Part shown: piece after piece, positions 1 through 64,000 of the stretch
Layout of the letters: each line of letters starts with the position of its first letter
Numbering within the stretch: the stretch's first letter is position 1
Assembly (NCBI RefSeq): GCF_900116145.1
Contig: NZ_FPAB01000005.1
Span: 372,001-436,000, forward strand
DNA length: 64,000 nt
Direction: 5' to 3'
Source: Streptomyces harbinensis
GTDB lineage: Bacteria; Actinomycetota; Actinomycetes; Streptomycetales; Streptomycetaceae
Made by a program: the position numbers and the translations under genes
Notes under the pieces: model-generated
Told to the model about the DNA's origin: nothing
Seen by the model: only the letters and a program-made list of their open reading frames with translations
Databases searched by the model: none

Positions 1-1128
1 CACGAGGTCACGGTCCTCACCACCGAGGCCGTCGCACCGGTCTTCGCCGCCGACCGGATCACCGTCCTCCCGCTGCTGCCGCCCGCGCCCCCGCCGCCCG
101 ACGGCTCCCCGTTCGATCCGGCGCAGGACATGTCCTCGCCCGACCACCCGCTCACGGCGCTGCTGGCCGGCCCGTACGCCCGCTCGATCCTCACCATCCT
201 GCGCGAGGCCGCCCGCCGGCTCCGGCCCGACGCCCTGGTACGGGACGGCATGGACTTCGCCGCCGTCGTCCTCGCCGAGGAACGCGGCATCCCGCACCTG
301 CCGCTGCCCAGCGGCTTCCTCAACCTGGTGGAGCCCGCCCCGCTGCTGCCCGCGCTCAACGCCCTGCGCGCCGAGGCCGGTCTGCCGGAGCGCACGGACC
401 CGGAGAGCCTGTACCCGCACGGCCGGTTCGACTTCATGCCCAGCGCCTACAGCTTCGCCCGCCACCGCGGACCCGTCCTCGCCTACCGGCAGACCACCGC
501 CGTCGAACCCGGCGGCGCCCTGCCCCCGTGGGCCGCCCGGCTCCCCGGCGACCGGCCGCTGGTCCTCGCCGCGCTCGGCACCGTCCTGCCCACCTTCGGC
601 GACGCCGGCCGCAATGTGCCGCTGCCCCCCGAGGCCACCGACCCCGCGAGGACCCTGCGCACCCTGGTCGCCGGACTCTCCCGGCTGGAGGTCACCGCCG
701 TGGTGGCCACCGGCGGCATCCCGCTGACCGGCGTCACCCCGGGGCCGTACCTCCACCTCACCGACCGGATCCCGCAGCCCCTGCTGCTGGAGTGCGCCGA
801 CCTGTTCGTCACCCACGGCGGTTACAACAGCATCCGCGAAGCGGTGCGCACCGCCACCCCGATGGCCGTCGTCCCCAACTTCGGCGACCAGCCCCACAAC
901 GCCCGCCGCGTCGCCGCCCTGGGTCTGGGCCGCGACCTGGGCCCCGACCCGGACGCCGATGCCGTCGCCGCCGCCTGCCACGGCCTGCTCGCGGACCCGG
1001 CCCTCACCGCCCGGCTGCGCGCCGCCCGGCTCGCGATGCTCACCCTCCCCGAGGTCGGCCGCGCCGCCGCCGACCTCACCGACCTGGTTTCCGGCGGCCG
1101 GCTGGTCACCCCACGGGTGCCCGCCTGA
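1..1128 (+). CDS. GT1-family glycosyltransferase, 5' truncated by window edge
   Basis: The frame is open from base 1, so the N-terminal domain and start codon lie upstream; about 375 codons are visible. The C-terminal half carries the GT1 (UGT/MGT) nucleotide-sugar binding signature: ECADLFVTHGGYNS, then MAVVPNFGDQPHNARRVAALG. The family transfers a sugar from an NDP-sugar to a small acceptor such as a macrolide or other secondary metabolite. Aglycone and sugar cannot be read from the sequence. An MFS drug-type exporter follows 150 bp downstream on the same strand, which would fit modification plus export of a natural product or a self-resistance pair. An internal ATG at 130 opens a shorter frame but would delete conserved N-terminal sequence. 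Confidence 0.85.
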   Translation, partial: HEVTVLTTEAVAPVFAADRITVLPLLPPAPPPPDGSPFDPAQDMSSPDHPLTALLAGPYARSILTILREAARRLRPDALVRDGMDFAAVVLAEERGIPHLPLPSGFLNLVEPAPLLPALNALRAEAGLPERTDPESLYPHGRFDFMPSAYSFARHRGPVLAYRQTTAVEPGGALPPWAARLPGDRPLVLAALGTVLPTFGDAGRNVPLPPEATDPARTLRTLVAGLSRLEVTAVVATGGIPLTGVTPGPYLHLTDRIPQPLLLECADLFVTHGGYNSIREAVRTATPMAVVPNFGDQPHNARRVAALGLGRDLGPDPDADAVAAACHGLLADPALTARLRAARLAMLTLPEVGRAAADLTDLVSGGRLVTPRVPA

Positions 1129-1145
1129 CCCCGGCCCGGCCGGGG
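1129..1145 (+). terminator. Possible hairpin after the glycosyltransferase
   Basis: A GC-only inverted repeat (CCCCGGC..GCCGGGG) starts directly after the stop codon at 1126-1128. There is no T tract, so terminator function is only possible; such sequences are frequent by chance at this GC content. Confidence 0.3.
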
Positions 1146-1278
1146 ACCCGGCCCCCGCCACCGGCGGTGCGGCGACCGCTCGCGGGCCGGCCCGCCCGAA
1201 CCCCGCCCCGATGCCGCCGGAGGTCCTAAGCCGGATCGGGTATGGGCCGCACACCGGTGGTTCCTTACCGTGTGACGT

Positions 1279-2769
1279 ATGACCGAGCCCGCACCGCCGA
1301 CGCCGTCGTCGGCCCCGACCGCCCCCGCCGTCCCGGCCGTTCCCGCCGCCTCCGCGCCCCCCGCCGCCCCGCCCGCCGCACCACCGGGCGGGGGAGTGCT
1401 CAGCGGACCGTACCGGGCGCTCACCCTCGGCTGCGTGAGCACCATCCTGCTCATCGCCTTCGAGGCCATGGCCATCGGCACCGCCATGCCGGCCGCCGCC
1501 GACGCGCTGGACGGCGTCGCGCTGTACGCCTTCGCCTTCTCCGCCTACTTCACCACCTCGCTCCTCGGCATGGTCCTCGCCGGCCAGTGGTGCGACCGCG
1601 GCGGACCGGTCGGCCCGGTCGTCACCGGGATCGGCGTCTTCTCCGCCGGACTGCTGCTGTCCGGCGCCGCCCAGAACATGCTCACCTTCGTCGCCGGCCG
1701 CGCCGCCCAGGGCGCCGGCGGCGGGCTCGTGATCGTCGCGCTGTACGTCGTGGTCCGGCGCGTCTACCCCGAGCGGCTGCGCCCGGCCGCGCTCGCCGCC
1801 TTCTCCGCCGCCTGGGTGGTGCCCTCGCTCCTCGGCCCGGTCATCGCCGGAGTGGTCACCGAACACTTCGGCTGGCGCTGGGTGTTCCTCGGCATCACCG
1901 TGCTCGTCGTGCTGCCGCTGGCCATCATGCTGCCGCCGCTGCGCCGCAGCGCCTCGGGACCGCCCGCCGAGGGCGCGAAGAAGTTCGACGCCCGCATGCT
2001 GCGGCTGGCCGCCGCCGTCGCGCTCGGCGCCGGGCTGCTCCAGTTCGGCGGGCAGGAACTGCGCTGGCTCTCGGCCGTCCCGATCGCCGCCGGGATCGCC
2101 CTGGCGGCGCCCGCCGCGCTGCGGCTGCTGCCCGCCGGTACCTTCCGCGCCGCCCGGGGACTGCCGTCCGTCATCATGCTGCGCGGCCTCATCTCCGGCG
2201 CGTTCATGACCACCCAGACGTTCCTGCCGCTGATGCTGGTGACCGAACGCGGCCTGTCCATCACCCAGGCCGGGCTCGCCCTCGCCGTCGGCGGCGCCGT
2301 GTGGGCGCTGGGCTCCTACGCCCAGTCCCGCCCCCGCCTCGAGCCGCACCGCTATCTGCTGGTGCGGGTCAGCACCGTGCTGATCCTGTTCGCCGTGCTC
2401 GCCACCCCGCTCGTCCTCATCGAGGCCGTGCCGGTCTGGACGCCCGCCCTCACCCTCGCCATCGGCTGCGTCGGCATGGGCTACACCGTCTCCTCGGTCG
2501 GCGTGCTGGTGCTGCGGCTCTCCCGCCCCGAGGAGGCCGGCGGAAACGTGGCCTCGCTCCAGGTGTGTGACGCGCTGTCGAATGTGGTGATGCTCACGGC
2601 CGTCGGCAGCGCCTTCGCCGCGCTCGGCGGCAGCACCACCGCCGTCGAAGGCGCCTCCGCGGTGGGCCCCGGGGCCTTCGTGGTGGTGTACGCGGCGGCG
2701 GCCGTGGTCGCCGTCCTGGCCGTGCTGACCGCCGGACGAGTGGCGACAAAGGAGGACATGACGCACTGA
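1279..2769 (+). CDS. MFS transporter, drug:H+ antiporter type
   Basis: A 496-residue integral membrane protein. After a Pro/Ala-rich N-terminus of about 50 residues, hydrophobic segments run to the C-terminus. Two MFS signatures are visible: loop 2-3 motif A (WCDRGGPVGPVV) and a TM5 antiporter motif C-like segment (LLGPVIAGVVTEHFGWRWVF). Motif C is characteristic of drug/proton exporters, and the length fits a 12-14-TM protein. It likely exports a small hydrophobic compound using the proton gradient; the substrate is unknown. The ATG at 1279 has no obvious ribosome site. It follows the glycosyltransferase in the same direction and may be co-regulated with it. Confidence 0.85.
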   Translation: MTEPAPPTPSSAPTAPAVPAVPAASAPPAAPPAAPPGGGVLSGPYRALTLGCVSTILLIAFEAMAIGTAMPAAADALDGVALYAFAFSAYFTTSLLGMVLAGQWCDRGGPVGPVVTGIGVFSAGLLLSGAAQNMLTFVAGRAAQGAGGGLVIVALYVVVRRVYPERLRPAALAAFSAAWVVPSLLGPVIAGVVTEHFGWRWVFLGITVLVVLPLAIMLPPLRRSASGPPAEGAKKFDARMLRLAAAVALGAGLLQFGGQELRWLSAVPIAAGIALAAPAALRLLPAGTFRAARGLPSVIMLRGLISGAFMTTQTFLPLMLVTERGLSITQAGLALAVGGAVWALGSYAQSRPRLEPHRYLLVRVSTVLILFAVLATPLVLIEAVPVWTPALTLAIGCVGMGYTVSSVGVLVLRLSRPEEAGGNVASLQVCDALSNVVMLTAVGSAFAALGGSTTAVEGASAVGPGAFVVVYAAAAVVAVLAVLTAGRVATKEDMTH

Positions 2770-2823
2770 ATTCCGGTCAGCCGGGGCGTGCCGCCGGCAC
2801 GCCGCACGCCCCGGACACCCGGG

Positions 2824-2829
2824 TACGCT
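2824..2829 (+). promoter_or_regulatory. -10-like hexamer upstream of the helicase
   Basis: TACGCT lies 10 nt before the GTG at 2840, and no Shine-Dalgarno sequence intervenes. This would fit a leaderless or near-leaderless transcript. Confidence 0.35.
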
Positions 2830-2839
2830 GGCGCGGTCC

Positions 2840-4708
2840 GTGTCCTCGCCCCATCCCGCCACCGCCCCCGTCCACCCCCCGGAGACCGTGACTACCACCG
2901 CCGCTTCCGCCACCACGGCCGCGTCCGCGACCCACTCCTCCCACCTCTCCCCGGCCTTCCCCGGCCGCGCCCCCTGGGGCACCGCGAGCAAACTGCGGGC
3001 CTGGCAGCAGGCGGCGATGGACGCGTACGTACAGGCCCAGCCCCAGGACTTCCTCGCCGTCGCCACCCCCGGCGCGGGCAAGACCACCTTCGCGCTCACC
3101 CTCGCCTCCTGGCTGCTCCACCACCACATCGTGCAGCAGGTGACCGTGGTCGCCCCGACCGAGCACCTGAAGAAGCAGTGGGCCGAGGCCGCCGCCCGGA
3201 TAGGCATCAAACTCGACCCCGAGTACAGCTCCGGCCGGCTCGGCGCCGAGTACCACGGCGTGGCCCTCACCTACGCGGGCGTCGGGGTCAAGCCCATGCT
3301 GCACCGCAACCGCTGCGAGCAGCGCAAGACCCTGGTGATCCTGGACGAGATCCACCACGCCGGCGACTCCCGCTCCTGGGGCGAGGCGTGCCTGGAGGCG
3401 TTCGAGCCCGCGACCCGCCGGCTGGCGCTGACCGGGACCCCGTTCCGCTCCGACACCAACCCCATCCCGTTCGTGGCCTATGGCGACAACGGGGACGGCA
3501 TCCGCCGTTCCGTCGCCGACTACACCTACGGCTACGGCAGCGCGCTGGCGGACGGCGTGGTGCGGCCCGTCATCTTCCTCTCCTACAGCGGCAGCATGCG
3601 CTGGCGCACCAAGGCGGGCGACGAGATCGCCGCCAAGCTCGGCGAGCCGATGACCAAGGACGCCACCTCCCAGGCGTGGCGCACCGCACTCGACCCCAAG
3701 GGCGAGTGGATGCCGGCCGTGCTGAGCGCCGCCGACCGGCGGCTGACCGAGGTGCGGCGCGCCATCCCGGACGCCGGCGGCCTCGTCATCGCCACCGACC
3801 AGGACTCCGCGCGCGCCTACGCCAAGCTGATCCGCGAGATCACGGGGGAGCGGGCGACCCTCGTGCTGTCGGACGACGGCGGTGCCTCCCAGCGCATCGA
3901 CGACTTCCGGCAGTCGGACGACCGCTGGCTGGTGGCGGTGCGGATGGTGTCCGAGGGCGTGGACGTGCCGCGGCTGGCGGTCGGGGTGTACGCCACCACC
4001 ATCTCCACCCCGCTGTTCTTCGCGCAGGCCGTGGGCCGTTTCGTGCGCTCCCGGCGGCGCGGTGAGACCGCGTCGGTCTTCCTGCCCACCATCCCGACGC
4101 TGCTCGGCTTCGCGCACGAGATGGAGGTCGAGCGCGACCACGTCCTCGACAAGCCCAAGAAGGGCGGCGAGGACGAGGATCCGTACGCGGAGGAGGCCGA
4201 TCTGCTCAAGGAGGCCGAGCGCGAGCAGAACGAGCCGGACGGCACGGACGACCAGCTGCCGTTCGAGGCCCTGGAGTCGGAGGCCGTCTTCGACCGGGTG
4301 ATGTACGACGGCGCCGAGTTCGGGATGCAGGCGCATCCCGGCAGCGAGGAGGAGCAGGACTATCTGGGCATCCCGGGGCTGCTGGAGCCGGACCAGGTGC
4401 AGATGCTGCTCCAGAAGCGGCAGGCCCGGCAGATCGCGCACAGCAAGCGGCGCCCGGACGACCAGGCCGATCTGCTGGAGGTGCCGGCCGAGCGGCGCCC
4501 GGTGGTCACCCACAAGGAGATGATGGAGCTGCGGCGTGAACTGAACGGCCTGGTGGGCGCGTACGCGCACCAGTCGGGCAAGCCGCACGGGGTGATCCAC
4601 ACCGAGCTGCGTCGGGTGTGCGGCGGTCCGGCCACCGCCGAGGCGTCGGCGGGGCAGCTGCGGCAGCGGATGGCCAAGGTACGGGAGTGGGCGACCCGGA
4701 TGCGGTGA
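2840..4708 (+). CDS. DEAD/DEAH-family ATP-dependent helicase
   Basis: A 622-residue superfamily 2 helicase. Motif I is ATPGAGKTT (about 75-83), motif II is DEIH (169-172), motif III is the LTGTPFRSD region (about 195), and motif VI is QAVGRFVRSRRRGE (about 396). The C-terminal third is acidic and charged (EDEDPYAEEADLLKEAE) and probably helical. It resembles the UvrB/type III restriction-like DEAD helicases common as single genes in Streptomyces; its nucleic-acid role is unknown. The GTG at 2840 gives the longest frame. A second GTG at 2888 (VTTTAASA) is possible, because residues 1-17 are low complexity. It is followed by about 180 bp without a gene. Confidence 0.88.
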   Translation: MSSPHPATAPVHPPETVTTTAASATTAASATHSSHLSPAFPGRAPWGTASKLRAWQQAAMDAYVQAQPQDFLAVATPGAGKTTFALTLASWLLHHHIVQQVTVVAPTEHLKKQWAEAAARIGIKLDPEYSSGRLGAEYHGVALTYAGVGVKPMLHRNRCEQRKTLVILDEIHHAGDSRSWGEACLEAFEPATRRLALTGTPFRSDTNPIPFVAYGDNGDGIRRSVADYTYGYGSALADGVVRPVIFLSYSGSMRWRTKAGDEIAAKLGEPMTKDATSQAWRTALDPKGEWMPAVLSAADRRLTEVRRAIPDAGGLVIATDQDSARAYAKLIREITGERATLVLSDDGGASQRIDDFRQSDDRWLVAVRMVSEGVDVPRLAVGVYATTISTPLFFAQAVGRFVRSRRRGETASVFLPTIPTLLGFAHEMEVERDHVLDKPKKGGEDEDPYAEEADLLKEAEREQNEPDGTDDQLPFEALESEAVFDRVMYDGAEFGMQAHPGSEEEQDYLGIPGLLEPDQVQMLLQKRQARQIAHSKRRPDDQADLLEVPAERRPVVTHKEMMELRRELNGLVGAYAHQSGKPHGVIHTELRRVCGGPATAEASAGQLRQRMAKVREWATRMR

Positions 4709-4889
4709 CCGCCGGGAGCCGCCGGTGGACCGCCGCGACCGGTGCGTTCGACGCGTTCGACAGGGCCCGGGCGGAAGAAATCCGGTCGAATACCGTGCCA
4801 TCCATGCTCGAATACTGGACAACCCCTTCCGCTGAGCGGTAACGCTGGATAAGTTCCCGGTCACGCTTTGGCAGCCGAAAGGGGGCGTC

Positions 4890-5534
4890 GTGACTGCGGA
4901 GACCTCTCAGACGCTCGACCGGGGACTGCGGGTCCTCAAACTGCTCGCCGAGACCGACCACGGTCTGACCGTCACCGAACTCTCCAAACAGCTCGGCGTC
5001 AACCGCACGGTCGTCTACCGGCTGCTGGCCACCCTCGAACTGCACGCCCTGGTCCGCCGCGACACCAGCGGCCGGGCCCGGGTGGGCGTCGGTGTCCTCG
5101 GGCTGACCCGCCAGGTGCACCCGCTGGTGCGCGAGGCCGCGCTCCCCGCGCTGCGCGCGCTGGCCGAGGACGTCGGCGCCACCGCCCATCTCACCGTGGT
5201 CGACGGCAACGACGCGCTCGCGGTCGCCGTCGTCGAACCGAGCTGGACCGACTACCACGTCGCCTACCGGGCCGGCTTCCGCCACCCGCTGGACCGGGGC
5301 GCGGCCGGCCGGGCCATACTGACCGGCCGCTGCAAGGACATCCAGGACGAGGAGGGGTTCGTCCTCACCCACGGCGAACTCGAAGCCGGCGCCAGCGGAG
5401 CCGCCGCACCGTTGCCCCGCGACTGCGGGATCGAGGGCAGCGTCGGCGTCGTCATGCTCAACGAGGCGATCCCGCCGGACATCGGCCCGCGCGTGGTGCG
5501 CGCCGCCCTCGAAGTCGCCGCCGTCCTGCGGTAG
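4890..5534 (+). CDS. IclR-like transcriptional regulator, short form
   Basis: A 214-residue protein with an N-terminal winged helix-turn-helix (LTVTELSKQLGVNRTVVYRLLATLE, positions in about 28-52) and an IclR-type effector domain. The effector domain is shorter than the usual 170-180 residues of the family. Segments such as FRHPLDRGAAGRAIL match the IclR ligand-domain core. The GTG at 4890 follows a good ribosome site (GGGGGCG, about 8 nt upstream). It probably represses or activates a metabolic target; neither the effector nor the target is evident. The S16 protease lies 89 bp downstream with its own likely promoter. Confidence 0.8.
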   Translation: MTAETSQTLDRGLRVLKLLAETDHGLTVTELSKQLGVNRTVVYRLLATLELHALVRRDTSGRARVGVGVLGLTRQVHPLVREAALPALRALAEDVGATAHLTVVDGNDALAVAVVEPSWTDYHVAYRAGFRHPLDRGAAGRAILTGRCKDIQDEEGFVLTHGELEAGASGAAAPLPRDCGIEGSVGVVMLNEAIPPDIGPRVVRAALEVAAVLR

Positions 5535-5610
5535 CCGGCCGCCGCCCCGGCCAACGCCCCCGGGGCCGCCGCCGTCCTCGGCCGCGTGCGGGCGCCGCCG
5601 CGCGGTGCGT

Positions 5611-5616
5611 TAGATT
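5611..5616 (+). promoter_or_regulatory. -10-like hexamer for a leaderless S16 protease mRNA
   Basis: TAGATT ends 7 nt before the ATG at 5624, which would place the transcription start at or near the start codon. No Shine-Dalgarno sequence lies between them. Confidence 0.45.
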
Positions 5617-5623
5617 CGGCGGC

Positions 5624-6430
5624 ATGTCCGCCCTCACCCAGCAGTTGACCGGCCGCCGCCGCACCTGGGCGCTCGCGGTGTGCGGCGCCGTGTTCGCCGC
5701 GCTGCTCGCGGTCGCCGCCTTCGCGCCGCTGCCGTTCGCCGTCGCGTACCCCGGGCCCACCGCCGATGTGCTCGGGGAGAGCGAGGGCGAGCCGGTGATC
5801 ACCATCACCGGCGCCCCGGTGCGCGAGCCCGAGGGCGAACTGCGCATGACCACCATCACCGCCACCGCGCCGGACGCCTCCGTCACGCTCACCGACGTGC
5901 TCGGCGGCTACCTGGCCTCCGACCGCGCGGTGCTGCCCACCGAAGCGGTCTATCCGGTGGGCGATTCGGTCACCGAGATCCAGGAGCACAACCGGGCCCA
6001 GATGACCGAGTCCCAGCACTCCGCCGTCGCCGCCGCCCTCCGGCACCTCGGCCGCGAGGACGAGGACATCGACATCACGCTCCGCCTGGACTCGGTCGGC
6101 GGGCCCAGCGCCGGGCTGCTGTTCTCGCTCGGCATCATCGACCTCCTGGAGGGCGACGGCCGGGGCGGCGACCTCACCGGCGGCGCCGTCATCTCCGGCA
6201 CCGGCACCATCGACGCGGACGGCACGGTCGGCCCGGTCGGCGGCGTCCCGCTGAAGACCCAGGCCGCCGAGCGGGACGGCGCCACCGTCTTCCTCGTCCC
6301 GCGCGACGAGTGCGACGCGGCCTCCGCCAACCTCCCCGACGGGCTCCGGCTCATCCCGGTGACGACCCTCTCCGGCGCCGTCGAGGATCTGCGTGCCCTC
6401 GCCGCAGGCGACTCCGTCCCCGGCTGCTGA
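5624..6430 (+). CDS. Membrane-anchored S16 (Lon-like) serine protease
   Basis: A 268-residue protein. Residues about 12-42 form one hydrophobic, probably uncleaved signal/anchor, so the body is likely extracytoplasmic. The C-terminal half is a Lon proteolytic domain: the nucleophile Ser162 sits in VGGPSAGL, and Lys211 in GGVPLKTQAA completes the Ser-Lys dyad. Related actinobacterial YlbL-type proteins (about 340-370 residues) carry a PDZ domain between the anchor and the protease domain. Here the middle segment (about 45-150) is short and no clear PDZ signature is visible, so this is a compact form. Substrates are unknown. It converges on hppD, with a strong shared terminator between them. 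Confidence 0.85.
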   Translation: MSALTQQLTGRRRTWALAVCGAVFAALLAVAAFAPLPFAVAYPGPTADVLGESEGEPVITITGAPVREPEGELRMTTITATAPDASVTLTDVLGGYLASDRAVLPTEAVYPVGDSVTEIQEHNRAQMTESQHSAVAAALRHLGREDEDIDITLRLDSVGGPSAGLLFSLGIIDLLEGDGRGGDLTGGAVISGTGTIDADGTVGPVGGVPLKTQAAERDGATVFLVPRDECDAASANLPDGLRLIPVTTLSGAVEDLRALAAGDSVPGC

Positions 6431-6477
6431 ACCCGCCGGGCGGCCACCCGGCGCCAACCGCCGCCCGGCACACAGGG

Positions 6478-6512
6478 AACCGCCCCCGCGAGTGCAGGTC
6501 GCGGGGGCGGTT
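6478..6512. terminator. Bidirectional terminator between the S16 gene and hppD
   Basis: A perfect 13-bp inverted repeat (AACCGCCCCCGCG and its complement) with a 9-nt loop sits between the convergent stop codons at 6430 and 6529. Flanking A and T residues make it usable from both strands. Confidence 0.75.
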
Positions 6513-6528
6513 GTGGGGGGTGGTGTCC

Positions 6529-8297
<1,769 letters not shown>

Positions 8298-8980
8298 CAG
8301 TCGTCGCCAGGCGCCGGCGTCAACAGGGCGAAGAGTTCCTCCTCCAGGTCGGTGTTCTCCGACTCCGTACCCGGCGGAACCACCCGCAGCGTACGCTCCA
8401 GCCAGGCCGAGACCGCGACGGCCGGCGCCTGGATCAGCGCGTCGCCGTCCGGCGAGCTGAGCGCCACACAGATGACGGAGCGCCCCTCCTGCTGCGTCGG
8501 CCACACCCGCACATCGCCGTGCCCGGAGGGCCGGAACACCCCTTCCACCAGCAACTCGCGGGAGAAGGTCCAGTGCACGGGGGCGTCGGAGCCGAAGTGG
8601 AAGGTGATGTGCACGGCGTACGGGTCGTCCGACCCGTACACGAAGCGGGCGGGGACCGGGATGCTGCGCTCGGGGGAGAGCACCAGCTGGAGTTCGATGT
8701 CCCGTTCGACGGTGGTGTTCATGCGCTGCGACGCCCCTTCACGCTGGTCCCTGTCAGGTCATGCACCCGGAGAGAGGGAACAAGGGGCCGTTCATTACGC
8801 GGCTTTGGAAATTTTACTGCGAAGGCCGCGTGTCGGCCGGGCGGCCCGCTTCCTGCGGCGCGCCATCCGCGAGACTGTCAGCGCAGACGAAGGTATCTGC
8901 CGCCCCGCCGGGGGACGTACCATGCATACCCGGCGACGGCCCGCAGACAGCCCAGTAGGACGAGGAGACCTGGACCGCTC

Positions 8981-10312
8981 ATGAGCTCCCCACCCGCAGG
9001 AAGCGCCGGCGGCAGCCCGGGGCCCAACTGGTATCCGGACCCGTCGATTCCCGGCTACATCCGGTACTGGAACGGTGCCACCTGGATGCCCGGCACCAGT
9101 CGCCCGGAGCCCAGGGACGGGGAGGCGATGCCCGCTCCGCCGCCGGGCGCGCCCGCGCCCGGCGCCGCCGCACCGGCCGCGCAGCCCGAGCCCGAGCCGG
9201 CCCCGGCCGGGGCGGGCGCGGACGAGGGCACCGGCGGCCCGTCCGGCGCCGCGGCGAAGAAGCCGGACCCGCGGATCGATCCGCGCGGCCAGTTCCTGAG
9301 CGCCCCGCGCCCCTCCTCGCCGCAGCCGCAGCCGGTGGCCCCGTCGCAGGCGCAGGACCGGCCCGAGCCGGTGGCGCCGCAGCCGCAGCCCCAGCCGGAG
9401 CCGGCCGCGGCCCAGCTGCCCGCCGTGCCCGAGCAGCAGCAGGCCCCGGCGCTGCGCCCGGCGACCCCGTCCCGCCCGGCGCTGCCCGCGCAGGCGGCCC
9501 GGCAGGCGCCGCCGGAGGCCCCGCACGAGCAGACGGCGCAGCTGCGGCTGCCCAAGGGCGAGTCCTGGCAGCACCAGGTGCGGGAGCTGGCCCAGCAGGC
9601 GCCGCAGCCCGCGCCGCTCCCGGCGTCCCCGGGCCTGCCGCCGCTGCCGGCGCAGCATCAGCAGCCGCCCGCGGCCCAGCCGCCGCAGCCGTCACCGGCG
9701 CAGCAGCTGCCGCCGGCGCAGGACCGGCCCGCGCCGCAGGTGCAGCAGTCGCCATTCCTGCGCTCGCACCAGGCGGACCCGCTCACCCCGCTGCCGTTCC
9801 ACAAGGACGCGCTGTTCGGCGCGGGCGATCAGCTGTACCCGGCCGGACCCGGCCGGCGGTTGCTGGCCCGGCTGCTCGACTCGGTGCTGCCGCTGGCCGC
9901 CGCCGGGGCGATGGCGGCGATGGTGCTGGGGGACGCCAGGGACCACATCCAGCGGCAGATCGACGCCGCCAACGAGGCCGGGGTCACCCGCGAGATCTGG
10001 CTGATCGACGGCACCACCGGCGGCTATCTGGCCATGGTGCTCGGTGTCTTCCTGGTGGCCGGTTTCCTCTTCGAGGCGCTGCCGACCGCCCTGTGGGGCC
10101 GTTCCCCGGGCAAGGCGCTGTGCAAGCTGCGGGTGTTCGACCTGCGGAGCCAGCAGAAGCCGTCCTTCGGCGCGGCGGTGCTGCGCTGGCTGGTGCACGG
10201 CGTCCTGGCGGTGACGGCCATCGGCATCGTCAATGTGCTGTGGGGGCTGCGGGACCGGCCCTGGCGCCAGTGCTGGCACGACAAGGCGGCCGGTACGTTC
10301 GTCGCGGGCTGA
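8981..10312 (+). CDS. DUF2510 / RDD-domain membrane protein with long Pro/Gln linker
   Basis: A 443-residue protein in three parts. Residues about 12-32 are a DUF2510 motif (NWYPDPS..YIRYWNGATW). Residues about 35-270 are a low-complexity Pro/Gln/Ala linker with an isolated amphipathic stretch (HEQTAQLRLPKGESWQHQVR). The C-terminal RDD domain has PAGPGRRLLARLLDS, three hydrophobic spans and LWGRSPGKALCKLRVF. RDD proteins are small polytopic proteins of mostly unknown, possibly transport-related, function. The linker probably projects into the cytoplasm. The ATG at 8981 follows GAGGAGACC-type spacing. The next gene encodes a second RDD protein. Confidence 0.85.
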   Translation: MSSPPAGSAGGSPGPNWYPDPSIPGYIRYWNGATWMPGTSRPEPRDGEAMPAPPPGAPAPGAAAPAAQPEPEPAPAGAGADEGTGGPSGAAAKKPDPRIDPRGQFLSAPRPSSPQPQPVAPSQAQDRPEPVAPQPQPQPEPAAAQLPAVPEQQQAPALRPATPSRPALPAQAARQAPPEAPHEQTAQLRLPKGESWQHQVRELAQQAPQPAPLPASPGLPPLPAQHQQPPAAQPPQPSPAQQLPPAQDRPAPQVQQSPFLRSHQADPLTPLPFHKDALFGAGDQLYPAGPGRRLLARLLDSVLPLAAAGAMAAMVLGDARDHIQRQIDAANEAGVTREIWLIDGTTGGYLAMVLGVFLVAGFLFEALPTALWGRSPGKALCKLRVFDLRSQQKPSFGAAVLRWLVHGVLAVTAIGIVNVLWGLRDRPWRQCWHDKAAGTFVAG

Positions 10313-10393
10313 GCGACCCCGACGGGTCACGCGGGTAGCCCGAACGCCGCACGCCGGGGTGCGTACGCGGGTGGCCCGGGGTCGACTCGGGCC

Positions 10394-11098
10394 ATGAGCA
10401 CCGACCAGCCGCAGCCACCGTCCGGCGACGACGAACCGCGCCCGTCGGCGGGCCAGCCGCCCCCGGACGGTACGCCGCCTCCGGACGGTACGCCACCGCC
10501 CGGCGCGACACCGCCCCCCGGCGGGATGCCGCCGCCGGGGGCCGGGGTGCCGCCCGGCGGCCAGCCGCCGCCCGGCTACCCCAGCGCGCCGCCGCCCTCC
10601 GGCGAGGTGCCGGGCGCGGGGCGGGGGGCGTACGGCGTGCCCGATCCGCTGGCCGGGATGCCGCCGCTGGCCTCGCTCGGCCGGCGTCTGGTGGCCCGCA
10701 TCATCGACGCGCTGATCATCGGTATCCCGATGTCGCTGATCCTGTGGGGTGTCACCGGCGACCGTTCCTACGACGACGGGTCGGGCGGCAGCTATCTCCA
10801 GCAAGCCGCGATCATCATCGTGTACTTCGTCTACGACGGGGCGATGCTCAGTGCCCGCGGCCAGACGCTGGGGAAGATGGCGATGCGGATCCGGGTGGCG
10901 ATGCTGGCCGACGGCGCGGTGCCGCGCGGCAATCCGGGGTGGATCAGGGCCGCCGTCTACTCGCTGCCCCAGCTGGTGCCGTGCTTCGGCTTCATCTTCT
11001 GGCTGGTGAACGTCCTCACCTGCACCTGGGACCGGCCCTACCGGCAGTGTCTGCACGACAAGGCGGCCAGGACCGTGGTGGTCTCGACCGCCTCATGA
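10394..11098 (+). CDS. RDD-family membrane protein
   Basis: A 234-residue protein with a Pro/Gly-rich N-terminus of about 90 residues (repeated PPPDGTPPP units), then an RDD domain: ASLGRRLVARIIDALIIGIP, a central hydrophobic span and SARGQTLGKMAMRIRV. The C-terminus GDRPYRQCLHDKAARTVV-like ending closely resembles the end of the preceding RDD protein (RQCWHDKAAGTFV), so the two are likely a tandem duplication. Function is unknown. It lies 81 bp downstream of the first copy. Confidence 0.85.
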   Translation: MSTDQPQPPSGDDEPRPSAGQPPPDGTPPPDGTPPPGATPPPGGMPPPGAGVPPGGQPPPGYPSAPPPSGEVPGAGRGAYGVPDPLAGMPPLASLGRRLVARIIDALIIGIPMSLILWGVTGDRSYDDGSGGSYLQQAAIIIVYFVYDGAMLSARGQTLGKMAMRIRVAMLADGAVPRGNPGWIRAAVYSLPQLVPCFGFIFWLVNVLTCTWDRPYRQCLHDKAARTVVVSTAS

Positions 11099-11122
11099 CG
11101 TACGGGCGCCCGCGCCCCGTGG

Positions 11123-11407
11123 TCACACCCGGGCGTGCGGGCGTTCGGCCGGTCGCGGGGCGGGCCCGGGCAGCGAACGGGCGTCGTCCGGTGCGGTGGC
11201 GGGCGCGGGCCGGGCGGGCTCGGGTGGTGCGGTCCGGGCGCGGAGGACCAGGGTGACGGTGACGCCGAGGCCCAGCGCGAGTGCGGCGATGCCGGCGAGC
11301 GCGGGGACGCTGCCGGCTCCGGTGGTCAGGAGCAGGAGGAGCGTGGTGATCAGGACCGTGCCCGAACCGTAGACGATCTGCAAGGGGGTCGGATGCGGAT
11401 GCGGCAT
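11123..11407 (-). CDS. Small two-span membrane protein, unknown function
   Basis: A 94-residue protein from the ATG at 11407 (MPHPHPTPLQIVYG). Two hydrophobic segments (VLITTLLLLLTTGAG; LAGIAALALGLGVTVTLVL) are followed by a Pro/Ala-rich cytoplasmic-looking tail. A plausible ribosome site (AGGACGG) lies about 8 nt upstream. An in-frame start at 11467 would add 20 His-containing residues. I do not recognise a named family. It is convergent with the RDD gene and divergent from the M6 protease. Confidence 0.55.
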   Translation of the reverse strand: MPHPHPTPLQIVYGSGTVLITTLLLLLTTGAGSVPALAGIAALALGLGVTVTLVLRARTAPPEPARPAPATAPDDARSLPGPAPRPAERPHARV

Positions 11408-11668
11408 GACGGAGTCCGTCCTGAGGGTGGGGTGCTGGTGTGCGGTCGGGGTGCTACGGGCGTGCATGCCCGCACCGTACGAGTCTGATGCCTCGGTCCG
11501 GTTCCGTCGGACCGGAGCACGGGGGGCGCACGGAGTCATATATCAACAGATCGTGAAATGAACATGAGATTCCGTGATCGTTTTCGGCAGGATCTGTCTT
11601 TTCGACGTCGCCTCGTGTGCAATGCCTCTGATCACCGACCATGTTCGCGACAAAGGACAGATGCCAGA

Positions 11669-14041
11669 GTGAACATCCCAGGCAGATCCCGGAGATCCAC
11701 CGCACTCGCCGCGGCCACCACCGTCGCCGCCCTGACCGCCGCCGTCCTCGTGCCCGTCGGCAGCGCGGCGGCCACCACCGCCGACGACGCCACCGGACTT
11801 CCCGCCGAGCAGGAGCTGTTCGCCGCCGAGCCGCACCTGGAGAACCCGCTCGCCGAGAAGCGCGAGGCGCTCAAGCAGGAAGCCCACCAGCAGCTGATCA
11901 CCGGTCAGGCCCGCCCCCGCTCCCAGCACGGCTCCGAGGTCGTCGAGCTCGCCGACGGCGAGTTCGTCGAGGTGGCCACCACCGGTACGGACAAGATCTT
12001 CACCATCCTGGTCGAGTTCGGTGACGAGATCCACCCCGAGTTCGGCGGCGACCCCGGCCCACTGGCCAACGAGATCGCCGAGCCGGACCGTTCGGTGGAC
12101 AACAGCACCATCTGGCAGGAGGACTTCAGCCGGGAGCACTTCCAGGAGCTGTACTACGGCACCGACCCGGCCAAGCCCTCCGTCAAGCAGTACTTCGAGA
12201 GCCAGTCCTCGGGCCGCTACTCCATCGACGGCACCGTCACCGACTGGGTCAAGGTCGACTACAACGAGGCCCGTTACGGCAACACCGCCTGCGGCTCCAA
12301 CGTCTGCCGCTCGGTGTGGGAGGTGGTGGCCGACGGCGTCAACGCCTGGTACGACGACCAGCTCGCCCGCGGTCTGTCCCCGGACGAGATCCGCGACATC
12401 CTCGCCGAGTACGACCAGCAGGACCGCTACGACTACAACAACGACGGCAACTTCAACGAGCCCGACGGCTACCTCGACCACTTCCAGATCGTCCACGCCG
12501 GCGAGGACGCCTCCGCCGGCGGCGGCGCGCAGGGCGACGACGCCATCTGGGCCCACCGCTGGTACGCCTTCGCCGACCGGATCGGCCTGACCGGGCCGCC
12601 GCACAACCTGGCCGGCGGCGTGGAGATCGGCGACACCGGCATCTGGGTCGGCGACTACACCATCCAGCCGGAGAACGGCGGCGTCGGCGTCTTCGCCCAC
12701 GAGTACGCCCACGACCTCGGCCTGCCCGACCTGTACGACACCTCGGGCGGCGAGAACGGCACCGGCTTCTGGTCCGCGATGTCCTCCGGCTCCTGGCTGA
12801 GCGACAAGGGCGACGGCGCCATCGGCACCCTGCCCAACGACATGGGCCCCTGGGAGAAGCTGCAACTGGGCTGGCTCGACTACGACACGGCCCGCGCCGC
12901 CACCCGCTCCACCCACCTCCTGGGCGCCTCCTCCGGCCAGTTCCCCGAGGGCAACCGCCGCCCCGACGCGCAGGCACTGGTCGTCGAACTCCCCGCCAAG
13001 ACCGTCACCACCGAGCTGGTCGCCCCCGCCCAGGGCGCCACCCAGTGGTGGAGCGGCAGCGGCGACAACCTCAGCAACACCCTGACCCGTACCGTCGATC
13101 TGACCGGGGTCACCGAAGCCTCCCTCGACCTCACCGGCTGGTGGAGCATCGAGCCGGACTACGACTTCCTCTACACCGAGGTCTCCACCGATGGCGGCGC
13201 CACCTTCACGCCGCTGGCCGGCACCGGCGACGGCGCCCCGCTGCCCACCGACGGCGCCGGACGCACCGCGCTGCACGGCGAGTCCGGCGGCCATGTCGCC
13301 CTCTCCTACCCGCTGGACGCCTACACCGGGCAGCGCATCGAGCTGCGCTTCCGCTACCTCACCGACGGCGCCCTGACCGAACTCGGCTTCACCGCCGACG
13401 AGATCACCGTCACCGCGGACGGCGCGACCCTGTTCGCGGACGACGCCGAGGACGGCGCGGGCGACTGGCGGGTGAACGGCTTCTCCCTGGTGGGCGCCTC
13501 GATCACCGACGACTACCCGCAGTTCTACATCGCGGAGAACCGCCAGTACACCGGCTTCGACCGCACCCTGAAGCACGGCCCGTACAACTTCGGCTTCCTG
13601 GACACCAAGGAGGACTGGGTCGAGCACTACGCCTACCAGTCCGGCCTGCTGGTGTGGCTGTGGGACACCTCGCAGAGCGACAACAACACCCGCCAGCACC
13701 CGGGCGAGGGCCTGATCCTCCCGGTGGACGCCTCCCCGGCGGCCGAGACCTGGTCGGACGGCACGCTGCTGCGCAACCGCATCCAGTCCCGGGACGCCAC
13801 CTTCAGCCTCTACCCGACGCCGAAGCTGACCCTGCACAAGGACAGCGTGCCCACCACCCTGCCCGCCCACCGCGGGGTGCCGTACTTCGACGACCGCACC
13901 GGCGACTACTGGGACCCGGCCAACCCGTGGAACAGCGTGGTCGTGCCGGACACCAACACCAGGATCAGCATCTTGACGCAGTCGCCGACCGGCAGCGGCA
14001 CCATCCCGATGGTGCTGCACGTCTCCCCGAGCCGCCGCTGA
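11669..14041 (+). CDS. Secreted M6-family (immune inhibitor A-like) zinc metalloprotease
   Basis: A 790-residue secreted protease. The GTG at 11669 starts a Sec-type signal peptide: RSRR, then a hydrophobic core, ending near GSAAATTADD (about 34). The zinc site HEYAHDLGLPD is near residue 344 and fits HExxHxxGxxD. Immune-inhibitor-A features follow: a GFWSAMSSGSWL segment, jelly-roll or CBM-like domains (TELVAPAQGATQWWSGSG; YTGQRIELRFRYLTDG) and VLHVSPS at the end. Such enzymes degrade external proteins. The longer frame from 11558 would add Arg-rich sequence before the signal peptide and is rejected. A 261-bp AT-richer upstream region probably holds its promoter. Confidence 0.92.
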   Translation: MNIPGRSRRSTALAAATTVAALTAAVLVPVGSAAATTADDATGLPAEQELFAAEPHLENPLAEKREALKQEAHQQLITGQARPRSQHGSEVVELADGEFVEVATTGTDKIFTILVEFGDEIHPEFGGDPGPLANEIAEPDRSVDNSTIWQEDFSREHFQELYYGTDPAKPSVKQYFESQSSGRYSIDGTVTDWVKVDYNEARYGNTACGSNVCRSVWEVVADGVNAWYDDQLARGLSPDEIRDILAEYDQQDRYDYNNDGNFNEPDGYLDHFQIVHAGEDASAGGGAQGDDAIWAHRWYAFADRIGLTGPPHNLAGGVEIGDTGIWVGDYTIQPENGGVGVFAHEYAHDLGLPDLYDTSGGENGTGFWSAMSSGSWLSDKGDGAIGTLPNDMGPWEKLQLGWLDYDTARAATRSTHLLGASSGQFPEGNRRPDAQALVVELPAKTVTTELVAPAQGATQWWSGSGDNLSNTLTRTVDLTGVTEASLDLTGWWSIEPDYDFLYTEVSTDGGATFTPLAGTGDGAPLPTDGAGRTALHGESGGHVALSYPLDAYTGQRIELRFRYLTDGALTELGFTADEITVTADGATLFADDAEDGAGDWRVNGFSLVGASITDDYPQFYIAENRQYTGFDRTLKHGPYNFGFLDTKEDWVEHYAYQSGLLVWLWDTSQSDNNTRQHPGEGLILPVDASPAAETWSDGTLLRNRIQSRDATFSLYPTPKLTLHKDSVPTTLPAHRGVPYFDDRTGDYWDPANPWNSVVVPDTNTRISILTQSPTGSGTIPMVLHVSPSRR

Positions 14042-14119
14042 CCCTGCGCGGTCATCGCCTCACGCACTGTATTCCGGCCGTCGCCCCTTGTTGGGCGGCG
14101 GCCGGTCGGGTGAGGATGG

Positions 14120-14147
14120 CGGGGTCCCCCCACGTACCGGGACCCCG
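14120..14147 (+). other. Hairpin in the leader of the 113-aa gene
   Basis: CGGGGTCC and GGACCCCG form perfect 8-bp arms around a 12-nt loop, ending 15 nt before the ATG at 14163. It could be a terminator for the M6 gene or a leader structure for the next one. Confidence 0.35.
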
Positions 14148-14162
14148 AGCGAAAGGTGTGTC

Positions 14163-14504
14163 ATGGCCGACGGAGGCTTTGTCCGGCTGCCCGACGGCAG
14201 CGTCGTGGTCGCGCTCCAGCTGCGCCGCCCCGCCGCGTCCGGCCGGATCCGGGTGCTGGTGCACGCCGCGAACCGGGCCCGCGCGCTGACCAGGCTCCGG
14301 AATCTGGGCCTGCGCGCCGTCTATCTGCGGGGCAACGCGGCCCCGCCCACCCCGGACGAGATCACCGCCGTGCTGCACCACCCCGACGGCGCCCTGTGGC
14401 GCTCCTGCCCGCACCACGAGACGGAGCGCTGGCGCCCCATGACGGCCCTGTGGGGCACCACCCGGGCCCGCACGACGCAGGAGGCGCACATCAGGGCCGC
14501 CTGA
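14163..14504 (+). CDS. Hypothetical protein, 113 aa
   Basis: A soluble basic protein from the ATG at 14163, with a ribosome site (GAAAGGTG) 5-6 nt upstream. It starts with a short beta-rich stretch (FVRLPDGSVVVALQLRR), followed by an Arg/Ala helix (HAANRARALTRLRNLGLRAV) and ends RTTQEAHIRAA. There are no metal, nucleotide or membrane motifs. I do not recognise the family. It is convergent with pncA, 35 bp apart. Confidence 0.7.
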   Translation: MADGGFVRLPDGSVVVALQLRRPAASGRIRVLVHAANRARALTRLRNLGLRAVYLRGNAAPPTPDEITAVLHHPDGALWRSCPHHETERWRPMTALWGTTRARTTQEAHIRAA

Positions 14505-14539
14505 CCCCCGGCGGTCCCGATGTGCGCCTCCCGGCGCGC

Positions 14540-15130
14540 TCAGCCCCCGACGACGGCCTTGCCGGACAGCTCGACCCCCGCGTTCTCCAGCTCCCGCAGC
14601 GCCTCCTCCACCGTCTCCTGGCTGACCCCGGCGGTCAGGTCCAGCAGCACCTGGGTGCGGAACCCGGCCCGCACCGCGTCCAGCGCGGTGGCCTTGACGC
14701 AGTGGTCGGTGGCGATCCCCACCACGTCCACCTCGGTCACCTGGTGGGCGCGCAGCCAGTCGGCGAGCGTGCGCCCGTCCGCGTCGGCGCCCTCGAAGCC
14801 GCTGTACGCCGCCTCGTAGGCGCCCTTGTCGAAGCAGGCGTCGATGGCGCCGGAGGCGACGGCCGGGGCGAAGTTCGGGTGGAAGCCGATCCCCTCGGTG
14901 CCGGCCACGCAGTGCCGCGGCCAGGAGGTTCTGAAGTCCGGGGTCTCGGAGAAGTGGTCACCCGGGTCGATGTGATGATCACGGGTGGCCACCACATGGC
15001 GGTATCCGGGGGCGGCGTCGCCGATCAGGTCGGTGATGGCCGCCGCCACGTCGGCGCCGCCGGCGACCGGGAGGGCGCCTCCCTCGCAGAAGTCGTTCTG
15101 TACGTCGACGACGATCAGTGCGCGGTGCAT
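14540..15130 (-). CDS. pncA: Nicotinamidase/pyrazinamidase
   Basis: A 196-residue isochorismatase-fold hydrolase converting nicotinamide to nicotinate for NAD salvage. The catalytic triad is Asp9 (IVVDVQNDF), Lys102 (ACFDKGAYE) and Cys144 (GIATDHCVKATALDA). The metal-site region is TRDHHIDPGDHF (Asp51, His53, His59). Length is normal for PncA. The ATG at 15130 was chosen because the fold begins at once; the upstream in-frame extension is Arg-rich and unlike the family. It lies 141 bp downstream of pncB on the same strand, and both enzymes act in sequence in NAD recycling. Confidence 0.95.
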   Translation of the reverse strand: MHRALIVVDVQNDFCEGGALPVAGGADVAAAITDLIGDAAPGYRHVVATRDHHIDPGDHFSETPDFRTSWPRHCVAGTEGIGFHPNFAPAVASGAIDACFDKGAYEAAYSGFEGADADGRTLADWLRAHQVTEVDVVGIATDHCVKATALDAVRAGFRTQVLLDLTAGVSQETVEEALRELENAGVELSGKAVVGG

Positions 15131-15271
15131 GACGAACACCCTTTCGGCTGGTTCCGGTCTCGAACGGTATCGGGTGCAAGGCCGACCACTTCCGAGGCTA
15201 TGTGGTCGGGCGTGGCGGCGGCGAGGGCTCATACCGGGGGCACGGTCACAGGCTGCCGTCAGGCTTTGGCC

Positions 15272-16600
15272 TCAGATGTACTCCGTGCGCAGGACGGGCT
15301 CCCCCTGGGACAGCTGGGTCGCGGACAGGGGCAGCAGGTCACGGGCCGCCCGGTGCCGGTCGCGCGCCGCGTCCAGCCGCTCCCGTGCCACCGCGCGCCC
15401 GTCCCGCATCAGCTCCACGCCCAGCAGGTGCCCGGCCAGCTCCCCGGGCACCTCGCCGGTGCCGATGACCTCGGCCTCGGCCACCCCGTCCGCGTCCGGA
15501 CGGCGCGCGGCCCACTTCACCCCGCCGATGGACAGCTTCCCGCCGCTGGACTTCTTCGCCACCGGCTCCAGCGGCGCGTCCGGTCCGTCCCCGGCCGCGC
15601 GGGCAACCATCTTGTACACCATCGAGCAGGTCGGGTGCCCACTGCCGGTGACCAGCCGGGTACCCACCCCGTACGCGTCCACCGGCGCGGCGGCCAGGGA
15701 GGCGATCGCGTACTCGTCCAGATCGCTGGTGACCGTGATCCGGGTGTCGTGCGCCCCCAGCTCGTCCAGCTGGCGGCGCACCCGGTGGGCGACCAGCAGC
15801 AGGTCCCCGGAGTCGATGCGGATCGCCCCCAGCTTGGGGCCGGCCACCTCCACGGCGGTACGGACGGCCTCGGCGACGTCGTAGGTGTCCACGAGCAGGG
15901 TGGTGCCGGTGCCCAGCGACCCGACCTGGGCGGTGAACGCGTCCCGCTCGGTGTCGTGCAGCAGGGTGAAGGCGTGCGCGCTGGTCCCCACGGTGGGGAT
16001 GCCGTAGCGGAAGCCGGCCGCCAGGTCGGAGGTGGAGGAGAACCCGCCGACGTACGCCGCGCGGGAGGCGGCGACGGCGGCCAGCTCGTGGGTGCGGCGG
16101 GCACCCATCTCGATCAGCGGGCGCCCGTCGGCCGCCACCGCCATCCGGGACGCCGCGGCGGCGATCGCCGAGTCGTGGTTGAGGATCGAGAGGATCACCG
16201 TCTCCAGCAGCACGCACTCGGCGAAAGTGCCGCTGACCTGGAGGATCGGCGATCCGGGGAAGTAGACCTCGCCCTCGGGGTAGCCGCGCACGGTGCCGGT
16301 GAAGCGGTAGTCGGCCAGCCAGCGCAGGGTCGGCTCGTCCACCACCCGCGCCTCGCGCAGATAGTCCAGCAGCGGGGGGTCGAAGCGGAAGTTCTCCACC
16401 GCGTCCAGCAGCCGGCCGGTGCCGGCCACCACGCCGTAGCGGCGGCCGGCGGGCAGCCGGCGGGTGAAGACCTCGAAGACGGTACGGCGGTGCGCGGTGC
16501 CGGCGTGGAGCGCGGCCTGCAGCATGGTCAGCTCGTACTGATCGGTGAACAGCGCGGTCGAGGGCACGGCCACCGGCAGCCCCAGCTCCAAGTCATCCAT
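15272..16600 (-). CDS. pncB: Nicotinate phosphoribosyltransferase
   Basis: A 442-residue enzyme joining nicotinate and PRPP to give nicotinate mononucleotide. Family blocks include [15 protein letters not shown] near the N-terminus, [44 protein letters not shown] and the [13 protein letters not shown] region. Length is normal. The ATG at 16600 has a GGGAGG ribosome site about 12 nt upstream. It is divergent from clpS, and a small inverted repeat (16622-16636) sits over the expected promoter. It precedes pncA in the same direction. Confidence 0.95.
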
Positions 16601-16621
16601 GCGACCAGCGTACCTCCCATC

Positions 16622-16636
16622 TCGTCAAAGTGACGA
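16622..16636. promoter_or_regulatory. Inverted repeat in the pncB-clpS divergent promoter
   Basis: TCGTCA-AAG-TGACGA is a perfect 6-bp inverted repeat between pncB (start 16600) and clpS (start about 16656). A GATATT hexamer suited to a clpS -10 overlaps its right side. It may be an operator for an NAD-responsive or other regulator; identity is inferred only. Confidence 0.4.
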
Positions 16637-16655
16637 TATTGGGGTCTGTGGCAGC

Positions 16656-16967
16656 ATGGACCCTGTGAGTGCCATCCCCATGGAGGTCGAGCGCACCCAG
16701 TCCGAGGACGCTCCGGTGCAGGTGCCCGAGCCCGAGGTGCCGTGGGTGACGATCGTGCACAACGACCCCGTCAACCTCATGAGTTATGTGACCTACGTCT
16801 TTCAGGCGTATTTCGGCTATTCGAAGGACAAGGCCAAGAAGCTGATGCTGGACGTACATCACAAGGGCCGCGCCGTGGTCTCGGAGGGCAGCCGCGAGGA
16901 AATGGAGCGGGACGTGCAGGCCATGCACGGTTATGGTCTGTGGGCCACGCTCTCCCAGGACCGGTGA
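16656..16967 (+). CDS. clpS: ATP-dependent Clp protease adaptor ClpS
   Basis: A 103-residue adaptor that delivers N-degron substrates to ClpA/ClpC. The core [21 protein letters not shown] contains the conserved His-Asn-Asp substrate pocket, followed by [30 protein letters not shown]. Start candidates are ATG 16656, GTG 16665 and ATG 16680. None has a clear ribosome site, and a GATATT hexamer upstream suggests a leaderless or near-leaderless message. Its stop overlaps the next ATG (TGATG), so clpS and the DUF2017 gene are translationally coupled. Confidence 0.93.
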
Positions 16968-17572
16968 TGGCGGGTTACTTCGAACGGGCCGGCGGCGAGG
17001 ACGGCGGCGCGGCCGTCGCGCTGGACGAGATCGAGATCTCCATTCTCCGCAGTCTCGCCGTCCAGCTGCTGGAACTGATCGGGCCCGGCGAGCGGGCCGA
17101 GAGCGTCGGCGACGAACTCGACGCGCTGTTCACCGAGGGCCCGAGCGAACCGCCGAGCGACCCCGCGCTCGCCCGGCTCTTCCCGGACGCCTATCACGGC
17201 CCCGAGGACGGTGATCAGGACGAGCGCTCCCAGCAGTACTCCGCCGAGTTCCGCCGGTTCACCGAGGGTGATCTGCGCGCCGGAAAACGGGAAAACCTGC
17301 TCCGGGTGATCCGGGCACTCGACGGGCTTTCGGGGCAGGAAAACGGGCCCGGCGGGGCAGTTCTCACCCTGACGCCCGACGACTCCCAGGCATGGCTGCG
17401 CACCCTGAACGATCTTCGGCTGGCGATCGGCGTACGGCTCGGCATCAGCAAGGATGACGACAGCGACCGTCTCTTCGGCCTTCCGGATGACAATCCCGAC
17501 AAGCCGCTGGTGATGGCATATCTCTGGCTGGGCGGACTTCAGGAATCCCTGATCGCCACCCTTCTGCCGTAA
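16967..17572 (+). CDS. DUF2017 family protein
   Basis: A 201-residue acidic cytoplasmic protein. Recognisable DUF2017 segments are LDEIEISILRSLAVQLLELI near the N-terminus and the QAWLRTLNDLRLAIGVRLGI and LVMAYLWLGGLQESLIATLLP segments at the C-terminus. Function is unknown, but this family commonly follows clpS in actinomycetes, hinting at a role near Clp proteolysis. The ATG at 16967 overlaps the clpS stop by one base. A tail-to-tail reading on the minus strand is a shadow only. Confidence 0.9.
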   Translation: MAGYFERAGGEDGGAAVALDEIEISILRSLAVQLLELIGPGERAESVGDELDALFTEGPSEPPSDPALARLFPDAYHGPEDGDQDERSQQYSAEFRRFTEGDLRAGKRENLLRVIRALDGLSGQENGPGGAVLTLTPDDSQAWLRTLNDLRLAIGVRLGISKDDDSDRLFGLPDDNPDKPLVMAYLWLGGLQESLIATLLP

Positions 17573-17739
17573 TCTGACCCGGTATTGGGTGTGGGTAATG
17601 TGACCGTTACCCGGGCTGTGACGTGCGCCACATTGTGTGCGCGATGTTGCGTGGTAGGAAATTCCCCATCTGAAATATCCCCAGCGCGCCACTCGCGGTG
17701 TGTTTCCTTCCCACCTGCAAGCCAGAGGAACCCCCACCC

Positions 17740-19299
17740 ATGTCCTGGACTGATGACGTCGACAAGGCGATCAGTGACTTCTTCGATCCGATCAGCAGCG
17801 TTGCGTCGGACATCGTCTTCTACAACGTCCCGGTCTTCGGTGCCGAATTCCCGGTGATCGTGGCCTGGCTGGCGATCGCCGGTCTCGTCTTCACGGTGTA
17901 CTTCGGCTTCGCGCAGATCCGCTACATCAAGCTCGCCCTCAAGTTCGTCAGCGGCAAGTACGAGCAGAAGGACGCACCCGGCGAGATCAGCCACTTCCAG
18001 GCGCTGACCTCCGCGATGTCCGGGACGGTCGGCCTCGGCAATATCGCCGGTGTGGCCGTCGCCATCTCCCTGGGCGGCCCCGGTGCCACCTTCTGGATGA
18101 TTCTCTGCGGCTTCCTCGGCATGGCGACGAAATTCGTCGAATGCACCCTTGGGGTGAAATACCGGGAGATCGACGAGCAGGGCCGGGTCACCGGCGGCCC
18201 GATGCTCTACCTGCGCAAGGGCCTCGCCGAGCGCGGCCTGCCGCAGCTCGGCCGGCTGGTCGCAGCCCCCGCCGCGCTGATGGTGCTGCTCTTCGCCCTC
18301 TTCGGCGGCAACGTCCTCCAGGTCAACCAGTCCCTGGAGCAGCTGGCCTCCGTCACCTCCGACAGCACCGACTTCTTCACCGGCTCCGCCGGCTCGCTGC
18401 TCTTCGGCGTGGTGATCGCCGTGCTGGTCGGCCTGGTGCTGCTCGGCGGCATCAAGTCCATCGGCGCGGTCACCTCCAGGCTGGTCCCCGGCATGGCGAT
18501 CCTGTACGTCTCCGCCTGTCTGATCGTCATCCTGTTCAACATCGGCCAGGTGCCCGACGCGATCAGCACCATCATCACCGGTGCCTTCAGTCCCGAGGGC
18601 GTCACCGGCGGTGTGGTCGGCGCGCTGATCCAGGGCTTCCGGCGGGCCGCCTTCTCGAACGAGGCGGGCGTCGGCTCGGCCCCCATCGCCCACTCGGCGG
18701 TCAAGACCAAGCGCCCCGCCACCGAGGGCCTGGTCGCGATGATCGAGCCGTTCATCGACACCGTGGTCATCTGCACCATGACCGCGCTCACCATCATCAT
18801 CGCCAGCGGCCCGGTCTACGAGGCGGCCCGCCAGTCGGACGAGCCGGTCGGCATCTCCATCACCTCGGACGCCTTCGCCACCGCGCTGCCCTGGTTCCCG
18901 AACGTCCTCACCGTCGCGGTGCTGCTGTTCGCCTTCTCCACCCTGATCACCTGGTCGTACTACGGACAGAAGTCCTGGCACTACCTCTTCGGCGCCTCCA
19001 AGGTCAGCGACACCGTCTACAAGGTGATCTTCTGCTTCTTCGTGATCATCGGCGCCATGATGTCGCTGGGCTCCCTGGTCGACCTCTCCGACTCCGCGCT
19101 CTTCCTGGCCGCCGTCTTCAACATCATCGGGCTCTACCTGCTCGCCCCGGTCGTGAAGAGGGAGCTCAAGAAGGTCCTCGAATACGTCCGGCGCCGCGAC
19201 GCCGGTGACACCGAGGAGGAGATCGAGGCCGACGAGCGCGCCGCCGAAGCCGCCGAGGCCGAGGCCCGCGCCGCCAAGGGCCCGCTGGTCAAGGACTGA
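17740..19299 (+). CDS. Alanine/glycine:cation symporter (AGCS family)
   Basis: A 519-residue polytopic Na+- or H+-coupled amino-acid importer. Family signatures are SAMSGTVGLGNIAGVAVA and GGPGATFWMILCGFLGMATKFVEC near residues 90-130, RAAFSNEAGVGSAPIAHSA near 305, and the WSYYGQKSWHYLFG segment. The C-terminal tail is charged (DTEEEIEADERAAEAAEAEARAAK). The ATG at 17740 follows AGAGGAA about 12 nt upstream; an ATG at 17698 would add a Cys/Pro-rich extension and is rejected. A long hairpin after the stop ends the unit. Confidence 0.93.
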   Translation: MSWTDDVDKAISDFFDPISSVASDIVFYNVPVFGAEFPVIVAWLAIAGLVFTVYFGFAQIRYIKLALKFVSGKYEQKDAPGEISHFQALTSAMSGTVGLGNIAGVAVAISLGGPGATFWMILCGFLGMATKFVECTLGVKYREIDEQGRVTGGPMLYLRKGLAERGLPQLGRLVAAPAALMVLLFALFGGNVLQVNQSLEQLASVTSDSTDFFTGSAGSLLFGVVIAVLVGLVLLGGIKSIGAVTSRLVPGMAILYVSACLIVILFNIGQVPDAISTIITGAFSPEGVTGGVVGALIQGFRRAAFSNEAGVGSAPIAHSAVKTKRPATEGLVAMIEPFIDTVVICTMTALTIIIASGPVYEAARQSDEPVGISITSDAFATALPWFPNVLTVAVLLFAFSTLITWSYYGQKSWHYLFGASKVSDTVYKVIFCFFVIIGAMMSLGSLVDLSDSALFLAAVFNIIGLYLLAPVVKRELKKVLEYVRRRDAGDTEEEIEADERAAEAAEAEARAAKGPLVKD

Positions 19300-19318
19300 C
19301 CCCCCAGCCCGCCCCCTG

Positions 19319-19357
19319 CGATCGCCCCCGGCCCGCCGACGCGGCCGGGGGCGATCG
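19319..19357 (+). terminator. Terminator of the AGCS symporter gene
   Basis: A perfect 15-bp inverted repeat (CGATCGCCCCCGGCC and its complement) with a 9-nt loop, 20 nt after the stop codon. The -10-like TAGGGT of mec starts immediately after it. Confidence 0.7.
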
Positions 19358-19363
19358 TAGGGT
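19358..19363 (+). promoter_or_regulatory. -10-like hexamer for leaderless mec
   Basis: TAGGGT lies 6 nt before the ATG at 19370, directly downstream of the symporter terminator and with no ribosome site between. Confidence 0.45.
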
Positions 19364-19369
19364 GGGCCC

Positions 19370-19801
19370 ATGCTGACCCTCACCCGAGAGCTGCACGACG
19401 CGATCCTCGCCCACGCCCGCCGGGATCACCCGGACGAGGCATGCGGCATCATCGCGGGCCCGGCCGGCAGCGACCGCCCCGAGCGGTTCGTCCCCATGCT
19501 CAACGCCGCCCGGTCGCCCACCTTCTACGAGTTCGACTCCGGCGACCTGCTGCGCCTGTACCGGGACCTCGACGACCGCGACGAGGAGCCGGTGGTCATC
19601 TACCACTCGCACACCGCCACCGAGGCGTACCCCTCGCGCACCGACATCTCCTACGCCGGCGAGCCGGGCGCCCACTACGTCCTCGTCTCCACCGCCGAGT
19701 GCGGCAACGACGAAGGCCCCTTCTCCTTCCGCTCGTTCCGCATCGTGGACGGGGAGGTCACCGAGGAGGAGGTCCGCATCGTGGACACCTACGGTGACTG
19801 A
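19370..19801 (+). CDS. mec: CysO-cysteine peptidase (JAMM/MPN+ metalloprotease)
   Basis: A 143-residue zinc peptidase. The JAMM motif is complete: Glu23 (DEACGII), then His79-x-His81 in IYHSHTATEAYPSRTDI with Ser89 and Asp92. In Mycobacterium, Mec releases cysteine from the CysO-cysteine adduct formed by CysM. The following cysO and cysM genes confirm the module. It may also trim the CysO C-terminus, which here extends two residues past Gly-Gly. A short leader-like ORF separates it from cysO. Confidence 0.93.
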   Translation: MLTLTRELHDAILAHARRDHPDEACGIIAGPAGSDRPERFVPMLNAARSPTFYEFDSGDLLRLYRDLDDRDEEPVVIYHSHTATEAYPSRTDISYAGEPGAHYVLVSTAECGNDEGPFSFRSFRIVDGEVTEEEVRIVDTYGD

Positions 19802-19812
19802 TCGGGAATCGA

Positions 19813-19818
19813 TACGAT
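19813..19818 (+). promoter_or_regulatory. -10-like hexamer before the cysO leader ORF
   Basis: TACGAT lies 6 nt upstream of the ATG at 19825, the same geometry as the leaderless promoters elsewhere in the window. Confidence 0.35.
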
Positions 19819-19820
19819 GA

Positions 19821-21131
<1,311 letters not shown>

Positions 21132-21199
21132 GAGCCGGTCCGCCCGGCCGGTGACGCGATGCCCGCGCCCGGTTCACGCTGAGTGTCGGTGTGCTCACG

Positions 21200-21205
21200 T
21201 ACAGT
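21200..21205 (+). promoter_or_regulatory. -10-like hexamer for leaderless rodA-like gene
   Basis: TACAGT ends 7 nt before the GTG at 21213, with no ribosome site between them. Confidence 0.45.
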
Positions 21206-21212
21206 CGTTCGC

Positions 21213-22412
21213 GTGAGTGTGCACAGCTATACCGGCCGCCGTCCCGAGGTCCAGCGGACCTTGCGGAGCCGGCTCATGGACCGGGACTCGATCGCGCGCC
21301 GGCTGGACTGGCCGCTGCTGGGCGCCGCGCTGGCGCTCTCGCTGCTGGGCGCCACCGTGGTCTACTCGGCCACCCGGGCCCGCACCGATCTCACCGGCGA
21401 CGATCCGTACTTCTTCCTGATGCGGCACCTGCTGAACGTCGGCATCGGCTGCGGTCTCGCCGCCCTGGTGGTGTGGCTGGGCCACAGCCGGCTGCGCGAT
21501 CTGGTGCCGGTGCTGTACGCCGGCACGCTGGTGCTGTGCCTGGTGGTGCTCAGCCCGCTGGGCACCAATGTGAACGGCTCGCAGAGCTGGATCCAGCTGG
21601 GCGGCGGCTTCGCCTTCCAGCCCTCGGAGCTGGTGAAGGTCTCCGTCATCCTGGCCATGGCCACCCTGCTGGCCGCCGGGGTGGAGGGCGACGACAGCTC
21701 CGTCCCCGACTCCGCGTCGGTGCTGCGGGCGCTCGGCCTGGTGGCGATCCCCTCGGTGCTCATCCTGGCCACCCCGGACGTGGGCACCACGCTGGTGCTG
21801 GCCGCGATCGCGCTGGGCGTCCTGATGACCTCCGGCGCGGCGCGCGGCTGGATCATCGGCCTGGTGACGGCCGGGGTGCTGCTGGCGGTCGCGGTCTGGC
21901 TGCTCGGGGTGCTCGACCAGTACCAGATCAACCGGTTCGCGGCCTTCGCCAACCCCGCGCTCGACCCGGCCGGGGTGGGGTACAACACCAACCAGGCGCG
22001 GATCGCCATCGGTTCGGGCGGGCTCTTCGGGCAGGGCCTGTTCCACGGCAGCCAGACCCTGGGCCAGTTCGTGCCGGAGCAGCACACCGACTTCATCTTC
22101 ACGGTGGTGGGGGAGGAGCTGGGCTTCGTGGGCGGGGCGACGGTGATCGCCCTGTTCGGGGTCATCATGTGGCGCGGCTGCGTGATCGCCATGAAGTCCC
22201 CCGACGTGTACGGCACGATCGTGGCCGGCGGCATCGTCACCTGGGTCGCCTTCCAGTCCTTCGAGAACATGGGGATGGCCCTGGGCATCATGCCGGTCAC
22301 CGGTGTGCCGCTGCCGTTCCTGTCCTACGGCGGGTCCTCCACCTTCGCGATCTGGATCGCGATCGGGCTGCTGCTGGCCATCCAGGTGCGCCGCAAGACC
22401 ACCCGCAACTGA
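21213..22412 (+). CDS. RodA/FtsW/SpoVE (SEDS) peptidoglycan glycosyltransferase
   Basis: A 399-residue polytopic SEDS protein. Signatures include NGSQSWIQLGGGFAFQPSEL, the catalytic-region Asp in TPDVGTTLVLAA, the GQGLFHGSQTLGQFVPEQHTDFIFTVVGEELGF block and GVPLPFLSYGGSSTFA at the end. SEDS enzymes polymerise glycan strands together with a class B PBP; none is adjacent. The gene may serve cell-shape or sporulation growth. GTG 21213 (VSVHSYTGRRPEVQ) was chosen because of the -10 placement; ORF-internal ATG 21276 (MDRDSIARR) is a shorter alternative. Confidence 0.92.
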   Translation: MSVHSYTGRRPEVQRTLRSRLMDRDSIARRLDWPLLGAALALSLLGATVVYSATRARTDLTGDDPYFFLMRHLLNVGIGCGLAALVVWLGHSRLRDLVPVLYAGTLVLCLVVLSPLGTNVNGSQSWIQLGGGFAFQPSELVKVSVILAMATLLAAGVEGDDSSVPDSASVLRALGLVAIPSVLILATPDVGTTLVLAAIALGVLMTSGAARGWIIGLVTAGVLLAVAVWLLGVLDQYQINRFAAFANPALDPAGVGYNTNQARIAIGSGGLFGQGLFHGSQTLGQFVPEQHTDFIFTVVGEELGFVGGATVIALFGVIMWRGCVIAMKSPDVYGTIVAGGIVTWVAFQSFENMGMALGIMPVTGVPLPFLSYGGSSTFAIWIAIGLLLAIQVRRKTTRN

Positions 22413-22418
22413 CCCGGC

Positions 22419-22613
22419 CTAGTCCCGGCCGCCTCCGTCGCCCCGGTCGCCGGGTCCGTCGTGGTCGTCGCGGTCGTCGCGCCGGCTCCACGGCCACCGG
22501 CGGCGGGCCCGGCCGGACCCGCCCGCGCCCAGCCGGGCGGTGCCGTCCACCAGCGCCGCGACGAGCGCCACACCGGCGATCACCAACAGGACAATCCACC
22601 ACAAGGCGTCCAT
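22419..22613 (-). CDS. Small single-span membrane protein
   Basis: A 64-residue protein from the ATG at 22613 (MDALWWIVLLVIAGVALVAALVDG): one N-terminal transmembrane helix, then a Gly/Arg-rich stretch and an Asp/Arg/Gly-rich tail (RRDDRDDHDGPGDRGDGG). It is convergent with the rodA-like gene, 6 bp apart, and divergent from the MBL gene. Family unknown. Coding probability rests on the clear TM start and the codon pattern. Confidence 0.5.
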   Translation of the reverse strand: MDALWWIVLLVIAGVALVAALVDGTARLGAGGSGRARRRWPWSRRDDRDDHDGPGDRGDGGGRD

Positions 22614-22728
22614 GTTCCGACGGTACCCCGCGACGGTGATTCCGCCCACACCGCGGACCGGCCGGGGCGCGGCGGGCCGCCGTGCGACTTACAGTCATTC
22701 GAACCCCACCACGGAGGTTCCCCCGTCC

Positions 22729-23484
22729 ATGAAGCTCACCGTCGTCGGCTGCTCGGGGTCGTTCCCGTCCGCGGACTCGGCCTGTTCCAGCTACCTCATC
22801 GAGGCCGAGGGCTACCGGCTGCTCCTAGATCTGGGCAATGGCGCCCTCGGCGAGCTGCAGAAATACACGGGTCTGTACGACATCGACGCGATCGCGATCA
22901 GTCATCTCCATCCCGACCACTGCATCGACATGTGCGCCTACTTCGTCGCCCGCTACTACCGCTACGAAGGCGGCCGGTGCGAGCCGATCCCGGTCTACGG
23001 CCCGCAGAACACCGAGCGGCGGCTGACCACGGCGTACGACGACACCCCGTCGGAGAAGTCGATGAGCGAGGTCTTCGACTTCCGCCCGCTCACCGCCGGC
23101 GGCACCTTCCGGCTCGGGCCGCTCACCATCCGCACCGACCGGGTGACCCACCCGGTGGAGACCTACGGCTTCCGCGTCGAACACCGCGGCCGGACGCTGT
23201 GCTATTCGGGTGACACCGGCGAGTGCGGCAATCTCACCGAGCTGGCCAGGGACAGCGACCTCTTCCTGTGCGAGGCGTCCTTCACCCACGGCAAGGAGGA
23301 CATCGGTGAACTGCATCTCAACGGCCGGCAGGCGGGGGAGTGCGCCGAGCGGGCCGGGGCCAGGCAACTGGTCCTCACCCACATCCCGCCGTGGACCGAT
23401 CCGCTCACCAATCTCCGCGACGCCCGGGCGGCCTTCGGCGGCCCGGTGGAGCTGGCCAGGCCCGGGGCGGTCTACCGCGTCTGA
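22729..23484 (+). CDS. MBL-fold metallo-hydrolase (RNase Z-like group)
   Basis: A 251-residue metallo-beta-lactamase-fold protein. The metal motif [10 protein letters not shown], the later [11 protein letters not shown] and the [11 protein letters not shown] His segment supply the usual ligands. It belongs to the ElaC/Trz-like branch, so a phosphodiesterase or nuclease activity is plausible but substrate is unproven. It has a strong AC GGAGG ribosome site (22711-22717) 11 nt before ATG. It contains a rare CUA leucine codon at 22825-22827. rph follows 23 bp after its stop with its own -10-like element. Confidence 0.9.
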
Positions 23485-23494
23485 GGCCGCCCAC

Positions 23495-23500
23495 TAGGCT
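23495..23500 (+). promoter_or_regulatory. -10-like hexamer for leaderless rph
   Basis: TAGGCT lies 7 nt before the ATG at 23508 with no ribosome site between. Confidence 0.45.
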
Positions 23501-23507
23501 CACCCGC

Positions 23508-24236
23508 ATGTCTCGTATCGACGGCCGCCAGGCCGACCAGCTCCGCCCCGTCTCCATCGAGCGCGGCTGGAGCAAGCACGCCGAGGGCTCCGTGCTGGTG
23601 TCCTTCGGGGACACCAAGGTGCTGTGCACCGCCAGCTTCACCGAGGGCGTGCCGCGCTGGCGGCGCGGCAGCGGCGAGGGCTGGGTCACCGGCGAGTACG
23701 CGATGCTGCCCCGGGCCACCAACACCCGGGGCGACCGCGAGTCGGTGCGCGGCAAGATCGGCGGCCGTACCCATGAGATCTCCCGGCTCATCGGCCGCTC
23801 GCTGCGCGCGGTGGTGGACTTCAAGGCCCTCGGCGAGAACACGATCGTGCTGGACTGCGATGTGCTCCAGGCGGACGGCGGGACCCGTACCGCCGCCATC
23901 ACCGGCGCCTATGTGGCGCTGGCCGACGCGATCTCCTGGGGCCGGGCCCGCAAGCTCGTCAAGGGCAAGGGCCAGCCGCTGACCGGCTCGGTGGCGGCGG
24001 TCAGCGTCGGCGTCGTCGGCGGTGTGCCGATGCTGGACCTGGCGTACGAGGAGGACGTGCGGGCCGGCACCGACATGAACGTGGTGTGCACCGGCGACGG
24101 CCGCTTCATCGAGGTGCAGGGCACCGCCGAGGGGGTGCCGTTCGCCCGGCACGAGCTGAACGCGCTGCTGGACCTGGCGGTGGCTGGCTGTGCCGAACTC
24201 GACGCGGCCCAGCGGGCGGCGCTGGCGGCCGACTGA
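23508..24236 (+). CDS. rph: Ribonuclease PH
   Basis: A 242-residue phosphorolytic 3'-exoribonuclease that trims tRNA 3' ends. Diagnostic segments are [16 protein letters not shown], the arginine-rich [31 protein letters not shown], the [19 protein letters not shown] catalytic stretch and the C-terminal [10 protein letters not shown]. Length is normal. In related genomes rdgB usually follows closely, as remembered; here the LacI/ABC/GH42 operon lies between them. A hairpin follows the stop. Confidence 0.97.
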
Positions 24237-24253
24237 CCACCGGACATCCCGCC

Positions 24254-24290
24254 GGGGCGGTTACCCACCGTGAGGACGGGTGGCCGCCCC
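24254..24290 (+). terminator. Terminator after rph
   Basis: GGGGCGG..CCCACC pairs with GGGTGG-CCGCCCC (13 bp, with a 3-nt bulge at 24261-24263), 17 nt after the rph stop and followed by CTCTTTGT. Confidence 0.6.
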
Positions 24291-24388
24291 CGCTCTTTGT
24301 CCGGTATCCCGAACGAATTTCAGCATCCCGAACGTTTTTCCGCCGTAAACCTTGACGCCTCCGAGTACCCCTCCTTAACGTACCGGCA

Positions 24389-24414
24389 ACCGGCTGACTG
24401 CGCAGTCAACCGGT
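24389..24414. promoter_or_regulatory. Near-perfect 26-bp palindrome, probable LacI-family operator
   Basis: The central 14 bp (TGACTGCGCAGTCA) are perfectly palindromic. After one mismatched pair, outer arms ACCGG and CCGGT also match, giving 12 of 13 pairs. It lies 24 bp upstream of the lacI-type ATG at 24438. A central CG with symmetric arms is the usual form of a LacI-family operator, so autoregulation and operon control are inferred. Confidence 0.7.
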
Positions 24415-24437
24415 GCCGCTGGCAAAGGAGCTGGTGC

Positions 24438-25493
24438 ATGACGAGCCGCATATCCATGAGGGATGTCGCCCGCCGGGCCGGGGTGTCCCAGAAAACCGTT
24501 TCCCGGGTGGTCAACGACGAACCCCACGTCTCCCCGGAGTTGCGCGCCCGCGTACGGCGCGAGATAGAACTCCTCGGTTACCGGCCCAATACCTTCGCCC
24601 GCGCCCTGGTCACCCGGCGCTCCCGGAGAATCGGCCTCATCTCCACCGGCAGCGGCTATTTCGGCCCCGCTTCCCTCCTCAGCGGACTCCAGCGCGCCGC
24701 CCACGCCGAAGGCTACGACGTGAGCGTCATCCACGCCGACGAACACGACCCGGAAGAAGCCGGGCGCGCCGTCTGGCAATTGGTCGGCCACGGAATCGAC
24801 GGCATCGCCCTGTGCGGCCCGATCGGCTCCGCGGACATCGCCCGGCACATTCCGCGCGAGATCCCCGTCCTGCGCGTCGACCTCCCCGAGGACCCGGCCG
24901 GCCCCGCCGAAACGGACGGCCACCGGGTGCTGTGGGTCGGCAACGACGACATCACCGCCGCCACCGAGGCCACCGCCCACCTGCTGCGGCTCGGCCACCG
25001 CACCGTCCACCACCTCGCCGGCCCGCCCCGCTGGGCCGTCACCGGCTACCGCCAACGCGGCTGGCGCACCGCCCTGGAACTGGCGGGCGCACCCCGCCCC
25101 GAGGCGCGGCACGGCGACTGGAGCCCCGCCTCCGGCTACCGGGCCACCCGCGAACTCCTCCAGGACGGCGGCGTCACCGCGCTGTTCGCCGCCAACGACC
25201 AGATGGCCATCGGCGCCGTCCACGCCATCGAGCGCAGCGGCCGGCGCGTCCCCGAGGACGTCAGCGTCATCGGCTTCGACGACATCCCCGAAGCCGGCTA
25301 CCTCTCCGTCCCGCTCACCACCGTCCGGCAGGACTTCGCCCGCATCGCCCGCGAAGGCATGCACCGGCTCGTCGCCGCCATCGGCCACACCACGGGGCCC
25401 GGCACCGACGCCGCCCCGGCCGGTCTCGCCATCCCCGCCGAACTCGTCCACCGCGCCTCCACCGCACCCCCGCCGGCCCCGCCCACCGCCTGA
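24438..25493 (+). CDS. LacI-family transcriptional regulator
   Basis: A 351-residue repressor. The N-terminal helix-turn-helix and hinge are visible (SMRDVARRAGVSQKTVSRVVNDE, then LGYRPNTFARALVTRRSRRIGL), followed by the periplasmic-binding-protein-like effector domain with TALFAANDQMAIGAVHAI and VIGFDDIPEAGYLSVPLTTV. The ATG at 24438 has an AAAGGAG ribosome site 7 nt upstream. It heads a sugar operon (binding protein, two permeases, GH42 enzyme) 32 bp downstream and most likely represses it until a galactoside is present. Confidence 0.93.
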   Translation: MTSRISMRDVARRAGVSQKTVSRVVNDEPHVSPELRARVRREIELLGYRPNTFARALVTRRSRRIGLISTGSGYFGPASLLSGLQRAAHAEGYDVSVIHADEHDPEEAGRAVWQLVGHGIDGIALCGPIGSADIARHIPREIPVLRVDLPEDPAGPAETDGHRVLWVGNDDITAATEATAHLLRLGHRTVHHLAGPPRWAVTGYRQRGWRTALELAGAPRPEARHGDWSPASGYRATRELLQDGGVTALFAANDQMAIGAVHAIERSGRRVPEDVSVIGFDDIPEAGYLSVPLTTVRQDFARIAREGMHRLVAAIGHTTGPGTDAAPAGLAIPAELVHRASTAPPPAPPTA

Positions 25494-25525
25494 GCCCCCA
25501 CCGGCACCGCAACACAGGGACGACG

Positions 25526-26905
25526 ATGACCCGCACCCACCACCCCCCGCCCACACCGCCGCCCGGCATATCCCGCAGGCACGTGCTCCGCGCCGCCGGC
25601 GGCCTCGGCGCCGCCGCGGCCCTCACCCCCGCACTCGCCGCCTGCGGCTCCGCCGCACCCGCCGAACCCCTCACCTCGGGACGCGCCGACCTCGCCTTCT
25701 GGACCCACGACGACGCCTACGTCGACTTCTTCCGCGAAGCCGCCGCCAACACCACCGGCTCCCCCTTCACCTGGCACCTCCGCCCCACCCGGGCCGGCGC
25801 CGCCGACCTCGTCACCAAGACCATCGCCCAGGCCATCGCCGGCCGCGGCACCCCCGACGTCGCCGGCTTCGAGATCGGCGCCTTCACCCGGCTGCTGCGC
25901 GGCGACATCGCCGCCGAACTCCTCGAAGACCTCACCGGCCACCTCGACCCGGACATCCGGGCGGACCTGCTCACCGTGCGCACCGAGCCGTTCAGCAAGG
26001 ACGGCGCCCTCTACGCGCTCGACTCCGACGCCCCGCTGGTCGTCTACTACTACCGCGAGCCCGAATTCGCCCGCTACCACCTGCCCACCGACCTCGGCAG
26101 CTGGGACGAACTAGCCGACGCCGGCACCCGCCTCGCCGACCGGCACGGCGTCGCCGTCGCCGCCGTCCCCACCGGCAGCGACCTCCCGCAGGTCCTCCAG
26201 TCCTTCGAGATGCTGCTCCTCCAGCGCGGCGGCCGGCTCTTCGACGCCGACGGCACCCTCACCCTCGACACTCCCGAGGCCGAGGACACCCTGCGCTTCC
26301 TCGCCGACGGCGTGCAGCGCGGCTACCTCACCACCGTCTCCGACTACTACGGCCCCAGCATGCAGGCCGCCCTGAAGACCGGAAAAGTCATCGGCCAGTG
26401 GATGGCCAGCTGGTACAAGGTCTACGGACTCATCGCCAACGTCCCCGAACAGTCCGGCCAGTGGCGCATCCGCCCGCTGCCCGTCTTCCCCGGCGGCGGA
26501 GGCCGCACCTCCTTCGCCGGCGGCACCGGCTTCGCCGCCCTGCGCGGCAAACGCAACACCCTCGCCGGCGTCGAACTCGTCAAAGCCGCCTACCTCGACC
26601 CCGCCGAACAGGTACGCCGCTACACCGTCCTCGGCTACCTCCCCAGCCGGCGCTCCGTCTTCAACGACCCCGGGCTCACCCGCATCGAGGACGCGTACTG
26701 CGGCGGCCAGCGCATGTTCGAGGTGTACCGGGACATCATCGACGAAGCCCCCGTCCTCCATCTCAGCGCCGACCGCACCATTCTCGAAACCGTCCTCAGC
26801 GGCTATCTGCTGCGCGCCTACCAGGGCCGCACCTCACCCCGCGAAGCCCTGAGAAACGCCGAAGAAGATTTCCGGGGACAGACCCGCAACCGAGGAGGAT
26901 CGTGA
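25526..26905 (+). CDS. ABC sugar-binding lipoprotein (Tat-type signal)
   Basis: A 459-residue extracellular solute-binding protein (family 1, oligosaccharide type). The signal has a twin-arginine motif SRRHVLRAAG (Arg17-Arg18) and a lipobox LAAC with Cys40, so Tat export and lipidation are predicted. The body shows SBP_bac_1 features such as WTHDDAYVDFF and the GKVIGQWMASW segment. Codon 196 is the rare CUA (26111-26113). Its TGA overlaps the next ATG, coupling it to the first permease. It likely binds galactosides, given the GH42 enzyme downstream. Confidence 0.93.
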   Translation: MTRTHHPPPTPPPGISRRHVLRAAGGLGAAAALTPALAACGSAAPAEPLTSGRADLAFWTHDDAYVDFFREAAANTTGSPFTWHLRPTRAGAADLVTKTIAQAIAGRGTPDVAGFEIGAFTRLLRGDIAAELLEDLTGHLDPDIRADLLTVRTEPFSKDGALYALDSDAPLVVYYYREPEFARYHLPTDLGSWDELADAGTRLADRHGVAVAAVPTGSDLPQVLQSFEMLLLQRGGRLFDADGTLTLDTPEAEDTLRFLADGVQRGYLTTVSDYYGPSMQAALKTGKVIGQWMASWYKVYGLIANVPEQSGQWRIRPLPVFPGGGGRTSFAGGTGFAALRGKRNTLAGVELVKAAYLDPAEQVRRYTVLGYLPSRRSVFNDPGLTRIEDAYCGGQRMFEVYRDIIDEAPVLHLSADRTILETVLSGYLLRAYQGRTSPREALRNAEEDFRGQTRNRGGS

Positions 26906-27780
26906 TGGCCTCCCGCGGCAGACAATGGGCGCCCTACGCCTTCATCGCCCCTTTCTACCTCCTCTACGGCCTGTTCATGGTCGTCCCCATCGGCGTCGCC
27001 TGCTATCTCAGTCTCACCGAATGGGTCGGCCTCGGCACCCCCACCTTCATCGGCTTCGCGAATTTCACCGACCTCGCCCGCGACACCAGTTTCCACACCG
27101 CACTCGGCAATTCCCTGATCTTCGTGCTGGTATCGCTCTTCCTCGTCGTTCCCGCCGCGCTGCTCATCGCCCAGCTCCTCAACACCCGGGGCCTGCGCGC
27201 CCGCGATCTGTTCCGGGTCACCTTCTTCATCCCCATGGTGTTGTCACCCATCGTGATCGCCCTGCTCTACAGCCTGCTGCTCGACCGCGAATACGGACTC
27301 GTCAACTCCGTGCTGCGCGCCCTCTTCGGCTGGGGCGGCGCCGACTGGCTCGGCGACCCCACCCTCGCCAAGGTCTCCATCAGCTTCGTCCTGCTGTGGC
27401 GCTGGACCGGCTACCTCACCATCTTCTTCCTCGCCGCCCTCCAGGCCGTCCCCCGCGAACTGTACGAATCCGCCGAACTCGACGGCGCCGGAACCGTCCG
27501 CCAGTTCACCACCGTCACCCTGCCCGCCATCCGGCCCGTCACCGCCTTCGTCGTGGTGACCTCCTTCATCGGCGCCGCCCAGCTCTTCGACGAGCCCTAC
27601 CTCATCACCGGCGGCGGACCCGGCGAAGCCACTCTCACCGTCGCCCAGTTCGTCTACCGCGCCGCCTTCGAACGCCAGCAGTTCGGCTACGCCGCCGCCG
27701 CCGGCCTCGTGCTGTTCGCCGTCGTCTTCGGCCTCAGCCAACTCCTCAACCGGCTGCTGCGCATCGGGAGGACCGCATGA
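26905..27780 (+). CDS. ABC sugar permease (MalF/LacF type)
   Basis: A 291-residue inner-membrane permease with six predicted spans. N-terminal APYAFIAPFYLLYGLFMVVPIG is typical of the LacF branch, and the EAA loop is ESAELDGAGTVRQFTTVTLPAIRP. The ATG overlaps the upstream stop by one base after a GAGGAGGAT ribosome site. It forms a heterodimer with the next gene product. No ATPase is encoded in the operon; Streptomyces importers of this class commonly share the MsiK ATPase, which is an inference here. Confidence 0.93.
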   Translation: MASRGRQWAPYAFIAPFYLLYGLFMVVPIGVACYLSLTEWVGLGTPTFIGFANFTDLARDTSFHTALGNSLIFVLVSLFLVVPAALLIAQLLNTRGLRARDLFRVTFFIPMVLSPIVIALLYSLLLDREYGLVNSVLRALFGWGGADWLGDPTLAKVSISFVLLWRWTGYLTIFFLAALQAVPRELYESAELDGAGTVRQFTTVTLPAIRPVTAFVVVTSFIGAAQLFDEPYLITGGGPGEATLTVAQFVYRAAFERQQFGYAAAAGLVLFAVVFGLSQLLNRLLRIGRTA

Positions 27781-28652
27781 GCGCCACCCGCGCCCGTACC
27801 CGCACCCCTCGCCCCGCCCCCCGGCGCCGCCGCTCGATACCCGGCCGGATCGCCCTCTACGGCACCCTCACCCTGCTGCTCGTCGTCTTCGCCGCACCCC
27901 TCCTCTGGGCCCTCTCCGGCTCCTTCAAACCGCGCGGCGACATCTTCGACTACCCGCCCACCCTCGTCCCCGACCCCGCCACCACCGAGAACTACCGCAA
28001 CCTGCTCACCGGACAGCCGTTCTGGAGCTGGTTCGCCATCAGCGTCGTCACCGCGCTCATCGCCACCACCGTCGCCGTCCTGGTGTGCGCGCTGGCCGGC
28101 TTCGCCTTCGCCAAATACCGCTTCGCCGGCAAGAAACTGCTGTTCGGCGTCATGTTCAGCTCGCTGTCCGTGCCGTTCGCGGTGATCCTCGTCCCGTTGT
28201 TCATCCTGGTCGTCAAGTCCGGACTCGCCAACCCCTGGTTCGCCCTCGTCGTCCCCTGGGTCGCCCCCGCCTTCGGGATCTTCATGATGCAGCAATACAT
28301 CATCCAGTCCATCCCGGACGAGATCCTCGAAGCCGCCCGCCTCGACGGCGCCGGCGAGTTCGGCATCTTCCTCCGCGTCGTCCTGCCCCTGCTGCGGCCC
28401 TCCCTCGGCGCCCTCGCCGTCTGGCAGTTCCTCCAGAGCTACAACAGCTTCCTGTGGCCGCTCGTCCTCATCTCCGACGTCGACCAGTACACCCTGCCGC
28501 TCGGCCTCAACATCCTCTTCCGCGCCGAGAGCCGCGCCTTCGACCTGGTCCTGCCCGGCGCCGTCCTCGCCTCCGTACCGACCATCGCCGTCTTCCTGCT
28601 GCTGCGCAAACAGCTGCTCGAAGGACTCTCCGCCGGAGCCGTCAAAGGCTGA
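27777..28652 (+). CDS. ABC sugar permease (MalG/LacG type)
   Basis: A 291-residue permease with an Arg-rich N-terminus (TRTPRPAPRRRRS) before the first span. The hallmark EAA motif is LEAARLDGAGEFGIFLRVVLPLLRP. It overlaps the preceding permease by 4 bp (ATGA). Together they form the transmembrane channel for the sugar bound by the upstream lipoprotein. Confidence 0.93.
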   Translation: MSATRARTRTPRPAPRRRRSIPGRIALYGTLTLLLVVFAAPLLWALSGSFKPRGDIFDYPPTLVPDPATTENYRNLLTGQPFWSWFAISVVTALIATTVAVLVCALAGFAFAKYRFAGKKLLFGVMFSSLSVPFAVILVPLFILVVKSGLANPWFALVVPWVAPAFGIFMMQQYIIQSIPDEILEAARLDGAGEFGIFLRVVLPLLRPSLGALAVWQFLQSYNSFLWPLVLISDVDQYTLPLGLNILFRAESRAFDLVLPGAVLASVPTIAVFLLLRKQLLEGLSAGAVKG

Positions 28653-28683
28653 CCGCCCGCCCCGCAGAAAGGCCCCACACCCC

Positions 28684-30786
28684 ATGTCCCACCTGCCCGA
28701 CCGGGTTCTGTTCGGCGCCGCCTACTACCACGAGTACCAGCCCTCCCCGCGCCTGGACGAAGACCTCGACCTCATGGCCGCCGCCCACTTCACCGTCATC
28801 CGCGTCGGCGAATCCGTCTGGTCCACCTGGGAACCCGAGAACGGCGTCTTCGACCTCGACTGGCTCCAGCCCGTCCTCGACGGCGCCCACGCCCGCGGCA
28901 TCCAGGTCATCCTCGGCACCCCCACCTACGCCGCCCCGCCCTGGCTCGCCCGCGCCTACCCCGAGATCAACACCGAACGCCGCACCGGAGCCCGCGCCGG
29001 CTGGGGCGCCCGCCAGGAAATCGACTACACCCACCCCGCGTTCCTCTTCCACGCCGAACGCGTCATCCGCAAGATCATCCAGCGCTACGCCGGCCACCCC
29101 GCCGTCATCGGCTACCAGGTCGACAACGAACCCGGCAACGAGATCTTCCACAACCACGGCGTCTTCCAGCGCTTCACCGACCACCTGCGCGAGCGCTACG
29201 GCACCGTCGAGGAACTCAACCGCGCCTGGGGCCTCACCTACTGGTCCCACCGCCTCGCCACCTGGGCCGACCTGTGGACCCCCGACGGCAACGCCCAGCC
29301 CCAGTACTCCCTCGCCTGGCGCCGCTTCCAGGACGACCTCACCACCGCCTTCATCGGCTGGCAGGCCGACATCGTGCGCGAATACGCCCGCCCCGGCCAG
29401 TTCGTCACCACCTGCATCTCCTACGAACGCCCCACCGTCCGCGACGACGACGTCACCGCCCGCCTCGACATCACCGCCGGCAACCCCTACTACCGCATGC
29501 AGGACAGCCTCCAGCTGCCCGCGAGCCCCACCGACCCCGGCCAGAGCTGGACCACCCACGGCACCTGGGCCCTGTACGCCACCGCCGACCGCATGTACTC
29601 CTCCCGCCAGGAACCCTTCCTCGTCACCGAGACCAACGCCCAGGCCATCGGCCCCTCCTGGATCAACGAACCCGCCTACGACGGCCAGTGGCGCCAGGCC
29701 GCCTGGGCCCTCGTCTCCCGCGGCGCCACCATGATCGAGTACTGGCACTGGCACACCCTGCACTACGGCGCCGAAACGTTCTGGGGCGGCATCCTCCCGC
29801 ACAGCCAGGAACCCGGCCGCACCTACCAACAGCTCGCCGCGCTCGGCGCCGAGTTCCACCGCGCCGGCCCGCTCGTCGCCGCCCTCACCCCCGACACCGA
29901 CGTCACCCTCCTGTACTCCGCCGACAGCAAACGCGCCCTCACCGAACACCCCCTGCTCGCCGCACCCGACGGCGGCCCCGACCCCCGCTCGTACCAGAGC
30001 GTCCTGGACGCCTACCAGCGCGGCGCCTTCGACGCCGGACTCCAGAGCGGCCTCATCCACCCACGCCAGCTCTTCGGCCAGGACCCCGCCGCCTGCGCCG
30101 CCGCCCGCCCGCTGCTCGTCGCCGCCGGACTCCTGGTCGCCGACGACACCCAACTGCGCTGGCTGAAGGCGTACGCGGCGGCCGGCGGCCACCTCGTCCT
30201 CGGCATCCACACCGGCTACGGCGACGAAGAAGCCCGCGCCCGCACCGAACGCAAACCCGCCCACCTCAGCGACGCCGCCGGCGTCCACTACGACGAGTTC
30301 TCCACCCTGCGCACCCCGCTGCCCGTCCACACCCCCGACGGCTCCCCGCTGCGGCTGCCCGCCGGCACCACCGCCACCCGCTGGGCCGACGGACTGCTCC
30401 CCGCCGACGGCACCGACATCCTCGCCGGCTACACCCACCCGCACTTCTCCCGCTGGCCCGCCGTCACCACCCGCGCCCACGGCACCGGCCGCATCACCTG
30501 CGTCGGCACCGTCCCCGACCCCGCCCTCGCCGCCGCCGTCCTCACCTGGGCCGCCGGCGAGCGCACCGGCGACGGCTGGCGGCCCGCCGCCGACAGCCAG
30601 ACCGTCACCGGCGCCACCGCCGGCGACGGCACTCGGCTGCGCTTCGTCCACAACTGGTCCTTCACCCCCAGCACCTTCCCCCTGCCCACCGCCGTACGGG
30701 ACGTCCTCACCGGCACCGACCTGCCCGCGGGCGACACCCTCCACCTCGGCCCCTGGGACGTCCGCGTCCTCGCCGAACACGGATAA
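28684..30786 (+). CDS. Beta-galactosidase, glycoside hydrolase family 42
   Basis: A 700-residue GH42 enzyme. The N-terminal TIM barrel begins VLFGAAYYHEYQP. The acid/base Glu149 sits in VDNEPGNEIF and the nucleophile Glu316 in LVTETNAQ. Trimerisation and C-terminal domains follow. No signal peptide is present, so it hydrolyses galactosides after import by the adjacent transporter. The ATG at 28684 follows AGAAAGG. It is the last gene of the LacI-controlled operon; rdgB begins 8 bp downstream. Confidence 0.95.
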   Translation: MSHLPDRVLFGAAYYHEYQPSPRLDEDLDLMAAAHFTVIRVGESVWSTWEPENGVFDLDWLQPVLDGAHARGIQVILGTPTYAAPPWLARAYPEINTERRTGARAGWGARQEIDYTHPAFLFHAERVIRKIIQRYAGHPAVIGYQVDNEPGNEIFHNHGVFQRFTDHLRERYGTVEELNRAWGLTYWSHRLATWADLWTPDGNAQPQYSLAWRRFQDDLTTAFIGWQADIVREYARPGQFVTTCISYERPTVRDDDVTARLDITAGNPYYRMQDSLQLPASPTDPGQSWTTHGTWALYATADRMYSSRQEPFLVTETNAQAIGPSWINEPAYDGQWRQAAWALVSRGATMIEYWHWHTLHYGAETFWGGILPHSQEPGRTYQQLAALGAEFHRAGPLVAALTPDTDVTLLYSADSKRALTEHPLLAAPDGGPDPRSYQSVLDAYQRGAFDAGLQSGLIHPRQLFGQDPAACAAARPLLVAAGLLVADDTQLRWLKAYAAAGGHLVLGIHTGYGDEEARARTERKPAHLSDAAGVHYDEFSTLRTPLPVHTPDGSPLRLPAGTTATRWADGLLPADGTDILAGYTHPHFSRWPAVTTRAHGTGRITCVGTVPDPALAAAVLTWAAGERTGDGWRPAADSQTVTGATAGDGTRLRFVHNWSFTPSTFPLPTAVRDVLTGTDLPAGDTLHLGPWDVRVLAEHG

Positions 30787-30794
30787 TCACCGCC

Positions 30795-31397
30795 ATGCAC
30801 CGTCTCGTCCTCGCCACCCGCAACGCCCACAAGATCACCGAGCTGCGCGCGATCCTCACCGGCGCCGGCCTCGACGTCGAACTCATCGGCGCCGACGCCT
30901 ACCCCGACGTCCCCGACGTCAAGGAAACCGGCGTCACCTTCGCCGAGAACGCGCTGCTCAAGGCGCACGCCCTGGCCCGGGCCACCGGACTGCCCGCCGT
31001 CGCCGACGACTCCGGGCTGTGCGTGGACGTCCTCGGCGGCGCCCCCGGCATCTTCTCCGCCCGCTGGGCCGGCCGGCACGGCGACGACCGAGCCAACCTC
31101 GACCTCCTGCTGGCCCAGCTCGCCGACATCGACGACCCGCACCGCACCGCCCACTTCGCCTGCGCCGCCGCCCTCGCCCTCCCCGACGGCACCGAACGCG
31201 TCGTCGAAGGCCGCCTCACCGGCACCCTGCGCCACACCCCGGCCGGCAGCGGCGGCTTCGGCTACGACCCGATCCTCACCCCCGACGGCGACACCCGCAG
31301 CGTCGCCCAGCTCACCCCCGAGGAGAAGAACGCCATCAGCCACCGCGCCCGCGCCTTCCACGCCCTGGCCCCCGAAGTCGCCGCCCTGCCGGCCTGA
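30795..31397 (+). CDS. rdgB: dITP/XTP pyrophosphatase (RdgB/HAM1)
   Basis: A 200-residue house-cleaning enzyme hydrolysing non-canonical purine NTPs. Family signatures are LATRNAHKITELRAIL, AENALLKAHALA, ADDSGLCVDVLGGAPGIFSARWAG and GGFGYDPI. The ATG at 30795 follows the GH42 stop by 8 bp with no promoter seen, so it may be transcribed from the sugar operon as well as from a distant promoter. It is normally a neighbour of rph, as remembered for Streptomyces. Confidence 0.95.
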   Translation: MHRLVLATRNAHKITELRAILTGAGLDVELIGADAYPDVPDVKETGVTFAENALLKAHALARATGLPAVADDSGLCVDVLGGAPGIFSARWAGRHGDDRANLDLLLAQLADIDDPHRTAHFACAAALALPDGTERVVEGRLTGTLRHTPAGSGGFGYDPILTPDGDTRSVAQLTPEEKNAISHRARAFHALAPEVAALPA

Positions 31398-31419
31398 CCC
31401 GTGACACCGGACCGACCGC

Positions 31420-31450
31420 GGCGCGGCGAGCCCACCCGGCCCGCCGCGCC
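31420..31450. terminator. Bidirectional hairpin between rdgB and the sortase gene
   Basis: GGCGCGGCG and CGCCGCGCC (9 bp, perfect) with a 13-nt loop between convergent stops at 31397 and 31474. No T tract. Confidence 0.45.
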
Positions 31451-31473
31451 CCGGACCTCTCCCGCGCCCGCCC

Positions 31474-32145
31474 TCACGCCGTACCCGTCAGATACGCTGA
31501 CACCACCACATTCGCCGAATACTCCCGCGCCTGCGGATCGTACGTCCCGCCACAGGTGATCAGCCGCAGCTCCGCCGCCCCCTCGCGGCGCGGCCCGTAC
31601 ACCCGGTCCGCGTCGAACTCCGAGCGCTCCACCACCTCGGTCCCGCTCACCGTGAACGCCGCCACCGAGCCGTCGTCCCGCACCACCCGCACCGCGTCCC
31701 CCGGCTCCACCGACCCCAGCGCATGGAACACCGCCCGGTCCGTCTCGGTGTCCACATGCCCCACCAGCACCGCCGCCCCCTCCGCACCCGGCGCCGGAGA
31801 ACCCGCGTACCAGCCCACCAGATCCGGCTCACTGAACGGCGGCGGCGCCACCCCGCCACTGCCGTCCACCCCGCGCGCCATGATGTCCGCCCGCACCCCG
31901 ATCGCCTCGATCTCCAGCACCGCCGGATCCACCCCGCCCGCCAGCGGCTCCGCCGCCGGCGGCAGCGCCCCGCGCGCCCCCGCCGCCTGCGCGGCCTGCG
32001 CCGCACCCGGCGCCGCGCCCGGCAGCCACCCCGCGCCCTCCGTCAGCTGACGCCCCCACAGCCACAGCCCCGTCAGCAGCAGCGCCCACGCCACGCACGA
32101 GATCAGCCGGCCGGTGCCCGAAGCACGCGGCTCGTCCTCCATCAC
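31474..32145 (-). CDS. Class F (E/F) sortase
   Basis: A 223-residue (222 from the ATG) membrane-anchored transpeptidase. One N-terminal span (ISCVAWALLLTGLWLWG) is followed by a linker and the catalytic domain with His in VLVGHVDT, Cys in LITCGGTYD, and a C-terminal Arg in AREYSANVVV. Sortases attach surface proteins to the wall or assemble pili; class F substrates are poorly defined. The GTG at 32145 and ATG at 32142 are adjacent (GTGATG), and the upstream gene's stop overlaps them, so translation is coupled. The upstream neighbour may be a partner or substrate. Confidence 0.9.
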   Translation of the reverse strand: MMEDEPRASGTGRLISCVAWALLLTGLWLWGRQLTEGAGWLPGAAPGAAQAAQAAGARGALPPAAEPLAGGVDPAVLEIEAIGVRADIMARGVDGSGGVAPPPFSEPDLVGWYAGSPAPGAEGAAVLVGHVDTETDRAVFHALGSVEPGDAVRVVRDDGSVAAFTVSGTEVVERSEFDADRVYGPRREGAAELRLITCGGTYDPQAREYSANVVVSAYLTGTA

Positions 32146-32822
32146 CTCTCCCGGGACCGCAGCCGCCGCACCGTCAGCCCGGCCGCCGCCGCCAGCACCC
32201 CCGACAGCACCGTCAGCGCCGTCGGCACCCCCGGCACCCGCTCCTCGCGCTCACCGGCCACCGGCTCGGCGCCCGCCGTACCGCCGCCACCCGCCCGCAC
32301 CGGAGCGGAGGGCCGCGCCGGCAGCGAAGGCGCCGCCTCCCGCTCGTGCTCGCGCCCCTGCTCGTGCTCGCGTTCGTGCTCCGTGCCGTGCTCCGCGCCC
32401 GGCTCCTTGCCGTGCTCCGCCCCCGGCTCCTTGTCGTGCCCGCGCCCACCGCCGTCCGCCACGACCTTCACCTGACCCGACACCGCCCGGTCCTCGCCGT
32501 CGCACGACACATCCACCGGATACGCGCCCGGCTCCACCGTCGAACTGATCCGCGCCTCGCCGAACAGCCCGCCCTCCGCCGACGGCGCCAGCACCGCCTC
32601 CGCGACGAACGCCTCCGAATGCGCGGTACCGCTCGCCCCCCGGCACCCCGTCACCCGCAGCACCACCTCCTCGCCCGGCCGCGGCCCGGACGGCGAGACC
32701 CGCACCTCCCCCTGCTCCCGCTCCCCGCCGGCCGCGAACGCCGCACCGGCCGGCACCGGCACCACGGCCAGCGACAACGCCAACGTGCACAAGGTGAGCC
32801 CGGCGGGCCTGACGATGCTCAT
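32142..32822 (-). CDS. Secreted Glu/His-rich surface protein, sortase partner
   Basis: A 226-residue protein. The signal peptide ends near AGAAFAAGG. A beta-sandwich-like domain (about 35-115) has two cysteines (RVTGCRGAS; VDVSCDGED) likely to pair. Next comes a charged linker of repeated EH units (AEHGKEPGAEHGTEHEREHE), about 120-155. A C-terminal hydrophobic span (VLTVLSGVLAAAAGL) with Arg-rich tail (RRLRSRER) ends it. No LPXTG or LAXTG motif is seen before the span. It is coupled to the sortase gene. The His/Glu-rich segment could bind metal. Family unnamed to me. Confidence 0.75.
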   Translation of the reverse strand: MSIVRPAGLTLCTLALSLAVVPVPAGAAFAAGGEREQGEVRVSPSGPRPGEEVVLRVTGCRGASGTAHSEAFVAEAVLAPSAEGGLFGEARISSTVEPGAYPVDVSCDGEDRAVSGQVKVVADGGGRGHDKEPGAEHGKEPGAEHGTEHEREHEQGREHEREAAPSLPARPSAPVRAGGGGTAGAEPVAGEREERVPGVPTALTVLSGVLAAAAGLTVRRLRSRER

Positions 32823-32954
32823 GGCACAACCTCCGGATCGATCCCTTCCGAAGGTCACCCGCCCGCCGCGCCGCCGCACCCCGGGAGCCGCCCGCGTTAC
32901 GCCATCGGGTGACGCGAATCCCCCGTTCGCGTCACCCGGAGAACGCCCCGCCCC

Positions 32955-33734
32955 TCAGACCCGGTCCACCAGATCCGCGATTGAATCCACCACCTTGGAC
33001 GGCCGGAACGGATACCGGTCGATGTCCTCCGGCCGGGTCAGCCCCGTCAGCACCAGGAACGTCTCCATCCCCGCCTCCAGACCCGCCAGCACATCGGTGT
33101 CCATCCGGTCACCGATCATCGCGCTCGTCTCCGAATGCGCGCCGATCTCGTTCAGCCCCGCCCGCATCATCAGCGGATTCGGCTTCCCCACGAAGTACGG
33201 ATCACGCCCCGTCGCCTTCGTGATCAGCGCCGCCACCGAACCCGTCGCCGGCAGCGCCCCCTCCGTGGAGGGACCCGTGTGATCCGGGTTCGTCGCGATG
33301 AACCGTGCCCCGTCGTTGATCAGCCGGATCGCCTTCGTCAGCGACTCGAAGCTGTAGGTACGCGTCTCACCCAGCACCACGTAATCCGGCGCCGCGTCAC
33401 TGAGCACATAGCCCACATCGTGCAGCGCCGTCGTCAGCCCCGCCTCACCGATCACGTACGCGCTGCCGCCCGGCCGCTGCTCCGCCAGGAACTGCGCCGT
33501 CGCCAGCGCCGAGGTCCAGATGCTCTCCACCGGCACGTCAAGCCCCATCCGGGACAGCCGCGCGTGCAGATCCCGCCGGGTGTAGATCGAGTTGTTCGTC
33601 AGCACCAGGAACGGCCGGCCCGACTCCCGCAGCCGCTTCAGAAAACGGTCCGCGCCCGGGATCGGCACCCCCTCATGGATGAGCACCCCATCCATGTCCG
33701 TCAGCCACGACTCGATCGGCTTGCGCTCAGTCAC
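32955..33734 (-). CDS. HAD-IIA (NagD-like) sugar phosphatase
   Basis: A 259-residue HAD phosphatase. Motif I is WLTDMDGVL, motif II TNNSI, motif III Lys in YFVGKPNP, and motif IV GDRMDTDVLAGL. The cap matches the NagD/PNPase branch, so it dephosphorylates small phosphorylated metabolites. The GTG at 33734 overlaps the bcp stop by 8 bp; an upstream in-frame ATG at 33770 lies within bcp and adds a Trp/Arg-rich extension. It forms an operon with bcp. Confidence 0.9.
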   Translation of the reverse strand: MTERKPIESWLTDMDGVLIHEGVPIPGADRFLKRLRESGRPFLVLTNNSIYTRRDLHARLSRMGLDVPVESIWTSALATAQFLAEQRPGGSAYVIGEAGLTTALHDVGYVLSDAAPDYVVLGETRTYSFESLTKAIRLINDGARFIATNPDHTGPSTEGALPATGSVAALITKATGRDPYFVGKPNPLMMRAGLNEIGAHSETSAMIGDRMDTDVLAGLEAGMETFLVLTGLTRPEDIDRYPFRPSKVVDSIADLVDRV

Positions 33735-34221
33735 CCTGCTCGCCTCCCGCCGGCGCCAGTTCCAGATCACGGATCAGCTTCGCCACGTGCCCGGTCGCCT
33801 TCACGTTGTACAGCGCCCGCTCGACCTTGCCGTCCTCCCCGACGATCACCGTCGAACGGATGACACCGGTCACCGTCTTCCCGTACAGCTTCTTCTCCCC
33901 GAACGCCCCGTACGCACTCAGCACCGCCTTGTCCGGGTCGCTCAGCAGGGTGATCCCCAGGCTCTCCTTCTCCCGGAACTTCGCCAGCTTCTCCGGCTTG
34001 TCCGGCGAGATCCCGATGACGTCGTACCCCGCCCCGGCCAGCAGCTGGAGATTGTCGGTGAAGTCGCACGCCTGCTTGGTGCAGCCCGGGGTCAGCGCCG
34101 CCGGGTAGAAGTAGACAATGACCTTGCGCCCGGCACGATCGGCCAGCGACACCCGCTTGCCATCGGCGTCGGGCAGGGAGAAGGCGGGGGCGGGATCCCC
34201 CGGCTGAAGGCGCTCACTCAT
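33727..34221 (-). CDS. bcp: Thiol peroxidase / bacterioferritin comigratory protein
   Basis: A 164-residue AhpC/TSA-family peroxiredoxin. Peroxidatic Cys47 and a resolving Cys52 are in TPGCTKQACDF, the atypical 2-Cys arrangement of Bcp. It reduces hydrogen peroxide and organic hydroperoxides using thioredoxin. The ATG at 34221 follows GTGAGGATCC. A TAGGCT hexamer on the minus strand (34264-34269) may be its -10. Confidence 0.94.
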   Translation of the reverse strand: MSERLQPGDPAPAFSLPDADGKRVSLADRAGRKVIVYFYPAALTPGCTKQACDFTDNLQLLAGAGYDVIGISPDKPEKLAKFREKESLGITLLSDPDKAVLSAYGAFGEKKLYGKTVTGVIRSTVIVGEDGKVERALYNVKATGHVAKLIRDLELAPAGGEQGD

Positions 34222-34349
34222 CGCGGATCCTCACGGTTCGGTCATACGGGCACTGCGCCACCCAGCCTAATCGGGGGCTGCGACAGGCAGCGGCTGGGAG
34301 GAGCTGACACACTGTCCCGTAAACCCGAGACGGGACGGACCATGGAGGC

Positions 34350-34664
34350 GTGAGCGTGTCGCAAGCAGCCGAGAACCCCGCGGCGATCGAGGCGCGGATC
34401 CACAGGCGGCGGGAGAGCCTGCGGGGCACCCTCGAAGAGATCGGCGTCCGGGTGCACCCCAGGACCATCGTCGGAGACGCCAAGGCCCGCGCCGCCGCCA
34501 GCGTGGACCGCACCGTCGGCGGCTTCCGCGAGAAGCTCACCCACCCCGACGGCAGCCCCCGGATGAGCCGCGTGGTCCCCATCGCGCTCGCCGTGGTCGC
34601 CGTCGGCCTGCTGGTCGCCGCCTCCCGGTCCACCCCGGACGGCAAGGACCCGCGGAACCGGTAG
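34350..34664 (+). CDS. DUF3618 family membrane-tail protein
   Basis: A 104-residue protein with the DUF3618 helix (ARIHRRRESLRGTLEEIGVRVHP) and a C-terminal hydrophobic span (VVPIALAVVAVGLLVAA). The central charged helix probably lies on the membrane surface. Function unknown. It is divergent from bcp. The start may be GTG 34350 or GTG 34356. The GroES-like gene follows 35 bp later. Confidence 0.85.
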   Translation: MSVSQAAENPAAIEARIHRRRESLRGTLEEIGVRVHPRTIVGDAKARAAASVDRTVGGFREKLTHPDGSPRMSRVVPIALAVVAVGLLVAASRSTPDGKDPRNR

Positions 34665-34686
34665 CCGAACGTTCAACGACCTGAGA

Positions 34687-34692
34687 TACCGT
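34687..34692 (+). promoter_or_regulatory. -10-like hexamer for the leaderless GroES-like gene
   Basis: TACCGT ends 7 nt before the GTG at 34700 with no ribosome site between. Confidence 0.4.
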
Positions 34693-34699
34693 CTTCCCC

Positions 34700-35041
34700 G
34701 TGAGCTCGAACCCCACCCACGACAAACTGCCGATCCGGATGCTCCACGACCGGATCCTCGTCCGCGCGGACGGCGAGGGCGGCGAACGCCGCTCCTCGGG
34801 CGGCATCGTCATCCCGGCGACCGCCCAGGTCGGCCGCCGGCTCGACTGGGCCGAGGTGGTGGCGGTCGGGCAGAACGTCCGCACCGTCGAAGTCGGCGAC
34901 CGGGTGCTCTACGACCCCGAGGACCGCGCCGAGGTCGAGGTCCGCGGCGTCGCCTACGTCCTGATGCGCGAACGCGACCTGCACGCCGTCGCCGCCGAAC
35001 GCCTCCAGGGCTCCGACGACTCCACCGGCCTCTACCTCTGA
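34700..35041 (+). CDS. GroES-like co-chaperonin family protein
   Basis: A 113-residue Cpn10-fold protein: IRMLHDRILVRADGEGGERRSSGGIVIP (mobile-loop region), GDRVLYDPEDRAEVEVRGVAYVLMRERDL. It is longer at both ends than canonical GroES (about 100) and lacks an adjacent groEL, so it is probably the second, divergent GroES-like paralogue present in actinomycetes rather than the main co-chaperonin. Its cytoplasmic partner is unknown. The GTG at 34700 sits just after a -10-like hexamer. It is convergent with the PBP gene. Confidence 0.85.
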   Translation: MSSNPTHDKLPIRMLHDRILVRADGEGGERRSSGGIVIPATAQVGRRLDWAEVVAVGQNVRTVEVGDRVLYDPEDRAEVEVRGVAYVLMRERDLHAVAAERLQGSDDSTGLYL

Positions 35042-35051
35042 CACCGTCGGT

Positions 35052-37343
35052 CTAGGGCTCCCGCGCCGGAACGTCCGCCCCCTCACGCGGCGGCGACGGC
35101 TCCCGCGAGGGAGCCACCGGCGGCTCGCCCTCGCCCGGCGGACCCGACGGCACCGGCCCCGAGGACGGCTCGGCGGAGCCGGACGACGGCACCGGCGACG
35201 ACGGCTCCGACGGCTCCGATGACTCCGGGGGCCCCGACGGCGACGGCGACACCTCCCCGGACCGCCCGCCCCCCTCCGTACCGCCCTCCGTACCGCCGCT
35301 GTCCGCCCCCTCGCCCTCGCCGGCCCCCTCCCCGCCGCCGTCCTCCCCGTCCGGCGACACCCGCTCCGCCGCGCCCCCGAACTCCGCCACCGGCAGGCCG
35401 TGCAGCGCCGCCGCCGTGTACTGCCCCCAGATCAGCGCAGGAAAGCCCCCGCCACTGATCCGCTCCTGCCCCGCCGCCCCGTACAGCGACTGCTGCTCAC
35501 CCGTCTCCGAGTCCTGCCCGAACACCGCCACCACCGTCGCCAACTCCGGCGTGAACCCGGCGAACCACGCCGCCCGGTCCTCCTCCGCCGTCCCCGTCTT
35601 CCCCGCCGCCGGCCGCCCCGCCGACCCCGCCGCCGTCCCCGTACCCGACTCCACCACGCCGCGCAGCACCGCCGTCACCTCCTGCGCCACCCCCGCCGAC
35701 ACCGCCCGCCGCTCGGCCGGCTCCGGCACCGGCACCACCTCCCCGTCCCGGCTCACCTCCCGCACCAGTACCGCCTCCCGGAACACCCCCTGCCGGGCCA
35801 GCGCCGCGTACACCTGCGCCACATCCACCGTGCTCGGTGTCGCCGTCCCCAGCGAGATCGACCCCCGCGCCTCCGCCAGCCCCGGCACCTCCTCCGGAAT
35901 GCCCAGCGCCACCGCCGTCTCCCGCACCCGGTCCGCCCCCACATCCTCACCGAGCTGCGCGAACACCGCGTTCACCGACCGGTCCATCGCCTCCGCCACC
36001 GTCAACGGGCCGTAATCCCGCCCACCCTCGTTCTGCGGCGCCCAGCCCGTGTCCGTGCCGTCCCGGCCCACCACCGGCCGGCCGCTGCTCCCGTCGTACA
36101 CCGTGTCCGGGCCGATCCGCTCGCCGTCCACCGTCTCCGCGCCGTGCTCCAGCGCCGCCGCGTACACGATCGGCTTGAACGTCGACGCCGCCTGATAATC
36201 GCGCCGCGTCGCGTTGTTGACGAACTGCTCCGTGTAATCCCGGCCCCCGTACATCGCCACCACCTCACCCGACGCCACCTCCACCGATGTCGCCCCCACC
36301 CGCAGATAACTGTCCGGCGGCGCACTCCCCAGACCGTCCAGCACCTGCTCCTCCACCGCCCGCGTCAGCGCCTCCTGCCGCACCGGATCGATCGTCGTCG
36401 TGATCCGGTACCCGCCCGCCGCCAGCTCGTCCTCCTCCAGCACCCCCCGCGCGGTCAGCTCACCCCGCACCGCCTCCACCAGATAGCCCCGCTCACCCGA
36501 CAGCAGATCCGGCGGCTCGTAAGGCCCCGGCCGCGGAAACTCCAGCGCCTCCCGCTCCGCGGGCGCCAGCCAGCCCTGCGACACCATCCCGTCCAGCACG
36601 TACTCCCACCGCGCCACCGCCCGGCCCGCGCTCCCCGGATCCGCCACCACGTCGTACGCGCTCGGCGCCTGCAGCAACGCCGCCAGATAGGCCCCCTCGG
36701 CCACCCCCAGCTCGCCCACGTCCTTGCCGTAGTACGCCTGCGCCGCCGCCTGCACCCCGTACGCGTTGCGGCCGAAATAACTGGTGTTCAGATAGCCCTG
36801 GAGAATCTCCTCCTTGCTCAGCTCCCGCCCCAGCTTCACGGCGATGAACAACTCCTTGACCTTGCGCGACACCGTCTGCCGCTGATCCAGGTAGTAGTTC
36901 TTCACATACTGCTGCGTGATCGTCGAACCCGACTGCCGCCCCCCGCCGCGCAGCATGTTCCAGCCCGCCCGCACCATCGCCGACAGATCCACCGGCGACG
37001 CGTCGAAGAAATCCCGGTCCTCCGCCGCCAGCACCGCGTACCGCACCGGCTCCGGAACCTCCTCCAGCGCCACATTCGCCCGGTTCACCTCACCGACCGC
37101 CGCGATCTGCGAACCATCCGCGTACAGATACACATTCGCCTGCGCCGCAGCCGCCGACTTCGGCTCCGGAATCTCCACCAGCAGATAGCCCGCCACCAGC
37201 GCCCCCACGGACAGCACCACCGCCGCCACCCCCGCGCCCAGCACCATCCGCCACGAAGGCACCAGCCGCCACACCCCACCCCGGCGCGGCCGGCGCACCC
37301 CCGCACTCCTGGCCGGCCACCGCGGCCATCGGTCATCGCCCAT
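35052..37343 (-). CDS. Class A penicillin-binding protein (GT51 + transpeptidase)
   Basis: A 763-residue bifunctional peptidoglycan synthase. A cytoplasmic Arg-rich N-terminus is followed by a single anchor (GAGVAAVVLSVGALVAGYLLV). The GT51 domain has VLAAEDRDFFDASPVD and GGRQSGSTITQQYVKNYYL. The transpeptidase domain has SxxK in ASTFKPI, an SxN-type DRSVNAVF, and KTGT in GKTGTAEEDRAAWFAGFTPE. The last 110 residues are a Ser/Pro/Glu/Gly-rich tail. ATG 37343 (MGDDRWPRW) was chosen over 37352. It likely makes wall in vegetative or sporulating hyphae. Confidence 0.95.
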   Translation of the reverse strand: MGDDRWPRWPARSAGVRRPRRGGVWRLVPSWRMVLGAGVAAVVLSVGALVAGYLLVEIPEPKSAAAAQANVYLYADGSQIAAVGEVNRANVALEEVPEPVRYAVLAAEDRDFFDASPVDLSAMVRAGWNMLRGGGRQSGSTITQQYVKNYYLDQRQTVSRKVKELFIAVKLGRELSKEEILQGYLNTSYFGRNAYGVQAAAQAYYGKDVGELGVAEGAYLAALLQAPSAYDVVADPGSAGRAVARWEYVLDGMVSQGWLAPAEREALEFPRPGPYEPPDLLSGERGYLVEAVRGELTARGVLEEDELAAGGYRITTTIDPVRQEALTRAVEEQVLDGLGSAPPDSYLRVGATSVEVASGEVVAMYGGRDYTEQFVNNATRRDYQAASTFKPIVYAAALEHGAETVDGERIGPDTVYDGSSGRPVVGRDGTDTGWAPQNEGGRDYGPLTVAEAMDRSVNAVFAQLGEDVGADRVRETAVALGIPEEVPGLAEARGSISLGTATPSTVDVAQVYAALARQGVFREAVLVREVSRDGEVVPVPEPAERRAVSAGVAQEVTAVLRGVVESGTGTAAGSAGRPAAGKTGTAEEDRAAWFAGFTPELATVVAVFGQDSETGEQQSLYGAAGQERISGGGFPALIWGQYTAAALHGLPVAEFGGAAERVSPDGEDGGGEGAGEGEGADSGGTEGGTEGGGRSGEVSPSPSGPPESSEPSEPSSPVPSSGSAEPSSGPVPSGPPGEGEPPVAPSREPSPPREGADVPAREP

Positions 37344-37420
37344 GGGCCACACTGTCGCAACCCGCCCCCGGCACGCCCCCGCACACCACCCGGTGCGCCC
37401 CCCGGCTCCCCCGAACGGCC

Positions 37421-38725
37421 CTACGCCGGTGCCGGCACCCCGGCCTCCAGCGCCCCCACATCGACCGCCCCCGCCATCGCCTCGTACCCCGCGTCCGTCG
37501 GATGCAGCCCGTCCCCCGAATCGAACACCGGCAACAGCCGCGACGGACGGACCGGATCACGCAGGGCCGCGTCCAGATCGACCAGCCCGTCGAACACCTC
37601 ACCCGACCGCAGCCAGTCGTTCACCGCCAGCCGCACCGCCTCCAGCTCCGGCGACCACGCGTAATGCCCCTCGAACGGCATCAGCGTCGCCCCCACCACC
37701 CGCAGCCCACCCGCACGCGCCTCCCGCGCCAGCTGATCCAGCCCCGCCGTGATCCGCTCCGCGTCCAGCTGCCGCGGCTCCCGCAGAATGTCATTGATCC
37801 CCAACTGCACGATCAGCACCTCCGCGCCCTCCTGGCGCAGCACATCACTGTGCAGCCGGCTCAGCCCGCTCGCCCCGTTGAACGCCCGCCCCGGCGGACT
37901 GTCCCGCAACAACCGGTTCCCACTGATCCCCAGATTCAGCACCGGCCGCCCCTCCAGCCGCGCCGCCAGGAAATCCGTCCAGCGATGACCCGCGCCCGGC
38001 GTCGCCGTGATCCCGTCGGTCAGCGAATCCCCCAGCACCACCACCGCCCCGCGCGGCACCGGCGAGAACACCTGCACCCCCGTGAGGTAACGCCAGTGCT
38101 CGGTGACCGTCGTGTACGCCACCCCCGCCTCGTCCCGCGTGTGCTCCCCGCGCGCCGCGAAATTCACCTCCCGCGCATGCCGGTGATACGTCACAGGACC
38201 CGAAGGACCCGGCGCGTACACCGACACCAGCAGCCGGTCCGCCGGCTCCACCGCCAGCCCCACCGCATCACTCAGCACCACGCCCCCCACCGGTATCGTC
38301 ACCGCGCTCCGGCCACCGAACGCCAGCGGCAGCACCGACCCCGCCACCGCCTCGGGCCCCGCACCCACCGCAAGCCCCACCGACGCCCGCGTGAACGTCA
38401 CCGGCTGACTGCCGTACCGGTTCGACAACTCCACCCGCACCGCCGTACCACCCGCCGACACCTGCACCGCGTTCCGCAGCGACCGCCCGCCCAGACCGTC
38501 CCGCGTCCCCGGCTCCGCACCCGTCGGCGCCGCCGACCAGGCACCCACCCACGCCCCCTGCGCCGCCGGCACCACCGACCCCTCCGGCCCCGGCGCCGGC
38601 CGCAGCCCCCGCCCGTCACCGCCCGGCAACCCCGCCAGCACCGCCGACACGATCACCAGCACCGCCACCACCCCGGCCGCCGCCCACGCCGGGCCGCGCC
38701 GTACACCCACCGCTCCCACACCCAC
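37421..38725 (-). CDS. Secreted SGNH/GDSL-family esterase/lipase
   Basis: A 434-residue protein with an N-terminal hydrophobic signal/anchor (AAAGVVAVLVIVSAVLAG). The SGNH blocks are GDSLTDG (nucleophile Ser), GISGNRLL (Gly), QLGINDIL (Asn) and SGDGLHPTDAGYEAM (Asp/His). A jelly-roll-like N-terminal domain of about 200 residues precedes them. It likely hydrolyses esters on polysaccharides or lipids outside the cell. GTG 38725 and GTG 38719 are both possible; ATG-initiated longer frames read antisense to the next gene. It is divergent from the DUF445 gene. Confidence 0.88.
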   Translation of the reverse strand: MGVGAVGVRRGPAWAAAGVVAVLVIVSAVLAGLPGGDGRGLRPAPGPEGSVVPAAQGAWVGAWSAAPTGAEPGTRDGLGGRSLRNAVQVSAGGTAVRVELSNRYGSQPVTFTRASVGLAVGAGPEAVAGSVLPLAFGGRSAVTIPVGGVVLSDAVGLAVEPADRLLVSVYAPGPSGPVTYHRHAREVNFAARGEHTRDEAGVAYTTVTEHWRYLTGVQVFSPVPRGAVVVLGDSLTDGITATPGAGHRWTDFLAARLEGRPVLNLGISGNRLLRDSPPGRAFNGASGLSRLHSDVLRQEGAEVLIVQLGINDILREPRQLDAERITAGLDQLAREARAGGLRVVGATLMPFEGHYAWSPELEAVRLAVNDWLRSGEVFDGLVDLDAALRDPVRPSRLLPVFDSGDGLHPTDAGYEAMAGAVDVGALEAGVPAPA

Positions 38726-38784
38726 CCGGCCATGATCCCACGACCGGACGACAGGGGCTCGTCCGTTCGAATCGCCCCACCCCC

Positions 38785-38790
38785 GACAAT
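38785..38790 (+). promoter_or_regulatory. -10-like hexamer before the DUF445 gene
   Basis: GACAAT ends 7 nt before the ATG at 38798. A GGGGGA stretch in the gap could also act as a ribosome site, so a leaderless reading is uncertain. Confidence 0.35.
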
Positions 38791-38797
38791 GGGGGAC

Positions 38798-40054
38798 ATG
38801 AGCTTCACCGCAGCAGATGTGGCGAAACAACGCTCCCTGCGCCGCATGAAGGGAGTGGCCACCGGACTGCTGGTGGCCGTGGCCCTCGTGTACGCCCTCG
38901 CCACCTGGGCCGAACACCGCGGCGCCGGCGCCTGGGCGGGCTACGTCGCCGCCGCGGCCGAAGCCGGCATGGTCGGCGCCCTCGCCGACTGGTTCGCCGT
39001 CACCGCCCTCTTCCGCCACCCCCTCGGCCTGCCCATCCCGCACACCGCCATCATCCCCACCAAAAAGGACCAGCTCGGCCAGTCCCTCGGCGACTTCGTC
39101 GGCGACAACTTCCTCGCCGAGGACGTCGTCCGCGGCAAACTCCGCTCCCTCGGCCTCTCCCGCCGCGCCGGCACCTGGCTGACCCGCCCCGAGAACACCG
39201 ACCGGGTCACCGCCGAACTCGCCACCGCCGTACGCGGCTCACTCACCGTCCTGCGCGACGCCGACGTCCAGGCCGTCATAGGCGAAGCCATCACCCGCCA
39301 GGCCGGCGCCCGCGAGATCTCCCCCCACCTCGGCGACCTCCTCGACCGCACCGTCACCGCCGGAGCCCACCACCGCCTCGTCGACCTCGTGTGCGCCCGC
39401 GCCCACGACTGGCTCGTCCTGCACCGCGACTCCGTCCTGGAAGCCGTCGAAGGCGGCGCCCCCGGCTGGACCCCCCGCTTCGTCGACCGCCGCATCGGCG
39501 AACGCGTCTACCGCGAACTGCTCCGCTTCGTCACCGAGATGCGCGACAGCCCCGACCACCCCGCACGCGGCGCACTCGACCGCTTCCTCACCGACTTCGC
39601 CCAGCAACTCAAGGACGACCCCGACACCCGGGCCCGGGTCGAACGCCTCAAAACCGACCTGCTCGGCCGCCCCGAGGTCCAGGACCTCATCGCCTCCGCC
39701 TGGTCCGCGGTCCGCGCCATGATCCTCACCGCGGCGGAGGACGAACACAGCGCCCTGCGCCGCCGCGCCCGCGCCGCCCTGCTCTCCCTCGGCCACCGGC
39801 TGGCCACCGACGACCGCCTCGGCACCAAACTCGACGGCTGGGTGACGGACGCGGCACTGCACGTCGTCTCCGGCTACCGCGCCGAGATCACCTCCCTGAT
39901 CAGCGACACGGTCGCCTCCTGGGACGCCCGCACCACCTCCCGCAAGATCGAACTCCACATCGGCCGCGACCTCCAGTTCATCCGCCTCAACGGCACGATC
40001 ATCGGCTCCCTGGCCGGCCTGACGATCCACGCGGTCACCCAGCTCTTCACCTGA
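38798..40054 (+). CDS. DUF445 family membrane protein
   Basis: A 418-residue protein with an N-terminal span (GVATGLLVAVALVYALATW) and a second hydrophobic segment in AAAAEAGMVGALADWFAVTALFRHPLGLPIPHTAIIP, the DUF445 signature. A long helical body follows, ending in a hydrophobic IGSLAGLTIHAVTQLF. DUF445 proteins (YjiN-like) are widespread and lack an assigned function. The ATG at 38798 was chosen from the family start MSFTAADVAKQRSLRRMKG. It is divergent from the SGNH esterase. Confidence 0.9.
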   Translation: MSFTAADVAKQRSLRRMKGVATGLLVAVALVYALATWAEHRGAGAWAGYVAAAAEAGMVGALADWFAVTALFRHPLGLPIPHTAIIPTKKDQLGQSLGDFVGDNFLAEDVVRGKLRSLGLSRRAGTWLTRPENTDRVTAELATAVRGSLTVLRDADVQAVIGEAITRQAGAREISPHLGDLLDRTVTAGAHHRLVDLVCARAHDWLVLHRDSVLEAVEGGAPGWTPRFVDRRIGERVYRELLRFVTEMRDSPDHPARGALDRFLTDFAQQLKDDPDTRARVERLKTDLLGRPEVQDLIASAWSAVRAMILTAAEDEHSALRRRARAALLSLGHRLATDDRLGTKLDGWVTDAALHVVSGYRAEITSLISDTVASWDARTTSRKIELHIGRDLQFIRLNGTIIGSLAGLTIHAVTQLFT

Positions 40055-40124
40055 CCGGCGTAACCGGCGCCCGCCGCGCTCGTTGATCCGTGCGAGAGGA
40101 CGACAGACGATCGAGGGGGCGCGC

Positions 40125-40757
40125 ATGGCCGGTCCGTACACCCGCGAACGACTCGCCGAGGCGGCGGCGGGCGCGGCGACCCTGACCGAGGCGATCGCCG
40201 CGCTCGGCGCCGACCCCCACAGCCCGACACGGCGCTACCTGCGGGAACGGATGCGGGCGCTGGGCATCGACACCGCGCACTTCACCCCGGAGAACCGGCG
40301 CTGGAACCCGGAGCAACTGACCGAGGCGGTCGCGGCCGCACGGAACATGGGCGAGGTACTCGACCGCCTCGGCGTCCCACGGGCGGGCGGCCGGCACACC
40401 CACCTCAGCCGCCGGATCCGCGAACTGGGGATCGACACCTCGCACTTCACCGGGCGGGCGGGCGATCCGCCGCGCCGCGCCCGGCGCACGCCGGCGGAGA
40501 TCCTCGTCCGTCAGGATCCCGGTGCTGGGCGGATCCCCGGGGCACGGCTCCGCCGGGCCATGCTGCGCGCCGGTATCGAGGACCGCTGTTCCGGCTGCGG
40601 CATCCCGCCGGTCTGGCGGGGGCAGCCGCTCCCGCTGGAGGTGGATCACCGGGACGGCGACCGGAACAACAACCGTCCGGAGAATCTCCGGCTGCTGTGC
40701 CCGAACTGCCATGCGGCGACCGACACCTACCGGGGCAGGGGCAAGCGGACGCGATGA
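40125..40757 (+). CDS. HNH-domain protein with two N-terminal GIDTxHF modules (copy 1)
   Basis: A 210-residue protein. Two helical modules of about 45-60 residues each end in the same signature: GIDTAHF (about 47) and GIDTSHF (about 110). The C-terminal HNH nuclease domain has zinc-binding CSGCG and CPNCH pairs around LEVDHRDGDRNNNRPENLRLL. The modules look like small DNA-binding helix bundles. The ATG at 40125 has a GAGGGGG ribosome site. It overlaps copy 2 by 4 bp (ATGA). Whether it is a homing-type, defence or regulatory nuclease cannot be told. Confidence 0.88.
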   Translation: MAGPYTRERLAEAAAGAATLTEAIAALGADPHSPTRRYLRERMRALGIDTAHFTPENRRWNPEQLTEAVAAARNMGEVLDRLGVPRAGGRHTHLSRRIRELGIDTSHFTGRAGDPPRRARRTPAEILVRQDPGAGRIPGARLRRAMLRAGIEDRCSGCGIPPVWRGQPLPLEVDHRDGDRNNNRPENLRLLCPNCHAATDTYRGRGKRTR

Positions 40758-41452
40758 CCGGGAAGAGGTACTCACGGGAACTGCTCGCCGAGGCGGCCCG
40801 ACGCTGTTCCGGCCTGGATGAGGTGATCGCCTTCCTGGAGGTGCGGCCCTATCCGAATCTGCGGCCGTATCTGCTGCGCCGCTTCGCCCACTTCGGCATC
40901 GATGTGACGCATTTCCCGCCCGGCGACGGCCGTCGCCGGGCGCGCCGCCCGGAGCCCACGCCGGTCGACTGGGTGGAAGCCGTCCGCGCGTCGCAGTCCA
41001 TCGCCGCCGCTCTCAGAAGACTGGGGCTGCCCGACACCACCGCCTCACGGGCCCGGTTCCGCGCGGCGGTCGCCGAACTCGGGTGCGATACCTCGCACTT
41101 CCTGGGCCAGGCGCATCAACGGGGGAAGCCGAGCCCCCGTGCGCGGACCGCCGAGGCCATCCTGGTCGAGCGACCCGGTGAGCGGCGTACGAAAACCCAT
41201 CTGCTGCGCCGTGCGCTCGCGGAGATCGGCCGGCCCGAGCAGTGCGCCGGCTGCGGAACGGGCCCGCGCTGGCACGGCAGGCCGATGACCCTGGAAGTGG
41301 ACCACATCAACGGGAACTGGACCGACGACCGGGCAGCGAACCTCCGGCTGCTGTGCCCGAACTGCCATGCGATCACCCGCACCTGGTGTCGCGGCGGACG
41401 GCCGGGGCGCCAGGGGAATGAGAAGCCGCCCACGGCATCCCGGGGCGGGTGA
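40754..41452 (+). CDS. HNH-domain protein with two N-terminal modules (copy 2)
   Basis: A 232-residue paralogue of the preceding gene with the same plan: modules ending GIDVTHF and GCDTSHF, then an HNH domain (CAGCG; LEVDHINGNWTDDRAANLRLLCPNCHA). The two copies have diverged strongly in the modules, while the HNH core is well kept, suggesting different DNA targets. Translational coupling to copy 1 suggests joint function or heterodimerisation. A tRNA with a UAG anticodon lies 107 bp downstream. Confidence 0.88.
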   Translation: MTGKRYSRELLAEAARRCSGLDEVIAFLEVRPYPNLRPYLLRRFAHFGIDVTHFPPGDGRRRARRPEPTPVDWVEAVRASQSIAAALRRLGLPDTTASRARFRAAVAELGCDTSHFLGQAHQRGKPSPRARTAEAILVERPGERRTKTHLLRRALAEIGRPEQCAGCGTGPRWHGRPMTLEVDHINGNWTDDRAANLRLLCPNCHAITRTWCRGGRPGRQGNEKPPTASRGG

Positions 41453-41559
41453 CCTGCGCTTCCGCCATGCTCCGGCTCGCACGGACAGTTCCGGCCGGGC
41501 AATCCGCGTACCCCCTGGCCGGAGCTCCGTGCTGGACACTGTCTGTAGGATGACGGCGC

Positions 41560-41634
41560 GGGTCCGTACCCCAGCTGGCCAGAGGGCGCCGGTTTAGGTC
41601 CGGTGTGTCGTGGGTTCGAGTCCCACCGGGCCCA
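41560..41634 (+). tRNA. tRNA with UAG anticodon but short (class I) variable loop
   Basis: Complete cloverleaf: acceptor GGGTCCG/CGGGCCC (one T-G pair), T8, D-arm with three canonical pairs and GG in the loop, anticodon stem GCCGG/CCGGT (one G-T pair), loop TTTAGGT giving anticodon TAG (41595-41597), G37, five-nt variable loop GTGTC, T-arm GTGGG/CCCAC with loop TTCGAGT, and A73. CC follows but the final A is not encoded. The anticodon reads CUA (Leu), yet bacterial tRNA-Leu normally has a long variable arm. Identity and charging are therefore uncertain. Confidence 0.85.
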
Positions 41635-41768
41635 CCGTGGCAGACGTTCGCGGCCCGGCTCCGTGCGAGCCGGGCCGCCGCCGTGTCCGGGGTCGATCCG
41701 GGCGATGCGGTGATCGGGCCGATAGCGTGTGGGGGTATCGCTTTCCCTGATGTGCTGGAGGAACGACC

Positions 41769-42197
41769 ATGGCAACCACCCGTGTCGCGACAACCCATTG
41801 GGCCGGCTCTCTCATGGAGGGGTCCGGGACCGTCGCGCTGGAGTCCTCGGGGGTCGGGACGTTCGACGTCAACTGGCCCTCGCGGGCCGAGACGCCGAAC
41901 GGGCGGACCTCTCCGGAGGAGCTGATCGCCGCCGCGCACTCCTCGTGCTTCTCCATGGCGCTCTCGCACGGCCTGGCCGGCGCCGGTACTCCGCCGGAGA
42001 CCGTGGACACCCAGGCGTCCGTCACCTTTCAGCCCGGTGAGGGCATCACCGGCATCGTGCTGAGCGTGAAGGCCCGCGTGCCCGGGCTGTCCGCGGACGG
42101 TTTCCAGGAGGCCGCCCGGGCCGCCAAGGAGAACTGCCCCGTCAGCAAGGCGCTCGCCGGGGTCACCATCACTCTGGAGGCCGAACTGCTCGACTGA
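41769..42197 (+). CDS. osmC: OsmC/Ohr family peroxidase
   Basis: A 142-residue thiol-dependent hydroperoxide reductase. The two catalytic cysteines are Cys60 (AAAHSSCFSMAL) and Cys123 (AKENCPVSKAL), with the peroxide-site Arg39 in PSRAETPNG. The pattern fits OsmC more than Ohr. It detoxifies organic hydroperoxides in the cytoplasm. The ATG at 41769 follows GGAGGAACG. A strong terminator follows. Confidence 0.93.
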   Translation: MATTRVATTHWAGSLMEGSGTVALESSGVGTFDVNWPSRAETPNGRTSPEELIAAAHSSCFSMALSHGLAGAGTPPETVDTQASVTFQPGEGITGIVLSVKARVPGLSADGFQEAARAAKENCPVSKALAGVTITLEAELLD

Positions 42198-42210
42198 GCG
42201 GGGCGCGGTC

Positions 42211-42240
42211 GGCCCCGGCGCCCTGCGGGGTGCCGGGGCC
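42211..42240 (+). terminator. Terminator of osmC
   Basis: GGCCCCGGCGCCC pairs with GGGTGCCGGGGCC (12 of 13 Watson-Crick pairs plus one G-T) around a TGCG tetraloop, 13 nt after the stop codon. Confidence 0.65.
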
Positions 42241-42286
42241 GCCGTACGCTGGCGGTGGTCCGTTCCCGCACGAGAGGTGTCCGCCG

Positions 42287-42622
42287 ATGGCCAGCGTGGT
42301 GAAGATCAACGTCCTGACCGTTCCCGCCGAGCAGCGCGAGGAGCTGGAGCGCCGGTTCGCCTCGCGCGCCGGTGCGGTGGAGGGGCAGGACGGTTTCGAG
42401 TGGTTCGAGTTGCTGCGGCCCGTGGAGGGTACGGACACCTATCTGGTGTACACCCGCTGGCGCAGCGAGGAGGATTTCCAGAACTGGATGCGGGGGTCCA
42501 TGCGGCAGGCGCACGGGGGCTCCGGCGGGGAGGGCCGCAAGCCGGCCGCGTCCGGTTCCGAGCTGTGGTCCTTCGAGGTGGTCCAGCAGGCGGCGCCGGT
42601 CCGTGGTGATCGTCCCGCTTGA
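42287..42622 (+). CDS. Antibiotic biosynthesis monooxygenase (ABM) domain protein
   Basis: A 111-residue ferredoxin-like fold protein: VVKINVLTVPAEQREELERRFASRAG, then GFEWFELLRPVEGTDTYLVYTRWRSEEDFQNWM. This resembles the IsdG/MhuD-type or quinol-monooxygenase ABM group; no cofactor site is certain. A role in haem or small-aromatic oxidation is possible. The ATG at 42287 has a GAGAGGTG ribosome site. A TACGCT hexamer (42245-42250) may be the -10. Confidence 0.88.
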   Translation: MASVVKINVLTVPAEQREELERRFASRAGAVEGQDGFEWFELLRPVEGTDTYLVYTRWRSEEDFQNWMRGSMRQAHGGSGGEGRKPAASGSELWSFEVVQQAAPVRGDRPA

Positions 42623-42647
42623 GGACGCGTGAGGCGCCTGCCGCCGG

Positions 42648-43406
42648 TTACAGCGCGAGGGACAGCAGCGCCGGGGCGGCCTTGCGGTTGAGGGTTTCGG
42701 CCGCCTGCCGCAGCCGGTGTGCCTCGCCCACCGGCAGGGACAGCGCCAGGGTGCCGACCGTCGCCCCCGCGGTGAGCGGTACGGCCGCGCACAGCGTGCC
42801 CACCGCGTACTCCTGGAGGTCGAGCACCGGCATGGTGGGCGGCTGCCGCTCCAGGGAGGAGAGCAGGACCCGGGCGTCGGTGATGGTGCGGGAGGTGAGC
42901 CGGGCGGCCCGGTGGCGGGCGAAGTGGTCCTGCCGTCCGTCGTGGTCGAGCTGGCTGAGCAGGCACTTGCCGATGGCCGTGGCGTGCGCGGCCGAGCGGA
43001 AGTCGACCCACTGGTGCACCGGGGGCGTCTCGGGGGATTCCGAGACGTGCGGCACCTCCAGTTCGCCGTCCCGGTAGAGGCCGATGTAGACGGCCGCTCC
43101 CAGGCTGACGCGCAGGTCGTCCAGCGCCTCGCGCAGTTTGTCCCGGCGCACCCGGTCCCGGTCGCCGCCCCGGCTGAGCAGGATCAGCGCGTCCCCGGGC
43201 AGGTACGCGCCGTCGGGCAGCCGGTGCACGTACCCTTCGCGGCCGAGCATCAGCAGCAGATGGGACAGCTGGCCGGGCGGGAGGTCGACGTGCCGGGCGA
43301 TCTCGTCCTCGGGGATGCCGTCGGAGTGAGCCGCGATGGTCTCCAGCAGGCGCAGCGCGTACTGCACGGAGTGAAACGGGGCGGTCAGCCCGGGTGTGAT
43401 CGCCAC
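42648..43406 (-). CDS. IclR-family regulator of the ABC/catabolic cluster
   Basis: A 252-residue regulator with an N-terminal winged helix-turn-helix (PFHSVQYALRLLETIAAHS, then EDEIARHVDLPPGQLSHLLLMLGREGYVHR) and a full IclR effector domain (SAAHATAIGKCLLSQL; CAAVPLTAGATVGTLALSLP). GTG 43406 follows an excellent AGGAGGACGAA ribosome site; the longer frame to 43487 lacks one. It lies downstream of ehuA in the same direction, 115 bp away, and likely senses the compound handled by the transporter and the enzymes at 49.5-54.6 kb. Confidence 0.88.
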   Translation of the reverse strand: MAITPGLTAPFHSVQYALRLLETIAAHSDGIPEDEIARHVDLPPGQLSHLLLMLGREGYVHRLPDGAYLPGDALILLSRGGDRDRVRRDKLREALDDLRVSLGAAVYIGLYRDGELEVPHVSESPETPPVHQWVDFRSAAHATAIGKCLLSQLDHDGRQDHFARHRAARLTSRTITDARVLLSSLERQPPTMPVLDLQEYAVGTLCAAVPLTAGATVGTLALSLPVGEAHRLRQAAETLNRKAAPALLSLAL

Positions 43407-43521
43407 TTCGTCCTCCTGGAGGGGGAGTTGTGCCAGCTCCGGACCCAGGGTAGCGACGTTGGGGCGTGCGGGGAGGCGGTCCGGCACAAGTGGGTGCCCG
43501 GTGCCGGACCGTACCCCCGGT

Positions 43522-44313
43522 TCACAGCACGGTGCTCAGGAACTCCCGGGTACGGTCGTGCTCGGGGTCGCTGAAGATCTTCTCGGGGGAGCCCGATTCG
43601 ACGATCTTTCCCTTGTCGAACATCAGCACGCGGTCGGAGATGTCCCGGGCGAAGCTCATCTCGTGCGTCACGCAGATCATGGTGATGTCGGTGCTGTGCG
43701 CGATGTCGCTCAGCACGTCCAGGACGCCGGCCACCAGCTCGGGGTCGAGCGCGGAGGTGACCTCGTCCAGGAGCAGCACCTGGGGGCGCATGGCCAGGGC
43801 GCGGGCGATGGCGACGCGCTGCTGCTGGCCGCCGGAGAGCTGGCTGGGGTACTTGTCGAGGTGTTCGGTGAGGCCGACGAGTTCGATGAGGTCCTTGGCG
43901 CGCTGGGCGGCCTCGTCCTTGTCCAGGCCGAGGACGTGGACCGGCGCCTCCATGACGTTGCGCTGGACCTTCATGTTGGGGAAGAGGTTGAACTGCTGGA
44001 AGACCATGCCGATCTTCTTGCGGACCTCGCGGGTGTGCCGCTCGCCGGCCCGGACCAGCTTGCCGTTCTTCTGTTCGTGGGTGAGGAGTTCACCGTCGAC
44101 GGTGATGGTGCCCTCGTCGGGCTTGAGGAGGGTCATCAGCAGTCGCAGGATCGTGGTCTTGCCGGATCCGGAGGGGCCGATGAGGGTGACGTGCTTGTTG
44201 GTGGCGACGGAGAAGTCGAGTTCGTCGAGGACGGTCACCTCGCCGAAGCGTTTGGTGACCTTGTCGAAGCGGACGAGTTCGGCGCCGTTGGCGCGGCTGG
44301 TGTCGTTGGTCAT
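43522..44313 (-). CDS. ehuA: Polar amino-acid/ectoine-type ABC transporter ATPase (EhuA-like)
   Basis: A 263-residue ATPase: Walker [11 protein letters not shown]-loop [11 protein letters not shown], signature [16 protein letters not shown], Walker [16 protein letters not shown]-loop CVTHEMSFA. It belongs to the GlnQ/HisP group and is closest by eye to EhuA-type ATPases annotated in actinomycetes. It energises import through the two permeases encoded just upstream (44343-45712). The ehu name indicates family resemblance; ectoine as the substrate is not shown and the ectoine degradation genes are absent from view. Confidence 0.85.
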
Positions 44314-44342
44314 GGGTGTTGGGGTCTTCCCGTGCGATCGGA

Positions 44343-44996
44343 TCAGGAGGTGAGCGCGAGCCGGCGTTCGAGGGCGCGGATCAGCAGGGAGGCCGGGTAG
44401 GCGATCACCAGGAACGCGATGCCGACGATCGTGTACGCCTCCGAGGTGAAGGTGGCGTTGCTGAAGCTGCGGGCCTCGCCGAGCATTTCGAGGGCGCCGA
44501 TGACCGCGATCATGGGCGAGTCCTTGAGCATGGCGATGACGTAGTTGCCCAGCGCCGGTACGACGCGGCGGATGGCCTGCGGCAGGATGACGGCGGTCCA
44601 GGTGCGCACGCGCGGCAGGCTGAGCGCGGTGGCGGCCTCCCACTGGCCGACGGGGACGCCGCCGATGCCGGAGCGGTACACCTCGGCGGTGTAGGTGGAG
44701 TAGTGCAGCCCCAGGCCGACGATGCCGGTGGTCAGCGCGGACATGGACGGACCCCACTCGGGCACCACGAAGTACAGGAAGAACAGCTGTACGAGGAGGG
44801 GGGTGTTGCGGATGAACTCGGTGATCGCGCTGACCGGCCAGCGGACGAAGGCGAAGCGCGAGCGTTGCGCTATGGCCCACACCAGGCCGAGGGAGAAGGC
44901 GATCAGGGTGCCCAGCGCGAGCGCCTGGAGGGTGACCAGCACGCCGTCCCAGAAGAGCGGCATGAAGTCGGAGACGACGTCCCAGCTCCAGTTCAT
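44343..44996 (-). CDS. ehuD: ABC permease (EhuD-like)
   Basis: A 217-residue HisM/GlnP-type permease with about five spans. The domain start [25 protein letters not shown] and the segment [20 protein letters not shown] are diagnostic, and the EAA loop is [25 protein letters not shown]. Its start overlaps the end of the preceding permease gene by 4 bp (44993-44996). Confidence 0.88.
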
Positions 44997-45712
44997 CGGG
45001 CACCTCCCGAGGTGGTCGCGGGGGCGGTGGCCTTGGTACGCCGGAACGTGAGCGGGTCGGCCTGGCCGACGCCGGCCTTGGCGACGCGTTCGACGACCCG
45101 CATGCCGCGGGTGAGGACGAAGGCCATCGCGAAGTACAGGACCAGCAGGAGGGTGTACACGGGTGCGCTTTCGTTGCTGCCGAGCCGGACCAGGTTGCCG
45201 GCGTACGTCATGTCGGCGACGCCGATGACGGAGACCAGGGCGGTGCCCTTGAGCAGTTCGATCAGCAGGTTGTTGAACGGCGGGACCATCTCGGGCCAGG
45301 CCTGCGGGATCTCGATCCTGCGCAGCCGCTGGGCCCGGGAGAAGCCGAGCGCGACCCCCGCTTCGCGCTGGGCGACGGGTACGGCGGCGAGCGCGCCGCG
45401 TACCACTTCGGAGCCGTAGGCGCCGTAGGTGAGGCCGAGCGCCAGGACTCCGGCGTACATCGGCACGAGCTGCCACTGGAGGATCAGGGGCAGCGAGAAC
45501 GCCAGCCAGAACAGCATGACGAGCGCGGACATGCCGCGGAAGATCTCGAAGTACGCACCGGCGAGGAAACGGACGATCCACAGCCGTGAGGTGCGCAGGG
45601 TGCCGATGGTGAAGGCCACCACGGCGGCGAGCGCGGCGCTGTAGACGGTCACCTGGATGGTGATCCAGATGCCGGGGAGAAAGTAATTCTGGAACATGCC
45701 GGAGGTCATCAT
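44993..45712 (-). CDS. ehuC: ABC permease (EhuC-like)
   Basis: A 239-residue permease of the same family: LPGIWITIQVTVYSAALAAVVAF, EIFRGMSALVMLFWLAFSLP, EAA loop REAGVALGFSRAQRLRRIEIPQAW. ATG 45712 overlaps the binding-protein stop (TGATGATG); ATG 45709 is an alternative. Its C-terminus has a 35-residue basic extension beyond the last span. Confidence 0.88.
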   Translation of the reverse strand: MMTSGMFQNYFLPGIWITIQVTVYSAALAAVVAFTIGTLRTSRLWIVRFLAGAYFEIFRGMSALVMLFWLAFSLPLILQWQLVPMYAGVLALGLTYGAYGSEVVRGALAAVPVAQREAGVALGFSRAQRLRRIEIPQAWPEMVPPFNNLLIELLKGTALVSVIGVADMTYAGNLVRLGSNESAPVYTLLLVLYFAMAFVLTRGMRVVERVAKAGVGQADPLTFRRTKATAPATTSGGAR

Positions 45713-46635
45713 CAGCAAAGCTCCTCGGCCGTGAGGTCCGTCATTTCCGCTTCGGTGAATCCGAAGGGACGGACGATCTCGAGCAGCTCGCCGCTGTCCT
45801 TCAGCTTGTGCAGTTCCACATTGAAGGCGTCGCGGAAATTCTTCTCGGAGCGGCGGAACGCGAATCCGCCGGCGCCGTAGGCGGGCTCACCGTTCACATA
45901 GGGCTGGAACGGTTCGGTGGCCTCGGCGCGGGAGGAATTCTCGACGACGCCGGTGACGGTGACGTTCGTCCCCGCGAAGGCGGCGGCCCGGCCCTGGACG
46001 ACGGCGTCGAGGCCGGCGACCTGGTCGGGGAGGATGAGCAGCCGGCTCTGCGGGATCCCGGCGGCCAGCGCGTAGTCGATCTCGGCGTAGGCGGTGCCGG
46101 TGGCCAGGACGAGGCCCTGTTCGGCGATGTCCTCGTAGCGCTGGATGTTGTGCGGGTTCCCGGTGGGCACGATGAACGAGTCCAGCATGAGGTAGTCCGG
46201 GTCCGAGAAGAGGACCTGAGCGCACCGGGTGGGGTTGATGTACATCCCGGCGGACACCACGTCGAACTGCTGGGCCTTGAGCCCGGGGATGAGCGCGCCG
46301 AATTCGACGGGCACCGGGGTGACCTTGTCGATCCCGAGCCGGTCGAAGATCACCTTGGCGATGGCCGGGGCCTCACCGTCGGGCTGGCCGTCCTCGTTGA
46401 TGTAGCCGAACGGCGGCTCGCTGGCGATGCCGACCTTGACGGACCCGCGGGAGCGCAGCCGCTCCAGCAGATCGCCGCCTTCGACGTCGCCCTCCGGGGG
46501 GACCCGGCTGCACGCGGCGGCCAGGGAGCCGAAGGCGCCGAAGGCGGCGGCACCGGCGAGGAGTGATCGCCGGCTGATGCCGTTTGACGTCCGTCTTTCG
46601 GAAGGTGTCGATTTTGTCCGTTGTGGTGGAGCCAT
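45712..46635 (-). CDS. ehuB: ABC substrate-binding lipoprotein (EhuB-like)
   Basis: A 307-residue family-3 solute-binding protein. The Tat-type signal SRRSLLAGAA (Arg22-Arg23) and lipobox LAAAC (Cys42) predict a membrane-anchored lipoprotein. The ligand domain shows VKVGIASEPPFGYINEDGQPDGEAP and the FSDPDYLMLDSFIVPTGNP segment, typical of polar amino-acid binding proteins. ATG 46635 lacks a ribosome site; TTG 46659 is 13 nt after AAAGGAG and may be the real start. It is the first gene of a four-gene transport operon. Confidence 0.87.
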   Translation of the reverse strand: MAPPQRTKSTPSERRTSNGISRRSLLAGAAAFGAFGSLAAACSRVPPEGDVEGGDLLERLRSRGSVKVGIASEPPFGYINEDGQPDGEAPAIAKVIFDRLGIDKVTPVPVEFGALIPGLKAQQFDVVSAGMYINPTRCAQVLFSDPDYLMLDSFIVPTGNPHNIQRYEDIAEQGLVLATGTAYAEIDYALAAGIPQSRLLILPDQVAGLDAVVQGRAAAFAGTNVTVTGVVENSSRAEATEPFQPYVNGEPAYGAGGFAFRRSEKNFRDAFNVELHKLKDSGELLEIVRPFGFTEAEMTDLTAEELC

Positions 46636-46696
46636 GGCGGCGCGGCTACCCAGCCTCAACGAACTTATGCGGCTCCTTTCAGGTCACGATCCGGAC

Positions 46697-47896
46697 TCAG
46701 GCCCGCCGCCGCCACAGCAGCCAGCCCACGGATCCGGCCACGAGGACGGCGGCGCCGCCGCCGAGCAACCAGGGCAGCGGACTGGCGTCGTCGCTGGTCG
46801 CGGCGGGTTCGGCGTCCGGGGCGGGGGTGGTTTCGGCGTCGGGGCCGGGGCTGGTTTCGGGGGTGGGGGAGGGGGTGGCGGGCGGGCGGAGCTCGGCCTC
46901 CCAGTCCCGGAAGATGGGCGGGCTGTCGGGATCGCCCGGGTCCCCTTCTCCGTCCAGGACGACGCGGTCGGGCCGGACGATGCCGTAGCCGGTGTAGTCA
47001 TCCCGTCGCTGGTCGTCGGGCCGCTCGGCGGTGTTGAGCATCACGCGCAGGACCTGGTTCTTGGTCCAGTCGGGATGCTGCGCCCAGATCAGCGCGGCGG
47101 ATGCGGAGGCGAGCGCGGTGGCGGAGCTGGTGCCACCCTCGTCCCGGATGCAGGCGGGCCCGGAGATGTCGCCGCAGTGCCCGGGGACGTCGTCGCCGGG
47201 GGCGGCGAGGGAGACCTGGGGGCCGTAGGTCGAGTACGGGGCCCGCTCGCCGCTGCTGTTCACTGCGCCGACGCCGACAACGCCATCGAGCGAGTTCGGA
47301 ACGGAAATGACGTTCGTGCCATCACCGTCATTCCCTGCGCCTGCAAAGATAAGTACATCGTGACGTGCGGCCATTTCCAGCGCTTCGGCCATATCCTGCT
47401 GCGTTCGCTCTGTGTATGGGTCGGCGAGAGAGAAGTTGATGATTCGGGCGCCGGAGTCAATGGCGTACGTTATGGCCTCGGCCCAAATGGGTCCCGAATT
47501 CCCGGTCAGTCCACCGGATGTAACCCGAACGGGGATGATTTTGGCATCGGGGGCCATTCCCTGCACTCCTGTTCCGGCGCCGGTTCCGGCGATGAGTGCG
47601 GCCATGTCGGTGCCGTGTCCGTCGGTGTCGACGTGGGCGCCTAGGGGGTCGGGTGTGAGGTCGGTGCCGTCGAGGACTTGTCCTTGGAGTTCGGGGAGGG
47701 TGGGGTCGACTCCGGTGTCGATGACGGCGACGGTGACGCCTTCGCCGGTGGTGTGTTCCCAGACGTCTTCGATGCGGTAGGTGTCGAAGTACCAGGGGTG
47801 CTGGGGGGTGTCCGCGTGGGCGGTGGTGATAGGTGCGGTGGTGAGTGTGGCGGTGAGGGCGAGGGTGGTGACCAGGGCCCTGCGGGTGGGGGTCAT
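46697..47896 (-). CDS. Mycosin-type S8 (subtilisin) protease
   Basis: A 399-residue subtilase. The signal peptide ends near THAHADTP. Catalytic Asp60 (VAVIDTGVD), His94 (DGHGTDMAAL), Asn189-region GNDGDG and Ser257 (EGGTSSATALAS) are all present. A Pro/Thr/Glu linker leads to a C-terminal span (LLGGGAAVLVAGSVGWLLW) with an Arg tail. This is the mycosin architecture of type VII secretion systems. It overlaps the WXG-like gene by 4 bp. The central third (about 47260-47560) uses codons such as TTT, GTA, GCA and ATT, unlike its neighbours. Confidence 0.92.
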   Translation of the reverse strand: MTPTRRALVTTLALTATLTTAPITTAHADTPQHPWYFDTYRIEDVWEHTTGEGVTVAVIDTGVDPTLPELQGQVLDGTDLTPDPLGAHVDTDGHGTDMAALIAGTGAGTGVQGMAPDAKIIPVRVTSGGLTGNSGPIWAEAITYAIDSGARIINFSLADPYTERTQQDMAEALEMAARHDVLIFAGAGNDGDGTNVISVPNSLDGVVGVGAVNSSGERAPYSTYGPQVSLAAPGDDVPGHCGDISGPACIRDEGGTSSATALASASAALIWAQHPDWTKNQVLRVMLNTAERPDDQRRDDYTGYGIVRPDRVVLDGEGDPGDPDSPPIFRDWEAELRPPATPSPTPETSPGPDAETTPAPDAEPAATSDDASPLPWLLGGGAAVLVAGSVGWLLWRRRA

Positions 47897-49410
47897 GACT
47901 GCCTGTCGTCCTTGCTCTCGTTCCGCTTCTTCCTGCTCTTGCTCTTTTTGGTTCTGCGGGTCTGTCCGGGCAGACCGATCACCCCGGTCGGCTTCGGCAG
48001 ACCCCGCCGGCGGTCCCCCGGGGTGCGTCCGTCCACGGTCGCTTTCCCGTAGGTACCTCTGGGCTGACCCGGCTGCTCGGCCTTCCTCGTTGTGGGGGTG
48101 AGGCGTGAGTTGGTGGGGTTCATGCCGGGCTGGATCACCCCACCCGGCGGGATCCGCGACGCCACCGTGGGCTTGGCGTTCGATCCGGGTCTGCCGCCGA
48201 GGAGGCCGTAGTTGTTCGCCTTCCCCCACGGATTCCCCCCACCAGGACCCGTCGCAGAGGGACGCCCCAACGGATTCTGCTGACCACCGGGCGCGCCAGG
48301 GTTGTAGGGCGGGCGCCCCACCGGCGGCTGCTGACCACCCGGCACGCTGGACGGACCGGCCGGCACACGCCCACCACCGGCAGGCATCTCCCCGGGGCGC
48401 TGGACCGGGCCCCGGGTCGGCGGTACCTGACCACCACTGCCACCCCGGCCGGGACCTTGGCCTCGGCCGGGATTGCCGGGCCCGGGCCATCCCGGCGCAG
48501 GCCCCACGACCGGCTGCTGCACCGGACCCCCACCACCCGGTGCCACCGGCCGCTCCACCACCGGAGGCGGAGGCGCAGGCGGAGGCGCACTGTTGGGCAA
48601 CGTCCCGACCGAATCCAGCGACGTCCCCACACCACCATCAGCAATGGCAGAACCGGATGGCTGCGTCACGCCGGTCGTCGGCCATACAGGAGTTACGGAA
48701 ACAGGTTTCGGATCAGCCTGGCGAGATACCTCCTGGTGCACCGAAGAAGGCGTCGTACCGGTCGGCGGTGGCGTGCCTGCGGCGCTGCCCTCGGGCCGAG
48801 GGCCCTCATCGCCGGGGAGAACTGGACTTGGGTTCACCACGGTGAACTGCGGTTCCGGCGCATCCTGGATCGTCCGTGCCGACAGCTCGTACACCGACGA
48901 CAGCCGCCGGATGGCCGCCACCGCCTCCTGGCGGGTGGCCTCGCTCTCGGTCAGGGTCGCCGGTCGTTCCGCGCCGGCCGGGAGCGCGGCTTGTTCCCGG
49001 AGCGACAGCGGCATCTCCATGGGAGGCGCCGGAGGCATCTCGCTCTTGGCTTGCTGGAGGGCTTCGCCCGCCCTGGTGATCGCCGTGGCGACGAACGTCA
49101 CGTACGTCTTCAGAGTGCCCGACTCACGGGACAACTCCCGCACCCACGCCCGGAATTCCTCGGCCGCCTGGCCTTCCCACTCCAGTTCCTCGGCCCTGGC
49201 CCTGATCTCCTCCCCGAGCCAGCCCACCACTTCCGCCGTCGACTCCAGGGCCTCCCCGCGCTGCATCAGCGCCTGCGGATTCGCCCCCCTGAGCAGCGCC
49301 TCCAGCTCCTGGTGTGACATGGCCTGCAACTGCGCTTCCGTGGCGCCGCTGCCGCTGTATGTGTGCCAGTAACCATCCGCGTCTTCCACGTCGTTCCCCT
49401 CCCCGTTCAC
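47893..49410 (-). CDS. WXG/PPE-like Pro-Gly-rich protein, putative type VII substrate
   Basis: A 505-residue protein. The N-terminal 160 residues are helical with a WEG turn (residues 78-80 in EELEWEGQAAEEFRAWVREL), like WXG100-type substrates. The rest is low-complexity Pro/Gly/Gln-rich sequence, ending in a Lys/Arg-rich tail (RRTKKSKSRKKRNESKDD). There is no Sec signal. Translational coupling to the mycosin supports a secretion link. No EccB/C/D/E genes are visible, so it would need a system elsewhere. Confidence 0.75.
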   Translation of the reverse strand: MNGEGNDVEDADGYWHTYSGSGATEAQLQAMSHQELEALLRGANPQALMQRGEALESTAEVVGWLGEEIRARAEELEWEGQAAEEFRAWVRELSRESGTLKTYVTFVATAITRAGEALQQAKSEMPPAPPMEMPLSLREQAALPAGAERPATLTESEATRQEAVAAIRRLSSVYELSARTIQDAPEPQFTVVNPSPVLPGDEGPRPEGSAAGTPPPTGTTPSSVHQEVSRQADPKPVSVTPVWPTTGVTQPSGSAIADGGVGTSLDSVGTLPNSAPPPAPPPPVVERPVAPGGGGPVQQPVVGPAPGWPGPGNPGRGQGPGRGGSGGQVPPTRGPVQRPGEMPAGGGRVPAGPSSVPGGQQPPVGRPPYNPGAPGGQQNPLGRPSATGPGGGNPWGKANNYGLLGGRPGSNAKPTVASRIPPGGVIQPGMNPTNSRLTPTTRKAEQPGQPRGTYGKATVDGRTPGDRRRGLPKPTGVIGLPGQTRRTKKSKSRKKRNESKDDRQS

Positions 49411-49521
49411 CTTCGCCGGTCAGACGCTCCCCGGCTCAGGATACGTTCCGCTGCCGACACGCTCCGGTGTGCCACCATGCCAGCAGCAGGAACATCGTGT
49501 GCGGATCAGGAGGGATGTCCC

Positions 49522-50028
49522 ATGTCGGACCCGGAGCGGTTCATCACCGTCTCGCTGGACAAGCGCGGGGTCAGCTGCACCGCCAGGCTGCTCACTGACC
49601 GGGCGCCCATCACCTGTCATGCCGTCTGGGACGCGCTGCCGTTGGGCGGTGACGTCTATCACGCCAAGTACGCCCGCAACGAGATCTACACCCTCGTACC
49701 GCCCTTCGCCCCGGAGGAACCGCCGCTGGAGAACCCGACCATCACGCCGATCCCCGGCGACCTGTGCTACTTCACCTTCTCCGATACCCAGCTGGGCACG
49801 AAGTCCTACGGGTACGAGACCCACGCCGCCCACCAGGGCAAGGCGACCGTCGTCGATCTCGCGCTCTTCTACGAGCGCAACAACCTCCTCATCAACGGTG
49901 ACGCCGGCTGGGTGCCCGGGATCGTGTGGGGGACCGTCGTGGAAGGGCTCGACCGGATGGCCGAGGCCTGTCAGGACCTCTGGCGGGCCGGCGCGATCGG
50001 CGAATCGCTCAACTTCCGGCGCGCGTAG
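49522..50028 (+). CDS. DUF3830 family protein (cyclophilin-like fold)
   Basis: A 168-residue protein: ARLLTDRAPITCHAVWDALP, DVYHAKYARNEIYTLVPPF, NPTITPIPGDLCYF and a C-terminal GIVWGTVVEGLDRMAEACQDLW. I recognise this as DUF3830. The ATG at 49522 has an AGGAGGG ribosome site. It points toward the convergent amidase and overlaps its 3' end by 58 bp. DUF3830 proteins are often found beside amidase or Asp/Glu-racemase genes, supporting membership in the catabolic module. Its activity is unknown. Confidence 0.75.
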   Translation: MSDPERFITVSLDKRGVSCTARLLTDRAPITCHAVWDALPLGGDVYHAKYARNEIYTLVPPFAPEEPPLENPTITPIPGDLCYFTFSDTQLGTKSYGYETHAAHQGKATVVDLALFYERNNLLINGDAGWVPGIVWGTVVEGLDRMAEACQDLWRAGAIGESLNFRRA

Positions 50029-51521
50029 GGGCCTTCGATCCGGGTGGCGCCGCAGGCGTCCAGGGCGTGGGCGACCGCGAGCACCAGTTCGTCCGCGTGC
50101 CGCGCCGCCACCAGCTGGGCGCCGATCGGCAGCCCGTCCGTGTCGAGGCCGCACGGCACGGACGCGGCGGGCTGCTGTGTCATGTTGAACGGGTACGTGA
50201 ACGGCGTCCACTCCGTCCACCGCGTCATGCCGGAATCCGCCGGCACCTCCACCCCGGCCGCGAACGGCGCGATCGGCATGGTCGGGGTCAGCAGCAGGTC
50301 GTACGCCTCGTGGAAGCCGCCCATCGCCCGCCCGGCGGCCATCCGCACATCCACCGCCGCCAGGTAGTCCAGCGATCCGTACCGCGCGCCCTGTCCGCAG
50401 ATCTCCCGCAGGTCCGGGTCGAGGAGGGCCCGGTGCCGTTCGTCGAACGGCTCGGTTACCCGGGCGGCGCCCGCGAACCACAGCACGTGGAACGCCTCCC
50501 GCAGCTGTTCGAGCGGCGGCAGCGGCGGGTCGGTCTCCTCCACCACCGCGCCCAGGTCCGCCAGCCGGTCCGCCACCCGCCGCACCGCCGCCGCGATGGC
50601 CGGCTCCACCGGGATGCCGGGGAAGCCGAGTTGCGGGGAGTACGCCACGCGCAGGCCGCGCACCGTGTCCTCGGCCTCCGCGACCGCCGTGCGGAAGCCG
50701 TGCGCCCCGCCGGTGGCGGGCAGGCTGGACCAGTCGCGCGGGTCGGGCCGGGCGATCACGTCCATCAGCAGCGCCGCGTCCCGCGCGTCCGGGGTGAGCG
50801 GGCCGACGTGCGCGAGGGTGCCGAACGCGCTGGCCGGGTACAGCGCCACCCGGCCGTAGGTCGGTTTCAGCCCGAACACGCCGCAGAACGACGCCGGGAT
50901 GCGCACCGAGCCGCCGCCGTCCGTGCCCAGGCTCAGCGGCCCGGCGCCCGCCCGCACCGCCGCCGCGCTGCCTCCGCTGGAGCCGCCGGAGGTGCGCTCG
51001 GGGGCGTACGGGTTACCGGTCGCGCCGTGCCGCGGCGAGTCGGTGACCCCTTTCCAGCCGAACTCGGGCGTGGTGGTTTTCCCGGTGAACACCGCCCCCG
51101 CCGCACGCAGCCGCGCCACCGCCGGCGCGTCCTCGGCCCAGTCGCCGCCCGCGGACACGGCCGCCGAGCCGCGCAGGGTGGGGTGGCCGCGCAGCAGCAG
51201 GATGTCCTTCACCGTCACCGGTACGCCGTCCACAGGACCGGCCGGGGTGCCGCTGTGCCAGCGGTGTTCCGCGGCCCGCGCCTGTTCCAGGGCGCCGTCG
51301 TGGTCCAGCAGGACGAACGCGTTCAGCTCGTCCTGTACGGCCTCGGAGCGTTCCAGGACCGCCCGCGTCACCGCGACGGGGGAGAGTTCGCCCGAGGCGT
51401 AGGCCGCCGTCAGCTCGGTGGCGGTCAGCCCGGTGAGCTCGGTCGGCCCCGTCGCTCCGGTCGGTTCCGGCGCCGTCGTGGGCCCGGTGCGCCCGGTGGG
51501 GTCGCCGTCCGTCGTCGTCAT
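49971..51521 (-). CDS. Amidase-signature family amidohydrolase
   Basis: A 516-residue amidase. The Ser-cis-Ser-Lys triad is visible: Lys105 (PVTVKDILLL), Ser182 region (TSGGSSGGSAAAV) and nucleophile Ser205 (TDGGGSVRIPA). A Thr/Gly/Pro-rich N-terminus of about 30 residues precedes the domain. It hydrolyses a carboxamide; the product would feed the adjacent dehydrogenase or racemase-type enzymes. Its 3' end overlaps the convergent DUF3830 gene by 58 bp, and its ATG overlaps the dehydrogenase stop by 4 bp, so the two minus-strand genes are coupled. Confidence 0.92.
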   Translation of the reverse strand: MTTTDGDPTGRTGPTTAPEPTGATGPTELTGLTATELTAAYASGELSPVAVTRAVLERSEAVQDELNAFVLLDHDGALEQARAAEHRWHSGTPAGPVDGVPVTVKDILLLRGHPTLRGSAAVSAGGDWAEDAPAVARLRAAGAVFTGKTTTPEFGWKGVTDSPRHGATGNPYAPERTSGGSSGGSAAAVRAGAGPLSLGTDGGGSVRIPASFCGVFGLKPTYGRVALYPASAFGTLAHVGPLTPDARDAALLMDVIARPDPRDWSSLPATGGAHGFRTAVAEAEDTVRGLRVAYSPQLGFPGIPVEPAIAAAVRRVADRLADLGAVVEETDPPLPPLEQLREAFHVLWFAGAARVTEPFDERHRALLDPDLREICGQGARYGSLDYLAAVDVRMAAGRAMGGFHEAYDLLLTPTMPIAPFAAGVEVPADSGMTRWTEWTPFTYPFNMTQQPAASVPCGLDTDGLPIGAQLVAARHADELVLAVAHALDACGATRIEGPYARRKLSDSPIAPARQRS

Positions 51522-52498
51522 GCCGCCTCCCCTGCGCCGGACACGTAGCCCAGCTGTTTGTCGACCACGTTGAACAGCGGCTTTCCCGCCGCCCAGCGGT
51601 CGAAGTTGTCGAGGAACTGCTCCGCCAGGTCGTCCCGCCAGCCGAAGGTGTCCCCGCTCATGTGCGGCGAGACGATCAGCCCCGGCGCGTCCCAGAGCGC
51701 GCTGCTCTCCGGCAGCGGCTCGGTGGCGAAGACGTCGAGCGCCGCGCCCGCGAGCGCGCCCGCGTGCAGGGCCGCCGCCAGGTCCGGTTCCACCACGTGG
51801 CCGCCGCGCCCGATGTTGATGAAGTGCGCGGTGGGTTTCATGCGGGCGAAGGCGTCCGCGTCGAACAGGCCCGTGGTCTCCTCGGTGAGCGGCGCGGCGC
51901 ACACCACCCAGTCGGCCTCCGGCAGCAGTGCGGGCAGTTCGCCGGCCGCCGCGACCCGGCCGAATTCGGGATCGCCGGTACGTTCCCGGCGGCCGGTCAG
52001 GGTGACCTCGACACCGAGTGCCAGCAACAGGGAGCCGATTTTCCGGCCGATCGGGCCGGATCCGACGACCACCGCCCGGCTGCCGTACACCTTGAATGTC
52101 TCCCGGTGCCGCCAGCGGCGTTCCTGCTGCAATTTCCAGCTGCCGTGGAAATCCTTTGCCATGGCCAGGACCAGCCCCGCCACATATTCGGCGATCGGCC
52201 GGTCGAAGACGCCCCGCGCATTCGTCATGATCGTCGGTGCGGACAACAGTTCGGGAAAGAGCAGCCGGTCCACGCCGGCGCTCGCGGTATGCACCCAGCC
52301 GGGTCGCGCTCCGGCGCCCGGCCAGGCCTCGCGCACCGCGTCGGAGGTGAAGTCCCACACCAGCAGAACGTCGGCTTCCGGCAGCTGCCGGGCCAGTGCC
52401 GCGGCGCCGTCGGCGTGCAGTACGCGCGCGCGTCCGGCGAGCCGGTCGAGGCGGGGGAGGGGGTCGGCGTCGAGGACCAGGACACAGGATTCGGGCAT
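51518..52498 (-). CDS. D-isomer-specific 2-hydroxyacid dehydrogenase
   Basis: A 326-residue NAD(P)-dependent oxidoreductase. Rossmann motif VVVGSGPIGRKIGSLL; catalytic Arg in FINIGRGGHV; Glu in DVFATEPLP; His in IVSPHMSGDTF. It interconverts 2-oxoacids and D-2-hydroxyacids. The ATG at 52498 begins MPESCVLVLDADPLP; the longer frame to 52621 runs through the operator region. It is divergent from the first racemase-like gene, with two palindromes between. Confidence 0.92.
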   Translation of the reverse strand: MPESCVLVLDADPLPRLDRLAGRARVLHADGAAALARQLPEADVLLVWDFTSDAVREAWPGAGARPGWVHTASAGVDRLLFPELLSAPTIMTNARGVFDRPIAEYVAGLVLAMAKDFHGSWKLQQERRWRHRETFKVYGSRAVVVGSGPIGRKIGSLLLALGVEVTLTGRRERTGDPEFGRVAAAGELPALLPEADWVVCAAPLTEETTGLFDADAFARMKPTAHFINIGRGGHVVEPDLAAALHAGALAGAALDVFATEPLPESSALWDAPGLIVSPHMSGDTFGWRDDLAEQFLDNFDRWAAGKPLFNVVDKQLGYVSGAGEAA

Positions 52499-52508
52499 CC
52501 GGCGAAAC

Positions 52509-52520
52509 CGTTTCGAAACG
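52509..52520. promoter_or_regulatory. Perfect 12-bp palindrome near the dehydrogenase promoter
   Basis: CGTTTCGAAACG lies 10 bp upstream of the dehydrogenase ATG in the divergent intergenic region. It is a candidate operator for the IclR regulator at 42.6-43.4 kb, or it overlaps the transcription start. Confidence 0.5.
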
Positions 52521-52596
52521 AGGGAGTGTTTGAGTGGAGAACGTGGCGCCAAAGCTGCCGCAGCCAAGGATTGACCACGGTAGGGAGAAGAAACTA

Positions 52597-52612
52597 CCTT
52601 CGTCAACGAAGG
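52597..52612. promoter_or_regulatory. Inverted repeat in the divergent promoter region
   Basis: CCTTCGT-CA-ACGAAGG has perfect 7-bp arms and a 2-bp spacer. It shares TTCG/CGAA halves with the 52509 palindrome and sits between the divergent dehydrogenase and racemase-like genes. It is a candidate IclR-family binding site. Confidence 0.5.
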
Positions 52613-52729
52613 CATCGGCACCGGCGTCCGGTCCCGGAGGATTCACCGACCGGGTGTGCGTTTATGTCTGTGTCAGCGTCCGGCCAGAACTGGTTCTGCG
52701 CCGCCCCTGCGTGTGAATTGGGGTGTGAA

Positions 52730-53632
52730 ATGGATGTCTCCTTCCTGGGCGGCCCGCAGCCGCAGCGCGGGATCGGAGTCGTGGCGCCGTTCGACTTCGC
52801 GCTCGACCGCGAACTGTGGCGGTGGGTGCCCGACGATATTTCCCTGCATGTGACCCGGACCCCGTTCGTCCCGGTGGAGGTGAGCCTCGACCTGGCCCGG
52901 ATGGTCTCCGAGCACGAGACGCTGCGGGAGGCGGTACGGGCCCTGTCCGCCGTGTCCCCCGAGGTCATCGCGTACGCCTGCACCTCCGGCAGTTTCGTCG
53001 GCGGGGTGGCGGGCGAGATGTCCATGACCACCGCGATGACCCAGGCGGGCGAAGCCCCGGCGATGACCACCTCCGGCGCGCTGCTGGAAGCGCTGCGCGA
53101 GCTGGACGTCCGCCGGCTGGCGGTGATCACGCCGTACACCCGCTCGGTCACGGACTCGCTGGAGGAGTTCGTGCGCGCGGCCGGGGTGGAGGTGAGCGGG
53201 CGCAGCTATCTGGGGCTCACCCGGGAGATCTGGCGGGTCGGTTACCGCGATGTGGTGACCATGGCGCGCGAGGCGACCGCGGCCGACGCGCCGGACGCGC
53301 TGTTCATCAGCTGCACCAACCTCGCCACCTACGACGTCATCCCGCAGCTGGAGGCCGAGCTGCGGATCCCGGTGCTGTCGGCGAACCAGGTGACCGTCTG
53401 GAAGGCGCTGCGGATGATCGGCAAGACGGCGGTGGGCCCGTACCAGGCGCTGCTGGATCCGGCGGCGCGCGCCTCGCTGGAGGCCCTGTCCGCGCTGCCG
53501 CCGCTGCCGGCCGCCCCGGCGCCCGAACCGTACGCCGCGACGGCGCCGGCCGGTGAGGAGGGCCCGCTGGAGGCCGGGAGCGCCGGGCCGGTGTTCCCGG
53601 ACGACCTGGGCGGCGGTCGCCAGGCGGGCTGA
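52730..53632 (+). CDS. Asp/Glu racemase / maleate isomerase / AMDase superfamily enzyme A
   Basis: A 300-residue protein from ATG 52730. Both superfamily cysteines are present: Cys84 (YACTSGSF) and Cys195 (ISCTNLATYDV), with LSANQVTVWKALRM following. These cysteines act as general acid/base in racemases, maleate isomerases and ectoine-degradation EutA-like proteins. The C-terminal 50 residues are Pro/Ala/Gly-rich. An upstream ATG at 52664 would add a Cys-containing extension (QNWFCAAPACELGCE). It is the first of two paralogues on the plus strand, divergent from the dehydrogenase. Confidence 0.85.
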   Translation: MDVSFLGGPQPQRGIGVVAPFDFALDRELWRWVPDDISLHVTRTPFVPVEVSLDLARMVSEHETLREAVRALSAVSPEVIAYACTSGSFVGGVAGEMSMTTAMTQAGEAPAMTTSGALLEALRELDVRRLAVITPYTRSVTDSLEEFVRAAGVEVSGRSYLGLTREIWRVGYRDVVTMAREATAADAPDALFISCTNLATYDVIPQLEAELRIPVLSANQVTVWKALRMIGKTAVGPYQALLDPAARASLEALSALPPLPAAPAPEPYAATAPAGEEGPLEAGSAGPVFPDDLGGGRQAG

Positions 53633-53689
53633 CGGCGCGCGGCCCGCCGGTGGGCCCCAACCGGCGCGAGGACGACCCGTACGAGGACG

Positions 53690-53790
53690 CGTACGGCGAC
53701 GAGAACGAGCACGAGCACGATCCCCCGCGGGCGCGCAGGCGACGCGTACCGGCACGAGCACGAGCACCAGCACGAGCAGGGAGCGAACGG
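53690..53790 (+). repeat. CACGAG-type hexanucleotide repeats between the racemase-like genes
   Basis: Several CACGAG/GAGCAC units occur in two runs (about 53703-53719 and 53752-53778) in the 161-bp gap between enzymes A and B. They are either slippage-prone intergenic sequence or a coding N-terminal extension of enzyme B if GTG 53650 is used. Confidence 0.5.
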
Positions 53791-53793
53791 CAG

Positions 53794-54627
53794 ATGGGCG
53801 ACAGCACGAGCCGCACCGGCACCACGGTCACCGCAGGAACCTCCGACACCACCGGCATCACGGGTACCGCCGGCACGGCGGACACGGCGGAGGCCACCGT
53901 CGGATTTCTCTACCCCGGCTACTCGGCGGAGGACGACTACCCGCGCCTGGAGTCCCTGATCCACGACAGCGGCGACCCCCGGGCCGCCGGGGTGCGGCTC
54001 CCGCTCGTCCACACCGACATGGGGACGGACGCCCACCGGGTGGACGCGTTGCTGGAGATGGGAGCGGTGCACCGGCTGGCCGCCGGGGTCGGGGAGCTGA
54101 AGGCGGCGGGCGCGCGGGCGGTGGTGTGGGCCTGCACCAGCGCCAGCTTCGTCTACGGCTGGGAGGGCGCGGGCCAGCAGGTGGCGGCGCTGTCGGAGGC
54201 GGCGGGCCTGCCGGCGTCCAGTACGTCCTTCGCCTTCGCGCACGCGGTCCGGGAGCTGGAGCTGAGCCGGGTGGCGATCGCGGCGACCTACCCGGACGAC
54301 GTGGCCGGCCTGTTCGCCGAGTTCCTGAAGACGGCGGGCGCCGAGGTCGTGGGCACCCGGGGCAGCGGCATCATCACGGCGGCCGAGGTCGGCACCTGGG
54401 GGCGCGAGGACGTGCTGCGGATCGCCCGGGAGGGCGACGACCCGGCGGCGCAGGCGGTGCTGCTGCCGGACACGGCGCTGCACACGGCGGCCTGGGTGGC
54501 GGAGGTCGAGGAGGCGCTCGGCAAGCCGGTGCTCACCGCGAACCAGGTGACGGCCTGGGAGGGACTGCGGCTGCTGGGCCGTACGGTGCGGGTCCCGGCA
54601 CTGGGCGCGCTCTTCGACCGGGGCTGA
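53794..54627 (+). CDS. Asp/Glu racemase / maleate isomerase-like enzyme B lacking second Cys
   Basis: A 277-residue paralogue of the preceding gene product. After a Thr/Gly-rich N-terminus, the first catalytic Cys is kept (Cys114, WACTSASF), but the second is replaced by Asp226 (LLPDTALHTAAW aligns with FISCTNLATYDV). The adjacent TANQVTAWEGLRLLG block is conserved. The chemistry must differ from a two-Cys isomerase: decarboxylase-like, lyase-like, or a non-catalytic partner. ATG 53794 follows CAGGGAG; GTG 53650 would add a repeat-rich Glu/His/Arg segment. It is probably co-transcribed with enzyme A. Confidence 0.82.
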   Translation: MGDSTSRTGTTVTAGTSDTTGITGTAGTADTAEATVGFLYPGYSAEDDYPRLESLIHDSGDPRAAGVRLPLVHTDMGTDAHRVDALLEMGAVHRLAAGVGELKAAGARAVVWACTSASFVYGWEGAGQQVAALSEAAGLPASSTSFAFAHAVRELELSRVAIAATYPDDVAGLFAEFLKTAGAEVVGTRGSGIITAAEVGTWGREDVLRIAREGDDPAAQAVLLPDTALHTAAWVAEVEEALGKPVLTANQVTAWEGLRLLGRTVRVPALGALFDRG

Positions 54628-54729
54628 CCCGGGGCTGACCGGGGGCCCGGGTGCCGGCCCCCCGGCCCCCCGGCCCCCCGGCACCCGGCCCTGGCCCGTG
54701 CCCCGGGCCACGGCCTCCGGGGGTGCGGC

Positions 54730-56622
54730 CTACCCCCGGCCCCCGCCCCCGCCGCTGCCGCCGTCCTCCCCGCCACCGCCACGGCCACCGCCGCCGTCCC
54801 CGCCGTACCCGGCCACGCCGTGGATCATCGCGGTGATCTGCTCGGGCGGCAGCGGCTTCGCGTACAGCCAGCCCTGCCCCGTGTCGCAGCCGATGCGCCG
54901 CAGCCGGTCCGCCTGGGCCTGGCCCTCGACGCATTCGGCGGTGACGGTCAGGCCCAGCTTGTGGGCGAGGTCCACCAGGGCGGTCACGATCGTCTCGTCG
55001 GCCGGGTTGAGGTGGCGGGCGGTGCGGAAGCCCTTGACGAAGGTGCCGTCCAGTTTGAGGGCGCGCACCGGGAGCTGGGAGAGGTAGGCGAGGTTGGAGT
55101 AGCCGGTCCCGAAGTCGTCGATGGCGATCCGTACCCCCATCTCGGACAGTTCCTGGAGCGCCTGGAGGGGGCGCCCGGCGGGGCCCATGACGGCGGATTC
55201 GGTGAGTTCCAGCTGGAGCAGCCCGGCGGGCAGCCCGATCTCGCCGAGCACCCGGGTGACGTCCGCGACGACGTCCGAGTCCCACATCTGCCGCACCGCC
55301 ACGTTCACGCTGACGAAGGGCGGCGGGCCGGCGCCCGCCGTGCCCGCGGGCCGCAGCTGGTGGGCGAGCTGCCAGGCGCGGGCCTGCCGGACGGCCTCGG
55401 TGAGCACCCAGCGGCCGAGTGGGACGATCGCGCCGTTCTCCTCGGCGAGCCCGATGAACCGGTCGGGGGTGAGCCGCCCGAACCGCGGGTGCTGCCAGCG
55501 CACCAGCGCCTCGACGCCGCGCAGGGTGTCGTCGGCGAGGGAGACGATCGGCTGGTACTCCAGGACGAACTCGCCGCGTTCGATGGCGGGCCGCAGGGTG
55601 GCGGTGAGGGACTGGCGGGTCATGCGGTGCGCGTTGCGCTCCGGGTCGAACAGCGTCCAGCGGGCCTTTCCGTCGGCCTTCGCCCAGTACAGGGTGGTGT
55701 CGGCGGCCTGCATGAGGGAGGTGGCGGTCAGGCCAGCGCACTCGCGTTCCACCACGCCGATGCTGGCGGAGACCGACAGCCGCTGCCCGGCGACCTCGAA
55801 CGGCCGCTGGAGCGCGGTCAGCATCGCCTCGGCGAGCCGGGTGAGCTGGGCGGTGCCGGCGGAGCTGTCCACCAGGACGGCGAACTCGTCGCCGCCGAGC
55901 CGCGCCACCAGGGGGCCGGAGCCGGTCGCGCCCGCCGTGCAGTGGGTGAGCCGCTGGGCGGCGGCGGCCAGCAGTTCGTCGCCGACCCGGTGGCCGTGGG
56001 TGTCGTTGATGGCCTTGAAGCCGTCCAGGTCGAGGTAGCACAGGCCGATCCGGCCGGTGGCGGAGTCGCCGAGGGCGGCGGTGAGCCGTTCCACGAAGAG
56101 CGAGCGGTTGGGCAGCCGGGTGACGGGGTCGTGCATCTGGAGGTGCCACAGCTTCTCGCGCAGTTCGCGCCGTTCGGTGACGTCCAGCACGGACAGCAGC
56201 GCGCCGCCGCCGTGGCCGGTGGGCCGTACCGTGACCTCGGCCCAGACGGCGTGCCCGTCGGCGTGTTTGAGCCGGCGGGTGCAGCGCAGCTGCTCGCGCC
56301 GCCCGCTGAGGACCGCGTGGTACGGGCCGCGGATGTCGCCGTCCAGGCCGAGGTCGAGGCCGGTGGCGGCGTCGGCGGGGAGGCCGGCCAGGGCGCCGGG
56401 CGCGTAACCGAGGAGGGTTTCCAGCGCCGTGTTGGCGGAGCCGATCCGGCCCGCCGGATCGATCAGCGCCATCGGCAGGGTGGCGATCCGGAACGCGGCC
56501 CGGTAGTCCGCCAGGTGACCGGCCCGGTCATCAGCCTGGACATCACGTTCCGTGACAGGTGGTCGGGGTGAATCCTGGGTGCCGCCCGAGGGGTCACCCG
56601 GTCCTGGGATGGGTCCGTTCAC
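54730..56622 (-). CDS. PAS-GGDEF-EAL cyclic-di-GMP signalling protein
   Basis: A 630-residue protein. An N-terminal PAS-like sensor (about 45-165; ALIDPAGRIGSANTALETLLGY) is followed by GGDEF (LGGDEFAVLV, about 270) and EAL (GVEALVRW) domains. EAL metal and catalytic residues look intact: ELTESAV, IDDFGTGYSNLAYL, KLDGTFVKG, AECVEGQAQ. It could thus both make and degrade c-di-GMP; which activity dominates is unknown. A Gly-rich low-complexity tail (about 30 residues) ends it. GTG 56622 has an AGGAG ribosome site. In Streptomyces, c-di-GMP controls BldD and development. No transmembrane spans are seen. Confidence 0.92.
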   Translation of the reverse strand: MNGPIPGPGDPSGGTQDSPRPPVTERDVQADDRAGHLADYRAAFRIATLPMALIDPAGRIGSANTALETLLGYAPGALAGLPADAATGLDLGLDGDIRGPYHAVLSGRREQLRCTRRLKHADGHAVWAEVTVRPTGHGGGALLSVLDVTERRELREKLWHLQMHDPVTRLPNRSLFVERLTAALGDSATGRIGLCYLDLDGFKAINDTHGHRVGDELLAAAAQRLTHCTAGATGSGPLVARLGGDEFAVLVDSSAGTAQLTRLAEAMLTALQRPFEVAGQRLSVSASIGVVERECAGLTATSLMQAADTTLYWAKADGKARWTLFDPERNAHRMTRQSLTATLRPAIERGEFVLEYQPIVSLADDTLRGVEALVRWQHPRFGRLTPDRFIGLAEENGAIVPLGRWVLTEAVRQARAWQLAHQLRPAGTAGAGPPPFVSVNVAVRQMWDSDVVADVTRVLGEIGLPAGLLQLELTESAVMGPAGRPLQALQELSEMGVRIAIDDFGTGYSNLAYLSQLPVRALKLDGTFVKGFRTARHLNPADETIVTALVDLAHKLGLTVTAECVEGQAQADRLRRIGCDTGQGWLYAKPLPPEQITAMIHGVAGYGGDGGGGRGGGGEDGGSGGGGGRG

Positions 56623-56934
56623 CGATCGCTCCTGGGCCGTCGGCGGGGGGAATCCGCTGGAAATGTGCCGATCATAGAGGCTGATCCATGGCCGGAGCCA
56701 GCTCCGCCGGGGCCTGTCTCGATCCCTGACACCTCCGCTCCGTACGTGTTTTCGACGGGCTGATCGGTTCTGCACGAGCGGGGCGAGGGACCGATCGATC
56801 GCGAAAGATATATACGCAGGGTAATCGTACTGCCCTTACTCCAGCCGGCCCAACTCAACGGGAAAGAGCGGGACAGAAGTGACCAGAGTGGTCAAGGCAC
56901 CTTCCCGTCCCCGAAGACCCGATGGGAGGCCGAC

Positions 56935-58152
56935 GTGTTCCGGAGCGCACTCCGCAGGCCCGCCGCGGTCCTCACGGTGCTGGCCGCCCTCATGGGCAGC
57001 ACCCTCACCGCCGGGCCGGGCCCCACCGCGTTCGCCGACGACCTCTGCGGTCTGGAGCGCTCCGCCGTCCACCACTCCGAGGGCCTGGACACCTGGAACA
57101 CCGCCTACCCGCAGCCGGTGGGCACCCTCGACGCGGTGATGCTCTTCCTCTCCTTCCCGGACTCCGCCAACCTCCTGGACCCGGACGTCATCGCCGCCGA
57201 CTACTTCCCCGCCACCACCGACTTCTTCACCCGCGCCTCCTACGGGCGATTCCAACTGGCGGTGGACGTGGTGCCCCGGTGGACGGAACTGCCCGTCCCG
57301 TCCACCCACTACGCCATACAGCGCGACTGGGACGCCGGAGCCCGTACCGCCTACCTGCGCGACGCCTTCACCGCACTCGCCCCGCTCGCCGACCTCGGCG
57401 CGTACGACGTCATCTACCTGGCCGCCGACCCCGACGCGCCCGGCGTGGACTCCGACGCCACCAAGGTCGTGAACTTCCACGAGCCGCTGAAGGTCGCCGG
57501 CAGCGAGATCAACCGGGTCGTCACCCTCTTCGAGCAGCGCCCACCCGACCGCAACGTCCTGGCCCACGAGACCGGACACGTCTTCGACCTGCCCGACCTG
57601 TACAACCGGCCGAGTGGCGACACCGGCGACTGGGACACCCATGTGGGTGACTGGGACCTCATGGGCAGCCAGTTCGGACTCGCCCCCGAGCCCTTCGGCT
57701 GGCACAAGTGGAAGCTCGGCTGGCTCGGCGCCGAGCACGTCGACTGCGTCCGTGTGCCCGGCACCACCCGGCACACCCTCCAGCCGCTCACCGCGCCCCT
57801 CGACACCGCCCACCCGGCCGCCGACACCCGCATCGCCGTCGTCCGCACCGGCCGCACCGAGGTCCTGGTCGCCGAGGCCCGCACCCGGGACGGCAACGAC
57901 CGCCGGGCCTGCACCGAAGGCGTCCTGCTCTACACGGTGCGCAGCGACATCGCCTCCGCCGAGGGGCCCGTGCAGGTCATCGACGGCCACCCGGACACCG
58001 AGGCGTGCACCGGCCGGTCCGTGCACCCGAGGCTGGCGGACGCGCCGCTGGGCACGGGGGAGAGCTACCACGACGCGGAGCGCGGAGTGCGGGTGGAAGT
58101 GGGCGACCGTACGCCCTCGGGTGGCTGGAATCTCAAGATCGTCAAGGAGTGA
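56935..58152 (+). CDS. Secreted M6-like metalloprotease domain protein
   Basis: A 405-residue protein with an Ala-rich signal peptide cleaving near TAFADD (about 35). The zinc motif is HETGHVFDLPD (about 211-221), an M6-type HExxH with a downstream Asp. Downstream, GDWDLMGSQFG is the M6 Met-turn. It is about half the length of the M6 enzyme at 11.7 kb and lacks that protein's C-terminal domains. It probably acts on extracellular proteins. GTG 56935 begins FRSALRRPAAVLTVLAAL; upstream ribosome site GGAGG at 56922-56931 range. Confidence 0.88.
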   Translation: MFRSALRRPAAVLTVLAALMGSTLTAGPGPTAFADDLCGLERSAVHHSEGLDTWNTAYPQPVGTLDAVMLFLSFPDSANLLDPDVIAADYFPATTDFFTRASYGRFQLAVDVVPRWTELPVPSTHYAIQRDWDAGARTAYLRDAFTALAPLADLGAYDVIYLAADPDAPGVDSDATKVVNFHEPLKVAGSEINRVVTLFEQRPPDRNVLAHETGHVFDLPDLYNRPSGDTGDWDTHVGDWDLMGSQFGLAPEPFGWHKWKLGWLGAEHVDCVRVPGTTRHTLQPLTAPLDTAHPAADTRIAVVRTGRTEVLVAEARTRDGNDRRACTEGVLLYTVRSDIASAEGPVQVIDGHPDTEACTGRSVHPRLADAPLGTGESYHDAERGVRVEVGDRTPSGGWNLKIVKE

Positions 58153-58187
58153 GCGGGAAGGGCAAGAGGGGGGAGAGAGGTACGGAA

Positions 58188-58215
58188 AAGGCCCCTCGCC
58201 GCTGCGAGGGGCCTT
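58188..58215 (-). terminator. Terminator of tRNA-Lys copy 2 in map order
   Basis: AAGGCCCCTCGC and GCGAGGGGCCTT form a perfect 12-bp stem with a 4-nt loop; on the minus strand it is followed by TTTTCC. It also faces the end of the M6-like gene. Confidence 0.75.
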
Positions 58216-58224
58216 CCGTGTCGG

Positions 58225-58298
58225 TGCGCCGCCAGGGACTCGAACCCCGGACCCGCTGATTAAGAGTCAGCTGCTCTAACCAACTGAGCTAGCGGCGC
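58225..58298 (-). tRNA. tRNA-Lys(CTT), distal copy
   Basis: 74-nt cloverleaf on the minus strand. Acceptor GCGCCGC/GCGGCGC, D-arm with GCTC/GAGC, anticodon loop CTCTTAA (anticodon CTT), T-arm with TTCGAGT loop, A73. The final CCA is not fully encoded. Confidence 0.97.
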
Positions 58299-58388
58299 CT
58301 GCTGACATCGACAAGATTAGCACCCCGCGCGCCCCCTTCCGTACCACCCCGGGATGGGGTACGCGGTGGGGTGGCGGAGGGTACGGAA

Positions 58389-58416
58389 AAGGCCCCCCGC
58401 TGCTGCGAGGGGCCTT
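58389..58416 (-). terminator. Terminator of the proximal tRNA-Lys copy
   Basis: Same hairpin as at 58188, with one mismatch (11 of 12 pairs), followed on the minus strand by TTTTCC. Confidence 0.7.
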
Positions 58417-58425
58417 CCGTGTCGG

Positions 58426-58499
58426 TGCGCCGCCAGGGACTCGAACCCCGGACCCGCTGATTAAGAGTCAGCTGCTCTAACCAACTGAGCTAGCGGCGC
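58426..58499 (-). tRNA. tRNA-Lys(CTT), proximal copy
   Basis: Identical in sequence to the copy at 58225-58298. Its 5' end overlaps the last 10 bp of the upstream minus-strand CDS (stop at 58490). Confidence 0.97.
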
Positions 58500-59008
58500 C
58501 TGCTGACGTCGTAGACATTAGCACCCCGCCGGTCATCAGCAAAAATCGCCGGTTCCGGCACCCGCCGGGACCCGTCCCTGGCCGCCCGCACACACGCCCA
58601 CAGCACCATCTCGGGACCCGGCAGCCACGGATGCCGGCTCTGCGGCGCGACCAGCCACTGACCGTTCGCCGCCGTCCGGCCGTCCGGCACCGTCACCACG
58701 TCCCCGACGCCGTGGCACAGCAGCGGCGGGATCAGCCGGGCGCCCCGGTTCCACTCCTCCCAGCGCAGCAGCGCCGGCAGCCGGGCCGCCGTACCGGGCT
58801 GCGCGAAGAGCAGCAGCCGGCCGCGGTGCGCCGCCACCGGGCCGCGCCCCGGACCGGCCGACCACAGCCGCTCCAGCACCCGCCGCCCGAACAGTCCCGG
58901 TGCGCTGATCACATCGAAGGCCGTGCCGCAGCGCGCCGTGGCCAGCCACTGGGCGCCGCCGGAGGTGGGAGCCGGCAGCGGGGTCACCGGGATCGCGGGT
59001 TCCGTCAT
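58490..59008 (-). CDS. Hypothetical protein, possibly Prim-Pol-like
   Basis: A 172-residue protein: MTEPAIPVTPLPAPTSGG, then GTAFDVISAPGLFGRRVLERLW, GPVAAHRGRLLLFAQPGT, LIPPLLCHGVGDVVTVP, and a Trp/Arg C-terminal part. The pattern (PVAAHRGR then CHGxGDxVTVP) recalls small actinobacterial proteins annotated as bifunctional primase/polymerase-like, but no catalytic acidic triad can be identified, so the assignment is weak. The 3' end overlaps the tRNA-Lys gene. It is followed on the minus strand by the tRNA pair. Confidence 0.6.
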   Translation of the reverse strand: MTEPAIPVTPLPAPTSGGAQWLATARCGTAFDVISAPGLFGRRVLERLWSAGPGRGPVAAHRGRLLLFAQPGTAARLPALLRWEEWNRGARLIPPLLCHGVGDVVTVPDGRTAANGQWLVAPQSRHPWLPGPEMVLWACVRAARDGSRRVPEPAIFADDRRGANVYDVSRRR

Positions 59009-59059
59009 GACAACCAGGTGTACGGCACGGGGCGCGCCGCCGGGCCAACTCCGCGGAAA

Positions 59060-59437
59060 TCAGGACAACGGGGGGTGCCCTCCGGTACCGTGCGGCGACT
59101 GCTGCCGCTGGAGGCGGCGGCCGAACTCGATCATCTTCACCGCGTAGTCCTCGGTCCACTCCGCCCGGTCGGCGATCTGCGCCGCCGACAGCCGGTCGAA
59201 GCGGCGCGGATCCGCCAGCTGGGCGGCAGCCACCGCCTGGTACTCCACGGCCCGGTCGGCCGCCGCCTGGAAGGCCACCGCCAGCTCGGTGGCGCGCGAG
59301 AGCAGCCGGTCCGGCTCGGAGATGGACTCCAGATCGAAGAAGTGCTCCTCCTGCGGGGCGTCCGTCGGCGGCTCGAAGAACAGCCCTGCCGGGCGGCGGA
59401 AGCGGGGCGGCTCCGGTGTCGGTCCGGAATCGGTCAT
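59060..59437 (-). CDS. Hypothetical cytoplasmic protein, 125 aa
   Basis: An acidic helical protein from ATG 59437 (MTDSGPTPEPPRFRRPAG). The middle (LLSRATELAVAFQAAADRAVEYQAVAAAQLADP) looks like a long amphipathic helix, followed by SAAQIADRAEWTEDYAVKMIEFGRRLQ, which resembles a helix-turn-helix. No recognised family. Ribosome site GGAGGCTCC-type purine run is about 6 nt upstream. It precedes the Prim-Pol-like gene in the same direction by 51 bp. Confidence 0.7.
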   Translation of the reverse strand: MTDSGPTPEPPRFRRPAGLFFEPPTDAPQEEHFFDLESISEPDRLLSRATELAVAFQAAADRAVEYQAVAAAQLADPRRFDRLSAAQIADRAEWTEDYAVKMIEFGRRLQRQQSPHGTGGHPPLS

Positions 59438-59490
59438 GAGGGAGCCTCCACGGCTGGGTGGGGGAGGGGGACGGTGGGATCCTCCCCAGG

Positions 59491-60453
59491 TTACGTCCGG
59501 GAGCCGCCCGAGGACCGGCTCAGTTCGGCTTCGCTCCGGCCGGCACCCCGCGCGCCGTCCGCGCGCTCCGGGGCGTACGGGCGTACGGAGCCGGACCCCT
59601 CGCCCCGTACCGCCGCGCCGCGCACCGTGGCGAACCGCTCCTGGAACCGCTCGGCCAGCCGCATGAGCGGGCGGGCCAGCAGCAGCCCGGCGATCATCAC
59701 CGCGATCCCGGCCAGCGCGTCCATGAAGTAGTGGTTGGCGGTGCCCATCACCACCATCACCGTGATCAGCGGATAGCCGACGGCGGTGGCGCGCAGCCAC
59801 CAGGTACGCGGCCCGAAGTACCACAGCGCGACCCCGCACCACACCGCCCAGCCGACGTGCAGGCTGGGCATCGCCGCGTACTGGTTGGTCAGATCCCCCA
59901 TCCCGCTGGGCGCGCTCGCCTCGTCACCCCACCAGCCGTAGTCGCTGTACTGCGAGAGGCTGTCGGTGAAACCGTGCCGCTCGTGCAGCAGCCGGGGCGG
60001 GGAGGTGGGCATCAGCGTGAACCCGATCAGCCCCATCAGGGTCGAGCCCATCAGCCAGGTGCGCATCAGCCGGTAGTGGGCGGGGCGGCGCTTGAACAGC
60101 CAGATCAGGATCGCCGGGGTGACCAGATAGTGCAGGGAGGCGTAGGCGAAGGAGGACGGGATGCCCAGCCATGCCTCGCTGGTGAACAGATCGTTCAACG
60201 GCTCCTCGGCGTTGAGGAACAGCGTCCGCTCCAGCCGCAGGATCGACAGCCCGTTCTCGACCGCCGTGGACACATCGCCCCTGGCCAGCAGCCGGGCGCC
60301 GGAGTACGCCCCGTACACAACCACGATGAGCAGCAGCTCGGTCCACCAGCGGGGCCGGACTCGGGGCATGGGGTCGGACTCCAGTGTCGGGGCAGGGCTG
60401 TTCACCCGCCGGACGGCAGGGCGTAAGGGAACAGACGCTCGGTTGGTGCCCAT
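59491..60453 (-). CDS. PAP2-superfamily membrane phosphatase
   Basis: A 320-residue integral membrane protein. After a 40-residue N-terminus come six or so spans (ELLLIVVVYGAYSGARLL; LHYLVTPAILIWLF; RTWLMGSTLMGLIGFTLMP). The PAP2 signature is split: AMPSLHVGWAVW and GTANHYFMDALAG. The third block (KxxxxxxRP) is not obvious, as in the InsP/aureobasidin-resistance branch. A role in phospholipid or inositol-phosphate metabolism is likely. ATG 60453 (MGTNRASVPLRP) was chosen; ATG 60594 would overlap the divergent gene. Confidence 0.85.
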   Translation of the reverse strand: MGTNRASVPLRPAVRRVNSPAPTLESDPMPRVRPRWWTELLLIVVVYGAYSGARLLARGDVSTAVENGLSILRLERTLFLNAEEPLNDLFTSEAWLGIPSSFAYASLHYLVTPAILIWLFKRRPAHYRLMRTWLMGSTLMGLIGFTLMPTSPPRLLHERHGFTDSLSQYSDYGWWGDEASAPSGMGDLTNQYAAMPSLHVGWAVWCGVALWYFGPRTWWLRATAVGYPLITVMVVMGTANHYFMDALAGIAVMIAGLLLARPLMRLAERFQERFATVRGAAVRGEGSGSVRPYAPERADGARGAGRSEAELSRSSGGSRT

Positions 60454-60522
60454 GGTTCCATGCGTGATGATGGGAAAATCAGCCACATACGACCCCGGTG
60501 AACCGTGAGAGAAAAGAGCAAC

Positions 60523-61137
60523 ATGACCGCGCGCATTCTGCTGGTACGACATGGGCAGACCGCCTGGTCGGTGGACGGACGGCACACCGGGCACACCGAT
60601 ATCCCGCTGCTCGACCGGGGCCGGGCGGACGCCCGCGCCCTGGGCGCGCGGCTGCGGAACGCGCCGTGGGACGGGTTCCCCGGTGCCGAGGTACGCACCT
60701 CACCCCTGTCGCGGGCGAAGGAAACCTGCGAGCTGGCCGGATTCGGCGACCGGGCGAGCGACTGGGACGCGCTGAAGGAGTGGGACTACGGCGACGCCGA
60801 GGGCCGCACCGGCGAGCAGATGCAGCAGGACCGGGGCGGCGAGTGGGTGCTGTGGCGCGACGGCGTACGCGGCGGCGAAAGCTTCGCGGAGCTGTCGGCA
60901 CGCGCGGACGAGGTGGTGGCCTGGGCCCGCGAGGCGGAAAACGGGGCGGTGCTGTTCGCCCACGGCCACATCCTCCGCTCGGTGACGGCCCGCTGGCTGG
61001 GCGAGGACGTCCGCTTCGCCGCCCGCCTGAAACTGGACCCGGCCTCACTGTCGGAACTGAGCTGGGCCCACGGCAAGCCGGTGATCGCGCGCTGGAACGA
61101 CACGGCACACCTGGAGGGGCGGACGGGCGCTGAGTAA
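60523..61137 (+). CDS. Histidine phosphatase (phosphoglycerate-mutase fold)
   Basis: A 204-residue enzyme of the branch 1 histidine phosphatase family: RHG catalytic motif in [11 protein letters not shown], Arg in [10 protein letters not shown], second His in [11 protein letters not shown], and EWDYGDAEG. Substrate may be a sugar or nucleotide phosphate or cobalamin intermediate. ATG 60523 has an AAAGAG ribosome site; ORF-internal GTG upstream adds REKSN only. A type I-E-like CRISPR array begins 50 bp after its stop. Confidence 0.9.
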
Positions 61138-61186
61138 AGTGAGTAAAGACGGCCTGACCGAGGGATAACGGCCCAGGTCAGAAAGC
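61138..61186 (+). promoter_or_regulatory. CRISPR leader region
   Basis: 49 bp between the phosphatase stop and repeat 1, with a direct repeat GAGTAAAG at its start. It is the likely leader given the direction of repeat decay, though it is short. Confidence 0.4.
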
Positions 61187-61459
61187 CTGCTCCCCGCACG
61201 CGCGGGGTTGGTCCCGGAGGCCGGGGGTCCGGCCGGCCCTGCGGGAGCTGCTCCCCGCACGCGCGGGGTTGGTCCCTGCAGGCTGCGCGTCATCACGATG
61301 TTCAGCCGCTGCTCCCCGCACGCGCGGGGTTGGTCCGTACAGCCCCGCACAGGAGCGGGCCATGGTCGCCTGCCCCCCGCACGCGCGGAGTTGGTCCCGC
61401 GACCTGGACGTCTCCGCGGCCATCCACGCGCTGCTCCCCGCACACGCGGGGTTGTGCCC
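61187..61459 (+). CRISPR. Type I-E-like CRISPR array, five repeats and four spacers
   Basis: Five 29-bp repeats at 61187-61215, 61248-61276, 61309-61337, 61370-61398 and 61431-61459, each separated by 32-bp spacers (period 61). Repeats 1 and 2 are identical, repeat 3 differs at the last base, repeat 4 at two positions, and repeat 5 at three or four. Decay toward the right places the leader at the left, so transcription is rightward. The CCCCGC..GCGGGG stem matches subtype I-E. No cas gene is in the window. Confidence 0.93.
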
Positions 61460-61497
61460 ATCGGCTTCACGCCGCAACTGCGCCCCGCCCGGCAGGG

Positions 61498-62853
61498 CTA
61501 CGCCGCTCGCGCCGCGAACGCCGCGACCTCCGGAGCGTGGGTGTGCGCGGTCAGGCGGTTCGCCGTGTGGCGGAGGAGGGTGCGGATGCGGGAGGAGTGG
61601 ACCTCTTCCAGGAGGTCCAGGGCCTGCTGGCCCGTCTCCGCCGCTTCTTCCGGGTGGCCGCCTGCCCGCAGGTGGTCGGCGAGTTCGGCGGTGTACAGGG
61701 CGCGGTTGCGGACCAGGTGCGGGTCCTGGGTGGTGAGGGCGCGGCGGGCCGCTTCGGAGGCGCGGTGCCAGTCGCCGAGCGCCGCCCAGCAGTGCGCTTC
61801 CTGGCTGGCGAGTTCGGCGGCGTTGAAGAAGCTCATCCAGTCCGGGTCGGCGTCGTCCGGGCCGTGGGCGAAGGCCGTCTGGGCGCGGGAGAGGGCCAGT
61901 TCGCAGCCCTTGCGGTCGCCGAGGCCGGCCCAGCCGGCGGCCTCGCGCAGGGCGAGCAGGGAGTGGAGGCGGTGCGAGCCGGTCGCGCGGGCCGCTTGCT
62001 GGCCGGCCTGCGCGGCGCGCACCGCTTCGCGGTGGCGGCCGGTGTCGCGGGCGAGGAAGGCGGTGTTGCAGAAGGCGTGCGCCTCCAGCGCGCGGTCGTC
62101 GCTGACGCGCGCCGTGGCGAGGGCTTCCGCGTAGTGCGAGCGGGCCTCGGTGTGCCGGCCCGAGTCGTGGGCCAGCCAGCCGACCGACAGGGCGAGTTCG
62201 CCGGCGGCGGCGTGCAGGCGGGCGCTGACGGTCGCGCGGGCGGTGCCGGCGTCCAGGAGTTCCTGGGCGGCGCGCAGTGATTCGCCGGCCGGGCGGTAGA
62301 GGGCGTCAGCGCCGTGGCGGTCGTCGTAGGTGCGGATGTCGGTGACCGCCTGTTCCACGGCGGCGGCCTCGGTGGCGCCCACCCGGCGGGGTGGTGCGGG
62401 TGCTTCGCCGGCGCCGGTAGCGGTGCCGGCTGCGGCGGTGAGTGCGGCCAGGGGGGTGAGGGACGCCACGGCGGCGGGGCCGCCGGCCATGAACACTCGG
62501 CGCAACACGTCGCTCTCCTCGGTGTTGTCGGTGCCAGTGCGGTCCCTGGTGGTGTACCCGGTATTTCGTACTGATGTGCTTACTCCGGCGCGCGCCCCGC
62601 GCCCGCGTACCGCGTAGCGGGGGGCGAAGCCCAGGTCGCTCAGGGTGCGGCCGGGGAACATGTGGCGGAACACCCGCTCGTAGGCGTAGTTCGGGCAGCG
62701 GATGACGCCGGACTCCACCCGGCCTATGTAGCGCGCATCACAGCTGACGTTCTCGCCGATCTCCCGGGCGGCCCGCCGTACCGCGGCGGCGAATTCGGCG
62801 GCCGAACGGTCGCCGCGCAGGGCCCGGAAGGACCGGTTCGGTGACGTGGCCAT
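61498..62853 (-). CDS. Helix-turn-helix regulator with TPR-like helical domain
   Basis: A 451-residue Streptomyces-type regulator. N-terminal SAAEFAAAVRRAAREIGENVSCDARYIGRVESG resembles an XRE DNA-binding domain. A middle Gly/Thr/Arg-rich linker has a twin-Arg-like hydrophobic segment (VLRRVFMAGGPAAVASLTPLAALTA). The C-terminal half is helical repeats of TPR type (RHTEARSHYAEALATAR; HREAVRAAQAGQQAARATG). Such proteins resemble NsdA-like developmental regulators; ligand unknown. ATG 62853 has a GGGAGGTG ribosome site. It is divergent from the 121-aa gene and convergent with the CRISPR array. Confidence 0.8.
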   Translation of the reverse strand: MATSPNRSFRALRGDRSAAEFAAAVRRAAREIGENVSCDARYIGRVESGVIRCPNYAYERVFRHMFPGRTLSDLGFAPRYAVRGRGARAGVSTSVRNTGYTTRDRTGTDNTEESDVLRRVFMAGGPAAVASLTPLAALTAAAGTATGAGEAPAPPRRVGATEAAAVEQAVTDIRTYDDRHGADALYRPAGESLRAAQELLDAGTARATVSARLHAAAGELALSVGWLAHDSGRHTEARSHYAEALATARVSDDRALEAHAFCNTAFLARDTGRHREAVRAAQAGQQAARATGSHRLHSLLALREAAGWAGLGDRKGCELALSRAQTAFAHGPDDADPDWMSFFNAAELASQEAHCWAALGDWHRASEAARRALTTQDPHLVRNRALYTAELADHLRAGGHPEEAAETGQQALDLLEEVHSSRIRTLLRHTANRLTAHTHAPEVAAFAARAA

Positions 62854-62953
62854 GGCGGGGGCACCTCCCTGAGGAGCCGTCCGGCCGGGGGCCGGCGGGG
62901 GAGTCCTGGGGCACGACCGTACCCGTCCCGGAACCGGCCAAGACGCGGACATC

Positions 62954-62977
62954 TGCGGACACATCGGATATTCCGCA
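62954..62977. promoter_or_regulatory. Inverted repeat in the XRE-gene upstream region
   Basis: TGCGGA and TCCGCA are perfect 6-bp arms 12 bp apart, in the 230-bp divergent intergenic region of the regulator. Confidence 0.35.
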
Positions 62978-62980
62978 CGG

Positions 62981-62999
62981 GATCTGCCATGATCTGCCA
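62981..62999. promoter_or_regulatory. Direct repeats GATCTGCCA with 10-bp period
   Basis: GATCTGCCAT is followed immediately by GATCTGCCAC. One-helical-turn spacing suggests a regulator dimer or tandem site. Confidence 0.45.
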
Positions 63000-63083
63000 C
63001 TCGTTTCGGCGGCACATGCCCGTAGCCATTGACGCCTGTGCGGCGTTGTACCTCACACACCGAGACGTGAGGAGTGAATCCCC

Positions 63084-63449
63084 ATGGCGAACGGCGGCGG
63101 AGCACAGCCGTGCGATCTGGTCACGGTACCGGCCAGAGAGGGCCTGGAAGCCGTGGACCTGATGGTGCGGCTGCTCAACGGCACCGGGCCCGTGCTGCAC
63201 GACCGCAACGGCGACACCCTGGGTTTTCTCGTACCGCCGGGCACCGCCGAGCGCTGGGACGTGCCCGGCAGCGCCTGCACCCCCACCTACGGCCAGCCGC
63301 AGGGGGTGGGCCGCCCGCCGGTCACCGGCACCGGCTGGCTGGTGCCGCCGGACGGCTGCGTTCCGCAGGCCACCCCGCCCGAGCGGCTGCGCACGGCGCT
63401 GCGGCACGCCGCCCGGCTGCTCGCCGCCGCCGACCGCTGTCAGCCCTGA
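63084..63449 (+). CDS. Small protein divergent from the XRE regulator
   Basis: A 121-residue protein with a compact beta-rich core: LNGTGPVLHDRNGDTLGFLVPPGTAERWDVPG, then GTGWLVPPDG. It contains three cysteines (QPCDL, SACTPT, DGCVP). The C-terminal helix is LRTALRHAARLLAAADRC. The ATG at 63084 has a GTGAGGAG ribosome site. Divergent pairing of such a protein with a helix-turn-helix regulator is common in Streptomyces and suggests a shared operator and a regulator-partner relationship. Family unnamed to me. Confidence 0.7.
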   Translation: MANGGGAQPCDLVTVPAREGLEAVDLMVRLLNGTGPVLHDRNGDTLGFLVPPGTAERWDVPGSACTPTYGQPQGVGRPPVTGTGWLVPPDGCVPQATPPERLRTALRHAARLLAAADRCQP

Positions 63450-63462
63450 CCGGTCCGCGCGC

Positions 63463-63468
63463 GATACT
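63463..63468 (+). promoter_or_regulatory. -10-like hexamer for the last gene
   Basis: GATACT ends 6 nt before the ATG at 63475 with no ribosome site between. Confidence 0.4.
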
Positions 63469-63474
63469 GAACGG

Positions 63475-64000
63475 ATGGCGCGACGAGCACGGCAGGTGGA
63501 GACGACCAGCGCGACGGTGGCCGGCGGCCGGGCGGAACTGCTGCGCGACCCCGATCGCGCCGACGCCTGGGAACTGCTGCTCGACGGCGCCCCGCAATCC
63601 CACGTCGATCTCACCGAGCCGACCCGGCTCGCGTTCGAGTACCAGCGCCGGCTCGGTCACGTCATCGACGTCGCCGCCCCGGACCGGGCCCCGCTGCGCG
63701 CCGTGCATCTCGGCGGCGGCGCGCTCACCCTGGCCCGGTACACCGCCGTCACCCGGCCACGTTCCTCCCAGCAGGTGGCGGAGCCCGACGCGGCGCTCAC
63801 CGAGTTCGTCCGCCGGCATCTGCCCCTGCCCGCCGGCGCGCGCATCAAGGTGCGCGCCCTGGACGCGCGCGAGGCGCTCGACCGGATGCCCGAGGACTCG
63901 GCCGAGCTGATCATCGCCGACATCTTCCACCACGCCCGCACCCCCGCCCACTGCGCCAGCGCCGAATTCCTGGACGCCGTGCGCCGGGTGCTCGCCCCCG
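63475..64000 (+). CDS. Spermidine synthase-like class I methyltransferase, 3' truncated by window edge
   Basis: 175 codons are visible and the frame is open at base 64000. The sequence LTEPTRLAFEYQRRLGHVIDV, AVHLGGGALTLARYTAV (motif I-like) and ELIIADIFHH (post-motif acidic site) fits the spermidine-synthase/SAM-dependent fold. Actinobacterial members are usually called spermidine synthase-like and may use SAM or decarboxylated SAM; activity is unproven. It begins 25 bp after the 121-aa gene stop with its own -10-like hexamer. Confidence 0.85.
   Translation, partial: MARRARQVETTSATVAGGRAELLRDPDRADAWELLLDGAPQSHVDLTEPTRLAFEYQRRLGHVIDVAAPDRAPLRAVHLGGGALTLARYTAVTRPRSSQQVAEPDAALTEFVRRHLPLPAGARIKVRALDAREALDRMPEDSAELIIADIFHHARTPAHCASAEFLDAVRRVLAP

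Follow-up and report, generated by a model that had tools for sequence, protein, structure and literature searches.

A candidate cassette of HNH endonuclease and class I tRNA-Leu(UAG) genes that may replace the resident CUA-decoding tRNA gene in Streptomyces

In synthetic Cleave-and-Rescue gene drives, a nuclease is combined with a recoded working copy of the needed gene that it would destroy. A natural system is phage SegB, whose nuclease belongs to the GIY-YIG type. SegB of phages T4 and T6 is reported to be a homing endonuclease that is free-standing and associated with tRNA genes (PMC13096335), and to spread or amplify tRNA segments (PMC13096335; PMC6409571). A tRNA cluster of the Mycobacterium mucogenicum clade, of probable phage origin, is reported to contain a short-variable-loop tRNA-Leu(TAG) and an HNH gene; another tRNA-Leu(TAG), whose variable loop has the usual larger size, occurs there as well (PMC6582537). 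Phage SegB and the mycobacterial HNH-containing tRNA cluster are the closest precedents for the locus described here.

This locus lies in a stretch of 64,000 nucleotides of the Streptomyces harbinensis genome (hereafter the window) and comprises two predicted HNH endonuclease genes followed by one tRNA-Leu(UAG) gene. We consider it somewhat more probable than the alternatives discussed below taken together that these genes form a cassette, in which two HNH nucleases of the free-standing homing type travel with a substitute working tRNA-Leu(UAG) that replaces the resident allele. As with SegB, which promotes the inheritance or amplification of tRNA segments by recombination, a free-standing nuclease gene stands at tRNA genes. 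Unlike SegB, the HNH genes belong to a family that goes with tRNA-Leu, are located in bacterial chromosomes and stand here at the only UAG gene of the window genome, and whole tRNA alleles, even tRNA classes, appear to be exchanged. The locus shares with the mycobacterial cluster (PMC6582537) a short-loop tRNA-Leu(UAG) accompanied by an HNH gene, but here no UAG gene was found other than the Streptomyces class I gene, which is a single tRNA gene preceded by HNH genes. Related HNH genes (phrog_10822) occur in the tRNA arrays of Felix O1-like phages and Pseudomonas Otagovirus, where they likewise directly precede a short-loop tRNA-Leu(UAG); these phages carry whole arrays, whereas the Streptomyces cassette has one tRNA. 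In contrast to synthetic Cleave-and-Rescue, the Streptomyces cassette is natural and bacterial, and its cleavage step is putative. A literature search, with most subscription papers outside its scope, found no account of a Streptomyces class I tRNA-Leu or of an HNH family tied to tRNA-Leu. Within the literature searched, two elements appear to be new: a tRNA-Leu-linked HNH family that spans phages and bacteria, and the cross-class replacement of a chromosomal tRNA gene in a genome where no other CUA decoder was found.

The tRNA gene occupies positions 41560-41634 of the forward strand, with the UAG anticodon at 41595-41597. ARAGORN calls it as tRNA-Leu(tag) at 41560-41636 (+), and its Rfam RF00005 match (41560-41634) scores 45.7 bits, above the 29-bit cut-off and far below the 68.4 bits of both tRNA-Lys genes of the window. 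These tRNA-Lys(CTT) genes (58223-58298 and 58424-58499, reverse strand) are identical over the Rfam match and about 125 bases apart. The parse of the tRNA-Leu(UAG) gives an acceptor stem of 7 bp, anticodon and T stems of 5 bp each and a D stem of 3 bp with C13.A22 unpaired; the anticodon loop is U-U-[UAG]-G-U, A73 is present and CCA is not encoded. The leucine anticodon, A73 and intact cloverleaf are those of a functional tRNA-Leu. Because the variable loop (GUGUC) has 5 nt and is not the long variable arm of a canonical class II tRNA, we filed the gene under class I. A UAG anticodon on a class I body, as the preliminary description had put it, was thus borne out by ARAGORN, Rfam and the loop length.

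As a single sequence, the tRNA has an unremarkable thermodynamic fold (z -0.81; 37 of 200 shuffles were equally good), in which the D arm does not form as in the cloverleaf; the gene is therefore supported by comparative evidence. A set of 48 distinct class I UAG sequences was compared (distinct tRNAs were counted on trimmed sequences throughout): A73 is present in all 48, the acceptor and anticodon stems are fully paired in 47 each and the T stem in 44. Changes on both sides of a pair occur at 6/7 pairs of the acceptor stem, 3/3 of the D stem, 5/5 of the anticodon stem and 4/5 of the T stem, or 18 of the 20 stem pairs. These sequence comparisons confirm tRNA-Leu(UAG) as a real, conserved gene. 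Nothing seen pointed to a known, uncharged pseudogene across Streptomyces or to a preferred long-arm fold, the two outcomes that the preliminary description had named as telling against it.

A close blastn match to the window tRNA (E 1e-10 or better) was found in 59 of 392 sampled genomes of the genus. Since most of the class I loci first examined adjoin rdgB, we sampled rdgB loci: a search with one rdgB protein, taken from a class I genome, gave 578 matches, of which the best 80 were used. These 80 named loci are from Streptomyces, three Kitasatospora and two Actinacidiphila. Every stretch among these best 80 of 578 matches contains exactly one tRNA, Leu(UAG), which is class I (<80 nt) in 28 loci and class II (longer) in 52; by eye, each class comprises several unrelated sequence types. 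With 19 class I loci of other genomes and the window, a set of 100 loci was obtained, the last 20 of which were chosen as class I. Identities of rdgB and of the tRNA do not correlate in the 93 of these 100 loci in which rdgB was parsed (Spearman rho -0.008; the other seven were dropped). For example, loci L224 and L237 have rdgB genes 95% identical and tRNAs 71% identical, and loci L182 and L221 share an identical tRNA while their rdgB genes are 82% identical; the tRNAs of randomly paired loci average 73% identity (63 loci). The similarity of tRNA-Leu(UAG) alleles does not track rdgB.

In relatives, tRNA-Leu(UAG) usually adjoins rdgB (XTP/dITP pyrophosphatase). The cassette of the window is some 10 kb away from rdgB (30795-31385, +) and not in the customary interval between bcp and rdgB; HNH and tRNA genes stand together at this unusual place. 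The usual tRNA site between rdgB and bcp (31474-33770) contains, by eye, a sortase-like and a HAD-phosphatase-like ORF here, and no HNH remnant was found in this interval.

A -10-like element, TAGGAT (41546-41551, +), precedes the tRNA, and TANNNT-type elements recur near such a distance, with one at 9-22 nt before the tRNA gene in 64 of the 100 loci and in 0 of 693 control windows further upstream. This promoter-like element is located near or within the 3' end of the HNH gene, a placement that would hold HNH and tRNA together. Scans of 41400-41800 found neither a full sigma-70 consensus promoter nor a terminator.

A whole-genome Rfam search of the window genome (5.8 Mb, given as 100% complete) returned 56 tRNA matches, the anticodons of which were read by ARAGORN in 55 cases and from the Rfam alignment in one (UCC, uncalled by ARAGORN). 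The leucine tRNAs are class II for CAG, UAA and GAG (twice) and class I for CAA (G000:C17:608701-608775) and for the UAG of the window; the gene at 41560-41634 is the sole UAG tRNA among the 56 matches. No second UAG tRNA of this genome was found by Rfam, blastn or pattern searches, including the canonical class II tRNA-Leu(UAG) that the preliminary description had proposed to look for elsewhere in the genome, and its suggestion of a dedicated CUA decoder therefore holds. This agrees with the one TAG leucine tRNA gene per genome counted in six Streptomyces (PMC4932002). A class II UAG probe matched nothing in 59 further class I genomes, a result that adds little as the probe recovered just 2 of 6 positive controls.

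The codon CUA is rare: the ORFs of the 100 loci, which were selected on base composition and some of which may be spurious, have 0.67 CUA per 1000 codons vs 44.8 CUG. Where such a codon could be assessed (at least four aligned relatives; ORFs from the 100 loci), leucine is the majority residue at 35 of 41 positions in class I loci and at 48 of 63 in class II loci. Judged by alignment alone, the codon of the class I tRNA is read as leucine.

Bacterial LeuRS recognises A73 and D-arm features. A73 and an unpaired 13-22 were found in all 76 distinct class I tRNA-Leu sequences (48 UAG and 28 with another leucine anticodon, 20 of the whole set coming from viral loci only), and the trio C12-G23, C13.A22 and A73 in 68 of them. 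This trio is present in 0/68 class II tRNA-Leu and in 0/237 non-Leu tRNAs with short variable loops from the same loci; positions 13-22 are unpaired in 52/68 class II tRNA-Leu. Because of the shared A73 and D-arm features, LeuRS likely charges the class I tRNA-Leu(UAG). As the only UAG tRNA found, and with CUA aligning with leucine, the window tRNA is most probably a normal tRNA-Leu with a class I body, a body that would be one of several tolerated tRNA-Leu designs, with no sign of another amino acid.

The preliminary description had raised charging by a non-leucyl synthetase. A tRNA charged with another amino acid, CUA being reassigned or ambiguous, is highly improbable: the body is indeed class I, and CUN is reassigned in yeast mitochondria by a tRNA-Thr(UAG) that evolved from tRNA-His (PMC7609411), but the share of CUA positions aligning with leucine is no lower in class I loci than in class II loci, and the tRNA has A73 and a leucine-type D arm, whose trio none of the 237 non-Leu short-loop tRNAs shared. 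Codon reassignment was rejected on the CUA alignments and on this D-arm/A73 signature. An origin from tRNA-His, considered because of the yeast case and of a blastn match (L011), was dropped once the class I forms proved to be like phage tRNA-Leu. We regard it as equally far-fetched that the gene is a non-functional remnant or an aminoacyl donor with a non-translational job, the latter also suggested in the preliminary description. The low Rfam score and the plain single-sequence fold would suit this idea, but the gene is the only UAG tRNA of its genome, double changes occur in all four stems, the -10-like element stands at a fixed distance, and the CUA positions align mainly with leucine.

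The other class I leucine tRNA of the genome (CAA) is the only CAA tRNA found there. It has blastn matches at E 1e-6, a few of them partial, in 59 of 199 genomes of the genus, and all 30 loci that were read carry a class I CAA tRNA. No HNH gene was found beside it in these 30 loci of about 3 kb, and so a class I body needs no such cassette.

The preliminary description covered the tRNA only and missed the HNH genes, the swapping of alleles and the phage counterparts. The predicted distal endonuclease, HNH-A, is encoded at 40125-40757 (+), in an ORF that opens at 40083 (TTG) with its likely start at the ATG at 40125. The predicted tRNA-proximal endonuclease, HNH-B, is encoded at 40754-41452 (+), in an ORF that opens at 40697 with its likely start at the ATG at 40754; this start overlaps the HNH-A stop (ATGA), and the gene ends 107 nt before the tRNA. 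HNH-A exceeds the Pfam HNH_3 and HNH cut-offs and HNH-B falls just under both. The PADLOC homing-endonuclease profile matches the two proteins at 3.1e-14 and 1.3e-11, the residues of the HNH region are conserved across 45 sequences, and both proteins appear to carry a nuclease domain of the homing type. In the AlphaFold2 model of HNH-A (mean pLDDT 87.8, pTM 0.57), two three-helix modules precede a C-terminal HNH domain. A PDB fold search with this model gave nothing at E 0.001 or better, McrA and I-HmuI being among the weak matches, and a PDB sequence search gave a single weak match, McrA (E 0.0062). A role in anti-phage defence does not emerge from the sequences, as no known defence gene was matched beyond the shared HNH domain and the PADLOC matches are confined to the C-terminal part (residue 153 onward). 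The phage family phrog_10822 matches the two proteins at E 1.1e-51 and 8.8e-46.

Similarity to HNH genes is found within 3 kb upstream of the tRNA in 78 of the 100 loci, and 69 have an intact proximal HNH gene, with a median of 15 nt (range -39 to 107) from its stop to the tRNA. The 22 loci without HNH similarity include both tRNA classes, and one of them is cut at a contig end and has no upstream sequence; some loci without an intact proximal gene keep fragments only. In the best 80 of 578 rdgB matches, where the loci are non-independent, HNH genes detected by a strict motif accompany 24/28 class I and 18/52 class II tRNAs (p 1.5e-5), and two HNH genes 23/28 and 11/52 (p 1.9e-7); by tblastn the counts are 25/28 and 36/52 (p 0.056). 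The excess of HNH genes with class I is thus strong by the strict motif but not clear by tblastn.

Proximal HNH genes are under purifying selection: their median dN/dS is 0.19, compared with 0.16 for rdgB, in 30 overlapping pairs picked for similar HNH proteins. In all 30 pairs HNH dS is above rdgB dS, by 1.1 to 5.7 fold, as expected if diverged copies get exchanged. In the 63 loci compared, proximal HNH identity correlates with tRNA identity (Mantel rho 0.22, p 0.001) and weakly with rdgB identity (rho 0.13, p 0.013), and nearest neighbours have tRNAs at least 90% identical in 48% of cases when chosen by HNH vs 22% when chosen by rdgB. The link between HNH and tRNA is therefore moderate.

Five sister pairs were compared in 50-base steps. 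Their flanks are mostly 80-100% identical and rdgB mostly 80-98%; the HNH genes are less similar than the flanks or cannot be aligned, and the tRNA is about 20-60% identical. Loci without HNH were each paired with the HNH-bearing locus nearest by rdgB; 16 of the 22 were compared (two had rdgB unparsed, one was at a contig end and three others were left out), and eight pairs have rdgB identity >0.9, two of them with one HNH locus in common. In seven of these eight, homology stops 40-285 nt before the tRNA in the HNH-less locus and 1144-1699 nt before it in the HNH-bearing locus. In six of the seven the tRNA type differs (59-76% identical) and homology resumes past the tRNA or late in it; in the seventh (L206/L133) the tRNA is of one type and homology resumes at -20. 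The exception is L172/L177, where the upstream flanks diverge earlier. Presence/absence polymorphism between conserved flanks, a mark of homing, was thus seen in 7/8 pairs. Both the sister-pair and the empty-allele patterns would fit co-conversion of flanks. From these alignments, the HNH genes and the tRNA seem to be exchanged as a block between conserved flanks in close relatives.

We then consider the family outside these loci. HNH-B was matched in 20 of 41 genomes (its own and 40 relatives), and in 19 of the 20 the stretch of about 3 kb with the best HNH locus includes a tRNA-Leu(UAG); L298 (G046:C39) is the single HNH locus of the 20 in which none was found in the stretch. A search of viruses with HNH-A gave 37 loci, 22 from IMG/VR and 15 from the 21 matched phage records. 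A tRNA lies within 120 nt of the best HNH match in 24/37, and the nearest is a tRNA-Leu in 20 of these 24; in three of the other four a tRNA-Leu(UAG) is on the opposite side of the HNH gene, and in Rhodococcus phage Dorin the nearest is a tRNA-Phe. The other 13 viral loci lack a tRNA within 120 nt: a tRNA-Leu lies at 127 nt in one of them and at 260 nt in another, six have another tRNA further off and five have none in the stretch, one of these five giving no HNH match with the seeds used. Leucine accounts for 46 of the 288 tRNAs in the viral loci. By lineage, the tRNA is Leu in 16 of 17 viral groups (binomial p 2.6e-12), which were grouped by hand with the 127- and 260-nt cases in and the loci without a near tRNA out. 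In the Felix O1-like phages that were read, a short-loop class I tRNA-Leu(UAG) begins one base past the annotated HNH stop. The HNH family goes with tRNA-Leu across phages and bacteria. A plasmid search with HNH-A gave no match.

In the huge uncultured phage LR745208 (L345), five tRNA-Leu genes with all five anticodons lie in a row at 2038-2528 (-), which follows an HNH gene on the opposite strand. Other endonuclease genes in the Felix O1-like arrays (L333, 257-766; L335, 3262-3753) end just before a tRNA-Asp and a tRNA-Thr, and other isotype-linked nuclease families may therefore exist.

A rather unlikely explanation, though one that several observations suit, is ordinary horizontal replacement at a recombination-prone site. 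The rarity of CUA and a tolerance for diverse tRNA designs would allow homologous recombination to swap tRNA-Leu(UAG) alleles, and the HNH genes would be selfish hitch-hikers with a different target nearby. The HNH-less alleles are diverse too, the HNH-tRNA correlation is modest, CUA has the low frequency given above, and homologous recombination would need no more than the conserved sequence on either side. Against this, the family is found beside tRNA-Leu and not beside arbitrary tRNAs, both in unrelated phages and in bacteria, and the peak of divergence falls on the tRNA itself. Less likely still is an escape from tRNA-cleaving nucleases, in which diverse alleles and a lost variable arm would shield a needed tRNA from toxins or defence nucleases that cut tRNA-Leu, perhaps in that arm; phages would carry the same resistant forms, and the HNH genes would aid their spread. 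Defence nucleases that cut tRNA variable loops, and resistant phage tRNAs, are described in PMC13096335, which gives a second possible reason for the loss of the arm, and the leucine tRNAs UAG, CAA and UAA of the Felix O1-like loci L333, L334 and L335 all have short variable loops of 5-7 nt. Class II alleles are nevertheless still the majority (52 of the best 80 of 578), and the nuclease to be escaped is hypothetical.

In the favoured reading, a cassette that replaces the resident allele, the HNH protein would cut tRNA-Leu genes, or their borders, that lack the cassette, and repair from the cassette would copy HNH and tRNA together. The resident tRNA would be replaced by one that still decodes CUA but is free of the target, the cassette's own tRNA resisting cutting through its divergence; LeuRS would charge the class I form, and phages would be the likely carriers. 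No target site of the HNH proteins was found. More tentatively, and with the balance of probability tilted against it, the system may be a natural, phage-carried cleave-and-rescue drive, in which a tRNA-Leu-specialised HNH nuclease destroys the resident CUA-reading gene and replaces it with its own class I or class II copy. The linked working gene would be the only UAG tRNA of the window genome, which may be essential.

If this is true, the locus is a candidate natural model of a cleave-and-rescue drive. Identity studies would also gain a natural set of leucine tRNAs of class I and class II, and a family of tRNA-Leu-linked nucleases across phages and bacteria would be open to testing. For the bacteria themselves, it would mean that the LeuRS accepts both tRNA structural classes, and that the CUA-decoding tRNA gene has been repeatedly overwritten by a selfish nuclease cassette, unlike the inheritance of its neighbours.
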